NCBI GenBank assembly: GCA_002691145.1
Contig: NZHE01000011.1
Location: 1 to 38,170, forward strand
Direction of reading: 5' to 3'
Origin: Rickettsiales bacterium
Lineage (GTDB): Bacteria; Pseudomonadota; Alphaproteobacteria; Methylaequorales; Methylaequoraceae
Length of the DNA: 38,170 nt
Part shown: positions 1 through 38,170 of the stretch, piece by piece
Numbering within the stretch: position 1 is the stretch's first letter
How the letters are laid out: each line of letters opens with the position of its first letter
The notes under the pieces: generated by a model
Told to the model about the DNA's origin: nothing
Databases searched by the model: none
The model's input: the letters and a program-made list of their open reading frames with translations, nothing else
Made by a program: the position numbers and the translations under genes

Positions 1-109
1 TGACATCATACTGGTCATAAACTTCCACAAGGCTGAATCCCCTGTTCTTGGAATTGTCATCCTTGTAGTCACCTCGCTCGTCGATGTATCTCCAATCTAC
101 CCTTACCAT
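1..109 (-). CDS. hypothetical protein, 5' part only
   Basis: The reading frame opens with ATG at 109-107 and runs off the left edge of the window, leaving 36 codons (begins MVRVDWRYIDERGDY). The start overlaps the stop of the gene at 109-660 in a TAATG arrangement, so it is the next member of the same minus-strand operon. The visible part is hydrophilic and charged, and I do not recognise it. Existence of the gene is supported by the overlap and open frame only. Confidence 0.6.
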   Translation of the reverse strand, partial: MVRVDWRYIDERGDYKDDNSKNRGFSLVEVYDQYDV

Positions 110-660
110 TATGCCACCTTCTTTCTTTTCGCTGATTCATCCATCATTTCTAAATGTCTCTTCAAGATATCGATGTGTTCAAGTATCGCATATCTCTCTA
201 AAGGCTTGAACTCCTTGTCAAACACTTCTTTGCCATCTTCTGTGTATCTGCTTTCAACATAGAACCAACTCAACTTAGGTTTACCTAGGAAATTCTTCTC
301 TCCTGCATCTTTCATTAGATAGACATATTGTTCTCCAGAGTTGAAACCATTTTCAATGTAATCTGCTTCGTCCTTGTAGACTTTGTATCCACAGCCTTTC
401 TCTCCTCGGTCTCGGCCGTAATAGCAATTCTGTACCTCATACATCGGATTGGATCTGTCGTCGAAGTCTATCTGATCTCCAACGATGTAATGCCATTTGG
501 ATGAGTCACCCAATTTGATCGCTTCAGTGACCTTCTTTGAGTCCTCCCAATGTTCACAAAGGTTATAGCCAAGTCCCCCTGGATAACCGTCCCAATGTTG
601 GTATGATGCTATGATCCTACCGCTCTTCTGCTTTATTCCTATTCTTGCTCTAGTGGCCAT
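109..660 (-). CDS. hypothetical phage protein (ATRARIG...HWDGYP family)
   Basis: This 183-residue soluble protein opens MATRARIGIKQKSGRI and carries the signature SYQHWDGYPGGLG near residues 19-31. I recall similar N-termini in many T4-like phage proteins of unknown function. Several Cys and aromatic residues lie in the middle (CYYGRDRGEKGCGY) and the C-terminus is basic. It is translationally coupled on both sides, with ATG at 660 touching the upstream stop and TAATG into the gene at 1-109. No catalytic motif is visible. It probably belongs to the early host-takeover set, judged only from its operon. Confidence 0.8.
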   Translation of the reverse strand: MATRARIGIKQKSGRIIASYQHWDGYPGGLGYNLCEHWEDSKKVTEAIKLGDSSKWHYIVGDQIDFDDRSNPMYEVQNCYYGRDRGEKGCGYKVYKDEADYIENGFNSGEQYVYLMKDAGEKNFLGKPKLSWFYVESRYTEDGKEVFDKEFKPLERYAILEHIDILKRHLEMMDESAKRKKVA

Positions 661-956
661 TATTTTCCTCCCGTCGCCTTGTTAAAGTTTCTATTGATTA
701 AATGTTGGTCCCTAGCATCTGCGACCACAAAAGATTCTTTGCCTTCTGCTTTTTCACTCTTGCTTGGTTCCTCCCAAATTAAGGGATCACGGATGGCCTT
801 CCACCCGTGTATCTCTAAGACCTTAGCCATGTTCTCAACGGCTTCAAGTCTGTTTGTTCTTGTCGGAAAACTATCGTCCGACAAGTCCAATTTGATCTTA
901 TTGAATAAGTCCATCAATTGATCAATTTCTTTTTTGTCTAAATGTGTTCTTGACAT
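660..956 (-). CDS. hypothetical protein, 98 aa
   Basis: A small, charged, soluble protein (MSRTHLDKKEIDQLMDLF...) with a helical N-terminal half and a Lys/Glu-rich C-terminal tail. Stop-start overlaps join it to both neighbours in the minus-strand operon. I recognise no domain. A shorter open frame exists on the opposite strand but lacks any operon context. Confidence 0.75.
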   Translation of the reverse strand: MSRTHLDKKEIDQLMDLFNKIKLDLSDDSFPTRTNRLEAVENMAKVLEIHGWKAIRDPLIWEEPSKSEKAEGKESFVVADARDQHLINRNFNKATGGK

Positions 957-1339
957 TAGTCTGCCCTACTTTCTGAATATACGGTTAAACCGTATTTTTT
1001 TAATTCTTTAGCAAAGGCATCACAGGCAACTTCTTTGATATCCATTGACTGAGTATGTCTAAATTGATGGTCTTGTGGCATTATATCATAATAAGATATT
1101 CTGTATCCGCCTCTATAACCATTGTCACCAATATCTGCTTTCTTCATAAAAGAAATGAACTTGCCTCTCGCTGGATGTATTGAAACATTCGCGAAACCGC
1201 AATACATTGGCTCTTCTTTGTCTTTCATATAATCATCAACAGCCTCAACAGCCTTTTTTCTTGCATTAAGGAATTGGTCTGCTGGATGAATGCCTTCTGC
1301 ATTGAACTTCAAAAGGTCTTTGTTTTCACTTGTTTTCAT
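956..1339 (-). CDS. hypothetical protein, 127 aa, first gene of operon
   Basis: A soluble protein with a C-terminal segment CDAFAKELKKYGLTVY. The frame has two possible starts, ATG at 1357 and ATG at 1339. I choose 1339 because AAGGAG at 1349-1354 lies 9 bases upstream of it; choosing 1357 would put that Shine-Dalgarno inside the gene. The gene at 2843-3133 has almost the same leader (AAGGAG, then A-rich, then TTGATATG). It is the first gene after the promoter at 1367-1394 and leads the group 1339 to 1. I do not recognise the family; the central part (RGGYRISYYDI) looks like beta strands. Confidence 0.75.
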   Translation of the reverse strand: MKTSENKDLLKFNAEGIHPADQFLNARKKAVEAVDDYMKDKEEPMYCGFANVSIHPARGKFISFMKKADIGDNGYRGGYRISYYDIMPQDHQFRHTQSMDIKEVACDAFAKELKKYGLTVYSESRAD

Positions 1340-1366
1340 ATCAACTATCTCCTTCATTTATTCTTT

Positions 1367-1394
1367 ATAATAACATGGATGGTAATACCGTCAA
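1367..1394 (-). promoter_or_regulatory. host-type early promoter (TTGACG-16-TATTAT, extended -10)
   Basis: On the minus strand, TTGACG (1394-1389), a 16-bp spacer ending ATGT, and TATTAT (1372-1367). It feeds the genes at 1339-1. The upstream flank reads ACCAGG, as at the promoters at 4057-4084 and 32524-32551. Confidence 0.75.
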
Positions 1395-1400
1395 CCTGGT

Positions 1401-1428
1401 AAAAAGTCGCATAATCATTGACTTTTTT
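1401..1428. terminator. bidirectional intrinsic terminator, copy 1
   Basis: Stem AAAAAGTC (1401-1408) pairs with GACTTTTT (1420-1427) around an 11-base loop, with an A-run on one side and a T-run on the other, so it can act in both directions. It sits between the stop of the gene at 1432 and the early promoter at 1367-1394. The same stem and loop recur, inverted, at 4132-4159. Confidence 0.75.
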
Positions 1429-1431
1429 AAC

Positions 1432-1686
1432 CTATCTTTCATAGATTGCGAACCTATCTGCGAATTTTCTGTGGCAAAAAGCGGATGGCCTTCTATATCC
1501 ACCCCATGACTTTCCACGATACTTTTTTCTAATACGAACTACCTTTGCCAGTCTACTCGCCATTTGGTGATTGTACCAATCATTTGGAATATCCTTTGCA
1601 AAGGCCGATTCGTTATAAGGAGCCTTATATTGATCTAGCCAACCTTGTAAATCTTTAGGCAGGCAGAATTTTAATAGTCTATCCAT
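1432..1686 (-). CDS. hypothetical protein, 84 aa
   Basis: A small basic protein (MDRLLKFCLPKDLQGWLDQY...) with a Lys/Arg-rich C-terminal half (RIRKKYRGKSWGGYRRP). It is the last gene of the minus-strand group that starts at 3133 and is followed by the hairpin at 1401-1428. Its ATG overlaps the stop of the gene at 1686-1928. No domain recognised. Confidence 0.75.
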   Translation of the reverse strand: MDRLLKFCLPKDLQGWLDQYKAPYNESAFAKDIPNDWYNHQMASRLAKVVRIRKKYRGKSWGGYRRPSAFCHRKFADRFAIYER

Positions 1687-1928
1687 TATTTTCCGTAATC
1701 ACTATTCAAAAAATGTCCTAGGTGATCGGGTGTTCTACCTGGCATTTTTGTATGACCTAGATAATTGTATCCTTCGTTGACAACCTTTGGAACTCCTCGA
1801 CCTGTGTCGACCACCCAACCCATTGGGCCTATCATCACAGCCTTGCCTTTACAGGTCTGGCCTTGCTCGTTCTCATACCAAACCTTGTCACCTTTTTGTA
1901 TTTCGTCAAACAATTCGTCTTCCCACAT
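1686..1928 (-). CDS. hypothetical small protein, SH3/KOW-like barrel possible
   Basis: An 80-residue soluble protein. The segment KGDKVWYENEQGQTCKGKAVMIGPMGWVV has the alternating strand/turn pattern of small SH3-like or KOW-type beta barrels; this is a fold impression, not a family match. It is coupled at both ends by overlapping start and stop codons. Confidence 0.75.
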   Translation of the reverse strand: MWEDELFDEIQKGDKVWYENEQGQTCKGKAVMIGPMGWVVDTGRGVPKVVNEGYNYLGHTKMPGRTPDHLGHFLNSDYGK

Positions 1929-2212
1929 TACATTTCTCCCCTATCAAATGATTTCTGCATATGGTTTGCTCTCTCCTGTTGGTACTCGTCATCAAACTGA
2001 TCCAAGATACCTAAGTCTGCGACCTTGTAGGTAATCCATTCACATGGATCTCCATCTCTGGCCTTCATTACACCATATGGCATCTCACCCGAGTCTGCAT
2101 AATAATCAAATAGATCGTCATACACCTGCGAACCAACTTCTATGTCGTCTAGGTCGATCACGCCATTTCTTTCTAATATTTCTTTCACTTCTTTGTATTC
2201 GATATCAATCAT
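1928..2212 (-). CDS. hypothetical acidic protein, 94 aa
   Basis: A strongly acidic protein (MIDIEYKEVKEILERNGVIDLDDIEVG...) with many Asp/Glu and no membrane segment. Its ATG overlaps the end of the Api92-like gene by 4 bases (ATGA type). Small acidic early phage proteins often bind host nucleic-acid-binding proteins, but nothing here shows a partner. Confidence 0.75.
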   Translation of the reverse strand: MIDIEYKEVKEILERNGVIDLDDIEVGSQVYDDLFDYYADSGEMPYGVMKARDGDPCEWITYKVADLGILDQFDDEYQQERANHMQKSFDRGEM

Positions 2213-2850
2213 GATATTTCCTCTCCTATGTTCATTGCCTGTCCTTTTACATACTCGTGGACATCTTCTTTTTCGGCTTCTTGTTCTGCTTCGTACTCCG
2301 CCATTGACTCAGTGATTCCAAAGTAATCATCTAGAGTAGAACCAACGCCGTCGTTCCAAAAGTCATCGTCTGATTTGTAATTGCTTGGTTGATAACAATC
2401 ATCTTGACCGTTATCCCATTCGCCCATGAAGTCACAGCCACCTTCGTAGTACCATGCCTTCAAAGAGCAATCTGAATTGTTTGTTAAGAATTGATCATAA
2501 GCATTAATTGGTGGTGCCCAGGCACTATCAAATCCGAATGTAATTGTGGATTCACCTTCGTTGTTCTCCGAATGATATTGCCTATCAACTCCATAGAATT
2601 CACAAACCTCCCACTTGGTTCCCCAATTTTCTACTCTCCAATCATACCAACAATCAAAACCATCAATCATCGGCTGTGGCTTATCTGCTGATGAACTAGG
2701 TGATGTGGTACCTTCTAATTCTTTAGGCATTGGATTAAAAAATTGTAGAAGACCATTCTTGTTATCTTCTTCTTTTGTGATCTTCTCGATCTTATCTATC
2801 ACGGAATTTGGCCCCGTGATAGAGATATTGTTATTACACCAATTAGGCAT
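2209..2850 (-). CDS. Api92-like phage protein (MPNWC... family)
   Basis: A 213-residue protein beginning MPNWCNNNISITG, the hallmark start of the Api92-like (DUF1281/ferredoxin-fold) phage proteins. Later motifs fit the family: ENWGTKWEV near residue 82 and FGFDSAWAPPINAY near residue 111. The function of the family is unknown. The C-terminal third is very acidic (EYEAEQEAEKEDVHEY). The start is ATG at 2850, preceded by AAGGAG; the codon before it is TTG. It overlaps the upstream gene by 8 bases. The family match is from memory of its sequence signature. Confidence 0.8.
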   Translation of the reverse strand: MPNWCNNNISITGPNSVIDKIEKITKEEDNKNGLLQFFNPMPKELEGTTSPSSSADKPQPMIDGFDCWYDWRVENWGTKWEVCEFYGVDRQYHSENNEGESTITFGFDSAWAPPINAYDQFLTNNSDCSLKAWYYEGGCDFMGEWDNGQDDCYQPSNYKSDDDFWNDGVGSTLDDYFGITESMAEYEAEQEAEKEDVHEYVKGQAMNIGEEIS

Positions 2851-3133
2851 CAACTTTCTCCTTAATTAATGTTAAGTGAGATCCAGGTACATTCCATCTT
2901 TGACCTGTCGTAGTTCTAACCAAAATATATTTGATTTTAACTTTTTCAATCACACCCTTTAAGATAGCATTATGTCTACCTGTAAAAGATACCGCATCAC
3001 CAATCTTGAATGATTGGGCGTCTCTAAAATGTAATTGATTTCTTCTTAACTTGATTGCCGTGACAACTGAGTTAAGTTCTTCTGAATCCATCTGCTGGAT
3101 TGCTTCTATTGTTTTTTTTAGTCTATTTGTCAT
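2843..3133 (-). CDS. hypothetical KOW/SH3-like small protein
   Basis: A 96-residue protein with a helical N-terminus (RLKKTIEAIQQMDSEELNSVV) followed by a beta-rich segment FKIGDAVSFTGRHNAILKGVIEKV, typical of KOW or SH3-like barrels found in many small phage proteins. The ATG at 3133 has AAGGAG at 3149-3144. It is the first gene after the promoter at 3159-3186 and leads the group 3133 to 1432. Confidence 0.78.
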   Translation of the reverse strand: MTNRLKKTIEAIQQMDSEELNSVVTAIKLRRNQLHFRDAQSFKIGDAVSFTGRHNAILKGVIEKVKIKYILVRTTTGQRWNVPGSHLTLIKEKVDA

Positions 3134-3158
3134 ATCAACTATTCTCCTTTATTATTTC

Positions 3159-3186
3159 ATTGTAATGCAATTACCAAATCCGTCAA
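3159..3186 (-). promoter_or_regulatory. host-type early promoter (TTGACG-16-TACAAT)
   Basis: On the minus strand, TTGACG (3186-3181), a 16-bp spacer, and TACAAT (3164-3159). A short leader with AAGGAG leads to ATG at 3133. The upstream bases ACCGG resemble the ACCAGG of the other early promoters. Confidence 0.7.
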
Positions 3187-3217
3187 CCGGTAATTTAACT
3201 CCATTAAATGGAAGTTT

Positions 3218-3457
3218 TTAGTCATCTTCTAGAATTAATCCTTCATCTTCCAATGCTTTTTTCACCGTATCCCTTGGCGATTGACAATGGACATAGAAGA
3301 CAGCACCATTGAATTCTTCGCCATCAACATCTGCATTGATACCTTGACTCTTCAATGCGAACTTGATCGACGGTACGATGCTTCTATCTTGATCTAGGTC
3401 AAAGTCTCCTAGGTCACTTACCGCGAAAGTATGTTTTCTATTTTCTACTATTGTCAT
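3218..3457 (-). CDS. hypothetical acidic protein, 79 aa
   Basis: A small acidic protein (MTIVENRKHTFAVSDLGDFDLDQ...) ending ALEDEGLILEDD. Its ATG overlaps the TGA of the preceding gene (ATGA). It ends the short operon 4051-3218. No domain is recognised; the alternating pattern suggests a small alpha/beta fold. Confidence 0.75.
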   Translation of the reverse strand: MTIVENRKHTFAVSDLGDFDLDQDRSIVPSIKFALKSQGINADVDGEEFNGAVFYVHCQSPRDTVKKALEDEGLILEDD

Positions 3458-3666
3458 TTAAGACCTCCAATCTTGTAAATTTCATCTTTGATAATTTGGT
3501 ATCCTTCTTCATGTGCCGATGCTCCCCAAGTGCCTTCTTCAGTTTTTATCACAGCCTTGTCTATCAACACCGCTCCTTTATAAACCGTCCTAGCATCCAA
3601 AGGCAGATCTCCTACTGCCACTTGCACCAACATCACTACACCGCCTAAAAAACTTTCTATGCTCAT
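3454..3666 (-). CDS. hypothetical protein, 70 aa
   Basis: The start is placed at ATG 3666 (MSIESFLGGVVMLVQVAVGD...), which overlaps the TGA of the small membrane gene at 3663-3788 as ATGA. A longer version from TTG at 3753 would run through that small gene in another frame and lose the overlap. The N-terminal 20 residues are hydrophobic; the rest is soluble with KTEEGTWGASAHEEGYQII. Function unknown. Confidence 0.65.
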   Translation of the reverse strand: MSIESFLGGVVMLVQVAVGDLPLDARTVYKGAVLIDKAVIKTEEGTWGASAHEEGYQIIKDEIYKIGGLK

Positions 3667-3788
3667 CTTGTTATTATTGGTCCGAACATTATTAAAAGCA
3701 ACATGGCAGGTACCACAATTGATAACGGCCAAAACTCTAACAACTGGATCCAATCCTTTCTTTTCATTTTATATTTTTTCTTGTTCAT
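3663..3788 (-). CDS. small single-pass membrane protein, 41 aa
   Basis: ATG at 3788 overlaps the TGA of the gene at 3785-4051 (ATGA), and its own TGA overlaps the ATG at 3666 in the same way. The product begins MNKKKYKMKRKDWIQ and continues with a hydrophobic helix (LSIVVPAMLLLIMFG) ending ITR. Basic N-terminus plus one helix predicts an inner-membrane peptide with the N-terminus inside. Coupling on both sides is the main evidence. Role unknown. Confidence 0.65.
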   Translation of the reverse strand: MNKKKYKMKRKDWIQLLEFWPLSIVVPAMLLLIMFGPIITR

Positions 3789-4051
3789 ACAAATTTACTT
3801 TCCAAATGACCGATATGCAATTGGCACCATTCTTCTATTTCGTCTGCCATGCTTTTATATTGGTCGTATCTGTGTCCATGTTCTTCACATTCTTTTTTGA
3901 AAGCATGGGCAAATGATCTTGGTGACATCAAAGCATCGTCTCCATTCCATTCACATACTCCTTCTGTGAAATGACCTCTTTCATATCTTTCAATGAACTT
4001 GTCATAGATCTCTTCTATGCTTAATTTTTTAATAATCACCGTTTCCATCAT
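3785..4051 (-). CDS. hypothetical protein, 88 aa, first gene of early operon
   Basis: A soluble protein (METVIIKKLSIEEIYDKFIERYERGHF...) with His/Cys residues in the C-terminal half (ECEEHGHRYDQY, WCQLHIGHLES) that could bind a metal; this is only a suggestion. Two ATGs are adjacent at 4051 and 4048. The promoter -10 box ends only 5 bases upstream of ATG 4051, so the transcript should begin at or next to the start codon, with no Shine-Dalgarno. Confidence 0.75.
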   Translation of the reverse strand: MMETVIIKKLSIEEIYDKFIERYERGHFTEGVCEWNGDDALMSPRSFAHAFKKECEEHGHRYDQYKSMADEIEEWCQLHIGHLESKFV

Positions 4052-4056
4052 ATTTC

Positions 4057-4084
4057 AGTATAACATGGATCAGGATACGGTCAA
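4057..4084 (-). promoter_or_regulatory. host-type early promoter (TTGACC-16-TATACT, extended -10)
   Basis: On the minus strand, TTGACC (4084-4079), a 16-bp spacer ending CCATGT, and TATACT (4062-4057). It looks like a duplicate of the promoter at 1367-1394: both share the ACCAGG flank and an ATCCATGTTA block next to the -10. Confidence 0.75.
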
Positions 4085-4131
4085 CCTGGTAAAATTGGTT
4101 TGGAAATTTTGGTATATATAAAGCCGAACAG

Positions 4132-4159
4132 AAAAGTCAATGATTATGCGACTTTTTTT
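4132..4159. terminator. bidirectional intrinsic terminator, copy 2 (inverted)
   Basis: AAAAGTC (4132-4138) pairs with GACTTTT (4150-4156) around the loop AATGATTATGC, then a T-run. This is the exact inverse of the hairpin at 1401-1428, loop included. On the minus strand it lies downstream of the gene at 4202-4708. Confidence 0.75.
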
Positions 4160-4201
4160 ACCGACTATATCTTGTGTTGATCTTGTTTGGTGATACTATA
4201 T

Positions 4202-4708
4202 CTATCTTGACTTAGATTTCAAGAATCCACCACCTGATTTTTGAAGTTTCCTGGTTCCACCACCCTTACGGCCTGATGACTTCTGTTTCAACTGGACATT
4301 TTTTAATCTTCGTGATACTGGTCTTGATCTTTTTGTGATTGCGAGTTTCTTACCTGCAATTTTGGCCTTGGCCTGTCTTTTCTTTTTTATCTTTGCGCCT
4401 TTGACTGGATCTCGTTTGGCGAAACAGGTAGAAGGTTTGGCCACGATACGACCTTTCCTAGGCCCCGAGGTGCATCTAAATCCTTTTGTCAACCCCTTGC
4501 CGGGATTTCTTCTCAAAATTTGGCTGACCCCTTCCGCGATGGCCGAATGGTCTTCTTGCTCTAAAATATGGCCATCTATCATTTCTGGCACTAGATCTTG
4601 CGATACTAGATCTTGTGTCGAGCCGGCCTTTTGACCACTATATGTAGTGCCACAAGATGTAGTATCTTGTAATTTTTTTGGCACTAGGATGAATTCTTTG
4701 ATCTTCAT
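4202..4708 (-). CDS. basic late phage protein with CTSGPRKGR motif
   Basis: 168 residues: an ordinary N-terminal part (MKIKEFILVPKKLQDTTS...), then FRCTSGPRKGRIVAKPSTC around residues 78-96, then a Lys/Arg/Gly-rich tail (KKKRQAKAKIAGKK, GRKGGGTRKLQKSGGG). The tail should bind nucleic acid. The CTSGPRKGR...C motif resembles small proteins I have seen in T4-like phages of unknown function. A perfect late box TATAAATA lies 5 bases before the ATG. The short repeat QDLVSQDLV comes from a tandem DNA repeat at about 4590-4618. It may be a DNA-associated virion protein; that is inference. Confidence 0.75.
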   Translation of the reverse strand: MKIKEFILVPKKLQDTTSCGTTYSGQKAGSTQDLVSQDLVPEMIDGHILEQEDHSAIAEGVSQILRRNPGKGLTKGFRCTSGPRKGRIVAKPSTCFAKRDPVKGAKIKKKRQAKAKIAGKKLAITKRSRPVSRRLKNVQLKQKSSGRKGGGTRKLQKSGGGFLKSKSR

Positions 4709-4713
4709 ACCAA

Positions 4714-4721
4714 TATTTATA
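4714..4721 (-). promoter_or_regulatory. T4-type late promoter TATAAATA
   Basis: A perfect TATAAATA on the minus strand, 5 bases upstream of the ATG at 4708. With T4 spacing, transcription would start at the A of ATG. Confidence 0.8.
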
Positions 4722-4736
4722 ACTCTTGTGGCCCAT

Positions 4737-4805
4737 ACCTAAAGTCTAGATCTAAACATCTAATACCTAAAGCACCTTATAACCTAAAACCTAATGTATC
4801 TAAAG
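4737..4805. repeat. degenerate AYCTAAA repeat tract
   Basis: About eight degenerate copies of AYCTAAA/AYCTAAT follow each other within 69 bp (for example ACCTAAAG at 4737, ATCTAAAC, ATCTAAT, ACCTAAAG, ACCTAAA, ACCTAATG, ATCTAAAG at 4798). No gene covers the stretch. It lies between divergent late genes. It could be an iteron-like binding array, but nothing proves this. Confidence 0.5.
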
Positions 4806-4816
4806 CATTTTTAGTT

Positions 4817-4846
4817 AATAAACACGCAGGTTGAGTGTTATTTTTG
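4817..4846 (+). terminator. hairpin with T-run, possible terminator
   Basis: AATAAACAC (4817-4825) pairs with GTGTTATT (4835-4842) with one bulged A, followed by TTTT. It lies just upstream of the late box at 4882 and may insulate that gene from leftward or rightward transcription. Confidence 0.45.
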
Positions 4847-4881
4847 CATGATCAACTTTACACATAGACTTGCTCATTGAT

Positions 4882-4887
4882 TAAATA
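4882..4887 (+). promoter_or_regulatory. late promoter box TTAAATA
   Basis: TAAATA preceded by AT, 7 bases upstream of ATG 4895. An earlier ATG at 4890 is followed at once by CGA TGA and cannot encode a protein. Confidence 0.65.
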
Positions 4888-4894
4888 CTATGCG

Positions 4895-5140
4895 ATGAAA
4901 ATTTTTGAAGTCTACAACACAGATGAAAACATAGGCCCTGCACCCAAAGGTGTCTGTAGCAGGCCAGCATCTGATCTACCTGCTTCTTGGATTAGTTCTT
5001 GCAAGTCGCAAGGCAAAAGAAAAAGAACAGGAAACAGACAAGAAAAAATACATGGTAAGACTCAGAGAGTCGCAGGCAAGAAGGTCAAGGGCAAGAAGTA
5101 CGGTGGACCATTGCCAGATTATTCCGCAAAAAGAAATTAA
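4895..5140 (+). CDS. small basic late protein
   Basis: 81 residues: MKIFEVYNTDENIGPAPKG, then a two-cysteine segment (GVCSRPASDLPASWISSCKS, residues 19-38), then a very basic region (QGKRKRTGNRQEK, GKKVKGKKYGG). It has the same plan as the gene at 4202-4708: a short MKI start, a Cys-x(n)-Cys block and a basic tail. The two may be distant paralogues, which is inference. The start is chosen from the late box 7 bases upstream. A nucleic-acid-binding virion or packaging role is possible. Confidence 0.7.
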   Translation: MKIFEVYNTDENIGPAPKGVCSRPASDLPASWISSCKSQGKRKRTGNRQEKIHGKTQRVAGKKVKGKKYGGPLPDYSAKRN

Positions 5141-5149
5141 ACCAATCCT

Positions 5150-5171
5150 AATAGCGAGCCAATAGCGAGCC
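5150..5171. repeat. tandem 11-bp repeat
   Basis: AATAGCGAGCC occurs twice without a gap (5150-5160, 5161-5171), immediately before the late box at 5174. It is probably a small slippage duplication. Confidence 0.6.
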
Positions 5172-5173
5172 AT

Positions 5174-5179
5174 TAAATA
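5174..5179 (+). promoter_or_regulatory. late promoter box TTAAATA
   Basis: TAAATA 8 bases upstream of ATG 5188, preceded by the tandem repeat at 5150-5171. Confidence 0.65.
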
Positions 5180-5187
5180 CTGCTATA

Positions 5188-6207
5188 ATGATATTCAATA
5201 GCAACAACGAGTATGGTAAACTTAGATCGGTTGTGATAGGTAGAGCCGCTAATGCCAATTGGCCAACAGACGATCCAAACTTCACACGTTATTGGAAGTA
5301 CGCCTGCTACACAAAAGACGTAAAATTTCCTTACAAGTTTGACAATGAAATAATAGAGCACGTTGACGAGATGATCTGCGACATCATTGACACCCTGAAT
5401 GAATTAGATATAGAAGTTGTCAGACCTAGGATAGAGAACTGGACGAATGGAGTTGCGACACATCAATATGTGACCACAGGAATGAATACCCTCGCCATGA
5501 GAGAAAACTTGATCAGTATTGGCAACAAGGTAATCGAATGTCCTCACATCTTCAGAGCGAAACACTGGGAAGGTTCGATAGCATATCAACCCATTAAAAA
5601 ATACGTACAGGCAAATGGTGGTGTGTACATAACTGCTCCACGAATCGATCTAGTACAAGGCACAATGACTCATGACACAAAGAAAAACGAGTTAGTTTGT
5701 AGAAATGAAGATCCTATATTCAGTGGCTGTGACATATTAAAATTTGGAAAAACTATTTTATATTTCACAAGTTGTAAATCAAATATGCTTGGTGCAGAAT
5801 GGTTGCAAGGAGTTTTGGGCGATGAGTTCAAAGTGGTGCCCACTAATAGATTTTATTTTTATGAAGGACTCAATAACAACATCCTGCCATTAGATGACAG
5901 CACTTTGCTTGTCAATGCTGACAGGATAGGCGCAGAAGCAATACCTAAAGAATTAAAAGATTACAGAAAAATCATGGTGTCTGATATCAAGGATACCAAG
6001 TGTTTTAAACACGCATATGGTTCAAAGTATCAGAATTTCCAAATACTATCATTAGATCCTGTTACCAAGATAGTGGACACAGGACAACCACAACTGTCAA
6101 AATTGCTGACGGCGTACGGGTTTGAAGTGATAGAGAAGAACTTACCTCACACGCAGACTTTTGGATTTGGTTATCACAGTTTGGTAACTGATCTTGTGAG
6201 AGACTAG
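5188..6207 (+). CDS. amidinotransferase-fold protein, catalytic residues not conserved
   Basis: 339 residues resembling glycine/inosamine-phosphate amidinotransferases of the GME superfamily. Start EYGKLRSVVIGRA matches the family's first strand, SGCDILKFGKTILYFTSCKSNMLGAEWL (about residues 179-206) matches the block with the catalytic Asp, and the end GFGYHSLVTDLVRD matches the family's GGGFHC end. By eye alignment the catalytic Cys after that His is Ser, and the catalytic His block (usually MHIDTT) reads EGLNNNIL. It may therefore be a binding protein or have altered chemistry. The late box at 5174 and the terminator at 6215-6244 frame it as a single-gene late unit. Confidence 0.78.
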   Translation: MIFNSNNEYGKLRSVVIGRAANANWPTDDPNFTRYWKYACYTKDVKFPYKFDNEIIEHVDEMICDIIDTLNELDIEVVRPRIENWTNGVATHQYVTTGMNTLAMRENLISIGNKVIECPHIFRAKHWEGSIAYQPIKKYVQANGGVYITAPRIDLVQGTMTHDTKKNELVCRNEDPIFSGCDILKFGKTILYFTSCKSNMLGAEWLQGVLGDEFKVVPTNRFYFYEGLNNNILPLDDSTLLVNADRIGAEAIPKELKDYRKIMVSDIKDTKCFKHAYGSKYQNFQILSLDPVTKIVDTGQPQLSKLLTAYGFEVIEKNLPHTQTFGFGYHSLVTDLVRD

Positions 6208-6214
6208 CCACAAA

Positions 6215-6244
6215 AAAAGGGCGATGGATTAGCACCGCCCTTTT
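6215..6244. terminator. strong bidirectional terminator
   Basis: AAAAGGGCGATG (6215-6226) pairs with CACCGCCCTTTT (6233-6244) with one mismatch, around the loop GATTAG, with A-run and T-run flanks. It lies between the convergent genes ending at 6207 (plus) and 6257 (minus). Confidence 0.9.
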
Positions 6245-6256
6245 AAAATTGCTTAA

Positions 6257-6613
6257 TTACGCAGAGTAATTAATTACTTTTCTTCCTGACTTTTTAAGTA
6301 AAGAAATCACGTTTGATTTCATTTCTAAAGCAGAAGATTTAGGTGCAGTACCTAAAACGTTCACAGTAAAGTCGATACCTTTAGAAAGCAACTTGTTTGT
6401 TGCAGTCTTTCTTGCAGTACCTTTCACAGCCAAGTTTTTAAACTTGATTTTTCCACCGTGTACTGATCCGTCTACAGTATAGTTAGAAGCCGGCTCGGCA
6501 AATACTCCGATTTGCTTTGCTCTGCTTTTAAACTCTCTAGTGTAAACTACGTATTGTTGTGATCTAGCCATTTTGCTATCCTCTCTTTTAAAAGTTGAAA
6601 ATAAATTGAACAT
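6257..6613 (-). CDS. hypothetical basic protein, about 104-118 aa
   Basis: A soluble basic protein with strand-rich pattern (SNYTVDGSVHGGKIKFKNLAVKG) and Lys-rich end. Two starts are possible. ATG 6613 has AAAGGAGG only 3 bases upstream; ATG 6571 (MARSQQYVVYTREFK) has GAGAGG 8 bases upstream, which is better spacing. The true N-terminus is therefore unsettled. The promoter at 6692-6719 gives it a leader of about 70 bases. A monocistronic unit with a strong promoter, a strong Shine-Dalgarno and the terminator at 6215-6244 suggests high expression. Function unknown. Confidence 0.78.
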   Translation of the reverse strand: MFNLFSTFKREDSKMARSQQYVVYTREFKSRAKQIGVFAEPASNYTVDGSVHGGKIKFKNLAVKGTARKTATNKLLSKGIDFTVNVLGTAPKSSALEMKSNVISLLKKSGRKVINYSA

Positions 6614-6691
6614 TGTCCTCCTTTATTTTCTAGTTGTTAAATTGTTATTGATATGGAATTTCAATCTCTTTTATCCTCAACAACAGTTCAC

Positions 6692-6719
6692 ATTATACAC
6701 TTTTCTGTTGTAAAGTCAA
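6692..6719 (-). promoter_or_regulatory. host-type promoter (TTGACT-16-TATAAT)
   Basis: On the minus strand, TTGACT (6719-6714), 16 bp, consensus TATAAT (6697-6692), feeding the gene at 6613. ACGG precedes the -35. Confidence 0.8.
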
Positions 6720-6752
6720 CCGTATGATACTGGTTAAATTGGTAAATTGGTT

Positions 6753-7196
6753 TTAATTGTCTTTGATTGACGGCACATGGAATACATCAATGCCATCGTC
6801 GACGAGATCATTTACTTCTTTGTCTGTTGCTGAGCCATAGAAGTCATGGTTCCTTTCACCTCTGTCGGCCTTCCTGGCCTCTTTGGCAAAGGTATCACCC
6901 ACATCCTCAAAGTTTTCTTTGACGTGTTTCTCTAATTTTCTCAAAAGATGTCTGGCCTTTGACCCCATTACCATATGTTCCTGTTGCCAGTCTGTTATAT
7001 CGTGTTCTTTATGGGTGGGTTTTTTGGTTTTTGGTTTTTTGATATTAGGAGCCATTATGCTCTTCCTTACTTCTTTAGAATCACATAAAGGACAAAGCAA
7101 TAAACCTTTTTTTAACTGCTTGTCGTAATCCTCACTGTTTGGAAACCATCCATCAAATTCGTGTTCTTCATCGCAGATTAAACTATACTTGATCAT
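6753..7196 (-). CDS. DUF1178 family protein
   Basis: 147 residues with the DUF1178 pattern: MIKYSLICDEEHEFDGWFPNSEDYDKQ, then LLLCPLCDSKEVRKSIMAP (a CxxC zinc-ribbon-like knuckle near residues 35-38), a Lys-rich linker, and the C-terminal DFYGSATDKEVNDLVDDGIDVFHVP. As I recall, the family is common in Alphaproteobacteria and its function is unknown. This is a host-type gene in a phage context. A late box lies exactly 5 bases upstream of the ATG. It follows the lipase gene on the same strand after 41 bp. Confidence 0.85.
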   Translation of the reverse strand: MIKYSLICDEEHEFDGWFPNSEDYDKQLKKGLLLCPLCDSKEVRKSIMAPNIKKPKTKKPTHKEHDITDWQQEHMVMGSKARHLLRKLEKHVKENFEDVGDTFAKEARKADRGERNHDFYGSATDKEVNDLVDDGIDVFHVPSIKDN

Positions 7197-7201
7197 AATA
7201 A

Positions 7202-7207
7202 TATTTA
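7202..7207 (-). promoter_or_regulatory. late promoter box TTAAATA
   Basis: Minus-strand TAAATA, 5 bases upstream of the ATG at 7196. T4-type spacing puts the transcript start on the ATG. Confidence 0.65.
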
Positions 7208-7237
7208 ATTATATTACAGTTGTTTTAATCTTGCAAG

Positions 7238-8032
7238 TTATTTCTGTTCAGTTTCTTTGCCCTGGACCTTGTTGCTTATAAACTTAACATAGTCTCCTAT
7301 TGCATGATCACTGAAAGGGTCAACTCTACCCTTGAACAATCCTCTCCAGATTGCTCTGTATCTATCTTTAAATCTTTGCCAATACGTGAAGTATCTGACA
7401 TTGCCCCATGTGTTCAAATATTTTATTGTGCCATGATGTACGTAACCCATGGTCCATAAAGGAACCTTGGTAACTATGTCAGCATTGTTTACCCATCTAA
7501 AATGTTCCACTTTTAAATTTTTAACAAAAGTTCTCCAGCCTGCTCTTGGAGAGCCGTATGTGAAGATGCCTCCTATATCTACTGTGGGTGCATGATGATG
7601 ACACCTCGCCGCACAAATTGTTGTCATTGCACCACCGAGCGAATGTCCTGTAAACCATGTTGTCTTTTTATCGTTGACTATCTCTGTCTTTGCCTGCTTC
7701 CAAATTTTGTCTGCCTCTTGCTTGAAACCTGCATGGACATATCCAAACGTCTTTGATTTTATCGGCCATGCTTTAATGTCTGCTTTGATATCATTAAACT
7801 CTGAAGGCTCTGTTCCCCTACACGCAATCACATTATCATATTTTGTTTTGAAGATGTAGACCTGTGCACCTTTGTGATCAAAAAATTCAGCATCATCAAA
7901 TCCAATCTTTCTTGAATTATTAAGTGCGTTTGGTTCTGATTGATATGCTATTTGGCTCAACTCCGCAAACAATAAACTTTGTTCCCAGATATTAAGTTCT
8001 TTTATAGGCTTGTTGTTCAGTCTGCTTAACAT
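7238..8032 (-). CDS. class 3 lipase-like alpha/beta hydrolase
   Basis: 264 residues. The nucleophile elbow GHSLGG lies near residue 129, after strand TTWFTG. The family's preceding block YDNVIACRGTEPSEFNDIKADIKAW holds the oxyanion region. The catalytic Asp is probably in RWVNNADIVTKVP and the His in PFSDHAIGDY. There is no signal peptide, so it should act inside the cell unless released by lysis. Substrate could be host membrane lipid or stored ester; that is inference. The upstream region is shared with a divergent radical SAM gene. Confidence 0.88.
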   Translation of the reverse strand: MLSRLNNKPIKELNIWEQSLLFAELSQIAYQSEPNALNNSRKIGFDDAEFFDHKGAQVYIFKTKYDNVIACRGTEPSEFNDIKADIKAWPIKSKTFGYVHAGFKQEADKIWKQAKTEIVNDKKTTWFTGHSLGGAMTTICAARCHHHAPTVDIGGIFTYGSPRAGWRTFVKNLKVEHFRWVNNADIVTKVPLWTMGYVHHGTIKYLNTWGNVRYFTYWQRFKDRYRAIWRGLFKGRVDPFSDHAIGDYVKFISNKVQGKETEQK

Positions 8033-8041
8033 ATATGCTAA

Positions 8042-8047
8042 TATTTA
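8042..8047 (-). promoter_or_regulatory. late promoter box CTAAATA for lipase gene
   Basis: Minus-strand TAAATA, 9 bases upstream of the ATG at 8032. Only 3 bp separate it from the oppositely oriented box at 8051-8056. Confidence 0.6.
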
Positions 8048-8050
8048 GTG

Positions 8051-8056
8051 TAAATA
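8051..8056 (+). promoter_or_regulatory. late promoter box TGTAAATA for radical SAM gene
   Basis: TAAATA ends 5 bases before ATG 8062, which fixes that ATG as the likely start and predicts a leaderless transcript. Confidence 0.65.
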
Positions 8057-8061
8057 TCGTT

Positions 8062-9486
8062 ATGAAAGTAGTTATTTTTACATCGTCTGCTCAAGGCACC
8101 CACCTAAACAGTCACGATATTGAAAAATTTAAGATTGAACGCAGAAGTACTGTAAAAAATACAACCTTCTACAGATACCTAGGACCTTACCAGATAGCAA
8201 GTTGGCTGAGACAAAACGATGTTGCGGTGCAGGTGGTAGACTTTGTGACCTATTGGAATGACACACAGATAAAAAAGATAGTGGATAAATTTGTAACCAA
8301 AGAGTGTAAATTAGTCTGCTTTTCTCCTTTTGTGTTTCCTTTTGGTGCCCCAGAAAATTTAGTTGAATGTGTCCGGAGTAAATGGAACCTACTTGCAAAG
8401 ATTTGCAAACAAAAGAAAGTGCCTACATTATTGGGAGGACCTTCGGCCTATGATCCATTTATAGATAAAAAATATCTTGACCGTGTTTGGAAAACCTACG
8501 GAGAAGACTACGTCTTATCATTGCTTAAAGATACCACAAAACGTTTTGATATAAAAAATGATGTCATGAAGTTTGCCGACAATGATTTTATATTTCCGGG
8601 AGAATCTCTACCACTGGAGTGGTCAAGAGGTTGTGTTTTTAAATGCAAGTATTGTAGGTATCACAACATAGGAAAAAATAAACACGATCATTTGAAAGAT
8701 CCAAAAAAAATTTTAGCCACTCTTGAATATAATGCTGAAATGTTTGGCACAACCAACTGGACTGTGACAGACGATACTCTTAACGCCGCCAGGGAGACGA
8801 TAAAAGATCTACATAAAACACTCAAAGATAAAAATTACAATTTTGCTGGATACATAAGAGCAGATTTGATGCATAGGTGGAGTGAACAAATACACAGCCT
8901 ACCAGAAATAGGCTTTGTTTCTGCATTCATGGGATTGGAGAGTTTACATCCTGCTGTACTACAATTGGTGGGCAAAGGTTGGGGAGGTAAAAATTACAAG
9001 ACCAAACTCAAAGAAACTGCGGACAATTGGGGTGACGCAATGGTGATCAGTGCAGGAATGATAGCAGGTATCCCACCTGAAAAGCAACAGGACTGGGAGG
9101 ATAGTAATCAATGGCTGATAGACAATACAAAATTCAATCCTTTTTGGTCTTGCCTTCATTTACATAAAAAACCCGAACTGCGAGTTAGTGAATTTGAATT
9201 GAATGCTGAGAAATATGGCATTGAATTTGACAACCACAATAAATGGAGGTGGAATGGTGCCACGCAAGAAAACACTAACAAATGGGTCAAAAATATAATC
9301 AAAATTAATTCTACACTGGAAAGAAATAAACCTGCAGGACACTATGCCTTTGGTTTTTTCAACATGGGGTTTGATTGGAAAACTATAAAAGATAATACCA
9401 AAAACACACTTAACTTTTTAATTCAAAGAGATAACACCTTAGAAAGTAAGTTAAATGACTATTACAACAGACTTATGGCATATTAG
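8062..9486 (+). CDS. radical SAM protein
   Basis: 474 residues. The [4Fe-4S] motif GCVFKCKYC (CxxxCxxC, near residues 190-197) follows LEWSRG, as in B12-binding-type radical SAM enzymes. The N-terminal 150 residues look Rossmann-like (KVVIFTSSAQGTHL; VPTLLGGPSAYDP) but lack the DxHxxG cobalamin motif, so B12 binding is doubtful. A later glycine-rich block, GFVSAFMGLESL, fits the SAM barrel. The reaction is unknown. The start is taken at ATG 8062 rather than an upstream in-frame codon because of the late box. It would need Fe-S supply, which gives the SufB gene at 27233 possible relevance. Confidence 0.85.
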   Translation: MKVVIFTSSAQGTHLNSHDIEKFKIERRSTVKNTTFYRYLGPYQIASWLRQNDVAVQVVDFVTYWNDTQIKKIVDKFVTKECKLVCFSPFVFPFGAPENLVECVRSKWNLLAKICKQKKVPTLLGGPSAYDPFIDKKYLDRVWKTYGEDYVLSLLKDTTKRFDIKNDVMKFADNDFIFPGESLPLEWSRGCVFKCKYCRYHNIGKNKHDHLKDPKKILATLEYNAEMFGTTNWTVTDDTLNAARETIKDLHKTLKDKNYNFAGYIRADLMHRWSEQIHSLPEIGFVSAFMGLESLHPAVLQLVGKGWGGKNYKTKLKETADNWGDAMVISAGMIAGIPPEKQQDWEDSNQWLIDNTKFNPFWSCLHLHKKPELRVSEFELNAEKYGIEFDNHNKWRWNGATQENTNKWVKNIIKINSTLERNKPAGHYAFGFFNMGFDWKTIKDNTKNTLNFLIQRDNTLESKLNDYYNRLMAY

Positions 9487-9523
9487 GAGTAGACAATTCA
9501 TATTATATGCAGTATTATTTGAT

Positions 9524-9529
9524 TAAATA
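9524..9529 (+). promoter_or_regulatory. late promoter box TTAAATA
   Basis: TAAATA 6 bases upstream of ATG 9536; it opens the long plus-strand late block 9536-17642. Confidence 0.65.
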
Positions 9530-9535
9530 CCTAAG

Positions 9536-9835
9536 ATGAAACGACAAACCAAAAGTATATTAGAAGAATTAACATCGGCTCCGCTGTCAAAAGACAAAGA
9601 GAACGTTGTTTTGAGCAGAGCATCTCACATTATAGATTCTGCAATCAACCTGTTTGGTTACATCAGAGAAAATTTTGATGCTGAGAACTCTTACAAATTA
9701 GAAAAGAAATTTTTAACTGCAATAAAAAATATGGATCCTGCAAAATTCAATAATGGCGTGAATAGAATAAAAGAAATGAATAGAATAAAAGAAACATTTG
9801 TCATTAAAGAGGGTGAATATAAAGAGGATGATTAA
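9536..9835 (+). CDS. hypothetical helical protein, 99 aa
   Basis: A charged, mostly helical protein (MKRQTKSILEELTSAPLSKDKENVV...). Near the C-terminus NRIKEM is repeated as NRIKET, produced by a tandem 18-bp DNA duplication at 9761-9796. Its stop overlaps the next start (TAATG). Probably a small virion or assembly protein from its position; no family recognised. Confidence 0.75.
   Translation: MKRQTKSILEELTSAPLSKDKENVVLSRASHIIDSAINLFGYIRENFDAENSYKLEKKFLTAIKNMDPAKFNNGVNRIKEMNRIKETFVIKEGEYKEDD
9761..9796. repeat. tandem 18-bp repeat inside CDS
   Basis: Two adjacent 18-bp units, 9761-9778 and 9779-9796, differ at 2 positions and keep the frame, adding six codons. Confidence 0.75.
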
Positions 9836-11055
9836 TGTTAGTTCAAGAAGTTTTACTTAACGAATTCAAACGAACACATCTAGAACACATCGAAGACCTT
9901 GTTGTCATTGATGGCTATCAAGGTGGTAAAAATGTCATAGAATATTTTAGAGGTTTATTGCTTACTTTAAAAGGCACTAGTTCAGAGGCTGTGTCTGTAT
10001 CTGTGAAATGGGATGGTGCACCAGCAATCGTGTGCGGCACTAATCCAGACAACGGAAAATTCTTTGTTGGTACAAAGTCCGTATTCAACAAAAGAACTCC
10101 TTTAGTAAATTACACCAAAGGAGACATAGCAAAAAATCATGGCACTGATCAACTTGGTCAAAAATTATTGAAGTGCCTGGTCCATTTAAAAAAGATAAAC
10201 ATCCAAGGAGTACTGCAAGGAGATATGATGTTCACAGATAATGACTTGGAGAAAAAAAACATAGGTGGCAAACCACACCTAACATTTACGCCAAACACTA
10301 TTACCTATGCGGTTGAAGAAAATTCTGAGATCGGCAAAAGAATAGCACAGGCAAAGGTTGGAGTAGTATTCCACACCACATACGTAGGAGACGAATTGTC
10401 AGAAATGTCTGCCCAAGCAGGTGCTGACATATCAGGGTTTACGCAGAACAGTGATGTTTGGTTGGACAACGCAGTGTACAAAGATGTATCAGGGTCGGCC
10501 AAGTTTACCGCTGAAGAAACAAAGTCTTTTGTATCACAGATAGAACAATTAGAAAAACTATTAGAATTTGTTCCGAGAGACCTGCAAACAAAGATGCAGT
10601 CAAATCCAGATTTTCAACAATATTTTATGTTGTTCATAAACGATCAAGTCAAAGCAGGCAAACTGCCAACTGATGCAAACGTTTTCCTAAAAGACTTTCA
10701 GCAGTTTTATCAAAACAGAATGAAAGATCAAATTGCAGGACTGAAAGCACAAAAGGCATTGGCGCTTAGACAACAAAAAATAAAAGATATGCCTCAGTTT
10801 TTAAGTCAATTGAGAAAACCATTACAAGCGATGTTAAGTTTTTACAAGCAAGTTCAATCAATGAAAGCGATGGTACTTAAAAAAATGAATCAAGCGATGG
10901 GCATTGGATCCTTCTCACAGACAGACAACGGATTAGAGGTAACAGAGCCAGAAGGTTATGTTGCTGTTGACAAATCTGGTAGTGCAGTGAAACTTGTAGA
11001 CAGACTTGTATTCTCTAGAAGGAACCTTACAATGGTCAAAAAGTTTGGTCGATAA
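9835..11055 (+). CDS. putative nucleotidyltransferase (ligase-like KxDG) phage protein
   Basis: 406 residues. VSVKWDGAPAIVCG (about residues 59-72) has the KxDG motif of covalent nucleotidyltransferases (ATP/GTP ligases, capping enzymes). It is followed by FFVGTKSVFNKRT, like the motif Ia region, GVLQGDMMFT (about residue 123) like motif III, and VGVVFHTTYVG like motif IIIa. I could not find clear motif IV or V, so activity is unproved. Residues 230-370 are helical and Gln/Lys-rich. I recall this protein as widespread but uncharacterised in T4-like marine phages. Its last codon TAA forms part of the late box at 11053. Confidence 0.7.
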   Translation: MLVQEVLLNEFKRTHLEHIEDLVVIDGYQGGKNVIEYFRGLLLTLKGTSSEAVSVSVKWDGAPAIVCGTNPDNGKFFVGTKSVFNKRTPLVNYTKGDIAKNHGTDQLGQKLLKCLVHLKKINIQGVLQGDMMFTDNDLEKKNIGGKPHLTFTPNTITYAVEENSEIGKRIAQAKVGVVFHTTYVGDELSEMSAQAGADISGFTQNSDVWLDNAVYKDVSGSAKFTAEETKSFVSQIEQLEKLLEFVPRDLQTKMQSNPDFQQYFMLFINDQVKAGKLPTDANVFLKDFQQFYQNRMKDQIAGLKAQKALALRQQKIKDMPQFLSQLRKPLQAMLSFYKQVQSMKAMVLKKMNQAMGIGSFSQTDNGLEVTEPEGYVAVDKSGSAVKLVDRLVFSRRNLTMVKKFGR

Positions 11056-11058
11056 ATA
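11053..11058 (+). promoter_or_regulatory. late promoter box ATAAATA overlapping a stop codon
   Basis: TAAATA begins with the TAA stop of the preceding gene and ends 5 bases before ATG 11064. Confidence 0.65.
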
Positions 11059-11063
11059 TTAAC

Positions 11064-11906
11064 ATGACAGCAACTTTTTTACAATATATCGCAGAAGGTC
11101 GAGTGGTAAGAAGGCCTGGCGATCTACAAAGATACACATATCAAGAAATTTGTGAGAAAGTATATCTTAGTTTTTTAGCACTGTCCTTATTGAAAAACTT
11201 TGAACAGACCAGAGGTTGGGTAAAGCAATATGCGGCACAGACCCTAACATACGGAGACTTTGATAAAGTCAGAATGACAGGAAATGATCTAACAAATATG
11301 TTGGCAGTGGTGGACGGCGAACAGAGAATCATTGATAAATTGGCAAACAAAGGTCAAGCCATGGCACTGAGACAAAGAACCAATGTTCCAACAATGGCCG
11401 TAAAAAGATATCTTAGAACTTTCAAAGATGATTACACTTTTTTGACACAGTTGGAACGAGCACTATCTATCGCAAATAATGATTACAGGAATCTAAGGAG
11501 AACAATAGCAGATTTTGGAACCATCAGTTCTAGTGCAAGAAAAGTCACAGTGACAAGATTGCTACAGGCTTTGAGAGCCAAACTTCGTGGCACAGAAATT
11601 ACAAAAAAAGTTGAAGAATTTTCACAGAAGCAGAAGTTCGAGTTGGACGGAGTCATTGACGCAGAAACAAAACCTACAGCAACAGGAATGTCCGCTGACC
11701 AATTGAACGCCTACAGAATGCTTGTGGGTCCTGAAAATATTAGAAGAGCCAAGATAGCAGTTGAACTAGCAAAACAAGGAAAGGGTATTCCTGCTCCGGT
11801 GGCCAGTTCATATTTGCCCATAATGAAAATGATAGATGACATTGCCAATGGTGGCTTCACCTACGTAAGATTATTACAATCTATCCATGCTAGAGCCAAA
11901 AAATAG
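11064..11906 (+). CDS. hypothetical helical late protein, 280 aa
   Basis: A basic, largely helical protein (MTATFLQYIAEGRVVRRPGDL...). It contains no membrane segment and no catalytic motif that I recognise. Gln, Ala and Arg are frequent, as in internal virion or neck/tail assembly proteins. It follows the KxDG protein by 8 bases and has its own late box. Function unknown. Confidence 0.78.
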   Translation: MTATFLQYIAEGRVVRRPGDLQRYTYQEICEKVYLSFLALSLLKNFEQTRGWVKQYAAQTLTYGDFDKVRMTGNDLTNMLAVVDGEQRIIDKLANKGQAMALRQRTNVPTMAVKRYLRTFKDDYTFLTQLERALSIANNDYRNLRRTIADFGTISSSARKVTVTRLLQALRAKLRGTEITKKVEEFSQKQKFELDGVIDAETKPTATGMSADQLNAYRMLVGPENIRRAKIAVELAKQGKGIPAPVASSYLPIMKMIDDIANGGFTYVRLLQSIHARAKK

Positions 11907-11948
11907 CATGATTCATTATATTTGGAGATAATTTTACCAAAACCTTAC

Positions 11949-11954
11949 TAAATA
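11949..11954 (+). promoter_or_regulatory. late promoter box CTAAATA with 68-base leader
   Basis: TAAATA at 11949-11954. Unlike most late boxes here it is far (68 bases) from its gene's ATG at 12023, leaving a real leader with hairpin and Shine-Dalgarno. Confidence 0.65.
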
Positions 11955-11963
11955 AATGCAACT

Positions 11964-11988
11964 ATGATGTCTGAGCGACATTCATAGC
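11964..11988 (+). promoter_or_regulatory. 5' leader hairpin of abundant virion gene
   Basis: ATGATGTC pairs with GACATTCAT around the loop TGAGC (one bulge), near the expected 5' end of the transcript. It is followed by GGAGGG about 8 bases before ATG 12023. Such a hairpin may protect the mRNA; that is inference. Confidence 0.55.
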
Positions 11989-12022
11989 CATTTAAACCAG
12001 AGAAAAAACGGAGGGTATTAAA

Positions 12023-12379
12023 ATGGCAGGTATATCAAAAGTAAACCCGGCGGCAGTAGCATCTAATGTTGAAATGGTTGGTAAGGATATTCAATTCTTT
12101 ACTGTAGACTACGTAAACACAAACACATCTACTGGAATCGACGGCGCTCAAATGGCAACGCACAGAACAATCGCGGCTTCAGGAACTATTGTAGCAATAG
12201 GTCCAATGTTAGACTCAAACACACAGCAAACTTTTGCTGTTGAAGGTACTGACACAATCGTAGCGGCAACTTTGCAGGCGGCTATCAGAGCATTAGGAAC
12301 AGTAGACAGTGTGAACTTAGGTTCAGCAACTGTAACTGATACTAAACTTGGTATTTTAACAGCGGCGGCAGTATCGTAA
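12023..12379 (+). CDS. probable abundant virion protein, 118 aa
   Basis: A Ala/Thr/Val-rich protein without charged clusters (MAGISKVNPAAVASNVEMVG..., TIAASGTIVAIGPMLDSN), typical of beta-rich capsid or tail structural proteins. It has the strongest expression signals of the late block: late box, structured leader, GGAGGG Shine-Dalgarno, and its own terminator at 12421. I infer high-copy expression; the exact structure (head decoration, tail) cannot be told from sequence alone. Confidence 0.75.
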   Translation: MAGISKVNPAAVASNVEMVGKDIQFFTVDYVNTNTSTGIDGAQMATHRTIAASGTIVAIGPMLDSNTQQTFAVEGTDTIVAATLQAAIRALGTVDSVNLGSATVTDTKLGILTAAAVS

Positions 12380-12420
12380 TAACGACTGACGTTTGTTTAA
12401 AATACAACACAGTAAATTGG

Positions 12421-12453
12421 AAGGGCAGGCAAGAAATTGTTTGCCCTTTCTTC
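12421..12453 (+). terminator. strong intrinsic terminator
   Basis: AAGGGCAGGCAA (12421-12432) pairs with TTGTTTGCCCTT (12437-12448), including two G-U pairs, around a GAAA tetraloop, followed by a T/C-rich run. It ends the transcript of the gene at 12023. Confidence 0.9.
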
Positions 12454-12472
12454 TTCTAGAGTAAGTAAACAT

Positions 12473-12961
12473 ATGAACAAATACATTGCTTACACATTGG
12501 TTGACATCACAGACAACGGCAATCTAAATTTAAAGTTTCCATTCACTGCAAAGAGTGGTGACCTAGTACACGACAAGGAAACACTTGCAATAGCCAGGCA
12601 ACAGCAGTCTAATCTTAACACACTAATACAAACCATTCAATGTAGAGCAAATATAACATGGCAAGACAAACCTGTCAGGGACAATACAGTGACCGCAAAC
12701 ACCAGGTTCGGGACTGAGTATGCAGGCAAACAAAATGTATGGGCATTCGTTTTTGAAAGTGAACAGTCAGATGTTTTTGCCTTGGGTAATGACCCGGTTG
12801 GTGCTTTGGAACAAGATCTTGATTCTATACCCATATTAAGTTTCTGTAAAGAGACAGCGACCTTTCCGGTAAATGCTTTTATCACTCAAAATGACAAGAC
12901 ACGCAACCTCTATTTCCGTATAGCAACCGAGGACGATCTTGAGAATTATCCGCACATTTAA
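12473..12961 (+). CDS. hypothetical late protein, 162 aa
   Basis: The start is ATG 12473 (MNKYIAYTLVDITDNGNLNLKF). An in-frame TTG at 12437 would fall inside the terminator hairpin and is unlikely. The product is soluble, with mixed strands and helices, and ends in an acidic EDDLENYPHI. The middle holds NVWAFVFESEQSDVFALG. No family recognised. A virion-associated role is inferred from position. Confidence 0.72.
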   Translation: MNKYIAYTLVDITDNGNLNLKFPFTAKSGDLVHDKETLAIARQQQSNLNTLIQTIQCRANITWQDKPVRDNTVTANTRFGTEYAGKQNVWAFVFESEQSDVFALGNDPVGALEQDLDSIPILSFCKETATFPVNAFITQNDKTRNLYFRIATEDDLENYPHI

Positions 12962-12977
12962 CGGTTAAAGCAAAAAT

Positions 12978-12985
12978 TATAAATA
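12978..12985 (+). promoter_or_regulatory. T4-type late promoter TATAAATA
   Basis: A perfect TATAAATA, 53 bases upstream of ATG 13039, leaving a leader. Confidence 0.78.
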
Positions 12986-13038
12986 CAATTACTAAGATTT
13001 TTAGGCACACACAGGCAATCAGTAAAGGCACATAGGCA

Positions 13039-13341
13039 ATGACCCAGGCTCAATTCCAGGCTATAACAAGACATCTTAAAGATGTAAAAAAGGAATTAAA
13101 TTTTATGAGTACAACTGATTTAGAAAAACAAAACCTAGAAGCACACGTTGACCTATGTTCTGAAAGATACAAAGGTTTACACGACAGGCTTACGGCCATT
13201 GAAGTTAGACTTGGTAAAATGAACGAAGATATGTTGACTGGACAGAAGTCATCTAGAACCACTATTATTGCAACAGCAGGAACAGTCATTGCAGGACTAT
13301 TATCGACGATGGTAGTTTTGTTGATGAGAATGCCAGGTTAA
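13039..13341 (+). CDS. coiled-coil plus C-terminal membrane anchor protein (XhlA-like layout)
   Basis: 100 residues: a helical, charged N-terminal three quarters (ITRHLKDVKKELNFM; RLTAIEVRLGKMNEDM) and one hydrophobic helix near residues 76-97 (TIIATAGTVIAGLLSTMVVLL) ending RMPG. This is the layout of XhlA-type haemolysin and other tail-anchored phage proteins. It could assist lysis or host membrane contact. That is inference from topology; no family signature was seen. Confidence 0.72.
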   Translation: MTQAQFQAITRHLKDVKKELNFMSTTDLEKQNLEAHVDLCSERYKGLHDRLTAIEVRLGKMNEDMLTGQKSSRTTIIATAGTVIAGLLSTMVVLLMRMPG

Positions 13342-13354
13342 AAACTTACCAACA

Positions 13355-13615
13355 ATGTTTATAAAAATTTCTCGCCAGGCGCGGGTCTTCATCACAAAAG
13401 ATCAAAAAGATTTCCTACAAAGGATGTCCGAATTACCATATTTTTTCCAATCACAATTAGATCCTACAGATCAACACATTGCTAAACTTTTAGCAGACAA
13501 AAGTATTTTTGTCAGAAAAAAACTTGACAACAACGTTCAATACGCATTAAATAAACAAGTTGTAAGGATTAATCGTGAATTTAAAAAGACACCAGGAACT
13601 GGTAAAACAGATTGA
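13355..13615 (+). CDS. hypothetical basic protein, 86 aa
   Basis: A small basic protein (MFIKISRQARVFITKDQKDFLQRM...) with helical middle and Lys-rich end. No Shine-Dalgarno is visible before ATG 13355. It overlaps the next gene by 41 bases. Unknown function. Confidence 0.7.
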   Translation: MFIKISRQARVFITKDQKDFLQRMSELPYFFQSQLDPTDQHIAKLLADKSIFVRKKLDNNVQYALNKQVVRINREFKKTPGTGKTD

Positions 13616-14078
13616 AAGTTATGGTCTTAAGACCAAACTTAGAAATCTAGCGAAGAAAACTGAAAGTCGCAGACCGTTTAAACATCTGCCAAAGCAGTTC
13701 AGTAAGGGAATCCTCATAGGCCACATAGCGATTGTTCCTCGTAAAGCAGAAGGCACACGGTATATCTATGTGATTGCGGATATGGTCAAGGCCAATATAA
13801 TTTACAATGACATCAATCTCAAACAAACTGCAATCATCCTCGCACATCATTTGGCTGACGGAAAAAATGTTCCTGAGAATATACTTGATTTAGATAAGCA
13901 TTTTGCTTCCGCTGTATTTTCAATAACCAATGCAAACAGAATGCTTAAAATGGCTAAAAAACAAAGCAATGAAATGGCCATTGAGATACAGACCCAAAAA
14001 TTAGAAGATGCACACAGTCTTGCTGACGGCTATAAAGGCAAGATAATGGATGTATTCAAACAAACCTTTTCAACCTAA
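13575..14078 (+). CDS. hypothetical protein, 167 aa, GTG start
   Basis: The start is GTG 13575, with AAGGA about 7 bases upstream; the first ATG is far inside. The product is basic at the N-terminus (LKRHQELVKQIESYGLKTKLRNLAKK), then has a mixed alpha/beta middle (KGILIGHIAIVPRKAEGTRYIYVIADMV) and a helical C-terminus. It overlaps the previous gene by 41 bases, suggesting translational coupling. No family recognised. Confidence 0.72.
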   Translation: MNLKRHQELVKQIESYGLKTKLRNLAKKTESRRPFKHLPKQFSKGILIGHIAIVPRKAEGTRYIYVIADMVKANIIYNDINLKQTAIILAHHLADGKNVPENILDLDKHFASAVFSITNANRMLKMAKKQSNEMAIEIQTQKLEDAHSLADGYKGKIMDVFKQTFST

Positions 14079-14092
14079 CGGAGTCAAACGGC

Positions 14093-14098
14093 TAAATA
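14093..14098 (+). promoter_or_regulatory. late promoter box CTAAATA
   Basis: TAAATA ends 5 bases before ATG 14104, fixing that ATG rather than the in-frame ATG at 14050. Confidence 0.65.
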
Positions 14099-14103
14099 AA
14101 AAT

Positions 14104-14961
14104 ATGCAAAGCACAGAGTTTACAAAACCTATAACAACAGAGTCTTTACTAGGCGAATTTAAGTCTAGATTTAATCAGACAATGGATCTATCCACTTTTA
14201 CTAAAGAAGACCTAGAAGACGTAGCAAACAAAATTAGAACTAAAATACACGAAATAACTTCCAACACACATTTTGGACATGAATTAAAAAATGCTGATTA
14301 TCAGAAAAGCCAAATGATGCTTGACATAGTAAATCAAGCGATAAAAGAATACGGTGGTGATCAAGCACAGAATCCAATATTATCAAAAGCATCAGAACCC
14401 ATCAAAGATAAACTTAAAAAAGGACAGGCTTTAAGTTCAGACGAAAGACAAGCGGCGGCAAAATTAATGTCAAGCAAGGACAACGAAGTTAAAGAAGGCG
14501 TCGAACAACAATCTGAATTAATATTAGCGGCCAAAGACATGATGGACAAAGTTACAGCATTTCTAGAAGATCTAGCAACAATGAAAACTGAAGGAATGTT
14601 AGAACTAGCAGACAGAATCAGAGACGAGATGGGAGCAGACAAGGCAGACGCTTTCACTCAAAAGATACAGCCAGCAATTGAGCAGGCAGAAGCAACACTG
14701 ACTACAACTAGACAGGAACTCGACAACGGTGTAAGGATATTGACCGGAGAAGAAGTTGCTACTGATACCATCGGCGCAGATGACTCAATGAATCCTGATG
14801 CTGACCTAGACTCATTAGACACTGACAGTGAAGAAGCAGATGAGTTTGGGGCCTCTGATGCCGAAGCAGGTGGAACAGAACCTGAAGGAAGAGAAACAAG
14901 AGAGTCCAAAGAAGTATTCGAAACTTCAAATAGAATATTATCTAAACTAGCAGGGAAGTAA
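14104..14961 (+). CDS. acidic helical late protein, 285 aa
   Basis: A helix-rich protein (MQSTEFTKPITTESLLGEF...) with long coiled-coil-prone stretches (residues about 130-210) and a very acidic tail (DADLDSLDTDSEEADEFGASDAE, written here only in part: about residues 235-262). Acidic, helical late proteins are often scaffolding or internal head components, but the usual portal/protease/capsid neighbours are not beside it. I therefore leave the role open. An upstream in-frame ATG at 14050 overlaps the preceding gene and is less likely. Confidence 0.72.
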   Translation: MQSTEFTKPITTESLLGEFKSRFNQTMDLSTFTKEDLEDVANKIRTKIHEITSNTHFGHELKNADYQKSQMMLDIVNQAIKEYGGDQAQNPILSKASEPIKDKLKKGQALSSDERQAAAKLMSSKDNEVKEGVEQQSELILAAKDMMDKVTAFLEDLATMKTEGMLELADRIRDEMGADKADAFTQKIQPAIEQAEATLTTTRQELDNGVRILTGEEVATDTIGADDSMNPDADLDSLDTDSEEADEFGASDAEAGGTEPEGRETRESKEVFETSNRILSKLAGK

Positions 14962-14966
14962 TCCCC

Positions 14967-15317
14967 ATGAGATTTTACGAATTTGCTGACAAAGGCCTGG
15001 AATCGGCATTAGTTAATACACTCAATCAATTACGTGGCGAGGCAGATGAAAGAAATGAAACATCTGAAATAAGTTTTGATGCGGTAGAAGAGATTATGAA
15101 AAACACTGGATACCCAACTTTTAATTACCAGTTGTTCAAGGCTCTTTATGACAAAGGAGAGTTACTTAAAAATATTATTAATGACTTTAACCAAGAAAAG
15201 ATCATACTTAAAACAGAGAAAGAAGCAGAAAAAGATCCAGAGATGGATACTGACCAACAAGGCTCAACTGACAAAGTTAAACAAATGGCAAAATCAGCCT
15301 TGCGAAAGAGAACATAA
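14967..15317 (+). CDS. hypothetical protein, 116 aa
   Basis: A soluble acidic protein (MRFYEFADKGLESALVNTLNQ...) ending in a Lys/Gln-rich tail (VKQMAKSALRKRT). It follows the previous stop by 5 bases, so the two are cotranscribed. Central segment NYQLFKALYDKGELLKNII is helical. Not recognised. Confidence 0.75.
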   Translation: MRFYEFADKGLESALVNTLNQLRGEADERNETSEISFDAVEEIMKNTGYPTFNYQLFKALYDKGELLKNIINDFNQEKIILKTEKEAEKDPEMDTDQQGSTDKVKQMAKSALRKRT

Positions 15318-15334
15318 TCCTTTATACTAGGAGA

Positions 15335-16039
15335 GTGAAGATTACAGAAAATATTTTAAAGGAACGAGGAATATCACTTATTCAACGTTATCCCTACGAT
15401 CAGATCACCAGGACAAGTAAGAATGGCAAACGTCATTACCAAACTCCAGATGGCAGAGTTGTTCCTTCGGTCACCACAGTTTTAAGTGCCACGAAAGACA
15501 TGACGCATCTCAATGCTTGGAAGAAAAGGATAGGTGAGCAAAAGGCACAACAGATAACAACAGAATCAGCGAACATAGGGACAGTGATGCACAGAAGTCT
15601 GGAGAAGCACGTGAAAGGCGAAGATAGGACTCCTGGATCAAATCTCATACAGCAAAAGGCCCACCAAATGGCCAATGTCATTATTGATAATGGATTGAAT
15701 GGTGTAAATGAAGTGTGGGGAAGTGAAATTAATCTGTACTATCCTGAACTATACGCAGGCACAACCGATCTAGTTGGTGTGGTAGATAACAAACCTGCTA
15801 TAATGGATTTCAAACAGGCAAGAAGATTAAAGAAAAAAGAATGGGTAGAAGACTACTTCCTTCAGTTAGTTGCCTATGCCGAGGCTCATAACAAGGTTTT
15901 TGACACACAGATCAAAACAGGCAAAATCTTTATCTGTACACAAAATTGCGAATATCAAACATTTGAAATAGATGACTATGACCACTGGACCGGAAAGTGG
16001 TATGCTAAATTAGAACAATACTACAAGGCTATCCTTTAA
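15335..16039 (+). CDS. PD-(D/E)XK exonuclease-like protein
   Basis: 234 residues, GTG start at 15335 with AGGAG just upstream. The nuclease core is YAGTTDLVGVVDNKPAIMDFKQA (about residues 139-161, shown here by its residues GTTD...DFK) followed by YFLQLVAYAEAH, the QxxxY motif of the RecB/lambda-exonuclease branch. The N-terminus carries PSVTTVLSATKD and GTVMHRSLE, also typical of these phage nucleases. Probable role: DNA end processing in recombination or packaging. It lies just upstream of the tail gene in the late block. Confidence 0.82.
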   Translation: MKITENILKERGISLIQRYPYDQITRTSKNGKRHYQTPDGRVVPSVTTVLSATKDMTHLNAWKKRIGEQKAQQITTESANIGTVMHRSLEKHVKGEDRTPGSNLIQQKAHQMANVIIDNGLNGVNEVWGSEINLYYPELYAGTTDLVGVVDNKPAIMDFKQARRLKKKEWVEDYFLQLVAYAEAHNKVFDTQIKTGKIFICTQNCEYQTFEIDDYDHWTGKWYAKLEQYYKAIL

Positions 16040-16045
16040 TAAATA
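16040..16045 (+). promoter_or_regulatory. late promoter box ATAAATA
   Basis: TAAATA 19 bases upstream of ATG 16065, leaving room for AAGGA at 16055-16059. Confidence 0.6.
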
Positions 16046-16064
16046 CTTACTGATAAGGAATAAT

Positions 16065-17642
16065 ATGCCAGTAGTACAGATATCTAGAATACAACACAGA
16101 AGAGGCAAAGCCACTGATTTACCACAACTAGCGGCGGGGGAACTTGGTTGGGTCATTGATGAACAAAAATTATACATCGGAAATGGCACAATGTCAGATG
16201 GTGCTCCTGGTGTGGGTAACACACAAATTTTAACTTCTGGGTCATCTTCAAGCCTATCAAGTCTAATCAGTTTTGTTTACAAAGGTTACTTAGGTGCCTC
16301 AACTCCTATTGTAACAGGAGCGGCCGGTGACTTCAGTAGAACTTTACAAGAAAGATTGGATGATTATGTTTCAGTAAAATCCTTTGGAGCAAAAGGTGAC
16401 GGATCAACAGCAGACATTACTGCGATACAAAGAGCAATAGATGAATTGTATTGCGAGACGGATAAAACAGATAAAAGATCAAGAAGAATATTATTCTTTC
16501 CTGCAGGACAATACAATATTTCAGGAGCAATAAAAATTCCTCCTTACGCACATCTAGTTGGAGAAGGCACTGACAAAACAATTATAAGACAGTCAGGTGG
16601 AAACAGCGAAGTTGCTGTATTCCAAGATAGTTCTAAAAACATAGGTGCAAGTATCAGTGAACAAATTACAAATGTTAATATTGAAAATATGACCCTACAA
16701 AATGCTGAAGCATATCCGGGAGTGAATGTAGAAAAAGCGAAGCACGTAAGATTTTCTAAAGTTAAATTTACAGGAACTTATGCTTCTGGTGGTGCAGACG
16801 CAGATGATTCCAAAGGTATAACAATTACAAGTAGTGCATCTTACCCAGTTGAACACATTGTATTTGAAAGTTGTCAAGTAAGTAAATTTGGAAGACTTGT
16901 TGACTTGTCTTTTGATGCAACAGGTATAAGATTTAGAGACTGTGATTTTTCAACAGGTTATTATGGTGCTTTAATTGGAGAAGGCACAGCAGATGGTTCA
17001 ACGGCAAGTGCCCAAGTAGGACCAAAGGATGTACAATTTTTAAACAACAGATGGACAAGCATTTCTCAACAAGCAATCAAAGTTTTTGGAAATGGTTCTG
17101 TTGCAAATATTATTAGTTTTGCTAATTGGTATGGTTCCGATGTAGCAAATAATTTTGAAGGTGTTAATTCAATTAGAGAAGTTCCGGTAGTAGAATTTTT
17201 ATCAGATGAATGTAAGTCTATTGGTGACTACTTTGATAGAACAGATCAAAGATCTACATCTTTAAATGCCGCACCAGAGGTCCAAGGTATTGGAAGGCAA
17301 ACAAAATCAGTTAAACAAATTACTCTAGCAAACAACACATCCACGGCCACCACTACAAGTTTGGAATTTCCTAGTTTGTCTGCCAAGAGTATAGTGTTGA
17401 ATTATAAGATTGAAAGAAGTTCTGCTTATAGAGTTGGACAATTTATTATCAATAGTTCAACAGGAGCAGTATCATTCGATGATACCTACACCGAGAGTGG
17501 TGTAGACATAGGGGTAGAATTAAGTGCCGCTGTAGAAAACAAAGATTCAACCGCAGGAAATGAGTCTGTGGTTGTTAAATTTACTACAACCAACACAGGT
17601 TCCGCCGCAACCATGGACGTTGAAGTCACTCAACTTGTATAA
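16065..17642 (+). CDS. tail fibre/spike with pectate-lyase-like beta-helix
   Basis: 525 residues. The N-terminus (IQHRRGKATDLPQLAAGELGW...KLYIGNG, residues 5-47 in part) is the short tail-attachment repeat found in many phage tail fibres. Next, DYVSVKSFGAKGDGSTADITA (residues about 102-122 in part) opens a pectate_lyase_3-type right-handed beta-helix, running to about residue 400 with many Asn/Gly turns. The C-terminus is Ser/Thr-rich and probably trimerises or binds receptor. It should recognise or depolymerise a host surface glycan. It is a strong candidate receptor-binding protein, as inferred from fold. Confidence 0.85.
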   Translation: MPVVQISRIQHRRGKATDLPQLAAGELGWVIDEQKLYIGNGTMSDGAPGVGNTQILTSGSSSSLSSLISFVYKGYLGASTPIVTGAAGDFSRTLQERLDDYVSVKSFGAKGDGSTADITAIQRAIDELYCETDKTDKRSRRILFFPAGQYNISGAIKIPPYAHLVGEGTDKTIIRQSGGNSEVAVFQDSSKNIGASISEQITNVNIENMTLQNAEAYPGVNVEKAKHVRFSKVKFTGTYASGGADADDSKGITITSSASYPVEHIVFESCQVSKFGRLVDLSFDATGIRFRDCDFSTGYYGALIGEGTADGSTASAQVGPKDVQFLNNRWTSISQQAIKVFGNGSVANIISFANWYGSDVANNFEGVNSIREVPVVEFLSDECKSIGDYFDRTDQRSTSLNAAPEVQGIGRQTKSVKQITLANNTSTATTTSLEFPSLSAKSIVLNYKIERSSAYRVGQFIINSSTGAVSFDDTYTESGVDIGVELSAAVENKDSTAGNESVVVKFTTTNTGSAATMDVEVTQLV

Positions 17643-17670
17643 AACACACACTTAACTTGTAGTTGTAACC

Positions 17671-17700
17671 AAAATAAATTAAGTTACCAGTTTATTTTTC
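17671..17700 (+). terminator. AT-only hairpin, possible weak terminator
   Basis: AAAATAAA (17671-17678) pairs with TTTATTTT (17691-17698) around 12 bases, ending in a short T-run. It lies between the tail gene and the nrdA promoter. Confidence 0.4.
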
Positions 17701-17702
17701 TA

Positions 17703-17731
17703 TAGACAAATTATTATTTGTTTGTTACAAT
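17703..17731 (+). promoter_or_regulatory. host-type promoter (TAGACA-17-TACAAT) for nrdAB
   Basis: TAGACA (17703-17708), 17 bp, TACAAT (17726-17731), about 28 bases before ATG 17759. Confidence 0.6.
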
Positions 17732-17758
17732 AGTTTTTTTATTAAGAGCAGTACGACC

Positions 17759-20242
17759 ATGATTGAAAATAGCAAAATGAAACTAGTTGAGCAAATTAAA
17801 ATAAATACACCCGTAACACAAGAAATTAAATCCAGGAAACACACTTACAAAATGAATTCAAATTCGACTACTATGAACATCAAGAAACGTGATGGTAGAT
17901 TAGAACCTTTGAATATCAATAAAATTCATTTCGTCGTTGAAGAAGCCTGTGAAGGCCTGAGTGGAGTATCGGCATCTCAATTGGAGATGAACGCAAACAT
18001 TCAATTCTACGATGGGATGAGCACTAAGGATATTCAAAATGTATTGGTGAGATCGGCAAATGATCTTATCAGTTTAGAACATCCAAACTATCAGTTTGCC
18101 GCGGCAAGGTTACTTTTGTATGACCTACGTAAAGAGGCCTATGGACAATATGAATATATCCCTTTGAGTAAGATTATTAAGATCAATGTCGACAGGGGTG
18201 TATATGATAAAGGAATTTTTGAAAAATACACTGCGTCAGAAATAAAAAGACTTAACACTTTTATTAAACGAGAAAGAGATTTAGAATTCACTTACGCAGG
18301 ACTACGACAGGTCTGTGACAAATATCTTGTTCAAGACAGAAGTAGTGGACAAATATTTGAAACTCCACAAGATATGTATATAATGATAGCGGCAACTCTA
18401 TTTGCAAACTATCCTACAAATAAAAGGATGACTTACATCAAAAAATATTATGATGCTATCTCGCAACACAAAATTAATATTCCAACTCCGGTGATGGCAG
18501 GTGTGAGGACTCCTATAAGACAATTTGCAAGTTGCGTACTTGTTGACAGCGATGACTCACTGCCTAGTATTTTTTCAAGCGATATGGCCATTGGACTTTA
18601 TGTGGCTCGTAGAGCAGGCATAGGTATCAACGCAGGCAGGATCAGAGGTATCAATTCAAGGATTAGGGGAGGAGAAGTAGCACACACAGGAGTGATTCCG
18701 TTCCTTAAAAAATTCGAATCGACTGTGAGATGTTGCACCCAGAATGGTGTGCGTGGCGGAAACGCAACTGTACACTTTCCTATATGGCACCAAGAGATCG
18801 AAGACATACTTGTACTGAAAAATAATAAAGGCACAGAAGATTCTCGTGTGCGAAGAATGGACTACTCAATACAAATTAGTAAATTATTCTATGAAAGATT
18901 TATTAATGAAGAAGAAATAACTTTATTCTCACCGCACAACGTACCTGGACTTTATGATGCATTTGGAACAGACGGCTTTGATAAACTTTACTTAAAATAC
19001 GAAAAAGATAAAAACATACCAAGGAGAACTATTTCTGCTCAAGAACTTTTCTTTGATCTTTTAAAAGAAAGAGCAGAGACAGGACGTATCTATATAATGA
19101 ATATAGATCACACAAACACACATAGTTCTTTCAAAGATAAAGTTTCAATGAGTAATCTGTGTCAAGAGATTACTTTGCCAACAAAACCTATTCAACACAT
19201 TGACGACCCGGAGGGTGAAATAGCACTTTGTATTCTTTCCGCCGTTAATGTTGGTACACTTTCAAACTTAGAAGAATTAGAAAATTTATGTGACCTATCT
19301 GTGAGGGCATTAGATGAAATAATAGACTATCAAGATTATCCTGTTAAAGCCGCAGAAATTTCTACAAAAGCAAGAAGAAGTTTGGGCATAGGTTATATTG
19401 GACTTGCACATTATCTAGCAAAATTAGGACTCGGTTATGAAGATCCAAAGGCCTGGGACGCAGTTGATAGATTATCAGAAGCATTCCAATTTAATTTATT
19501 ACAAGCAAGTAACAAGTTGGCCGAAGAAAAAGGCAAGTGTGAATACTTTGATAGAACAAAATACGCAGATGGCTTACTTCCCATCGATCACTACAAAAAA
19601 GACTTTGATAAAGTTGTTGCACACAAACAAAGATATGCTTGGGAACGTTTGAGGAAAGATATTGAAAAACACGGACTTAGACATTCTACCTTGTCTGCAC
19701 AAATGCCATCTGAAAGTTCTTCCGTTGTTAGTAACGAAACAAACGGCATTGAACCACCAAGAGCATTGCTATCAATTAAGAAAAGTAAAAAAGGACCACT
19801 TAAACAAATAGTTCCAGGGTTTCCTAAACTTAAAAATTCATACACTTTATTATGGGAAATGAAATCTAACGAAGGTTACATAAACATTGTAGCCGCTATG
19901 CAAAAGTATTTTGATCAAGCAATATCAGGTAACTGGTCATACAACCCTTTACAGTTCGAGGACAACGAAGTTCCTTTAAGTGTAATGGCAAAAGATATGC
20001 TTACTGCATATAAATACGGATGGAAAACCTCATATTATCAAAACACCTATGACTTCAAAGGTGAGGACGAAGACGTCCAACCAGCAGGTGTCGGTGACTC
20101 CAAAGACTACGAGGGCGAAGAGATTGAGTTGGCTCAAACCAATAAAGTCAATGGTCATGCTGTGGTAAATGGATACGCCAATGGTGCTAGTGAGGAGAAA
20201 ATTTTAAACGACGATGAAAATTGTGAGGCTTGTACAATATAA
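17759..20242 (+). CDS. nrdA: class I ribonucleoside-diphosphate reductase, alpha subunit
   Basis: 827 residues; reduces NDPs to dNDPs with NrdB for phage DNA synthesis. An ATP-cone (allosteric activity) domain occupies about residues 39-125 (IKKRDGRLEPLNINKIH). The barrel holds ASCVLVDSDDS, RAGIGINAGRIRG, CCTQNGVRGGNATVHFP and the active-site SNLCQEI (Cys near residue 468, with the NxCxE pattern). The end CEAC is the C-terminal redox pair reduced by thioredoxin or glutaredoxin. It is longer than E. coli NrdA (761) because of an N-terminal extension and a low-complexity linker before the tail. An ATG at 17851 is a possible alternative start. Stop and nrdB start overlap (TAATG). Confidence 0.96.
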   Translation: MIENSKMKLVEQIKINTPVTQEIKSRKHTYKMNSNSTTMNIKKRDGRLEPLNINKIHFVVEEACEGLSGVSASQLEMNANIQFYDGMSTKDIQNVLVRSANDLISLEHPNYQFAAARLLLYDLRKEAYGQYEYIPLSKIIKINVDRGVYDKGIFEKYTASEIKRLNTFIKRERDLEFTYAGLRQVCDKYLVQDRSSGQIFETPQDMYIMIAATLFANYPTNKRMTYIKKYYDAISQHKINIPTPVMAGVRTPIRQFASCVLVDSDDSLPSIFSSDMAIGLYVARRAGIGINAGRIRGINSRIRGGEVAHTGVIPFLKKFESTVRCCTQNGVRGGNATVHFPIWHQEIEDILVLKNNKGTEDSRVRRMDYSIQISKLFYERFINEEEITLFSPHNVPGLYDAFGTDGFDKLYLKYEKDKNIPRRTISAQELFFDLLKERAETGRIYIMNIDHTNTHSSFKDKVSMSNLCQEITLPTKPIQHIDDPEGEIALCILSAVNVGTLSNLEELENLCDLSVRALDEIIDYQDYPVKAAEISTKARRSLGIGYIGLAHYLAKLGLGYEDPKAWDAVDRLSEAFQFNLLQASNKLAEEKGKCEYFDRTKYADGLLPIDHYKKDFDKVVAHKQRYAWERLRKDIEKHGLRHSTLSAQMPSESSSVVSNETNGIEPPRALLSIKKSKKGPLKQIVPGFPKLKNSYTLLWEMKSNEGYINIVAAMQKYFDQAISGNWSYNPLQFEDNEVPLSVMAKDMLTAYKYGWKTSYYQNTYDFKGEDEDVQPAGVGDSKDYEGEEIELAQTNKVNGHAVVNGYANGASEEKILNDDENCEACTI

Positions 20243-21342
20243 TGGGAAAAACTGTTTTTAATAGAAAAGATATTGACTTTACTAAACAACCTATGTTCTT
20301 TGGCGAAGACGGTGGTGTGCAAAGGTATGATGTGTTTAAGTATCCACAGTTTGATAAACTAAACCAAACCATGCTTGGCTACTTCTGGAGACCAGAAGAA
20401 GTATCATTGCAAAAAGATCGGGCAGACTATCAGACGTTTAGACCAGAACAGAAACATATATTCACATCTAACTTGAAATATCAAACCTTATTGGACAGTG
20501 TGCAAGGTAGAGGACCAAGTCTAATGTTCTTACCTTATGTTTCAAATCCAGAATTAGAAGGATGCATAGTGACTTGGGATTTCTTTGAAGCACTTCATTC
20601 AAGAAGTTACACACATATAATGAAAAATGTTTATCCAGATCCAACAGAAGTGTTTGATACCATTGTTAATGATAAAGAAATTTTGAAAAGAGCAAAATCT
20701 GTTACAGAAAATTATGATAAGTTTGGTAAAATGGCAGAAGAATACTTTGTCAAAGGTAAAGGTGACATAATTGATCTTAAAAGATCGTTGTACCTAGCAA
20801 TGGTCACAGTCAATTTGCTTGAAGGTCTGAGATTCTATGTATCATTTGCTTGTACTTTTGCATTTGGCGAACTTAAACTAATGGAAGGTTCTGCAAAAAT
20901 ACTTTCATTGATTGCCAGAGATGAAGCAACGCACTTAAACTTATCTACACACGTTATAAAGGCATGGCAAAAAGGTGATGATGCTGAAATGACTAAAGCC
21001 ATGAAGGGCACCGAAAAGTTAGTGTTACAGATGTTCAAAGACTGTGTTGAAGAAGAGAAAGCCTGGGCAAAACATTTATTCAAAGAAGGGTCTGTTATTG
21101 GTTTGAATGAAAGATTGTTAGGTCAATATGTAGAATTTATTGCAAACAAAAGAATGAAAGCAATCGGCCTTGATCCTTTATATGATATATCAGCGTCAGC
21201 AAATCCACTCCCATGGACCACGCATTGGTTAAGTTCTAAAGGTATGCAGGTTGCACCGCAAGAGACTGAAGTTGAAAGTTACATTGTAGGTGGAATCAAG
21301 CAAGACGTCAAAAAGGACGCATTTAAAAAGTTCTCACTTTAA
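20242..21342 (+). CDS. nrdB: class I ribonucleoside-diphosphate reductase, beta subunit
   Basis: 366 residues from ATG 20242, which shares its A with the nrdA stop. It carries the di-iron/tyrosyl radical pattern of class Ia NrdB: WDFFEALHSRSYTHI (Glu and His ligands, and the radical Tyr in SRSYTHI), LEGLRFYVSFACTFAFGE (Glu ligand) and IARDEATHL (Glu and His ligands). The C-terminal FKKFSL fits the peptide that docks on NrdA. All metal ligands appear present, so it should be active. An upstream TTG in frame is not needed. Confidence 0.96.
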   Translation: MGKTVFNRKDIDFTKQPMFFGEDGGVQRYDVFKYPQFDKLNQTMLGYFWRPEEVSLQKDRADYQTFRPEQKHIFTSNLKYQTLLDSVQGRGPSLMFLPYVSNPELEGCIVTWDFFEALHSRSYTHIMKNVYPDPTEVFDTIVNDKEILKRAKSVTENYDKFGKMAEEYFVKGKGDIIDLKRSLYLAMVTVNLLEGLRFYVSFACTFAFGELKLMEGSAKILSLIARDEATHLNLSTHVIKAWQKGDDAEMTKAMKGTEKLVLQMFKDCVEEEKAWAKHLFKEGSVIGLNERLLGQYVEFIANKRMKAIGLDPLYDISASANPLPWTTHWLSSKGMQVAPQETEVESYIVGGIKQDVKKDAFKKFSL

Positions 21343-21362
21343 TATTACCAGTTTTATACAAC

Positions 21363-21370
21363 TATAAATA
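21363..21370 (+). promoter_or_regulatory. T4-type late promoter TATAAATA
   Basis: A perfect TATAAATA, 8 bases upstream of ATG 21379. The earlier ATG at 21374 meets a stop within six codons. Confidence 0.8.
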
Positions 21371-21378
21371 ATCATGTT

Positions 21379-21660
21379 ATGCCAGCATTAGCAAGATTAG
21401 GAGACCCAGACGTTACACACTGTTCAGGAATGACCAGAGCAGGACACGTGAAGACTGTATTTGCTAACGGCATTCCCCTTTCATGTGAAGGGCATAAAAA
21501 CACAGTACACAAAGGACCAGTTTGTGCACCGCATACTGACGTTATTAAAAAAGGATCACCAAATGTGTATGCAGAAGGCATACCTGTAGGAAGAGTAGGA
21601 GATCCAACGTGTACATCGGTAGCGAAAGGATCACCAAATGTCTATGCAAACGGAAACTAA
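21379..21660 (+). CDS. PAAR-repeat spike tip protein
   Basis: 93 residues: MPALARLGDPDVTHC, then VFANGIPLSCEGHK, GSPNVYAEGIPVGRVGDPTC and GSPNVYANG, the regular turn pattern of PAAR proteins. His and Cys residues near positions 14-15, 36-39, 47-52 and 75 could hold the tip metal. By analogy with T4 gp5.4 it sharpens the central tail spike that punctures the outer membrane. Driven by the late box at 21363. The last 23 bases overlap the next small gene. Confidence 0.92.
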   Translation: MPALARLGDPDVTHCSGMTRAGHVKTVFANGIPLSCEGHKNTVHKGPVCAPHTDVIKKGSPNVYAEGIPVGRVGDPTCTSVAKGSPNVYANGN

Positions 21661-21811
21661 TTTCTGTCTTAATTGTGGGAACAAAGAGCACGAAGGTCTT
21701 TTAAAAAGAACGGAAATAGATTATGATGGTAGAGAGTATGAAATTATTGTTTGTTATCACAGCAGAACCAATGAACGAAAAGATACATACAAACCTCACT
21801 ATTGGATGTAA
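21638..21811 (+). CDS. small zinc-knuckle-like protein, 57 aa
   Basis: ATG 21638 (or 21644) overlaps the PAAR gene in another frame. The product has FCLNCGNKEHEGLL near the N-terminus and IIVCYHSRTNER later, giving a CxxC plus C..H set that could bind zinc. It ends 3 bases before the next ATG. The tight fit between the PAAR gene and the gene at 21815 supports it. Role unknown. Confidence 0.6.
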   Translation: MSMQTETNFCLNCGNKEHEGLLKRTEIDYDGREYEIIVCYHSRTNERKDTYKPHYWM

Positions 21812-21814
21812 CAA

Positions 21815-23029
21815 ATGACTGTTAAAAAAGGCTTAAATTCTATTACAGGAACCTCACCTAGTTTTTCAAATAATCAAGTTTCAAATGTGATTAATGTTTG
21901 TAAGTTAGGTTTCGCCAATGCAAGTTTTTTATTGGCAGAAGTAATTGATACTAACAACGTATTAACAACATCACAAAAAACAGACCTCAAGGCAACAATT
22001 AATAATGTTCCATTTGCCAATATAGGTAGACTTTTACAGGACTTAGATCAACACACAGAAAAATTATTAGACGGCACATTAGGAGAAGAAACGGTTGCCG
22101 GTAGCGGAGAAAGAGGAGATTTTTTAGAACATATGCAACTTGTTGATAGCATTGAAAGTCAAGTAAAAAATTTAAGAGGAGTCACTGCATCGTCACTTGG
22201 CAAGGGTGTAGATGATCATTATGGAACATTAAGAATTAGTGTGATAGATTCTAGTATGCAATCATTGAGCACTAATATTGCAAATATCGTTGATAAAAGT
22301 TTAGCACAAGAAACAAATTATGTGACCTCGTGTAATAACCTAAGGACTTTTATAAACACATTGGTCTCAGATAGTACAGACTTCCAAACTTCTTTAGACA
22401 ACAAAGCAACTGATGTGGCCACCAAAGCAACTGCCTTTGATGGAGCCATTACTGCCGAGCCAACTTTAAGTTTTAAAAATGCAATAAACACAGCAAGAGA
22501 GTTTGTACAACAGCAGATAGAAAAAGAACAAAACAACCTAGCAACTCTAAGAACATATTCAAAGAGTCTTGTTGAAACTCAAAGTTATATAGGTCTTGCT
22601 CAAAACTCTTTGTTAAATGATCTAATTGCAAAAAGTTCAGATAGTCCAGACTGGCAAGATTATTTTGAGAATTATGAGACCAGGAAAAAGCAATTTGATC
22701 CAGTATTAGTGTCTGCGTCTGATAGTAGTGATGCAGGTGTGGTAGCACAAAAATTAAAATTAAAAGGTTTGCCCGACGTTACAAATTATCTAGATCTTAA
22801 ACGTGTTTCAGATAAAGCAAAAAAAGATGTGAGACTATCGGGTGTAAAGTTTGATGATAAAAGTGTTGAAGATATTATAACTTTAAGTTGCACTTCACTA
22901 GGCATTCAAACGACTGGAATGACTGTTTATGATTTGAGTAGTAAATTGTTAGATAATATGAACAATAACGATATTGAAATTATAAAAGAGGATTTGAAGT
23001 CCAGCAAAGACGTCAACACAGTTTCTTAA
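21815..23029 (+). CDS. probable virion protein, 404 aa
   Basis: A Ser/Thr/Asn/Asp-rich soluble protein (MTVKKGLNSITGTSPSFSNNQ...) with long helical stretches (EFVQQQIEKEQNNLATLRTY) and no enzyme motif. It follows the PAAR gene in the same late transcript, so a baseplate or tail role is plausible. It ends exactly against the convergent bL12 gene with no space for a terminator. Confidence 0.75.
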   Translation: MTVKKGLNSITGTSPSFSNNQVSNVINVCKLGFANASFLLAEVIDTNNVLTTSQKTDLKATINNVPFANIGRLLQDLDQHTEKLLDGTLGEETVAGSGERGDFLEHMQLVDSIESQVKNLRGVTASSLGKGVDDHYGTLRISVIDSSMQSLSTNIANIVDKSLAQETNYVTSCNNLRTFINTLVSDSTDFQTSLDNKATDVATKATAFDGAITAEPTLSFKNAINTAREFVQQQIEKEQNNLATLRTYSKSLVETQSYIGLAQNSLLNDLIAKSSDSPDWQDYFENYETRKKQFDPVLVSASDSSDAGVVAQKLKLKGLPDVTNYLDLKRVSDKAKKDVRLSGVKFDDKSVEDIITLSCTSLGIQTTGMTVYDLSSKLLDNMNNNDIEIIKEDLKSSKDVNTVS

Positions 23030-23398
23030 TTATTTAATTTGTACAGTACCGCCAACCTCTTCCAAGGCCTTTTTAATTTTATCTGCCTCGTCTTTGTCAA
23101 CACCGGTCTTCACTTCTTTTGGCAAGTCTTCTACAAATTTCTTGGCTTCTAATAAGCCTAAGTCTGTAAATTCTCGTACTTTCTTTAGCACAGGTATTTT
23201 AGAATTTTCAGCAAAACCTGTAAGAATTACATTCATTTCTGTTTTTGCTTCTTCAGTGGTATTGGCTACTGGCGCCGCCGCAGTTTGCAGACTGCTTACA
23301 TCTACTCCCCATGCTTCTTCTAATTTTTTGGCAAGTTCTCCCGCTTCAACTACTGTTAGTTGTCCTAGGTCTTTAATTAAATCGTCAATCTTTCCCAT
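23030..23398 (-). CDS. rplL: ribosomal protein bL12 (L7/L12), phage-encoded
   Basis: 122 residues, full length. N-terminal dimerisation domain IDDLIKDLGQLTVVEAGELAKKLEE (residues 4-28 in part), an Ala-rich hinge shorter than usual (AAAPVANTTEEA), and the C-terminal factor-binding domain with KIPVLKKVREFTDLGLLEAKK and EADKIKKALEEVGGTVQIK. bL12 recruits translation GTPases to the ribosome. Phage bL12 genes have been reported in marine viruses. It may exchange onto host ribosomes to favour phage translation (inference). It is the third gene of the operon from 23778, with its start inside the preceding small gene. Confidence 0.95.
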   Translation of the reverse strand: MGKIDDLIKDLGQLTVVEAGELAKKLEEAWGVDVSSLQTAAAPVANTTEEAKTEMNVILTGFAENSKIPVLKKVREFTDLGLLEAKKFVEDLPKEVKTGVDKDEADKIKKALEEVGGTVQIK

Positions 23399-23516
23399 AT
23401 TTTTTGCTCTGTTTGTAACCTAAATAGTTATGACTAGGTTCATAGTCCCATTTTTTTCCGTGATGTCCTCTGATATCAGCATACCACATTCTGATCTTTA
23501 CTATAAACTTCCTCAC
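23385..23516 (-). CDS. small hypothetical protein, 43 aa
   Basis: GTG at 23516 preceded by GAGG opens a 43-codon frame (begins MRKFIVKIRMWYADIRGHHG) rich in Tyr, His and Lys; it ends 14 bases inside the bL12 gene in another frame. The overlap and the otherwise empty 146-bp gap between genes favour a real gene. Nothing is known of its function. Confidence 0.5.
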   Translation of the reverse strand: MRKFIVKIRMWYADIRGHHGKKWDYEPSHNYLGYKQSKKYGKD

Positions 23517-23544
23517 TAACCTCGATCTTATTGACACCTTTTTA

Positions 23545-23778
23545 CTATCTTCCTAATTTCTTCTTTCTACCCAATGGTACTTTTTGCATTCTAGCAATCT
23601 TTTGCCCTTTACGATTAGTGTACTCAACACTAATCTCGGTTGTTCCTTTTGGTAAAGATCCTTGAATGCTTTTAATTATCTTCTTGTAAGATAATCCCTC
23701 CTTGATTTCGGAAAATTCCTTCAGGTCGGTGACTTTGATTGATAATTTTCTTCTTGATTTTATATTTTCTGTCTGCAT
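23545..23778 (-). CDS. hypothetical basic protein, 77 aa
   Basis: A small basic protein (MQTENIKSRRKLSIKVTDLKEF...) ending RMQKVPLGRKKKLGR. The pattern of strands (TTEISVEYTNRKGQKIARM) suggests a small RNA- or ribosome-binding fold; it precedes bL12 in the same operon, which fits. It is not a clear bS21 or other known ribosomal protein. The -10 box ends 5 bases before the ATG, so its mRNA should lack a leader. Confidence 0.75.
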   Translation of the reverse strand: MQTENIKSRRKLSIKVTDLKEFSEIKEGLSYKKIIKSIQGSLPKGTTEISVEYTNRKGQKIARMQKVPLGRKKKLGR

Positions 23779-23783
23779 TCTAT

Positions 23784-23812
23784 ATACTAGACTATGATTG
23801 ACATTTTGTCAA
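23784..23812 (-). promoter_or_regulatory. host-type promoter (TTGACA-17-TAGTAT)
   Basis: On the minus strand, TTGACA (23812-23807), 17 bp, TAGTAT (23789-23784), 5 bases from ATG 23778. Its -35 is half of a palindrome whose other half faces the tmRNA gene. Confidence 0.6.
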
Positions 23813-23826
23813 GTATATGTTTAAAT
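23798..23826 (+). promoter_or_regulatory. possible host-type promoter for tmRNA (TTGACA-17-TTAAAT)
   Basis: TTGACA (23798-23803), 17 bp, TTAAAT (23821-23826; 4 of 6 matches). It overlaps the late box at 23822-23827, so the tmRNA gene may be expressed early and late. Confidence 0.5.
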
Positions 23827-23827
23827 A
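23822..23827 (+). promoter_or_regulatory. late promoter box TTAAATA upstream of tmRNA
   Basis: TAAATA at 23822-23827, a few bases before the expected acceptor piece. Confidence 0.55.
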
Positions 23828-23832
23828 CATTG

Positions 23833-24180
23833 TAGGCGTTGAAGTGATGAGATAGATTTGACGGACCTGGGGGCAGTACCCAGCACCTCCACCAAAACTA
23901 GGCTAGGTGGCTTATGTAATCCCTTCCGGGGGTGAATTAGGATCGACGTATTTTGAATGCATCATGGAGTTTATCAGTAAGATCTCTGTAAAAGGTCAAT
24001 TTTATAAATGCTAATAGAAAAGCATTAGGATTTGCCGACTTAACAGTTGGTATGTCCAAAATGAGATTAGCGGCCTAGTCCACTAATTTCGGGGTTGGCA
24101 ACTTACCTGGCAACAGAAAAGTTGCTTAATTAATTTCCAATAACACTCCATATATCCAATGTAGTGTCGTATTATTTGCA
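23833..24180 (+). ncRNA. ssrA: two-piece (circularly permuted) tmRNA
   Basis: Gene order is acceptor piece, spacer, coding piece, as in alphaproteobacterial tmRNA. The acceptor piece has a T-arm CTGGG-GGCAGTA-CCCAG (23867-23883), acceptor strand CACCTCC (23884-23890) and encoded ACCA (23891-23894). After a 33-base spacer the coding piece starts GGGGGTGAATTAGGATCGACG at 23928; GGGGGTG pairs fully with CACCTCC and gives the G3-U70 pair required by alanyl-tRNA synthetase. CATCAT (23960-23965) can pair with GTGATG (23844-23849) as helix P2. A tag frame runs 24010-24075, starting Ala-Asn (ANRKAL) and ending KMRLAA before TAG. Exact ends are uncertain. It rescues stalled ribosomes. Confidence 0.88.
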
Positions 24181-24192
24181 TTTCACACCACC

Positions 24193-24198
24193 TAAATA
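24193..24198 (+). promoter_or_regulatory. late promoter box CTAAATA
   Basis: TAAATA 22 bases before ATG 24221; GGGAGG (24211-24216) lies between. Confidence 0.6.
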
Positions 24199-24220
24199 AT
24201 AGACAACATTGGGAGGCTAT

Positions 24221-24517
24221 ATGGCTTCAAAAAAAGAAAGATTGGTTTGGTCCAAATTAAAAAAGAAGTCTCCGAAAGTTCCGGACATCACTTGTCCTGC
24301 GATTGACGAAGTTATCCAGAGGATAGAAGATATAGAATCGGGCAAAAGAAAACTGTCCAACAGAGCACTACACGTCATAATAAAAAAGTTAGAAAAGTTG
24401 AGAACCGCAAACGAAAAATTACGTGATAGTGGATACTACTGGCACCATGTTGCAAAAGATCTAGTAAAAGATTTTTATAGTAAGCCTAAACTAGGCAAAT
24501 TCAAATTCTGGAAATAA
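24221..24517 (+). CDS. hypothetical basic helical protein, 98 aa
   Basis: Starts at ATG 24221 (MASKKERLVWSKLKKK), 4 bases after the Shine-Dalgarno GGGAGG; an in-frame TTG at 24209 is inside that site. The product is helical (EVIQRIEDIESGKRKLSNRALHVIIKKLEKLR in part) and basic, ending KLGKFKFWK. It could bind nucleic acid. Not recognised. Confidence 0.78.
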   Translation: MASKKERLVWSKLKKKSPKVPDITCPAIDEVIQRIEDIESGKRKLSNRALHVIIKKLEKLRTANEKLRDSGYYWHHVAKDLVKDFYSKPKLGKFKFWK

Positions 24518-24527
24518 TATACGGTCA

Positions 24528-24535
24528 TATAAATA
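24528..24535 (+). promoter_or_regulatory. T4-type late promoter TATAAATA
   Basis: A perfect TATAAATA, 6 bases upstream of ATG 24542. Confidence 0.8.
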
Positions 24536-24541
24536 GATTAT

Positions 24542-24982
24542 ATGGCAAAACTAGGTGACCCTACAGACTTCAGTTACAGGATACATAAGGTATTGAAAAT
24601 AATCGACGGTGATACCATCGATGTCATCTTGGATCTAGGATTTGATATTCTACATAAGAGCAGAGTGAGACTGTTTGGAATTGACACTCCAGAATCAAGA
24701 ACACGTGACAAGGAAGAAAAACAACGTGGATTGATCAGTAAAAAGTATCTGACTGAAGCAATAAAAAAAGGTAATAAATTAACAATCAAAACGCATAAAG
24801 GCTCCGAGACTGGTAAGTTTGGCAGGATACTTGGAGAAGTATTTGTAGATGGTAAAAATATTAATTTACAAATGACCAAGGATGGATATGCGGTGGCCTA
24901 CTACGGTCAAAATAAAAATTTAATCGAGGCCGAGCATCTAAAGAATAAGAAGAAACTGATTGCAAAAGGCATACTCAAGTAA
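24542..24982 (+). CDS. staphylococcal-nuclease-like (thermonuclease) protein
   Basis: 146 residues, one SNase domain. VLKIIDGDTIDVILDLG gives the Ca-binding Asp residues, RVRLFGIDTPES the first catalytic Arg and Glu region, and ETGKFGRILGEVFVDG the second catalytic Arg. NINLQMTKDGYAVAYYG and the final Lys-rich helix complete the fold. There is no signal peptide, so it should cut DNA or RNA inside the cell, for example host nucleic acid late in infection. Late promoter 6 bases upstream predicts a near-leaderless mRNA. Confidence 0.92.
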   Translation: MAKLGDPTDFSYRIHKVLKIIDGDTIDVILDLGFDILHKSRVRLFGIDTPESRTRDKEEKQRGLISKKYLTEAIKKGNKLTIKTHKGSETGKFGRILGEVFVDGKNINLQMTKDGYAVAYYGQNKNLIEAEHLKNKKKLIAKGILK

Positions 24983-24989
24983 TTAATCA

Positions 24990-25017
24990 TTGACATTTTT
25001 TGTTTTTGTGCTATAAT
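24990..25017 (+). promoter_or_regulatory. host-type early promoter (TTGACA-16-TATAAT, extended -10)
   Basis: TTGACA (24990-24995), a 16-bp spacer ending TGC, TATAAT (25012-25017). Drives the operon 25094-28911. Confidence 0.85.
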
Positions 25018-25029
25018 ACACTTGTATTT

Positions 25030-25060
25030 TTGATATTATTCTATTGTAGAATCCAATCAA
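25030..25060 (+). promoter_or_regulatory. leader hairpin
   Basis: TTGAT/ATCAA outer stem and ATTCTA/TAGAAT inner stem with a TTG loop and a symmetrical internal loop, inside the leader of the gene at 25094. It could be a protein-binding or stability element. Confidence 0.5.
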
Positions 25061-25093
25061 TGATGCAAAATGTTAATTCAATAGGAGAAAGAC

Positions 25094-26173
25094 ATGAGTA
25101 AAGTTAAAATGCTTCTTGACGTAGTCAATGACGTAAAAAAAGAAGCACCAGAAGACGTGCCAAACTGGTCCAAAAGGTACGCAGAAGCAAAACAAAATTT
25201 AAAAAACCAATTAGAAAAAGGTAGACAACTTCCGTTAGGAACTGAAGCACACCCATTACAAGACTTTGCATTTAACTATTCTGTGCAACGTGATGTAAGA
25301 GCAGGACACGTGATGAACATAATGAAAAAGTTTGATCCAAGAGTGTGTTGTCCTGTATCAGCCGTGAGAAGATCAGATAGTAAAACTTTGTACATATTCG
25401 ACGGACAACACAGAGCAGTATCACTTGCATTACTAGGGTATGACAAGATACCTGTTACAATAGTTGAAACAGATGAACCGGCCTTTGATGCAGAAGCATT
25501 TGAAATAGTAAACGATTCAGGTATATTAAGAGCAGGCACAGAAGAAATACACAGATGTTTGTTGCATAGATACAAGATGGGTGAAACAGAAACTGAAAGG
25601 GTAGTGACTGCCCATAAGGTGCAAGAAATATTTGACAAGTGTGAAATTGATCTCGAACCAAAACGTGTGAGAAAGAGTCCAGGAAAGTGTGGACCTAACA
25701 AACACTACTTCTCACATTTTGATTACGCATACAAAGGTTTTAAGATGGCAGGTGAATATGGTCTGCTTGACGCATTACAATCAATAAAAAATACCTATGG
25801 TGATGAAGATGGTGGAGAGATCAATCAAGGACTTTTCATAGGATTGATGAAACAATATCAAATGGGTGCAGAGGCAAAAAGATTGAAGAGACTGCCTGTT
25901 GATTGGATGATAAAAATGTTAGAAGCATTGAAGAAAGGTTGCGGTGCTTCTGGTGTGCTGATTCATAGTGCTACAAAGAAACAATGGCAACACGCAAACG
26001 GTGTTGGTTGGGACGCACCAGTGGCAATGGCTCATTTACTTCGAGAGGTTTACCTAATAGAAGACGGAACCTATGAGCCAAGTTATATGCCTAATGTTAC
26101 ACTTAAATTGGAAGAAGGAGATATTGCTCCAGACTCAGAAGCACAAACGGCCTTTAACAAGTATGTCAAATAA
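25094..26173 (+). CDS. ParB/sulfiredoxin-fold (DGQHR) protein
   Basis: 359 residues. Around residues 97-120, TLYIFDGQHRAVSLALLGYDKIPVTIVE has the core of the ParB N-terminal/sulfiredoxin fold (DGQHR phosphate-binding loop then a strand). The preceding half has VQRDVRAGHVMNIMKKFDP. The C-terminal 200 residues are helical and I do not recognise them; no ParB HTH is clear. DGQHR folds occur in ParB CTPases, nucleases and DNA-modification regulators. AGGAG lies 8 bases before the ATG. It leads an operon with two nuclease-like proteins, which suggests a DNA-directed role. Confidence 0.75.
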   Translation: MSKVKMLLDVVNDVKKEAPEDVPNWSKRYAEAKQNLKNQLEKGRQLPLGTEAHPLQDFAFNYSVQRDVRAGHVMNIMKKFDPRVCCPVSAVRRSDSKTLYIFDGQHRAVSLALLGYDKIPVTIVETDEPAFDAEAFEIVNDSGILRAGTEEIHRCLLHRYKMGETETERVVTAHKVQEIFDKCEIDLEPKRVRKSPGKCGPNKHYFSHFDYAYKGFKMAGEYGLLDALQSIKNTYGDEDGGEINQGLFIGLMKQYQMGAEAKRLKRLPVDWMIKMLEALKKGCGASGVLIHSATKKQWQHANGVGWDAPVAMAHLLREVYLIEDGTYEPSYMPNVTLKLEEGDIAPDSEAQTAFNKYVK

Positions 26174-26708
26174 AGACAAAATAGATCAAATCCTTTTACT
26201 ATCTGAAGAGGTTAGGAAAGATACAGGTCAGAGTCCACTATACAATTATGGATACAGAGAAATCATGCATAGAGAAGTGTTACAAAAGATATTCCCTTCA
26301 CTACAAAGATCATTGGGAAGTCATGGATCTGATGCAAACACAGATGACATTGATTTTATAGAATTTAAAAGTGGCTTTTGGACAAAAAAAACTGATCCTA
26401 CAATAAGTGATTGGAAACCAATCATGTTTGATATGAGTAAGAAAAAAGATCAAAAAAAAATTTACAACTATCAAGCATTAGGTTGCGGTCTATGGAGACG
26501 AGTTGGGGCCATACCAGTTGCTAATTTTTGGATAGGACCAGATCACATTAAAAAACTACATCCTTTGTTTGATAGAGTAATAGAGGAATATGACAAAAGA
26601 GAAACAGGAAGACAAGAAAATACTTTTACTCTACAACAGATATTAGAATACATTGAAGAAAAAGATATAATTTGGTTTAGATACGGAGAACAAGTCCTTG
26701 AATTTTAA
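26163..26708 (+). CDS. putative PD-(D/E)XK nuclease-like protein
   Basis: 181 residues from ATG 26163 (MSNKDKIDQILLLSEEVR), overlapping the previous gene by 11 bases. The segment DANTDDIDFIEFKSGFW has the Asp...Glu-x-Lys spacing of PD-(D/E)XK nucleases, following a helical N-terminus and SHGSDANTDD. After it YNYQALGCGLWRRVG contains a candidate Gln-helix. The match is by motif only. It is cotranscribed with an HNH-like gene, whose start it overlaps. Confidence 0.6.
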   Translation: MSNKDKIDQILLLSEEVRKDTGQSPLYNYGYREIMHREVLQKIFPSLQRSLGSHGSDANTDDIDFIEFKSGFWTKKTDPTISDWKPIMFDMSKKKDQKKIYNYQALGCGLWRRVGAIPVANFWIGPDHIKKLHPLFDRVIEEYDKRETGRQENTFTLQQILEYIEEKDIIWFRYGEQVLEF

Positions 26709-27228
26709 ATTGTTAGAAGATACTGCGTTGGCTGATATAAGTTTCAAAACAAAGTCACGTCCAGACGTAAAAGAAATATCACAATATATTGATAGATTAA
26801 AAAGTGATCTATTCGATCCTAAATGGTCTGACAATATTAAAAAGCAAATTAAATCATCGTTGGTTTTATACATTAGGATGATGCAAAAGCAATTAGCACC
26901 AAATGGTGCCCATTACAGAGCAAGTGATATTAACAAACAACATTTAGAACACGTAATACCGCAGAATAAAATTATTAATGCTTACCTGCATGATAAATTA
27001 CCAGTGAATCTAGTATTGCAAATGCCTTTATGTTTAATTGACGATGCTGATAAGCATATTTTAGAGGGCGATTGGCAAACAGGTGCAACGTGGCAGTACC
27101 CTTTCAAACGTTATGCACTAGCAGGATACAAAAGAACAATAAAAGATGCTAGAGGTAATGCTATTGACTTTGAATCCTACACACTACACGATCACTTTAA
27201 AATGATAGGTGTTAAATTAGATAATTAA
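26698..27228 (+). CDS. putative HNH-like nuclease protein, TTG start
   Basis: 176 residues. [14 protein letters not shown] (near residue 80) resembles the lEHilPQ motif of DUF1524/GmrSD-type HNH domains, followed by [22 protein letters not shown], where NL and the last His would be the other metal-site residues. No ATG lies near the start; TTG 26698 with GGAG 9 bases before it fits. It overlaps the previous gene by 11 bases, the same arrangement as its neighbour. Function as a nuclease is inferred. Confidence 0.6.
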
Positions 27229-27232
27229 TAGT

Positions 27233-28687
27233 ATGCCGATACAAAACAAAAAAGATGAACAAATTGTAAAAGAACGTTTTGATTCAGACTACAAAGCAGG
27301 CTTCACGACAAATGTGGAATCAAATACTTTGCCTCCTGGACTGAATGAAGATGTTGTGGCAAAAATTTCAAAAATGAAGAATGAGCCTGATTGGCTTTTA
27401 CAATATAGATTAAAAGCATACAGAAGATGGAAAGTTCTTAAACAACCGGATTGGAGTACTTTAGAAATTGATCCGATTGACTATCAATCTATCTCATATT
27501 ATAGTGCCCCAAAGCCTAAACTTAAATCCATGGACGAAGTTGATCCTGAAGTACTTAAAACATTTGATAAACTTGGGATACCCACACAAGAGAGAGCGGC
27601 ATTGGCCGGAGTGGCCGTTGATGCAGTCTTCGACTCTGTATCAGTTGCAACAACTTACAAAGAAGAATTAGGTAAGTTAGGAATCATATTTTGTTCGTTC
27701 TCAGATGCGGTCAAGGACCATCCTGAATTAGTTAAGAAATATCTAGGTTCCGTGATTCCATTATCGGACAATTACTTTGCAACATTAAATTCTGCCGTTT
27801 TCACAGATGGATCATTTGTTTATATTCCTAAGGGAGTAAGGTGTCCTATGGAACTTTCTACATATTTTAGAATAAATGCTACGAACACAGGACAATTTGA
27901 AAGGACTTTGATTGTAGCAGAAGAAGGAAGTTATGTCAGTTACCTAGAAGGTTGCACTGCACCGATGAGAGATGAAAATCAATTACACGCGGCCAATGTT
28001 GAATTGGTTGCAATGGACAATGCAGAGATAAAATATTCAACAATACAAAATTGGTATCCGGGCGATCCTGTAACAGGAAAAGGCGGCATCTATAATTTTG
28101 TTACTAAAAGAGGTTTGTGTAAAGGCTACAAATCAAAAATAACTTGGACACAATTTGAAACTGGCAGTAGATTGACATGGAAGTACCCAAGTTGTATCTT
28201 AAAAGGAGATAGTTCAATTGGAGAATTTTATTCTGTTGCATTGACCAACGGTAGACAACAAGCAGACACCGGAACAAAGATGATACATCTAGGCAAGAAC
28301 ACAAAGTCAACTATCATATCAAAAGGTATATCAGCAGGAAAATCAAAAAACACATACAGAGGTTTGGTAAACATCATGCCAAAGGCCTCAGGTGCAGTAA
28401 ATCACACTGCTTGTGATTCGCTCATGATGGGAAGTGGTTGCGGAGCAATAACTGTTCCATATATAGAAAATAAAAATAAATCTAGCAGTATTAATCACGA
28501 AGCAACAACATCAAAAGTAAGTGACGAACAATTATTCTATTGTAAACAAAGAGGACTAAATGAAAATGATGCGACCAATATGATTGTATCAGGTTTTTGC
28601 AAAGAAGTATTCCAAAAACTGCCAATGGAATTTGCAATGGAAGCCAATAAATTGTTAGAGGTGTCCATGGAAGGCTCAGTAGGCTAA
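27233..28687 (+). CDS. sufB: Fe-S cluster scaffold protein SufB, full length
   Basis: 484 residues, the usual length. The SufB beta-helix carries [19 protein letters not shown] (Cys near residue 241, the position of E. coli Cys254), [20 protein letters not shown] (Cys near 394, the position of Cys405) and NHEATTSK (His/Glu near 422-423, positions of His433/Glu434). All residues needed for sulfur transfer and cluster building appear kept. SufB works in a SufBC2D complex, and no SufC, SufD or SufS is in this window, so it should use host partners. Fifth auxiliary gene in the operon from 24990, 4 bases after the HNH-like gene. Confidence 0.95.
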
Positions 28688-28911
28688 TGGCAAGAGACTT
28701 GTTCGAAGATAAAGACAAATTAAAAGACAGTCATCCTAAAACAGATGATACAATACCTTCACCCTGCATTAGTGTATGTATGTACGACGATACAGAAAGT
28801 TTTTGTATTGGTTGTTATAGAACACCAAAAGAACTACAGGATTGGTGGGTAATGACCAAAGAAGAAAAATTAAAAACCTTAAACGAGATCGAGGAAAGAA
28901 AAAAAGGTTAA
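28687..28911 (+). CDS. DUF1289 family cysteine-cluster protein
   Basis: 74 residues. The DUF1289 signature SPCISVCMYDDTESFCIGC (four Cys) is followed by YRTPKELQDWW and a helical end. The four Cys suggest a bound metal or Fe-S cluster; the family's function is unknown. Its start overlaps the sufB stop (TAATG), a coupling that suggests a shared role in Fe-S metabolism (inference). The stop overlaps the convergent gene ending at 28908. Confidence 0.9.
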   Translation: MARDLFEDKDKLKDSHPKTDDTIPSPCISVCMYDDTESFCIGCYRTPKELQDWWVMTKEEKLKTLNEIEERKKG

Positions 28912-29261
28912 TCCTTTGGTTTGTTAAACAAATGGCCTCGCCATTTAAAACTATATTGATAACTCCAGCCATCGTCGTAATTAAATTGACTTAGACCACC
29001 ATTGTCATGACTGAAGTTCATGATTAGCGAATCAGGATCCCATATATCTGTATACCAATTATAATTAAATTTGTTAGATTCCCAATGAAGTTCTTTAAAA
29101 TCTTTCACTTTCAATTGTTCCGGTACCGGTAAGTTTATTTGCGGAACATACTGCTTGATTATTTCTTCAACGCCGTACTCAACTTTTGGCTCATCAGCCG
29201 CGGCGATATTAGAAGTTAGAAATAGTAACCCAGAGATTGCACTTATAAGTTGCTTTCTCAT
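28908..29261 (-). CDS. secreted/periplasmic hypothetical protein, 117 aa
   Basis: A signal peptide is clear: MRKQLISAISGLLFLTSNIAAADEP, with likely cleavage after AAA near residue 22. The mature protein is rich in Trp, Tyr, Asn and Asp (DGWSYQYSFKWRGHLF), compatible with a small beta-sheet periplasmic protein. AAGGAAG precedes the ATG. It has its own promoter and opposes the sufB operon. It could act in the envelope, such as exclusion or lysis timing (inference). Confidence 0.8.
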   Translation of the reverse strand: MRKQLISAISGLLFLTSNIAAADEPKVEYGVEEIIKQYVPQINLPVPEQLKVKDFKELHWESNKFNYNWYTDIWDPDSLIMNFSHDNGGLSQFNYDDGWSYQYSFKWRGHLFNKPKD

Positions 29262-29277
29262 ATTCTTCCTTTACTAA

Positions 29278-29305
29278 AATATATAGTGTTTTGCCTAAAA
29301 GTCAA
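29278..29305 (-). promoter_or_regulatory. host-type promoter (TTGACT-16-TATATT)
   Basis: On the minus strand, TTGACT (29305-29300), 16 bp, TATATT (29283-29278), feeding the gene at 29261. Confidence 0.6.
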
Positions 29306-29327
29306 TATAAAAAGTGGTTGTTTTTGG

Positions 29328-29355
29328 TTGACAGAAAGTTGATCTGTGCTAAAAT
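29328..29355 (+). promoter_or_regulatory. host-type early promoter (TTGACA-16-TAAAAT, extended -10)
   Basis: GGTTGACA (-35 at 29328-29333), a 16-bp spacer ending TGC, TAAAAT (29350-29355). Drives the DNA ligase operon. Confidence 0.75.
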
Positions 29356-29366
29356 GTAACAATAGA

Positions 29367-29436
29367 AGACATAAATGTAAATGTCTATAAACTAATCTCG
29401 TCGGATTTCGTCATATTCGGCGAGGTTGACTTTTTG
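29367..29436 (+). promoter_or_regulatory. structured leader, attenuator-like
   Basis: Two hairpins lie in the ligase leader: AGACAT/ATGTCT (29367-29386), and AATCTCGTCG (29394-29403) with CGGCGAGGTT (29418-29427), the second followed by GACTTTTTG. The second has terminator form, so read-through may be regulated, or a short RNA may be made. Confidence 0.5.
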
Positions 29437-29462
29437 CAGTAAAACGTTAAAATGTGAGTGTT

Positions 29463-30743
29463 ATGCATAAGATTATACAAGAGTTAGAAACAGACAACAG
29501 TCGTCTTAAAAAAGAAGCAATTATTCGTAGAGAGAGCGATGCTGACAACATAGAATTCTTCAATGGTGTTGGTATGGCCTTAGATGGTTTTCGAACCTTT
29601 GGACTCAAGCAAGTTCCGAAAGCCACAAAAGATGGGCCAGGATTAAGTTGGGAACGATTTGCCTACGTGGTAGACAAATTAGAAAAAAGAGAACTTACTG
29701 GTAATGATATGAGAAAGACCGTTGATCATTTGTGTGAGACTGCTAAAGTTGAACAGTGGAACGACTGGTATCGTAGGATATTGATCAAGGATCTAAGATG
29801 TGGTGTCACTCATAAAACAATTAACAAGCATAGCAAAATTAAAGTGCCTGTGTTTGAATGTATGTTGGCCGACGACAGCAAGAAACACGAGAAGAAGATG
29901 ACCGGCGAAGTATTAGTTGAACCAAAACTTGACGGTGTGAGAGTTGTTGTCATCTGTGACGTTGACAAGGATGAAGTAAAGTTGTTTTCGAGAAACGGCA
30001 AGGAACTTTCAAACTTTCCTAAGATATTACAACAATTTGATGAGATGCTAGATCAAATGCCAGAGTCAATGGTGTTCGATGGTGAAGTAATGAGTGATGA
30101 CTTCCAGACATTGATGAGAGAGATACACAGAAAGGGAGGAGCCAAGACTGACGACGCTATATTGAATGTGTTTGACTGTCTACCTTTGGAGGATTTTAAA
30201 GAAGGTGCTTGTTCTACCACACTGATAGATAGGAAAAAGATATTAGACAACTATCAGTTTGGATCAAATATTAGACTTGTAGAAAATGTCAAAATTAATC
30301 TAAGTGAGGAAGATGGACAAAAGCAATTCGCCGACTACAACAAACTTTGTATTGATAAAGGATATGAAGGCATTATGGTTAAGCCTGTCAATGGCATATA
30401 TGAATGTAAGAGATCTAGTCTTTGGCTAAAGGTGAAACCATTTATAGAAGTTTCACTTACTGTGAAAGATGTAGAAGAAGGTACAGGACGTAATGTAGGT
30501 AAACTAGGTGCTCTTATAGTAGAAGGTAAAGATGACGGCAAGTTTATAAAGACCAACGTTGGATCTGGATTGACAGACACAGACAGGGAAACATTTTGGA
30601 AGGCAAAAGACAAGTTGATAGGACAGATTGTAGAAGTTAGGGCAGATCAAATCACACAGAATCAAGACAGCAAAGACGAATGGAGCCTAAGGTTTCCTAG
30701 ATTCTTACGATTCAGAGGTTTTGAGATAGGAGAGAAACTGTAA
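29463..30743 (+). CDS. lig: ATP-dependent DNA ligase
   Basis: 426 residues from ATG 29463; an in-frame GTG at 29454 would add three. Motif I is VEPKLDGVRV (lysine near residue 155, the AMP-binding residue), motif III VFDGEVM, motif IV YEGIMVK and motif V LWLKVKP, so all ligase motifs are present. An OB-fold follows to the end (LRFPRFLRFRG). It resembles T4 gp30-type ligases and joins nicks during phage replication and recombination. Neither start has a clear Shine-Dalgarno. The stop overlaps the next ATG (TAATG). Confidence 0.94.
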   Translation: MHKIIQELETDNSRLKKEAIIRRESDADNIEFFNGVGMALDGFRTFGLKQVPKATKDGPGLSWERFAYVVDKLEKRELTGNDMRKTVDHLCETAKVEQWNDWYRRILIKDLRCGVTHKTINKHSKIKVPVFECMLADDSKKHEKKMTGEVLVEPKLDGVRVVVICDVDKDEVKLFSRNGKELSNFPKILQQFDEMLDQMPESMVFDGEVMSDDFQTLMREIHRKGGAKTDDAILNVFDCLPLEDFKEGACSTTLIDRKKILDNYQFGSNIRLVENVKINLSEEDGQKQFADYNKLCIDKGYEGIMVKPVNGIYECKRSSLWLKVKPFIEVSLTVKDVEEGTGRNVGKLGALIVEGKDDGKFIKTNVGSGLTDTDRETFWKAKDKLIGQIVEVRADQITQNQDSKDEWSLRFPRFLRFRGFEIGEKL

Positions 30744-31243
30744 TGAAAAAGTTTAAAGATAGAGTCAATGACTTTTTTAAATGGGTCAAAGGCACTGAAC
30801 TTGTCGAACTTGACAATATAGACGTATCTGAAGATCCTGTGAGACCTGAACTTACTTTAGGATTTAGAATTACAAACGGTAGAAAGATTTTTGGTTTGAA
30901 ATATGAAAATGAAATAGAGGCCATTGTGTGCGTGGCATTTTGTCCTGAGGTACCTTACACTGTCAGAGAATTAGATTATATGTCTAGAGTAAAAGACGGA
31001 AAGATTGGTGTAGCCTATACAGTTTGGTCTAGAAAAAGAGGTGCCGGTAGAGAAATAATTAACAAGTTGGGTGAATGGGCGAAGACAAATAAAGTTGAAA
31101 GACTGGTTACCCTGTCACCACTAACACCCATGGCGACCCATTTCCACATTAAAAATGGTGCAAAACAAATCAAGGTCAGTGAAGATACACAAAACTTTGA
31201 ATATAAAATAGGAGATCACAAAAATGAAAGATTGGATGATTGA
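30743..31243 (+). CDS. GNAT-like acetyltransferase
   Basis: 166 residues. The C-terminal half has the GNAT layout: strand GKIGVAYTVWS, then RKRGAGREIINKLGEWA matching the acetyl-CoA-binding RGxG loop and helix, then VERLVTLSPLT and HFHIKNGAKQIKV, the usual xxxNGF-type end. The N-terminal 60 residues are less typical. Target unknown; phage GNATs can modify host proteins. Coupled to the ligase (TAATG) and overlapping the next gene by 20 bases. Confidence 0.72.
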   Translation: MKKFKDRVNDFFKWVKGTELVELDNIDVSEDPVRPELTLGFRITNGRKIFGLKYENEIEAIVCVAFCPEVPYTVRELDYMSRVKDGKIGVAYTVWSRKRGAGREIINKLGEWAKTNKVERLVTLSPLTPMATHFHIKNGAKQIKVSEDTQNFEYKIGDHKNERLDD

Positions 31244-31610
31244 TACTGCTACGGTTCTTTTTGACGATAGCCGTAATGATTTAAGGGCACTGCCTAAGAC
31301 AGTAAGACTACAAATACTTGTGGTGTTAAGTTTTGTTTGGTCAACGGTTTTCAGCATCTACATCTTTACAAGCATGAACGCAATGGTTTATGGTTGGGCA
31401 GGACTTGTTATTGGACACCTGGCAATTATTTTTGCTATCTATTATACCTTCAAACAATTTCATAACGCGAGTAAACAACAACAAGATTACAAGTTTGGAA
31501 CATATCATAGTGTCGGTAGGACTAGAAGTTTTATGATAGGTAGAGATAAGAAAGGCAATCCATACAAAGTTTATTTTGACAAATCAGACCCAGGAGGAGA
31601 GCATGAATAA
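31224..31610 (+). CDS. two-helix inner-membrane protein, 128 aa
   Basis: Two predicted membrane helices: about residues 29-50 (IQ/LVVLSFVWSTVFSIYIF) and 57-77 (WAGLVIGHLAIIFAIYY). The C-terminal 45 residues are soluble and basic (GRTRSFMIGRDKKGNPYK). AGGAG lies upstream of ATG 31224. Small membrane proteins in this row (31224, 31603, 31710) may act together in the envelope; function unknown. Confidence 0.78.
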   Translation: MKDWMIDTATVLFDDSRNDLRALPKTVRLQILVVLSFVWSTVFSIYIFTSMNAMVYGWAGLVIGHLAIIFAIYYTFKQFHNASKQQQDYKFGTYHSVGRTRSFMIGRDKKGNPYKVYFDKSDPGGEHE

Positions 31611-31710
31611 AATCAAGTGGTTGATACTTGACAACTTGCCAACAATCTGGATGACTTTGATCATCCTATTAGGTTTAGTATTAGTGATGGATCACGCAGG
31701 AATAGTTTAA
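31603..31710 (+). CDS. small single-pass membrane protein, 35 aa
   Basis: ATG 31603 has a perfect AGGAGG (31592-31597) 5 bases upstream and overlaps the previous gene. Product: MNKIKWLILDNLPTIW then a hydrophobic helix (MTLIILLGLVLVM) ending DHAGIV. Its TAA overlaps the next ATG (TAATG). Strong signals for such a short frame. Confidence 0.75.
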   Translation: MNKIKWLILDNLPTIWMTLIILLGLVLVMDHAGIV

Positions 31711-31892
31711 TGAGCAAGTGGATAGTAGGTATCATGATGTTGGTTGTGGCCGCCATGTTTTGGAAAGGTGTTGAAGTTCTAGGACGTGGTGAAAACAACT
31801 ATTCAATAGAATACAAAGGTCCAAAAAAAACTATTGAACAAAGATGGCAGGACGCCTATGACTGGCAGAAAGAAAGGAAAGCCAATGATTAA
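31710..31892 (+). CDS. small membrane-anchored protein, 60 aa
   Basis: One N-terminal hydrophobic helix (KWIVGIMMLVVAAMFW) followed by a soluble charged tail (KTIEQRWQDAYDWQKERK). This is the layout of a small inner-membrane protein with cytoplasmic or periplasmic tail. Coupled to the 35-residue gene before it and overlapping the gene after it. Confidence 0.75.
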   Translation: MSKWIVGIMMLVVAAMFWKGVEVLGRGENNYSIEYKGPKKTIEQRWQDAYDWQKERKAND

Positions 31893-32067
31893 GTGGACAT
31901 TTCAAATTAAAGCAGGTGACATGGTGGAAGTAGGACGTTTTAGGAACGTTAGAGCAGAAGTAAAAAGTATAGAATTTGACAATAAAGGGCAACCTGAAAT
32001 TGTTACCAGCAAAGGCAGAAAGAAATTATTCAGTTGTAGATTGGTAAAACTTATGAAAAAAGCATAG
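31885..32067 (+). CDS. small SH3/KOW-like protein, 60 aa
   Basis: Start at ATG 31885 (MIKWTFQIKAGDMVEVGRF), with AAGGA upstream and overlap with the previous stop; a longer in-frame start at 31834 lies inside the previous gene. The pattern KAGDMVEVGRFRNVRAEVKSI resembles small SH3/KOW barrels. Last gene of the ligase operon, ahead of the promoter at 32069. Confidence 0.68.
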   Translation: MIKWTFQIKAGDMVEVGRFRNVRAEVKSIEFDNKGQPEIVTSKGRKKLFSCRLVKLMKKA

Positions 32068-32068
32068 G

Positions 32069-32096
32069 TTGACATTAAATTGCTTTATGTTATAAT
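32069..32096 (+). promoter_or_regulatory. host-type early promoter (TTGACA-16-TATAAT, extended -10)
   Basis: GGTTGACA (-35 at 32069-32074), a 16-bp spacer ending ATGT, consensus TATAAT (32091-32096). The transcript would begin near 32103, at the foot of the structured leader. Confidence 0.85.
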
Positions 32097-32102
32097 TAGG
32101 TA

Positions 32103-32203
32103 AGTTGGTAGCAATACTCTCATTTTTCAATCAACTTTTAACCGTTTAGGTTTTTATGCATTTGAGAGCGGCATAACCCGCGAGAGTATTTGCCACCAAT
32201 TAA
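32103..32203 (+). ncRNA. structured, possibly bistable 5' leader RNA
   Basis: The 5' arm TTGGTAGCAATACTCTC (32105-32121) pairs with GAGAGTATTTGCCACCAA (32182-32199): 16 pairs with one mismatch and one bulge, closing a loop with two small hairpins, AACC-GTTTA-GGTT (32140-32152) and GCGG-CATAAC-CCGC (32168-32181). A second copy of GAGAG (32164-32168) can pair instead with CTCTCA (32117-32122), giving two exclusive folds. The long stem ends 7 bases before ATG 32207. It could be a riboswitch, thermosensor or small RNA; I do not recognise a known class. Confidence 0.65.
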
Positions 32204-32206
32204 GTT

Positions 32207-32527
32207 ATGCAAGTTCCAATTTCAAATCAGTACGGAGAAGATGAAAAAGGTAATCCAATCTACATAGATAGGATTTATCAAGGATTATCAAATAAGATGC
32301 GTCTGATCAACAAAGATGGTTCTGAATACCACGGAGCAATTAGCAAAAAAGCAATCAGTGTCAAAGGCAAAGACGGAGTCAAGTTTCGATCTTTTGTCCA
32401 CGAAACTGCCGACGGCAGATGGTTTGATAGATCAGGTATGCCGATAGAAAAACCTAGCAATTTAATCACGAAAAAAGAATCCGAAGAGCAAGAAAGTCAA
32501 GAAAATAGCGGTAATTTACCAGGTTGA
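32207..32527 (+). CDS. hypothetical soluble protein, 106 aa
   Basis: A strand-rich, charged protein (MQVPISNQYGEDEKGNPIYI...) with an acidic Gln/Glu-rich C-terminus (KKESEEQESQENSG). There is no Shine-Dalgarno before ATG 32207; the closing stem of the leader RNA ends just before it. Its expression may thus depend on that structure. Its stop lies within the next promoter's -35. Function unknown. Confidence 0.75.
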   Translation: MQVPISNQYGEDEKGNPIYIDRIYQGLSNKMRLINKDGSEYHGAISKKAISVKGKDGVKFRSFVHETADGRWFDRSGMPIEKPSNLITKKESEEQESQENSGNLPG

Positions 32528-32551
32528 CGTATTTCCAATAGATGTTATAAT
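32524..32551 (+). promoter_or_regulatory. host-type early promoter (TTGACG-16-TATAAT, extended -10)
   Basis: ACCAGG flank, TTGACG (32524-32529), a 16-bp spacer ending ATGT, TATAAT (32546-32551). The -35 overlaps the TGA of the previous gene. Confidence 0.85.
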
Positions 32552-32576
32552 AAAGGTAATTAGGAGGAGAACAATT

Positions 32577-32936
32577 ATGTATAAATGTTCACAAAAGGCT
32601 CAGTTAGTATTAGATCAGATCAAATCAAGATGTCAGTCTGATACATCAACTGATAACAAATGGAAAGGTAGATCTGGAAACTATATGTTCATTATGGGCA
32701 GAGAGAATCCAGATGGAATGGCAACAGGAGTTGTTCATAAATTTGCTCCGGACGGTGTCCAGCATAAACTTGCAGGATCTTTCAAGATCTTATCTGATGG
32801 TATCATCACAAGATTTACTGGCTTGTCTAAAGCAGATTGGAACAATGCAATGTCTAAAGCAGAAGAAAACTATAAAACTTCTATCGAAGAAACTTCTTCT
32901 ACTGAGGCAACTGCACAAGAAAAAGTTGCAATCTAA
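32577..32936 (+). CDS. hypothetical soluble protein, 119 aa
   Basis: A protein with MYKCSQKAQLVLDQIKSRC at its start and strand-rich middle (GNYMFIMGRENPDGMATGVVHKF). It ends in a Glu/Thr-rich tail. A perfect AGGAGG (32562-32567) 9 bases before the ATG and a consensus promoter indicate strong early expression. No family recognised. Confidence 0.78.
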   Translation: MYKCSQKAQLVLDQIKSRCQSDTSTDNKWKGRSGNYMFIMGRENPDGMATGVVHKFAPDGVQHKLAGSFKILSDGIITRFTGLSKADWNNAMSKAEENYKTSIEETSSTEATAQEKVAI

Positions 32937-32943
32937 CTATACA

Positions 32944-32991
32944 GATGGTGGGTTCGTAAGGCCATATTAATGTTGAGGCAGGCCCACCATC
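32944..32991 (+). other. long hairpin between genes
   Basis: GATGGTGGG (32944-32952) and CCCACCATC (32983-32991) form a perfect 9-bp stem around a 30-base loop, with no T-run. It lies between the genes at 32577 and 33000, 8 bases before the next ATG. It may be an mRNA processing/stability site or operator. Confidence 0.55.
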
Positions 32992-32999
32992 ACTAAATT

Positions 33000-33668
33000 A
33001 TGCAGAAGAAAACTTTAGATAACATAAAAAAATATCTATCCTATACTATCATTTCTATATTGGTTGGTGCAGGAATATTTGTATTCGGAACTTTCAAGCC
33101 AAACTTTTGGATATTAGAAAAAATTGAAAAGAGATACGAGATAGCATATGAAGAAAAACTTGTTGCGTTCGAAGAAGATTATCTTAAGAAACTACAAAAT
33201 ATAGGTTTCACAGAACCCGCGTTTGTGTACAACGATAAACAAACGTTCATAAAGACGATGTATAAATGCATTGATTACGCAAACTTTTCATTGGAGAAAG
33301 AGAAAAGGGTACCTAGTTCGATATTGGTTGCCATGGCAATGGTAGAGTCAGCAAACGGTACAAGTAGATTTGCAAATGAAGGTAACAACCTTTTTGGTAT
33401 TAGGACATGGGATGATAACGTTCCGCAAATGAAACCAAGAGGAATACCAAATGCAAAATTTGGAGTTAAAAAGTTTCCAAGCAAGTGCAGTTCGGTTGTT
33501 GAAGTGATAAGAATATTAAACAATCACCCTGCATATGAAGAATTTAGAAAGGCAAGAAATGCGGAAAAAGATTACAGGATTATGTTAGATGGTATTTCCG
33601 CTTGGAGCACAAACGAAAAATACTCCGCTATCATTTATCAAACAATAGTTGACAATAAACTTCCTTAA
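33000..33668 (+). CDS. membrane-anchored glucosaminidase (Bax/GH73-like), probable endolysin
   Basis: 222 residues. An N-terminal helix (YTIISILVGAGIFVFGTF, residues about 15-32) forms a signal anchor. The catalytic domain follows from about residue 75: VPSSILVAMAMVESANGTSRFA holds the catalytic Glu, then NNLFGIRTWDD, as in Bax and FlgJ-type N-acetylglucosaminidases. A stretch of charged helix (residues 45-70) links the two. It should cut peptidoglycan, and the weakly hydrophobic anchor suggests a signal-anchor-release type endolysin or a baseplate-independent lysin (inference). Confidence 0.85.
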   Translation: MQKKTLDNIKKYLSYTIISILVGAGIFVFGTFKPNFWILEKIEKRYEIAYEEKLVAFEEDYLKKLQNIGFTEPAFVYNDKQTFIKTMYKCIDYANFSLEKEKRVPSSILVAMAMVESANGTSRFANEGNNLFGIRTWDDNVPQMKPRGIPNAKFGVKKFPSKCSSVVEVIRILNNHPAYEEFRKARNAEKDYRIMLDGISAWSTNEKYSAIIYQTIVDNKLP

Positions 33669-33677
33669 GGGTATAAT
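33649..33677 (+). promoter_or_regulatory. host-type promoter (TTGACA-17-TATAAT)
   Basis: TTGACA (33649-33654) inside the end of the previous gene, 17 bp, TATAAT (33672-33677), exactly 6 bases before ATG 33684. Confidence 0.78.
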
Positions 33678-33683
33678 AATATT

Positions 33684-34115
33684 ATGACGATGCATTTAGC
33701 ACAAGGTCTTACAATGTTGAGAACAGTAAGGCGTAGAAGAAGACCACTGACAGATACGCAGTTAAAGAAGTATGAGAAACAGATGCGTGAACACAATAAG
33801 TTTTTGCGTGGCCTAGGCCTCAAAGATCATCAGATGGATCTCAAAGATTATATTAATTATTGCAGAGGAGAATACAAATCAAGGAGAAAGCCTAGGGCGA
33901 TCCCCGATCCTTTTGGTAGAGATGTTGTCTTTCAAAGACAGACAACAAATATTCCTTCGAGTAATAACATAACAGGAGTGGCCGCAACCAAAAAAGAAGC
34001 GATGGTATATTCCGGTGAAAGAAAATTACTTGGTATTGCAACCATGCACAAAAGCAATCAGGTGCCTGTATTCGATGACCAAGATGCAAAAGATATCGCT
34101 AAAATGCGAAGATGA
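33684..34115 (+). CDS. hypothetical basic protein, 143 aa
   Basis: A very basic N-terminal half (LRTVRRRRRPLTDTQLKKYEKQMREH) followed by a less charged C-terminal part (ATKKEAMVYSGERKLLGIATMHKSNQ). It resembles nothing I can name. The promoter -10 ends 6 bases before the ATG, predicting a leaderless mRNA. A second ATG at 33690 is possible. Overlaps the next gene by 4 bases (ATGA). Confidence 0.78.
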   Translation: MTMHLAQGLTMLRTVRRRRRPLTDTQLKKYEKQMREHNKFLRGLGLKDHQMDLKDYINYCRGEYKSRRKPRAIPDPFGRDVVFQRQTTNIPSSNNITGVAATKKEAMVYSGERKLLGIATMHKSNQVPVFDDQDAKDIAKMRR

Positions 34116-34324
34116 AGAAGCCTGGTCTAGATCAATTTGAAATAGAAGCAAAGACATCCGGCGGTGCGGTGTTTGAACAAGGCGTCAAAATGTCTAAAAG
34201 CAATAAAGCAATCAGGAGAATGGCGGAGCCGCTAATGAAAAAGCATTGGAAAGGCAATGTTTTTAATCTTCATAGAATTTATAAGGTCGCAGAGTATCTT
34301 TTGAAGAGAAGCAAAAGAAGATGA
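34112..34324 (+). CDS. hypothetical basic protein, 70 aa
   Basis: A small basic helical protein (MKKPGLDQFEIEAKTSGGAVF...) ending EYLLKRSKRR. Coupled to both neighbours by overlapping stop/start codons. Unknown function. Confidence 0.75.
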   Translation: MKKPGLDQFEIEAKTSGGAVFEQGVKMSKSNKAIRRMAEPLMKKHWKGNVFNLHRIYKVAEYLLKRSKRR

Positions 34325-34470
34325 GGACCAAGATATCAAAAGGTAAACTGATAAAAATTTTAAAAAAAACACCCGAAGTTCCAAACAAGGGTTTGAGTAG
34401 CATTAAAAACAAAGACACATCACACAAAGACTGGCTTAAAGGTTATTGGGCCTGGAAGAAAACTCAATAA
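34321..34470 (+). CDS. small basic protein, 49 aa
   Basis: ATG 34321 overlaps the TGA of the previous gene (ATGA). The product is Lys-rich (MRTKISKGKLIKILKKTPEVP) and ends WLKGYWAWKKTQ. Its TAA begins the late box at 34468-34473. The coupling supports it. Confidence 0.65.
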   Translation: MRTKISKGKLIKILKKTPEVPNKGLSSIKNKDTSHKDWLKGYWAWKKTQ

Positions 34471-34473
34471 ATA
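34468..34473 (+). promoter_or_regulatory. late promoter box ATAAATA overlapping a stop codon
   Basis: TAAATA begins with the stop of the 49-residue gene and lies 13 bases before ATG 34487. Confidence 0.6.
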
Positions 34474-34486
34474 CCTACATAACATC

Positions 34487-35269
34487 ATGAATCATTTAGC
34501 CAATGGGTGTAGTTTTAGCACCAAAAAAACATTTAGAAGTTGTCATCAACAACTTGGTCACAGATTAGGTCTGGAACCTACGATAAATTTGGCCAAAGGC
34601 GGAAGAGGCAATGACAGAATAGTCAATAGTACAATAAATTGGTTCTTGAAAAATCCCGAAAGAGTAAAAGACACTTTTGTTAGTATTGGTTGGAGTAGCA
34701 CACATCGTTGGGACTTTGTATCAAAATACGTGACTCCAAAAGAAAAAGATGGTGGTATCAAGGGAGAACTACTTAAATTTTCATATCAATGGATGACTTG
34801 GTCTGTTTGGCAACACGAATGGATTTTGAAAGACAAAGAAATTGATCACGATTTAAATGGTGCAGTGAGATTGTATCAACATATTCTAACATTACAGAAC
34901 TTTTTTAAACTGCACGGTATCAAATATGTGATGTATCATGCTTTGACAAATGACACTCCTATTGAGATGATTAACCATGTGACTAGACCTGATCTAAAAT
35001 TATGGTATGACGCAATAGATAAAGAACATTTTTTTAATTTTGACAGCAGTGAATTTGTAAAAGAAAATATTAAAATGCAACAAGACAACAGATCTAATCA
35101 AGATCATAAGGTAGAAGTTTCTAATAAGGACTACGTTCAAAGTCATTTTGAATTTTGTGCAATGAATGGGTGGACCAAGTCTGCAAATGATGGACATCCA
35201 AGCCAGACAGGACATCATGCGTGGGGGGACCTATTACATAAATTTGTTATAGAGAAAAAATTAATATGA
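34487..35269 (+). CDS. SGNH/GDSL hydrolase-like protein
   Basis: 260 residues. Short motifs fit the SGNH fold in order: LANGCSFS at the start (block I Ser), AKGGRGNDR near residue 35 (block II Gly/Asn), VSIGWSSTHRWDF near residue 64, and DGHPSQTGHHAWGDLL near residue 237 (block V Asp and His). Such proteins in phages may deacetylate or esterify glycans. It overlaps the nucleotidyltransferase gene by 4 bases, so the pair may act on one sugar or polyol substrate (inference). Confidence 0.72.
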   Translation: MNHLANGCSFSTKKTFRSCHQQLGHRLGLEPTINLAKGGRGNDRIVNSTINWFLKNPERVKDTFVSIGWSSTHRWDFVSKYVTPKEKDGGIKGELLKFSYQWMTWSVWQHEWILKDKEIDHDLNGAVRLYQHILTLQNFFKLHGIKYVMYHALTNDTPIEMINHVTRPDLKLWYDAIDKEHFFNFDSSEFVKENIKMQQDNRSNQDHKVEVSNKDYVQSHFEFCAMNGWTKSANDGHPSQTGHHAWGDLLHKFVIEKKLI

Positions 35270-35703
35270 AGATAGTATTAGTAACCGGTGGTTTTGATCC
35301 CTTACATTCGGGACACATAGAATATTTTAAATCAGCAAAAAAACTTGGTGATGAGTTATGGGTTGGATTAAATTCTGATGACTGGTTGGTAAAGAAAAAA
35401 GGCAAAGCATTCATGCCAATGAATGAAAGATTTACCATTATTAAACATCTTGAAATGGTAGATAATGTTTTCTCTTTTGATGATGATGACGGAACGGCAA
35501 ATTACGCCATACAAAGTGCATTGGCATTGACTGAAGAAGAAGACACAATAATTTTTGCAAATGGTGGTGATCGTACATCAAAAAATATCCCTGAACAAAA
35601 ATTGTACAAAGAACACCGAAATGTTCAATTTAAGTTTGGTGTTGGTGGAACCAACAAAATGAATAGCAGTAGTTGGATTCTTAAAAAATATACCAAAAAA
35701 TAA
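35266..35703 (+). CDS. cytidylyltransferase-like nucleotidyltransferase
   Basis: 145 residues. VLVTGGFDPLHSGHIEYF has the HxGH motif of the nucleotidylyltransferase superfamily, and GGTNKMNSSSWILKK supplies the second nucleotide-binding motif (normally ISSTxxR-like). It resembles glycerol-3-phosphate cytidylyltransferase or HldE-C/RfaE types, which activate a sugar or polyol phosphate with CTP or ATP. Substrate cannot be told. ATGA overlap with the SGNH-like gene; terminator hairpin at its end. Confidence 0.85.
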   Translation: MKIVLVTGGFDPLHSGHIEYFKSAKKLGDELWVGLNSDDWLVKKKGKAFMPMNERFTIIKHLEMVDNVFSFDDDDGTANYAIQSALALTEEEDTIIFANGGDRTSKNIPEQKLYKEHRNVQFKFGVGGTNKMNSSSWILKKYTKK

Positions 35704-35728
35704 CCTTTTTCCAAAACTTTTTTTGGTA
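35691..35728 (+). terminator. intrinsic terminator overlapping CDS end
   Basis: TACCAAAAAA (35691-35700) pairs with TTTTTTGGTA (about 35719-35728) around about 18 bases; a T-run forms the 3' arm. Confidence 0.5.
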
Positions 35729-35777
35729 ATGGTAAAAAACCTCAATAAAATCAATGGTTTTGTAAAGATCAACTTGG

Positions 35778-35805
35778 TTGACGTATTTGGAAAATATGCT
35801 ATTAT
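35778..35805 (+). promoter_or_regulatory. host-type early promoter (TTGACG-16-TATTAT, extended -10)
   Basis: GGTTGACG (-35 at 35778-35783), a 16-bp spacer ending ATGC, TATTAT (35800-35805), 6 bases before ATG 35812. A second hexamer TATAAT at 35803 would place the start inside the gene, so TATTAT is preferred. Confidence 0.75.
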
Positions 35806-35811
35806 AATACT

Positions 35812-35976
35812 ATGATTAGGTTAGTAATATTATTTGCAATCTTCCTAGCAGTGTATCCAATGATTGGAGACGGTTGGGCACAATTCAGCAACGATGTAAA
35901 TGTTGATGGTGTGTTCGATGTTGTTTCAAATGTTTTTGCATCACTGTCAGAGATGGTTGACAAATTACAAAAATAG
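35812..35976 (+). CDS. small secreted or membrane peptide, 54 aa
   Basis: The first 18 residues are hydrophobic (MIRLVILFAIFLAVYPM) and end before GDGWAQFS, like a signal peptide or single anchor; the rest is acidic (NDVNVDGVFDVV). The predicted transcription start coincides with the ATG. The stop codon TAG is part of the next gene's AGGAGG. First gene of an envelope cassette. Confidence 0.68.
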   Translation: MIRLVILFAIFLAVYPMIGDGWAQFSNDVNVDGVFDVVSNVFASLSEMVDKLQK

Positions 35977-35986
35977 GAGGACGATG

Positions 35987-36544
35987 ATGGATAAAATCAT
36001 CAAAGCGGTGCTTGTCGTTGTGGCCTGTATCGCATTAACAAACTGTTCTACGTACAAGATCAAGCCTGACATGGCTAAGAATGGTTACGTGAACAAGGCC
36101 CCTAAATGGTATGTAGACTACGACCACGAGACGTTTAGAAAATACCAGGAGGCGGCAACGGCAGTATCTCCAGATATGGAGTTGGCTGTTAAGAAAGCCA
36201 TAATGCTGGCTAAGGCAAAACTTGCTGATAGGATTAATGGTGAGATGAACAACAGGACTACCATTAATAAAAACGAAGCAGGTACAAATGAAAACTTGAC
36301 GGTGACGGCAGGTTCTCAGGATACGATTGTGAACATGATTGAAGACACTTTGGTAAGACATTACGAAGTGACTAAACAAGAAATCTATGTCACACAACAT
36401 AAATCTTATAGAGTCTATGTGATGTTAGAAATTTCTAAGAAAGAAATTGATAAGATCGTAGCAGATATCAATAAGAAAAAGATTGCGGTAAAAATTGATA
36501 CCAAAGCAATCAATAATGCGGCTGACGAAGTATTAAAGAACTAG
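35987..36544 (+). CDS. lipoprotein, LPP20-like
   Basis: 185 residues. A lipoprotein signal MDKIIKAVLVVVACIALTNC has the lipobox LTNC with Cys near residue 20. The mature domain (AVSPDMELAVKKAIMLAKAKLADRI and KSYRVYVMLEISKKEID) resembles LPP20-type lipoproteins, with Ala-rich helix and strand. AGGAGG (35975-35980) fits ATG 35987 better than the adjacent ATG 35984. Anchored in the inner or outer membrane. Possible role in superinfection exclusion, which is inference. Confidence 0.8.
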   Translation: MDKIIKAVLVVVACIALTNCSTYKIKPDMAKNGYVNKAPKWYVDYDHETFRKYQEAATAVSPDMELAVKKAIMLAKAKLADRINGEMNNRTTINKNEAGTNENLTVTAGSQDTIVNMIEDTLVRHYEVTKQEIYVTQHKSYRVYVMLEISKKEIDKIVADINKKKIAVKIDTKAINNAADEVLKN

Positions 36545-36548
36545 GGCA

Positions 36549-36911
36549 ATGGACACGAAATTTCTTGTCAAAATTATTGCCCTAGTGGTACTGACGTTGG
36601 TAATCATACTGACGTACATTGGCAAAAGTCATGCTGGTGGACCTTGGAATGATCAATACTGCAACATAGAGACAACAACAATTAAAACAATTGATAACCA
36701 AGGCAAAGTAATAGATGAACGCACAGAAGAGAAAGTTCATTGTGAGGATGGTGTTAAAGACTTCCTTCATGGTATGGGCATAGCATCTAATTGTCAAATA
36801 TTCACTTGGGATATGCCTTACAAAAATACTACTATCAAAGAAAGATCAATTGCTTGTCAAAGATTGGATGGAACTTATGAGATTGTACCAGGCTATCATT
36901 CTGTTGAGTAG
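36549..36911 (+). CDS. secreted or membrane-anchored protein, 120 aa
   Basis: An N-terminal hydrophobic segment (KIIALVVLTLVIILTYIG, residues about 8-25) followed by SHAGGP, a likely signal-peptidase site. The mature part has four to five Cys (YCNIET, VHCEDG, NCQIF, ACQRLDG), probably disulfide-bonded in the periplasm. Follows the LPP20-like gene by 4 bases and overlaps the next lipoprotein gene. No family recognised. Confidence 0.78.
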   Translation: MDTKFLVKIIALVVLTLVIILTYIGKSHAGGPWNDQYCNIETTTIKTIDNQGKVIDERTEEKVHCEDGVKDFLHGMGIASNCQIFTWDMPYKNTTIKERSIACQRLDGTYEIVPGYHSVE

Positions 36912-37332
36912 TGTTCTATTATTGAATGCTTGTTCGACAGGCAGTATGAAAGGTGAGTTGAGTGATACATCAGGCACTTTTATAGATATAAAAAAGGCTC
37001 CTTTGAATATGGACGAGACCATGTTGAATGCCATACCTGGGTTTCTTTGGAATAACGCACAATATCTACGTTTTAGCCTTAATAAGAATGAAAAACTACA
37101 ACATAGATCTAGTGTATATCATGCATTAGATAACACTAAAAATGGTGAGGTTGTTGCTTGGTATTCTAAGGAACGTAAAGCATCCGGCAAGGTTAGAGTA
37201 ATACACTCATACCCTCAATCAGGAGGATATTGCAGAGTTTACCAAACTTTTATACAATTAAATGGTGCTTTAAGACACAAGACTAATGCCGCTTGTAAAG
37301 AAATGGGCAGGTATTGGAGATTCGTAAACTAA
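36877..37332 (+). CDS. lipoprotein, rickettsial 17-kDa surface-antigen-like
   Basis: About 151 residues from ATG 36877 (MRLYQAIILLSSVLLLNACSTG), lipobox LNAC with Cys near residue 19. ATG 36868 would add three residues. The C-terminal domain (ALDNTKNGEVVAWYSKE; GYCRVYQTFIQ; AACKEMGRYWRFVN) matches the pattern of the 17-kDa surface antigen family, common in Alphaproteobacteria. The family match is by pattern memory. It overlaps the previous gene by 35 bases and ends the envelope cassette. Confidence 0.78.
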   Translation: MRLYQAIILLSSVLLLNACSTGSMKGELSDTSGTFIDIKKAPLNMDETMLNAIPGFLWNNAQYLRFSLNKNEKLQHRSSVYHALDNTKNGEVVAWYSKERKASGKVRVIHSYPQSGGYCRVYQTFIQLNGALRHKTNAACKEMGRYWRFVN

Positions 37333-37351
37333 ATAATTTCATAAATAAATA
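37330..37351 (+). promoter_or_regulatory. cluster of three late boxes TAAATA
   Basis: TAAATA occurs at 37330, 37342 and 37346, with the last 15 bases before ATG 37367; TTAGGA lies between as a Shine-Dalgarno. Confidence 0.65.
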
Positions 37352-37366
37352 CAGTTAGGAACAAAA

Positions 37367-38041
37367 ATGACAACGCCAAACCAAGAAGCAAAAAAATACG
37401 GTTTATCTCCAGACACTGGTGAAAGATCAAGAATGTATAGAGTCACTATTACACAAAGTGGCTATTCATCTACAACTGGTGACAACACAGGCGGAGGCGT
37501 TACTCCAAAAGTAGCAGGCGATTATGGAACACTTGGCACACATCCATCATCATTAGCAATTTCAACTATGTTATCAAGAGGTAACATTAGATTCAAAAAA
37601 ATGGTATTGGCATTGCAGGAAAAAACTAACGTAGATTTAAGAAATATTACAATTGGCGGTGACTCAAATGGATCAACCCAACTAACATCTTTGGCTTTCA
37701 CTTTGGTTGTTGAGAATGCTCAATTCTTATTAGCATCAGGTACAAATCCAGATGGTTCCACTTATACAACAAGTGCAGAAGGTTACATCAAAGATCAGAT
37801 CACAGAAGTACTTTCATCAACTTTCACAGAAAATATCGAAGTGCATGATCCAACTGGAGCGGCTTCAAACCCAAGAACAGATGGATTCAAATTATTGAAA
37901 TTGACTGCGGCACCTGTAACAACTAACAATACTACTCTTGTAAATTCGATTGCAGTGGTAGAAGATGCCCAGTTTAGATCACACGAATCAGGTGGCAACG
38001 AAGAGGCCATCGACGCAAGTAAACCTAGCACAGGCAACTAA
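37367..38041 (+). CDS. probable virion protein, 224 aa
   Basis: A Gly/Ser/Thr-rich soluble protein (MTTPNQEAKKYGLSPDTG...) with beta-rich middle and no enzyme motif. Composition and triple late box suggest a structural protein made in quantity, for example tail tube, head decoration or fibre component. I recognise no family. Confidence 0.72.
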   Translation: MTTPNQEAKKYGLSPDTGERSRMYRVTITQSGYSSTTGDNTGGGVTPKVAGDYGTLGTHPSSLAISTMLSRGNIRFKKMVLALQEKTNVDLRNITIGGDSNGSTQLTSLAFTLVVENAQFLLASGTNPDGSTYTTSAEGYIKDQITEVLSSTFTENIEVHDPTGAASNPRTDGFKLLKLTAAPVTTNNTTLVNSIAVVEDAQFRSHESGGNEEAIDASKPSTGN

Positions 38042-38058
38042 TCATTACCAAAGTTTTC

Positions 38059-38078
38059 ACTCGTAAGACAATACGAGT
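38059..38078 (+). terminator. hairpin, possible terminator
   Basis: ACTCGT (38059-38064) pairs with ACGAGT (38073-38078) around 8 bases, followed by a short T-rich stretch, between two late genes. Confidence 0.45.
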
Positions 38079-38088
38079 TCTGTTATAG

Positions 38089-38094
38089 TAAATA
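38089..38094 (+). promoter_or_regulatory. late promoter box GTAAATA
   Basis: TAAATA ends 5 bases before ATG 38100. Confidence 0.6.
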
Positions 38095-38099
38095 CACAT

Positions 38100-38170
38100 A
38101 TGTTTATTGCAATCTTGACTCTAATCTCTGCCCTATCTATATCCGCAGTAGCAATTTACTACTCGGTGGC
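38100..38170 (+). CDS. membrane protein, 5' part only
   Basis: ATG 38100 opens a frame that runs off the right edge. The 23 visible residues are hydrophobic (MFIAILTLISALSISAVAIY in part, then YSVG), a membrane helix. Similar N-termini occur in small conserved membrane proteins of marine T4-like phages, from memory. The late box 5 bases upstream supports the start. Confidence 0.65.
   Translation, partial: MFIAILTLISALSISAVAIYYSV

Follow-up and report, generated by a model that had tools for sequence, protein, structure and literature searches.

The window analysed here, a stretch of 38,170 nucleotides corresponding to bases 1-38170 of the 46,675-bp contig C5 in an alphaproteobacterial assembly (2.03 Mb, 29 contigs), carries at 23832-24125 (+ strand) a genuine permuted, two-piece tmRNA of a clade of marine T4-like phages. 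A tmRNA releases stalled ribosomes and labels the incomplete protein for degradation. In this one the structure is conserved among viral relatives, the tag is under selection and there is linkage with phage genes for the unfoldase ClpX and, usually, the adaptor ClpS of the pathway that degrades tagged proteins. On balance, we regard it as a working phage tmRNA, the tagged products of which would most likely be passed to the phage ClpX operating with host ClpP.

Rfam models, ARAGORN and direct reading of the sequence agreed on the identity of the locus, and bore out the original prediction of a phage permuted two-piece tmRNA with encoded CCA and a G3-U70 pair. The Infernal check suggested with that prediction gave, by cmscan, a match to RF01849 (alpha_tmRNA) at 23775-24128 (+) over the full model (1-355), with 109.9 bits against a gathering cut-off of 50 (E 2.5e-29), and RF04321 (tmRNA_permuted) matched at 23832-24042 with 96.2 bits (gathering cut-off 47). 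ARAGORN independently reported a permuted tmRNA at 23802-24169 with the tag ANRKALGFADLTVGMSKMRLAA. The gene order is permuted, an acceptor piece being followed by an intervening segment and then by the coding piece, all on the + strand. The acceptor piece (23832-23894), the start of which is that of the RF04321 match and which is further marked by covarying helices, comprises the 5' strands of P2, the T arm CTGGG-GGCAGTA-CCCAG (23867-23883), the acceptor 3' strand CACCTCC (23884-23890), the discriminator A (23891) and the encoded CCA (23892-23894). Beyond the intervening segment (23895-23927), in which GTGGCTTATGTAATCCCTTCC is kept in most relatives, lies the coding piece (23928-24125; delimited by Rfam and covariation) with the acceptor 5' strand GGGGGTG (23928-23934), the 3' strands of P2, the tag and a 3' stem, GCAACTT ... 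AAGTTGC, around the conserved CCTGGCAACAGAA (24098-24125). The 7-bp acceptor helix is complete and includes the G3-U70 pair (U at 23888), which was kept in 36 of 36 relatives. Because the GCAACTT/AAGTTGC stem occupies 24098-24125, the structured 3' end of the tmRNA is placed at about 24125; the locus first put at 23822-24180 was right, but its ends were not, as the acceptor piece begins some 10 nt later and the structured part stops earlier.

The genes of C5 are of the T4-like marine phage type (nrdA, nrdB, exonuclease, tail and PAAR proteins, DNA ligase), and the best match of its nrdA by both coverage and identity is that of phage Mosig (69%). A viral contig in IMG/VR is identical to C5 in size and in the sequence of this region, while the annotated phage collection gave no match for the window tmRNA or its tag peptide. 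Around the tmRNA lie p102, a small protein encoded downstream (24221-24517, +) and a conserved neighbour in the clade; a ParB-like protein (25094-26173); a phage-borne SufB for Fe-S cluster assembly (27233-28687, +; SUFBD_core, E 1e-77), with a DUF1289 protein after it; and, on the other side, ribosomal protein bL12 (23030-23398, -; Pfam PF00542, E 2.2e-25), which occurs in only 4 clade loci. We refer to the alphaproteobacterial genome binned with the phage as the host, although it may be either the infected host or a mere bin partner. The assembly holds three alpha-type tmRNAs, namely that of C5, the host's own on C15, with the short tag ANDNEMALAA, and one on C3, tagged ANKRALGFADLTLLLPSKTELRLAA, from a further version of this phage region. 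The C3 version represents either another phage strain or a contig of chimeric origin; it matches C5 almost exactly from SufB onwards, and at C3:11302-14834 the tmRNA cassette is flanked on either side by diverged inverted copies of the ParB-like gene, p102 and related genes.

The location of the contig within a bacterial assembly, together with the frequent use of ssrA genes as integration sites, could suggest that a host gene or a non-functional remnant had come to lie on a phage-like contig through an assembly or binning error. We give this next to no credence: the host has its own tmRNA elsewhere, scoring far better (185.5 bits, compared with 109.9 for that of the window), and the window version is met with again on many viral contigs, in the same position between phage genes and with covariation, which refutes such a reading. 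A search with the tRNA-like-domain pattern alone returned 54 viral contigs, 13 of which, the window's contig included, carried tags of the ALGFADLT type, with a further group bearing ANKRFVSEVKIPSNFVVGRELLAA. A search by tag pattern returned 48 viral contigs, and the single match to this pattern in 84,980 species genomes was itself on a phage contig, binned with Pelagibacter. When the neighbouring ParB-like gene was used as the query, 23 loci were found and the tmRNA was present in 21 of them, one of the two others ending at a contig edge; within the clade the tag hardly varied (21 of the 22 contigs with flanks that this neighbouring gene retrieved).

Covariation was assessed in 36 distinct viral sequences and on nested helices only. 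In the acceptor, T and P2 helices 96.4% of cells were paired, compared with 35-46% when the helices were slid along the alignment, and the covariation score was 0.703 against at most 0.107 in the slid controls. Both partners had changed in 23 of 30 helix pairs, and the three P2 helices that link the two pieces, for which covariation in relatives had been named as decisive, showed such changes in 17 of 18 pairs. The T arm and the acceptor 3' strand were 100% paired in the 36 sequences, with both-sided changes in 4 of 5 T-arm pairs, and the 3' stem likewise showed both-sided changes in relatives. On the strength of the both-sided changes, the pairing above slid controls and the covariation score, the structure is no chance product; the minimum-energy fold of the tmRNA (z -2.6) is less telling than the covariation. 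Among the ALGFADLT tmRNAs two kinds of T loop occur (alignment A2, columns 94-110), the alpha-type GGCAGTA and the canonical TTCAAAT/TTCGACT, which gives the impression of a swap of the tRNA-like part.

The tag reading frame, with its stop TAG at 24076-24078, spans 24010-24078 (+); its 22 codons at 24010-24075 are exactly those first proposed, ARAGORN gives the identical peptide, and the frame has alanine first, a hydrophobic C-terminus and a stop codon. As also anticipated, this tag exceeds that of the binned alphaproteobacterial genome in length and differs from it in sequence (22 residues compared with ANDNEMALAA), starting with ANRK, ANKR or ANKK in place of ANDN and retaining the C-terminal LAA. 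In Caulobacter and E. coli, SspB binds a stretch of the tag that takes in ANDN, with which the host tag begins. Since the search pattern had fixed core residues, tag conservation in the 48-contig scan was partly circular and was set aside, and it was recomputed on 26 contigs that had been retrieved without regard to the tag, by way of the tRNA-like domain or a neighbouring gene. In this set the core ALGFADLT and the end RLAA together showed 11 synonymous and 0 nonsynonymous changes, where a synonymous share of about 28% was expected (P ~9e-7, by a simple binomial on minimal changes), while variation was found at N-terminal positions 2-4 and in the middle of the tag. The core ALGFADLT...RLAA was seen on viral contigs only, among the viral contigs and the 84,980 species genomes searched. 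In these sequence comparisons the core of the tag peptide is shown to be under selection and virus-only. Other tags were also met with: the ANKRFVSEVKIPSNFVVGRELLAA group comprises L023, L031, L051, L054 and L059, and on G036, the longest of its contigs, ClpS and ClpP are encoded, with no ClpX over the cut-off; L013, L014, L046 and L019 have unusually long viral tags ending in ALAASA and SLAV (ARAGORN).

A hairpin within the tag frame (24028-24057, +; GGATTTGCCGAC ... GTTGGTATGTCC) bears on how this conservation should be read. It appears in the minimum-energy fold and was paired in 96.6% of cells, compared with 24-62% when slid (36 sequences), with a covariation of 0.30 against at most 0.073, and so the interior of the tag might be conserved for this RNA element and not for the peptide. 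The hairpin could account for some of the conservation of the tag and some of the constraint on it; as the whole explanation we consider it unlikely. Its variation is mainly one-sided or G-U exchange, with both-sided changes in only 2 of 9 pairs, and changes were synonymous only (3:0 in each case) also in the codons D-L-T of the hairpin loop and in RLAA, which lies outside the hairpin. The intact frame bears equally on a decoy role, in which the phage tmRNA would compete for host SmpB and alanyl-tRNA synthetase and so block host trans-translation. A precedent for this exists in the tag-less (CDS-less) tmRNA of phage DS6A, which is reported to inhibit endogenous tmRNA (cited in PMC11915505). 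In the present case, however, nothing is missing from the reading frame, stop, resume-codon region or LAA end, all of which are under selection, and we hold a decoy to be very improbable.

Upstream of the tmRNA we found a sigma70-like promoter at 23798-23826 (+), with TTGACA (23798-23803), a 17-nt spacer and TTAAAT (23821-23826). The pattern TTGAC-N-T(A/T)(A/T)AAT, with a spacer of 16-18, recurred in 31 of 35 distinct relatives, compared with 0.08 expected in shuffles. The T4-type late promoter originally suggested for the tmRNA had to be given up in its favour: the late box TATAAATA was absent before the tmRNA both in the window and in all 35 relatives (0/35), and the TATAAATA boxes found elsewhere in the window (12978, 21363 and 24528) stand directly before other genes. 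The -35 box is overlain by an operator-like palindrome, TTGACATTTTGTCAA (23798-23812), and TTGAC-N5-GTCAA was found in 24 of 35 relatives against 0.01 in shuffles. This palindrome lies between the tmRNA and p77, a small basic protein encoded divergently (23545-23778, -) and found on the opposite strand upstream of the tmRNA in nearly all clade loci with sequence reaching that far. The C-terminal end of p77 reads (P)xGRKKK(L/I)GR (alignment A3, 33 sequences); the family had no match in Pfam or PHROGs, and a middling structural model (pLDDT 71, pTM 0.57) gave no Foldseek match at E 0.001 or better. We suspect p77 of regulating or serving the tmRNA. The cassette of tmRNA and p77 (23545-24125) occurs in both orientations relative to its flanks, 24 of the 49 clade loci being as in the window and 25 inverted, and starred branches of the tmRNA tree force at least 5 changes of orientation.

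A complete ClpX is encoded on C5 directly beyond the window (41299-42543), with 533 bits against NF003745 (cut-off 359) and 501.9 bits against TIGR00382 (cut-off 370.75), and with its zinc-binding domain and its pore, RKH and IGF loop motifs present. Next to it are bS21 (C5:42503-42814), Hsp20 and a ClpS-domain protein (C5:43474-43785), which scored 96.9 bits against Pfam PF02617 (cut-off 23) and stayed under the NCBIfam equivalog cut-offs (for example, 92.8 of 149). Across the clade ClpX exceeded the NCBIfam cut-off on 14 contigs, that is, on all 12 whose sequence extends more than 20 kb past the tmRNA in that direction and on two shorter ones; every contig lacking ClpX reaches less than 18 kb in this direction. 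ClpS was present on 12 of the ALGFADLT contigs tested (the window's contig and 11 more). Within the tag family, an outlier contig has ClpP instead of ClpX, its ClpX side being cut off. The phage proteins are 47-52% identical to host ClpX, and the pore, RKH and ClpP-docking loops (GYVG, (I/L)TRDVSGEGVQQ, GGRKHP and (I/M)GF) are intact in 14 of 14.

Since these phages carry a ClpX of their own with these three kinds of loop, as well as ClpS, the tagged proteins would most likely go to the phage ClpX; the pairing of tag and ClpX is one that we infer. The idea in the original prediction that the phage tag might redirect tagged proteins draws indirect support from the phage ClpX and ClpS, which lay outside the sequence then available. 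Against it stand the distance between ClpX and the tmRNA, 12-22 kb and once 10.6 kb, with no common operon, and the many host-like genes that T4-like phages hold. Moreover, the contact loops of phage ClpX resemble those of the host enzyme, so that sequence proves no preference for the phage tag, and the phage ClpX should read the host tag too. It is possible, although we rather doubt it, that this is an ordinary supplementary tmRNA, giving extra ribosome rescue while host messages are destroyed and relying on host proteases, with tag and phage ClpX unrelated to each other. Roles of this kind have been proposed (PMC9004378), the conserved LAA is also read by host ClpX, and some two-piece phage tmRNAs have no Clp genes linked to them, such as that of phage Mosig, in the record of which neither ClpS nor ClpP was found; such a role nevertheless leaves unexplained both the invariant peptide interior of a tag of 22-25 residues and the presence of ClpX on every contig long enough.

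For a working phage tmRNA coupled to the phage ClpX, the following course of events can be proposed. The early-type promoter would drive a permuted precursor, which, judging from its anatomy, would be cut by host tRNA-processing enzymes into an acceptor and a coding piece. The G3-U70 pair would direct charging with alanine, and host SmpB, proposed here because SmpB was found on none of the 19 viral records searched and once in the host genome (which also encodes one SspB), would carry the charged phage tmRNA into stalled ribosomes. The phage-specific tag (A)NRKALGFADLTVGMSKMRLAA would then be appended to the unfinished protein during infection. With its ClpX-read C-terminal LAA, and without the ANDN start that SspB adaptors are expected to grip, this tag would pass the protein to phage ClpX and host ClpP. 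More tentatively, these phages might run a trans-translation branch of their own, in which the phage-only tag is read by phage ClpX on host ClpP, ClpS steers other Clp substrates, and the proteins of stalled ribosomes are removed or spared on the phage's terms, bypassing the host SspB/ClpX route; we put this forward as a single joint proposal in which our confidence is limited.

Phage tmRNAs have been catalogued for years and their purpose has never been demonstrated. The selected, virus-only tag and the linkage with ClpX make the question of why a phage should carry a tmRNA a specific one, namely whether phage ClpX prefers the phage tag. Should it do so, the virus would bring both a degron and the matching unfoldase, and might furnish an orthogonal tag-protease pair; if phage ClpX has no such preference, the invariant core of the tag is still to be explained.

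The novelty of a phage two-piece tmRNA as a kind was overstated in the original prediction, such genes having been described in 2022 (PMC9004378), when 53 were counted, 50 of them from marine or aquatic samples; a tmRNA was found in about 2% of phages at large (402 of 18,146). Since ClpX, ClpP and ClpS have each been described from jumbo phages (PMC7824862), none of the components is new in itself. What is new is the virus-only tag core with synonymous-only change, the company of ClpX and ClpS and the pairing with a divergent p77. A conserved phage-specific tag in the company of ClpX and ClpS within one clade was not found in the literature searched, which covered few subscription journals, and neither the tag core nor the phrase 'phage-encoded ClpX' appeared in any published text of that literature.

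Jumbo phages such as Bacillus phage G and Agrobacterium phage Atu_ph07 (PMC7824862) also carry a full-length ClpX, although these are unrelated large phages, and the same review proposes for ClpX a role as translocase or in virion assembly, trans-translation being unmentioned. Four of 5 ClpX-bearing jumbo phages tested outside the clade also had a tmRNA over the Rfam cut-off, compared with the roughly 2% given above for phages at large, which is only suggestive because jumbo phages generally carry more RNA genes. The ClpX-bearing jumbo phage Phosso of Sinorhizobium (PV764938) has a permuted tmRNA at 349596-350198 (113.3 bits, spanning about 600 nt). Pseudomonas phage pf16 likewise encodes a part of the SsrA-degradation pathway, in its case the adaptor SspB, without a phage tmRNA (PMC5587285). 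With the alphaproteobacterial two-piece tmRNA (RF01849; Caulobacter ssrA), the window tmRNA shares the permuted order, the T loop GGCAGTA, G3-U70, the CCA and the 3' CCTGGCAACAGAA, and differs from it in the length and sequence of the tag and in belonging to a virus-only clade. Close parallels are Methylophilales phage Melnitz and Pelagibacter phage Mosig EXVC030M (MT647606), marine T4-like myoviruses with nrdA/nrdB and, as here, a permuted alpha-type tmRNA. That of Melnitz was reported downstream of an early promoter (PMC9004378), the full text of that paper making no mention of Clp proteins; a glutamine riboswitch reported there for Melnitz had no counterpart among the Rfam matches in the window. 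In Mosig, a 411-aa AAA protein considered as a ClpX was rejected as CobS-like. Unlike the clade described here, with its ClpX and ClpS, the Mosig record yielded neither ClpS nor ClpP, and its tag is a short one of 9 residues, GEDNFALAA, in contrast to the 22 residues with a phage-only conserved core found here.
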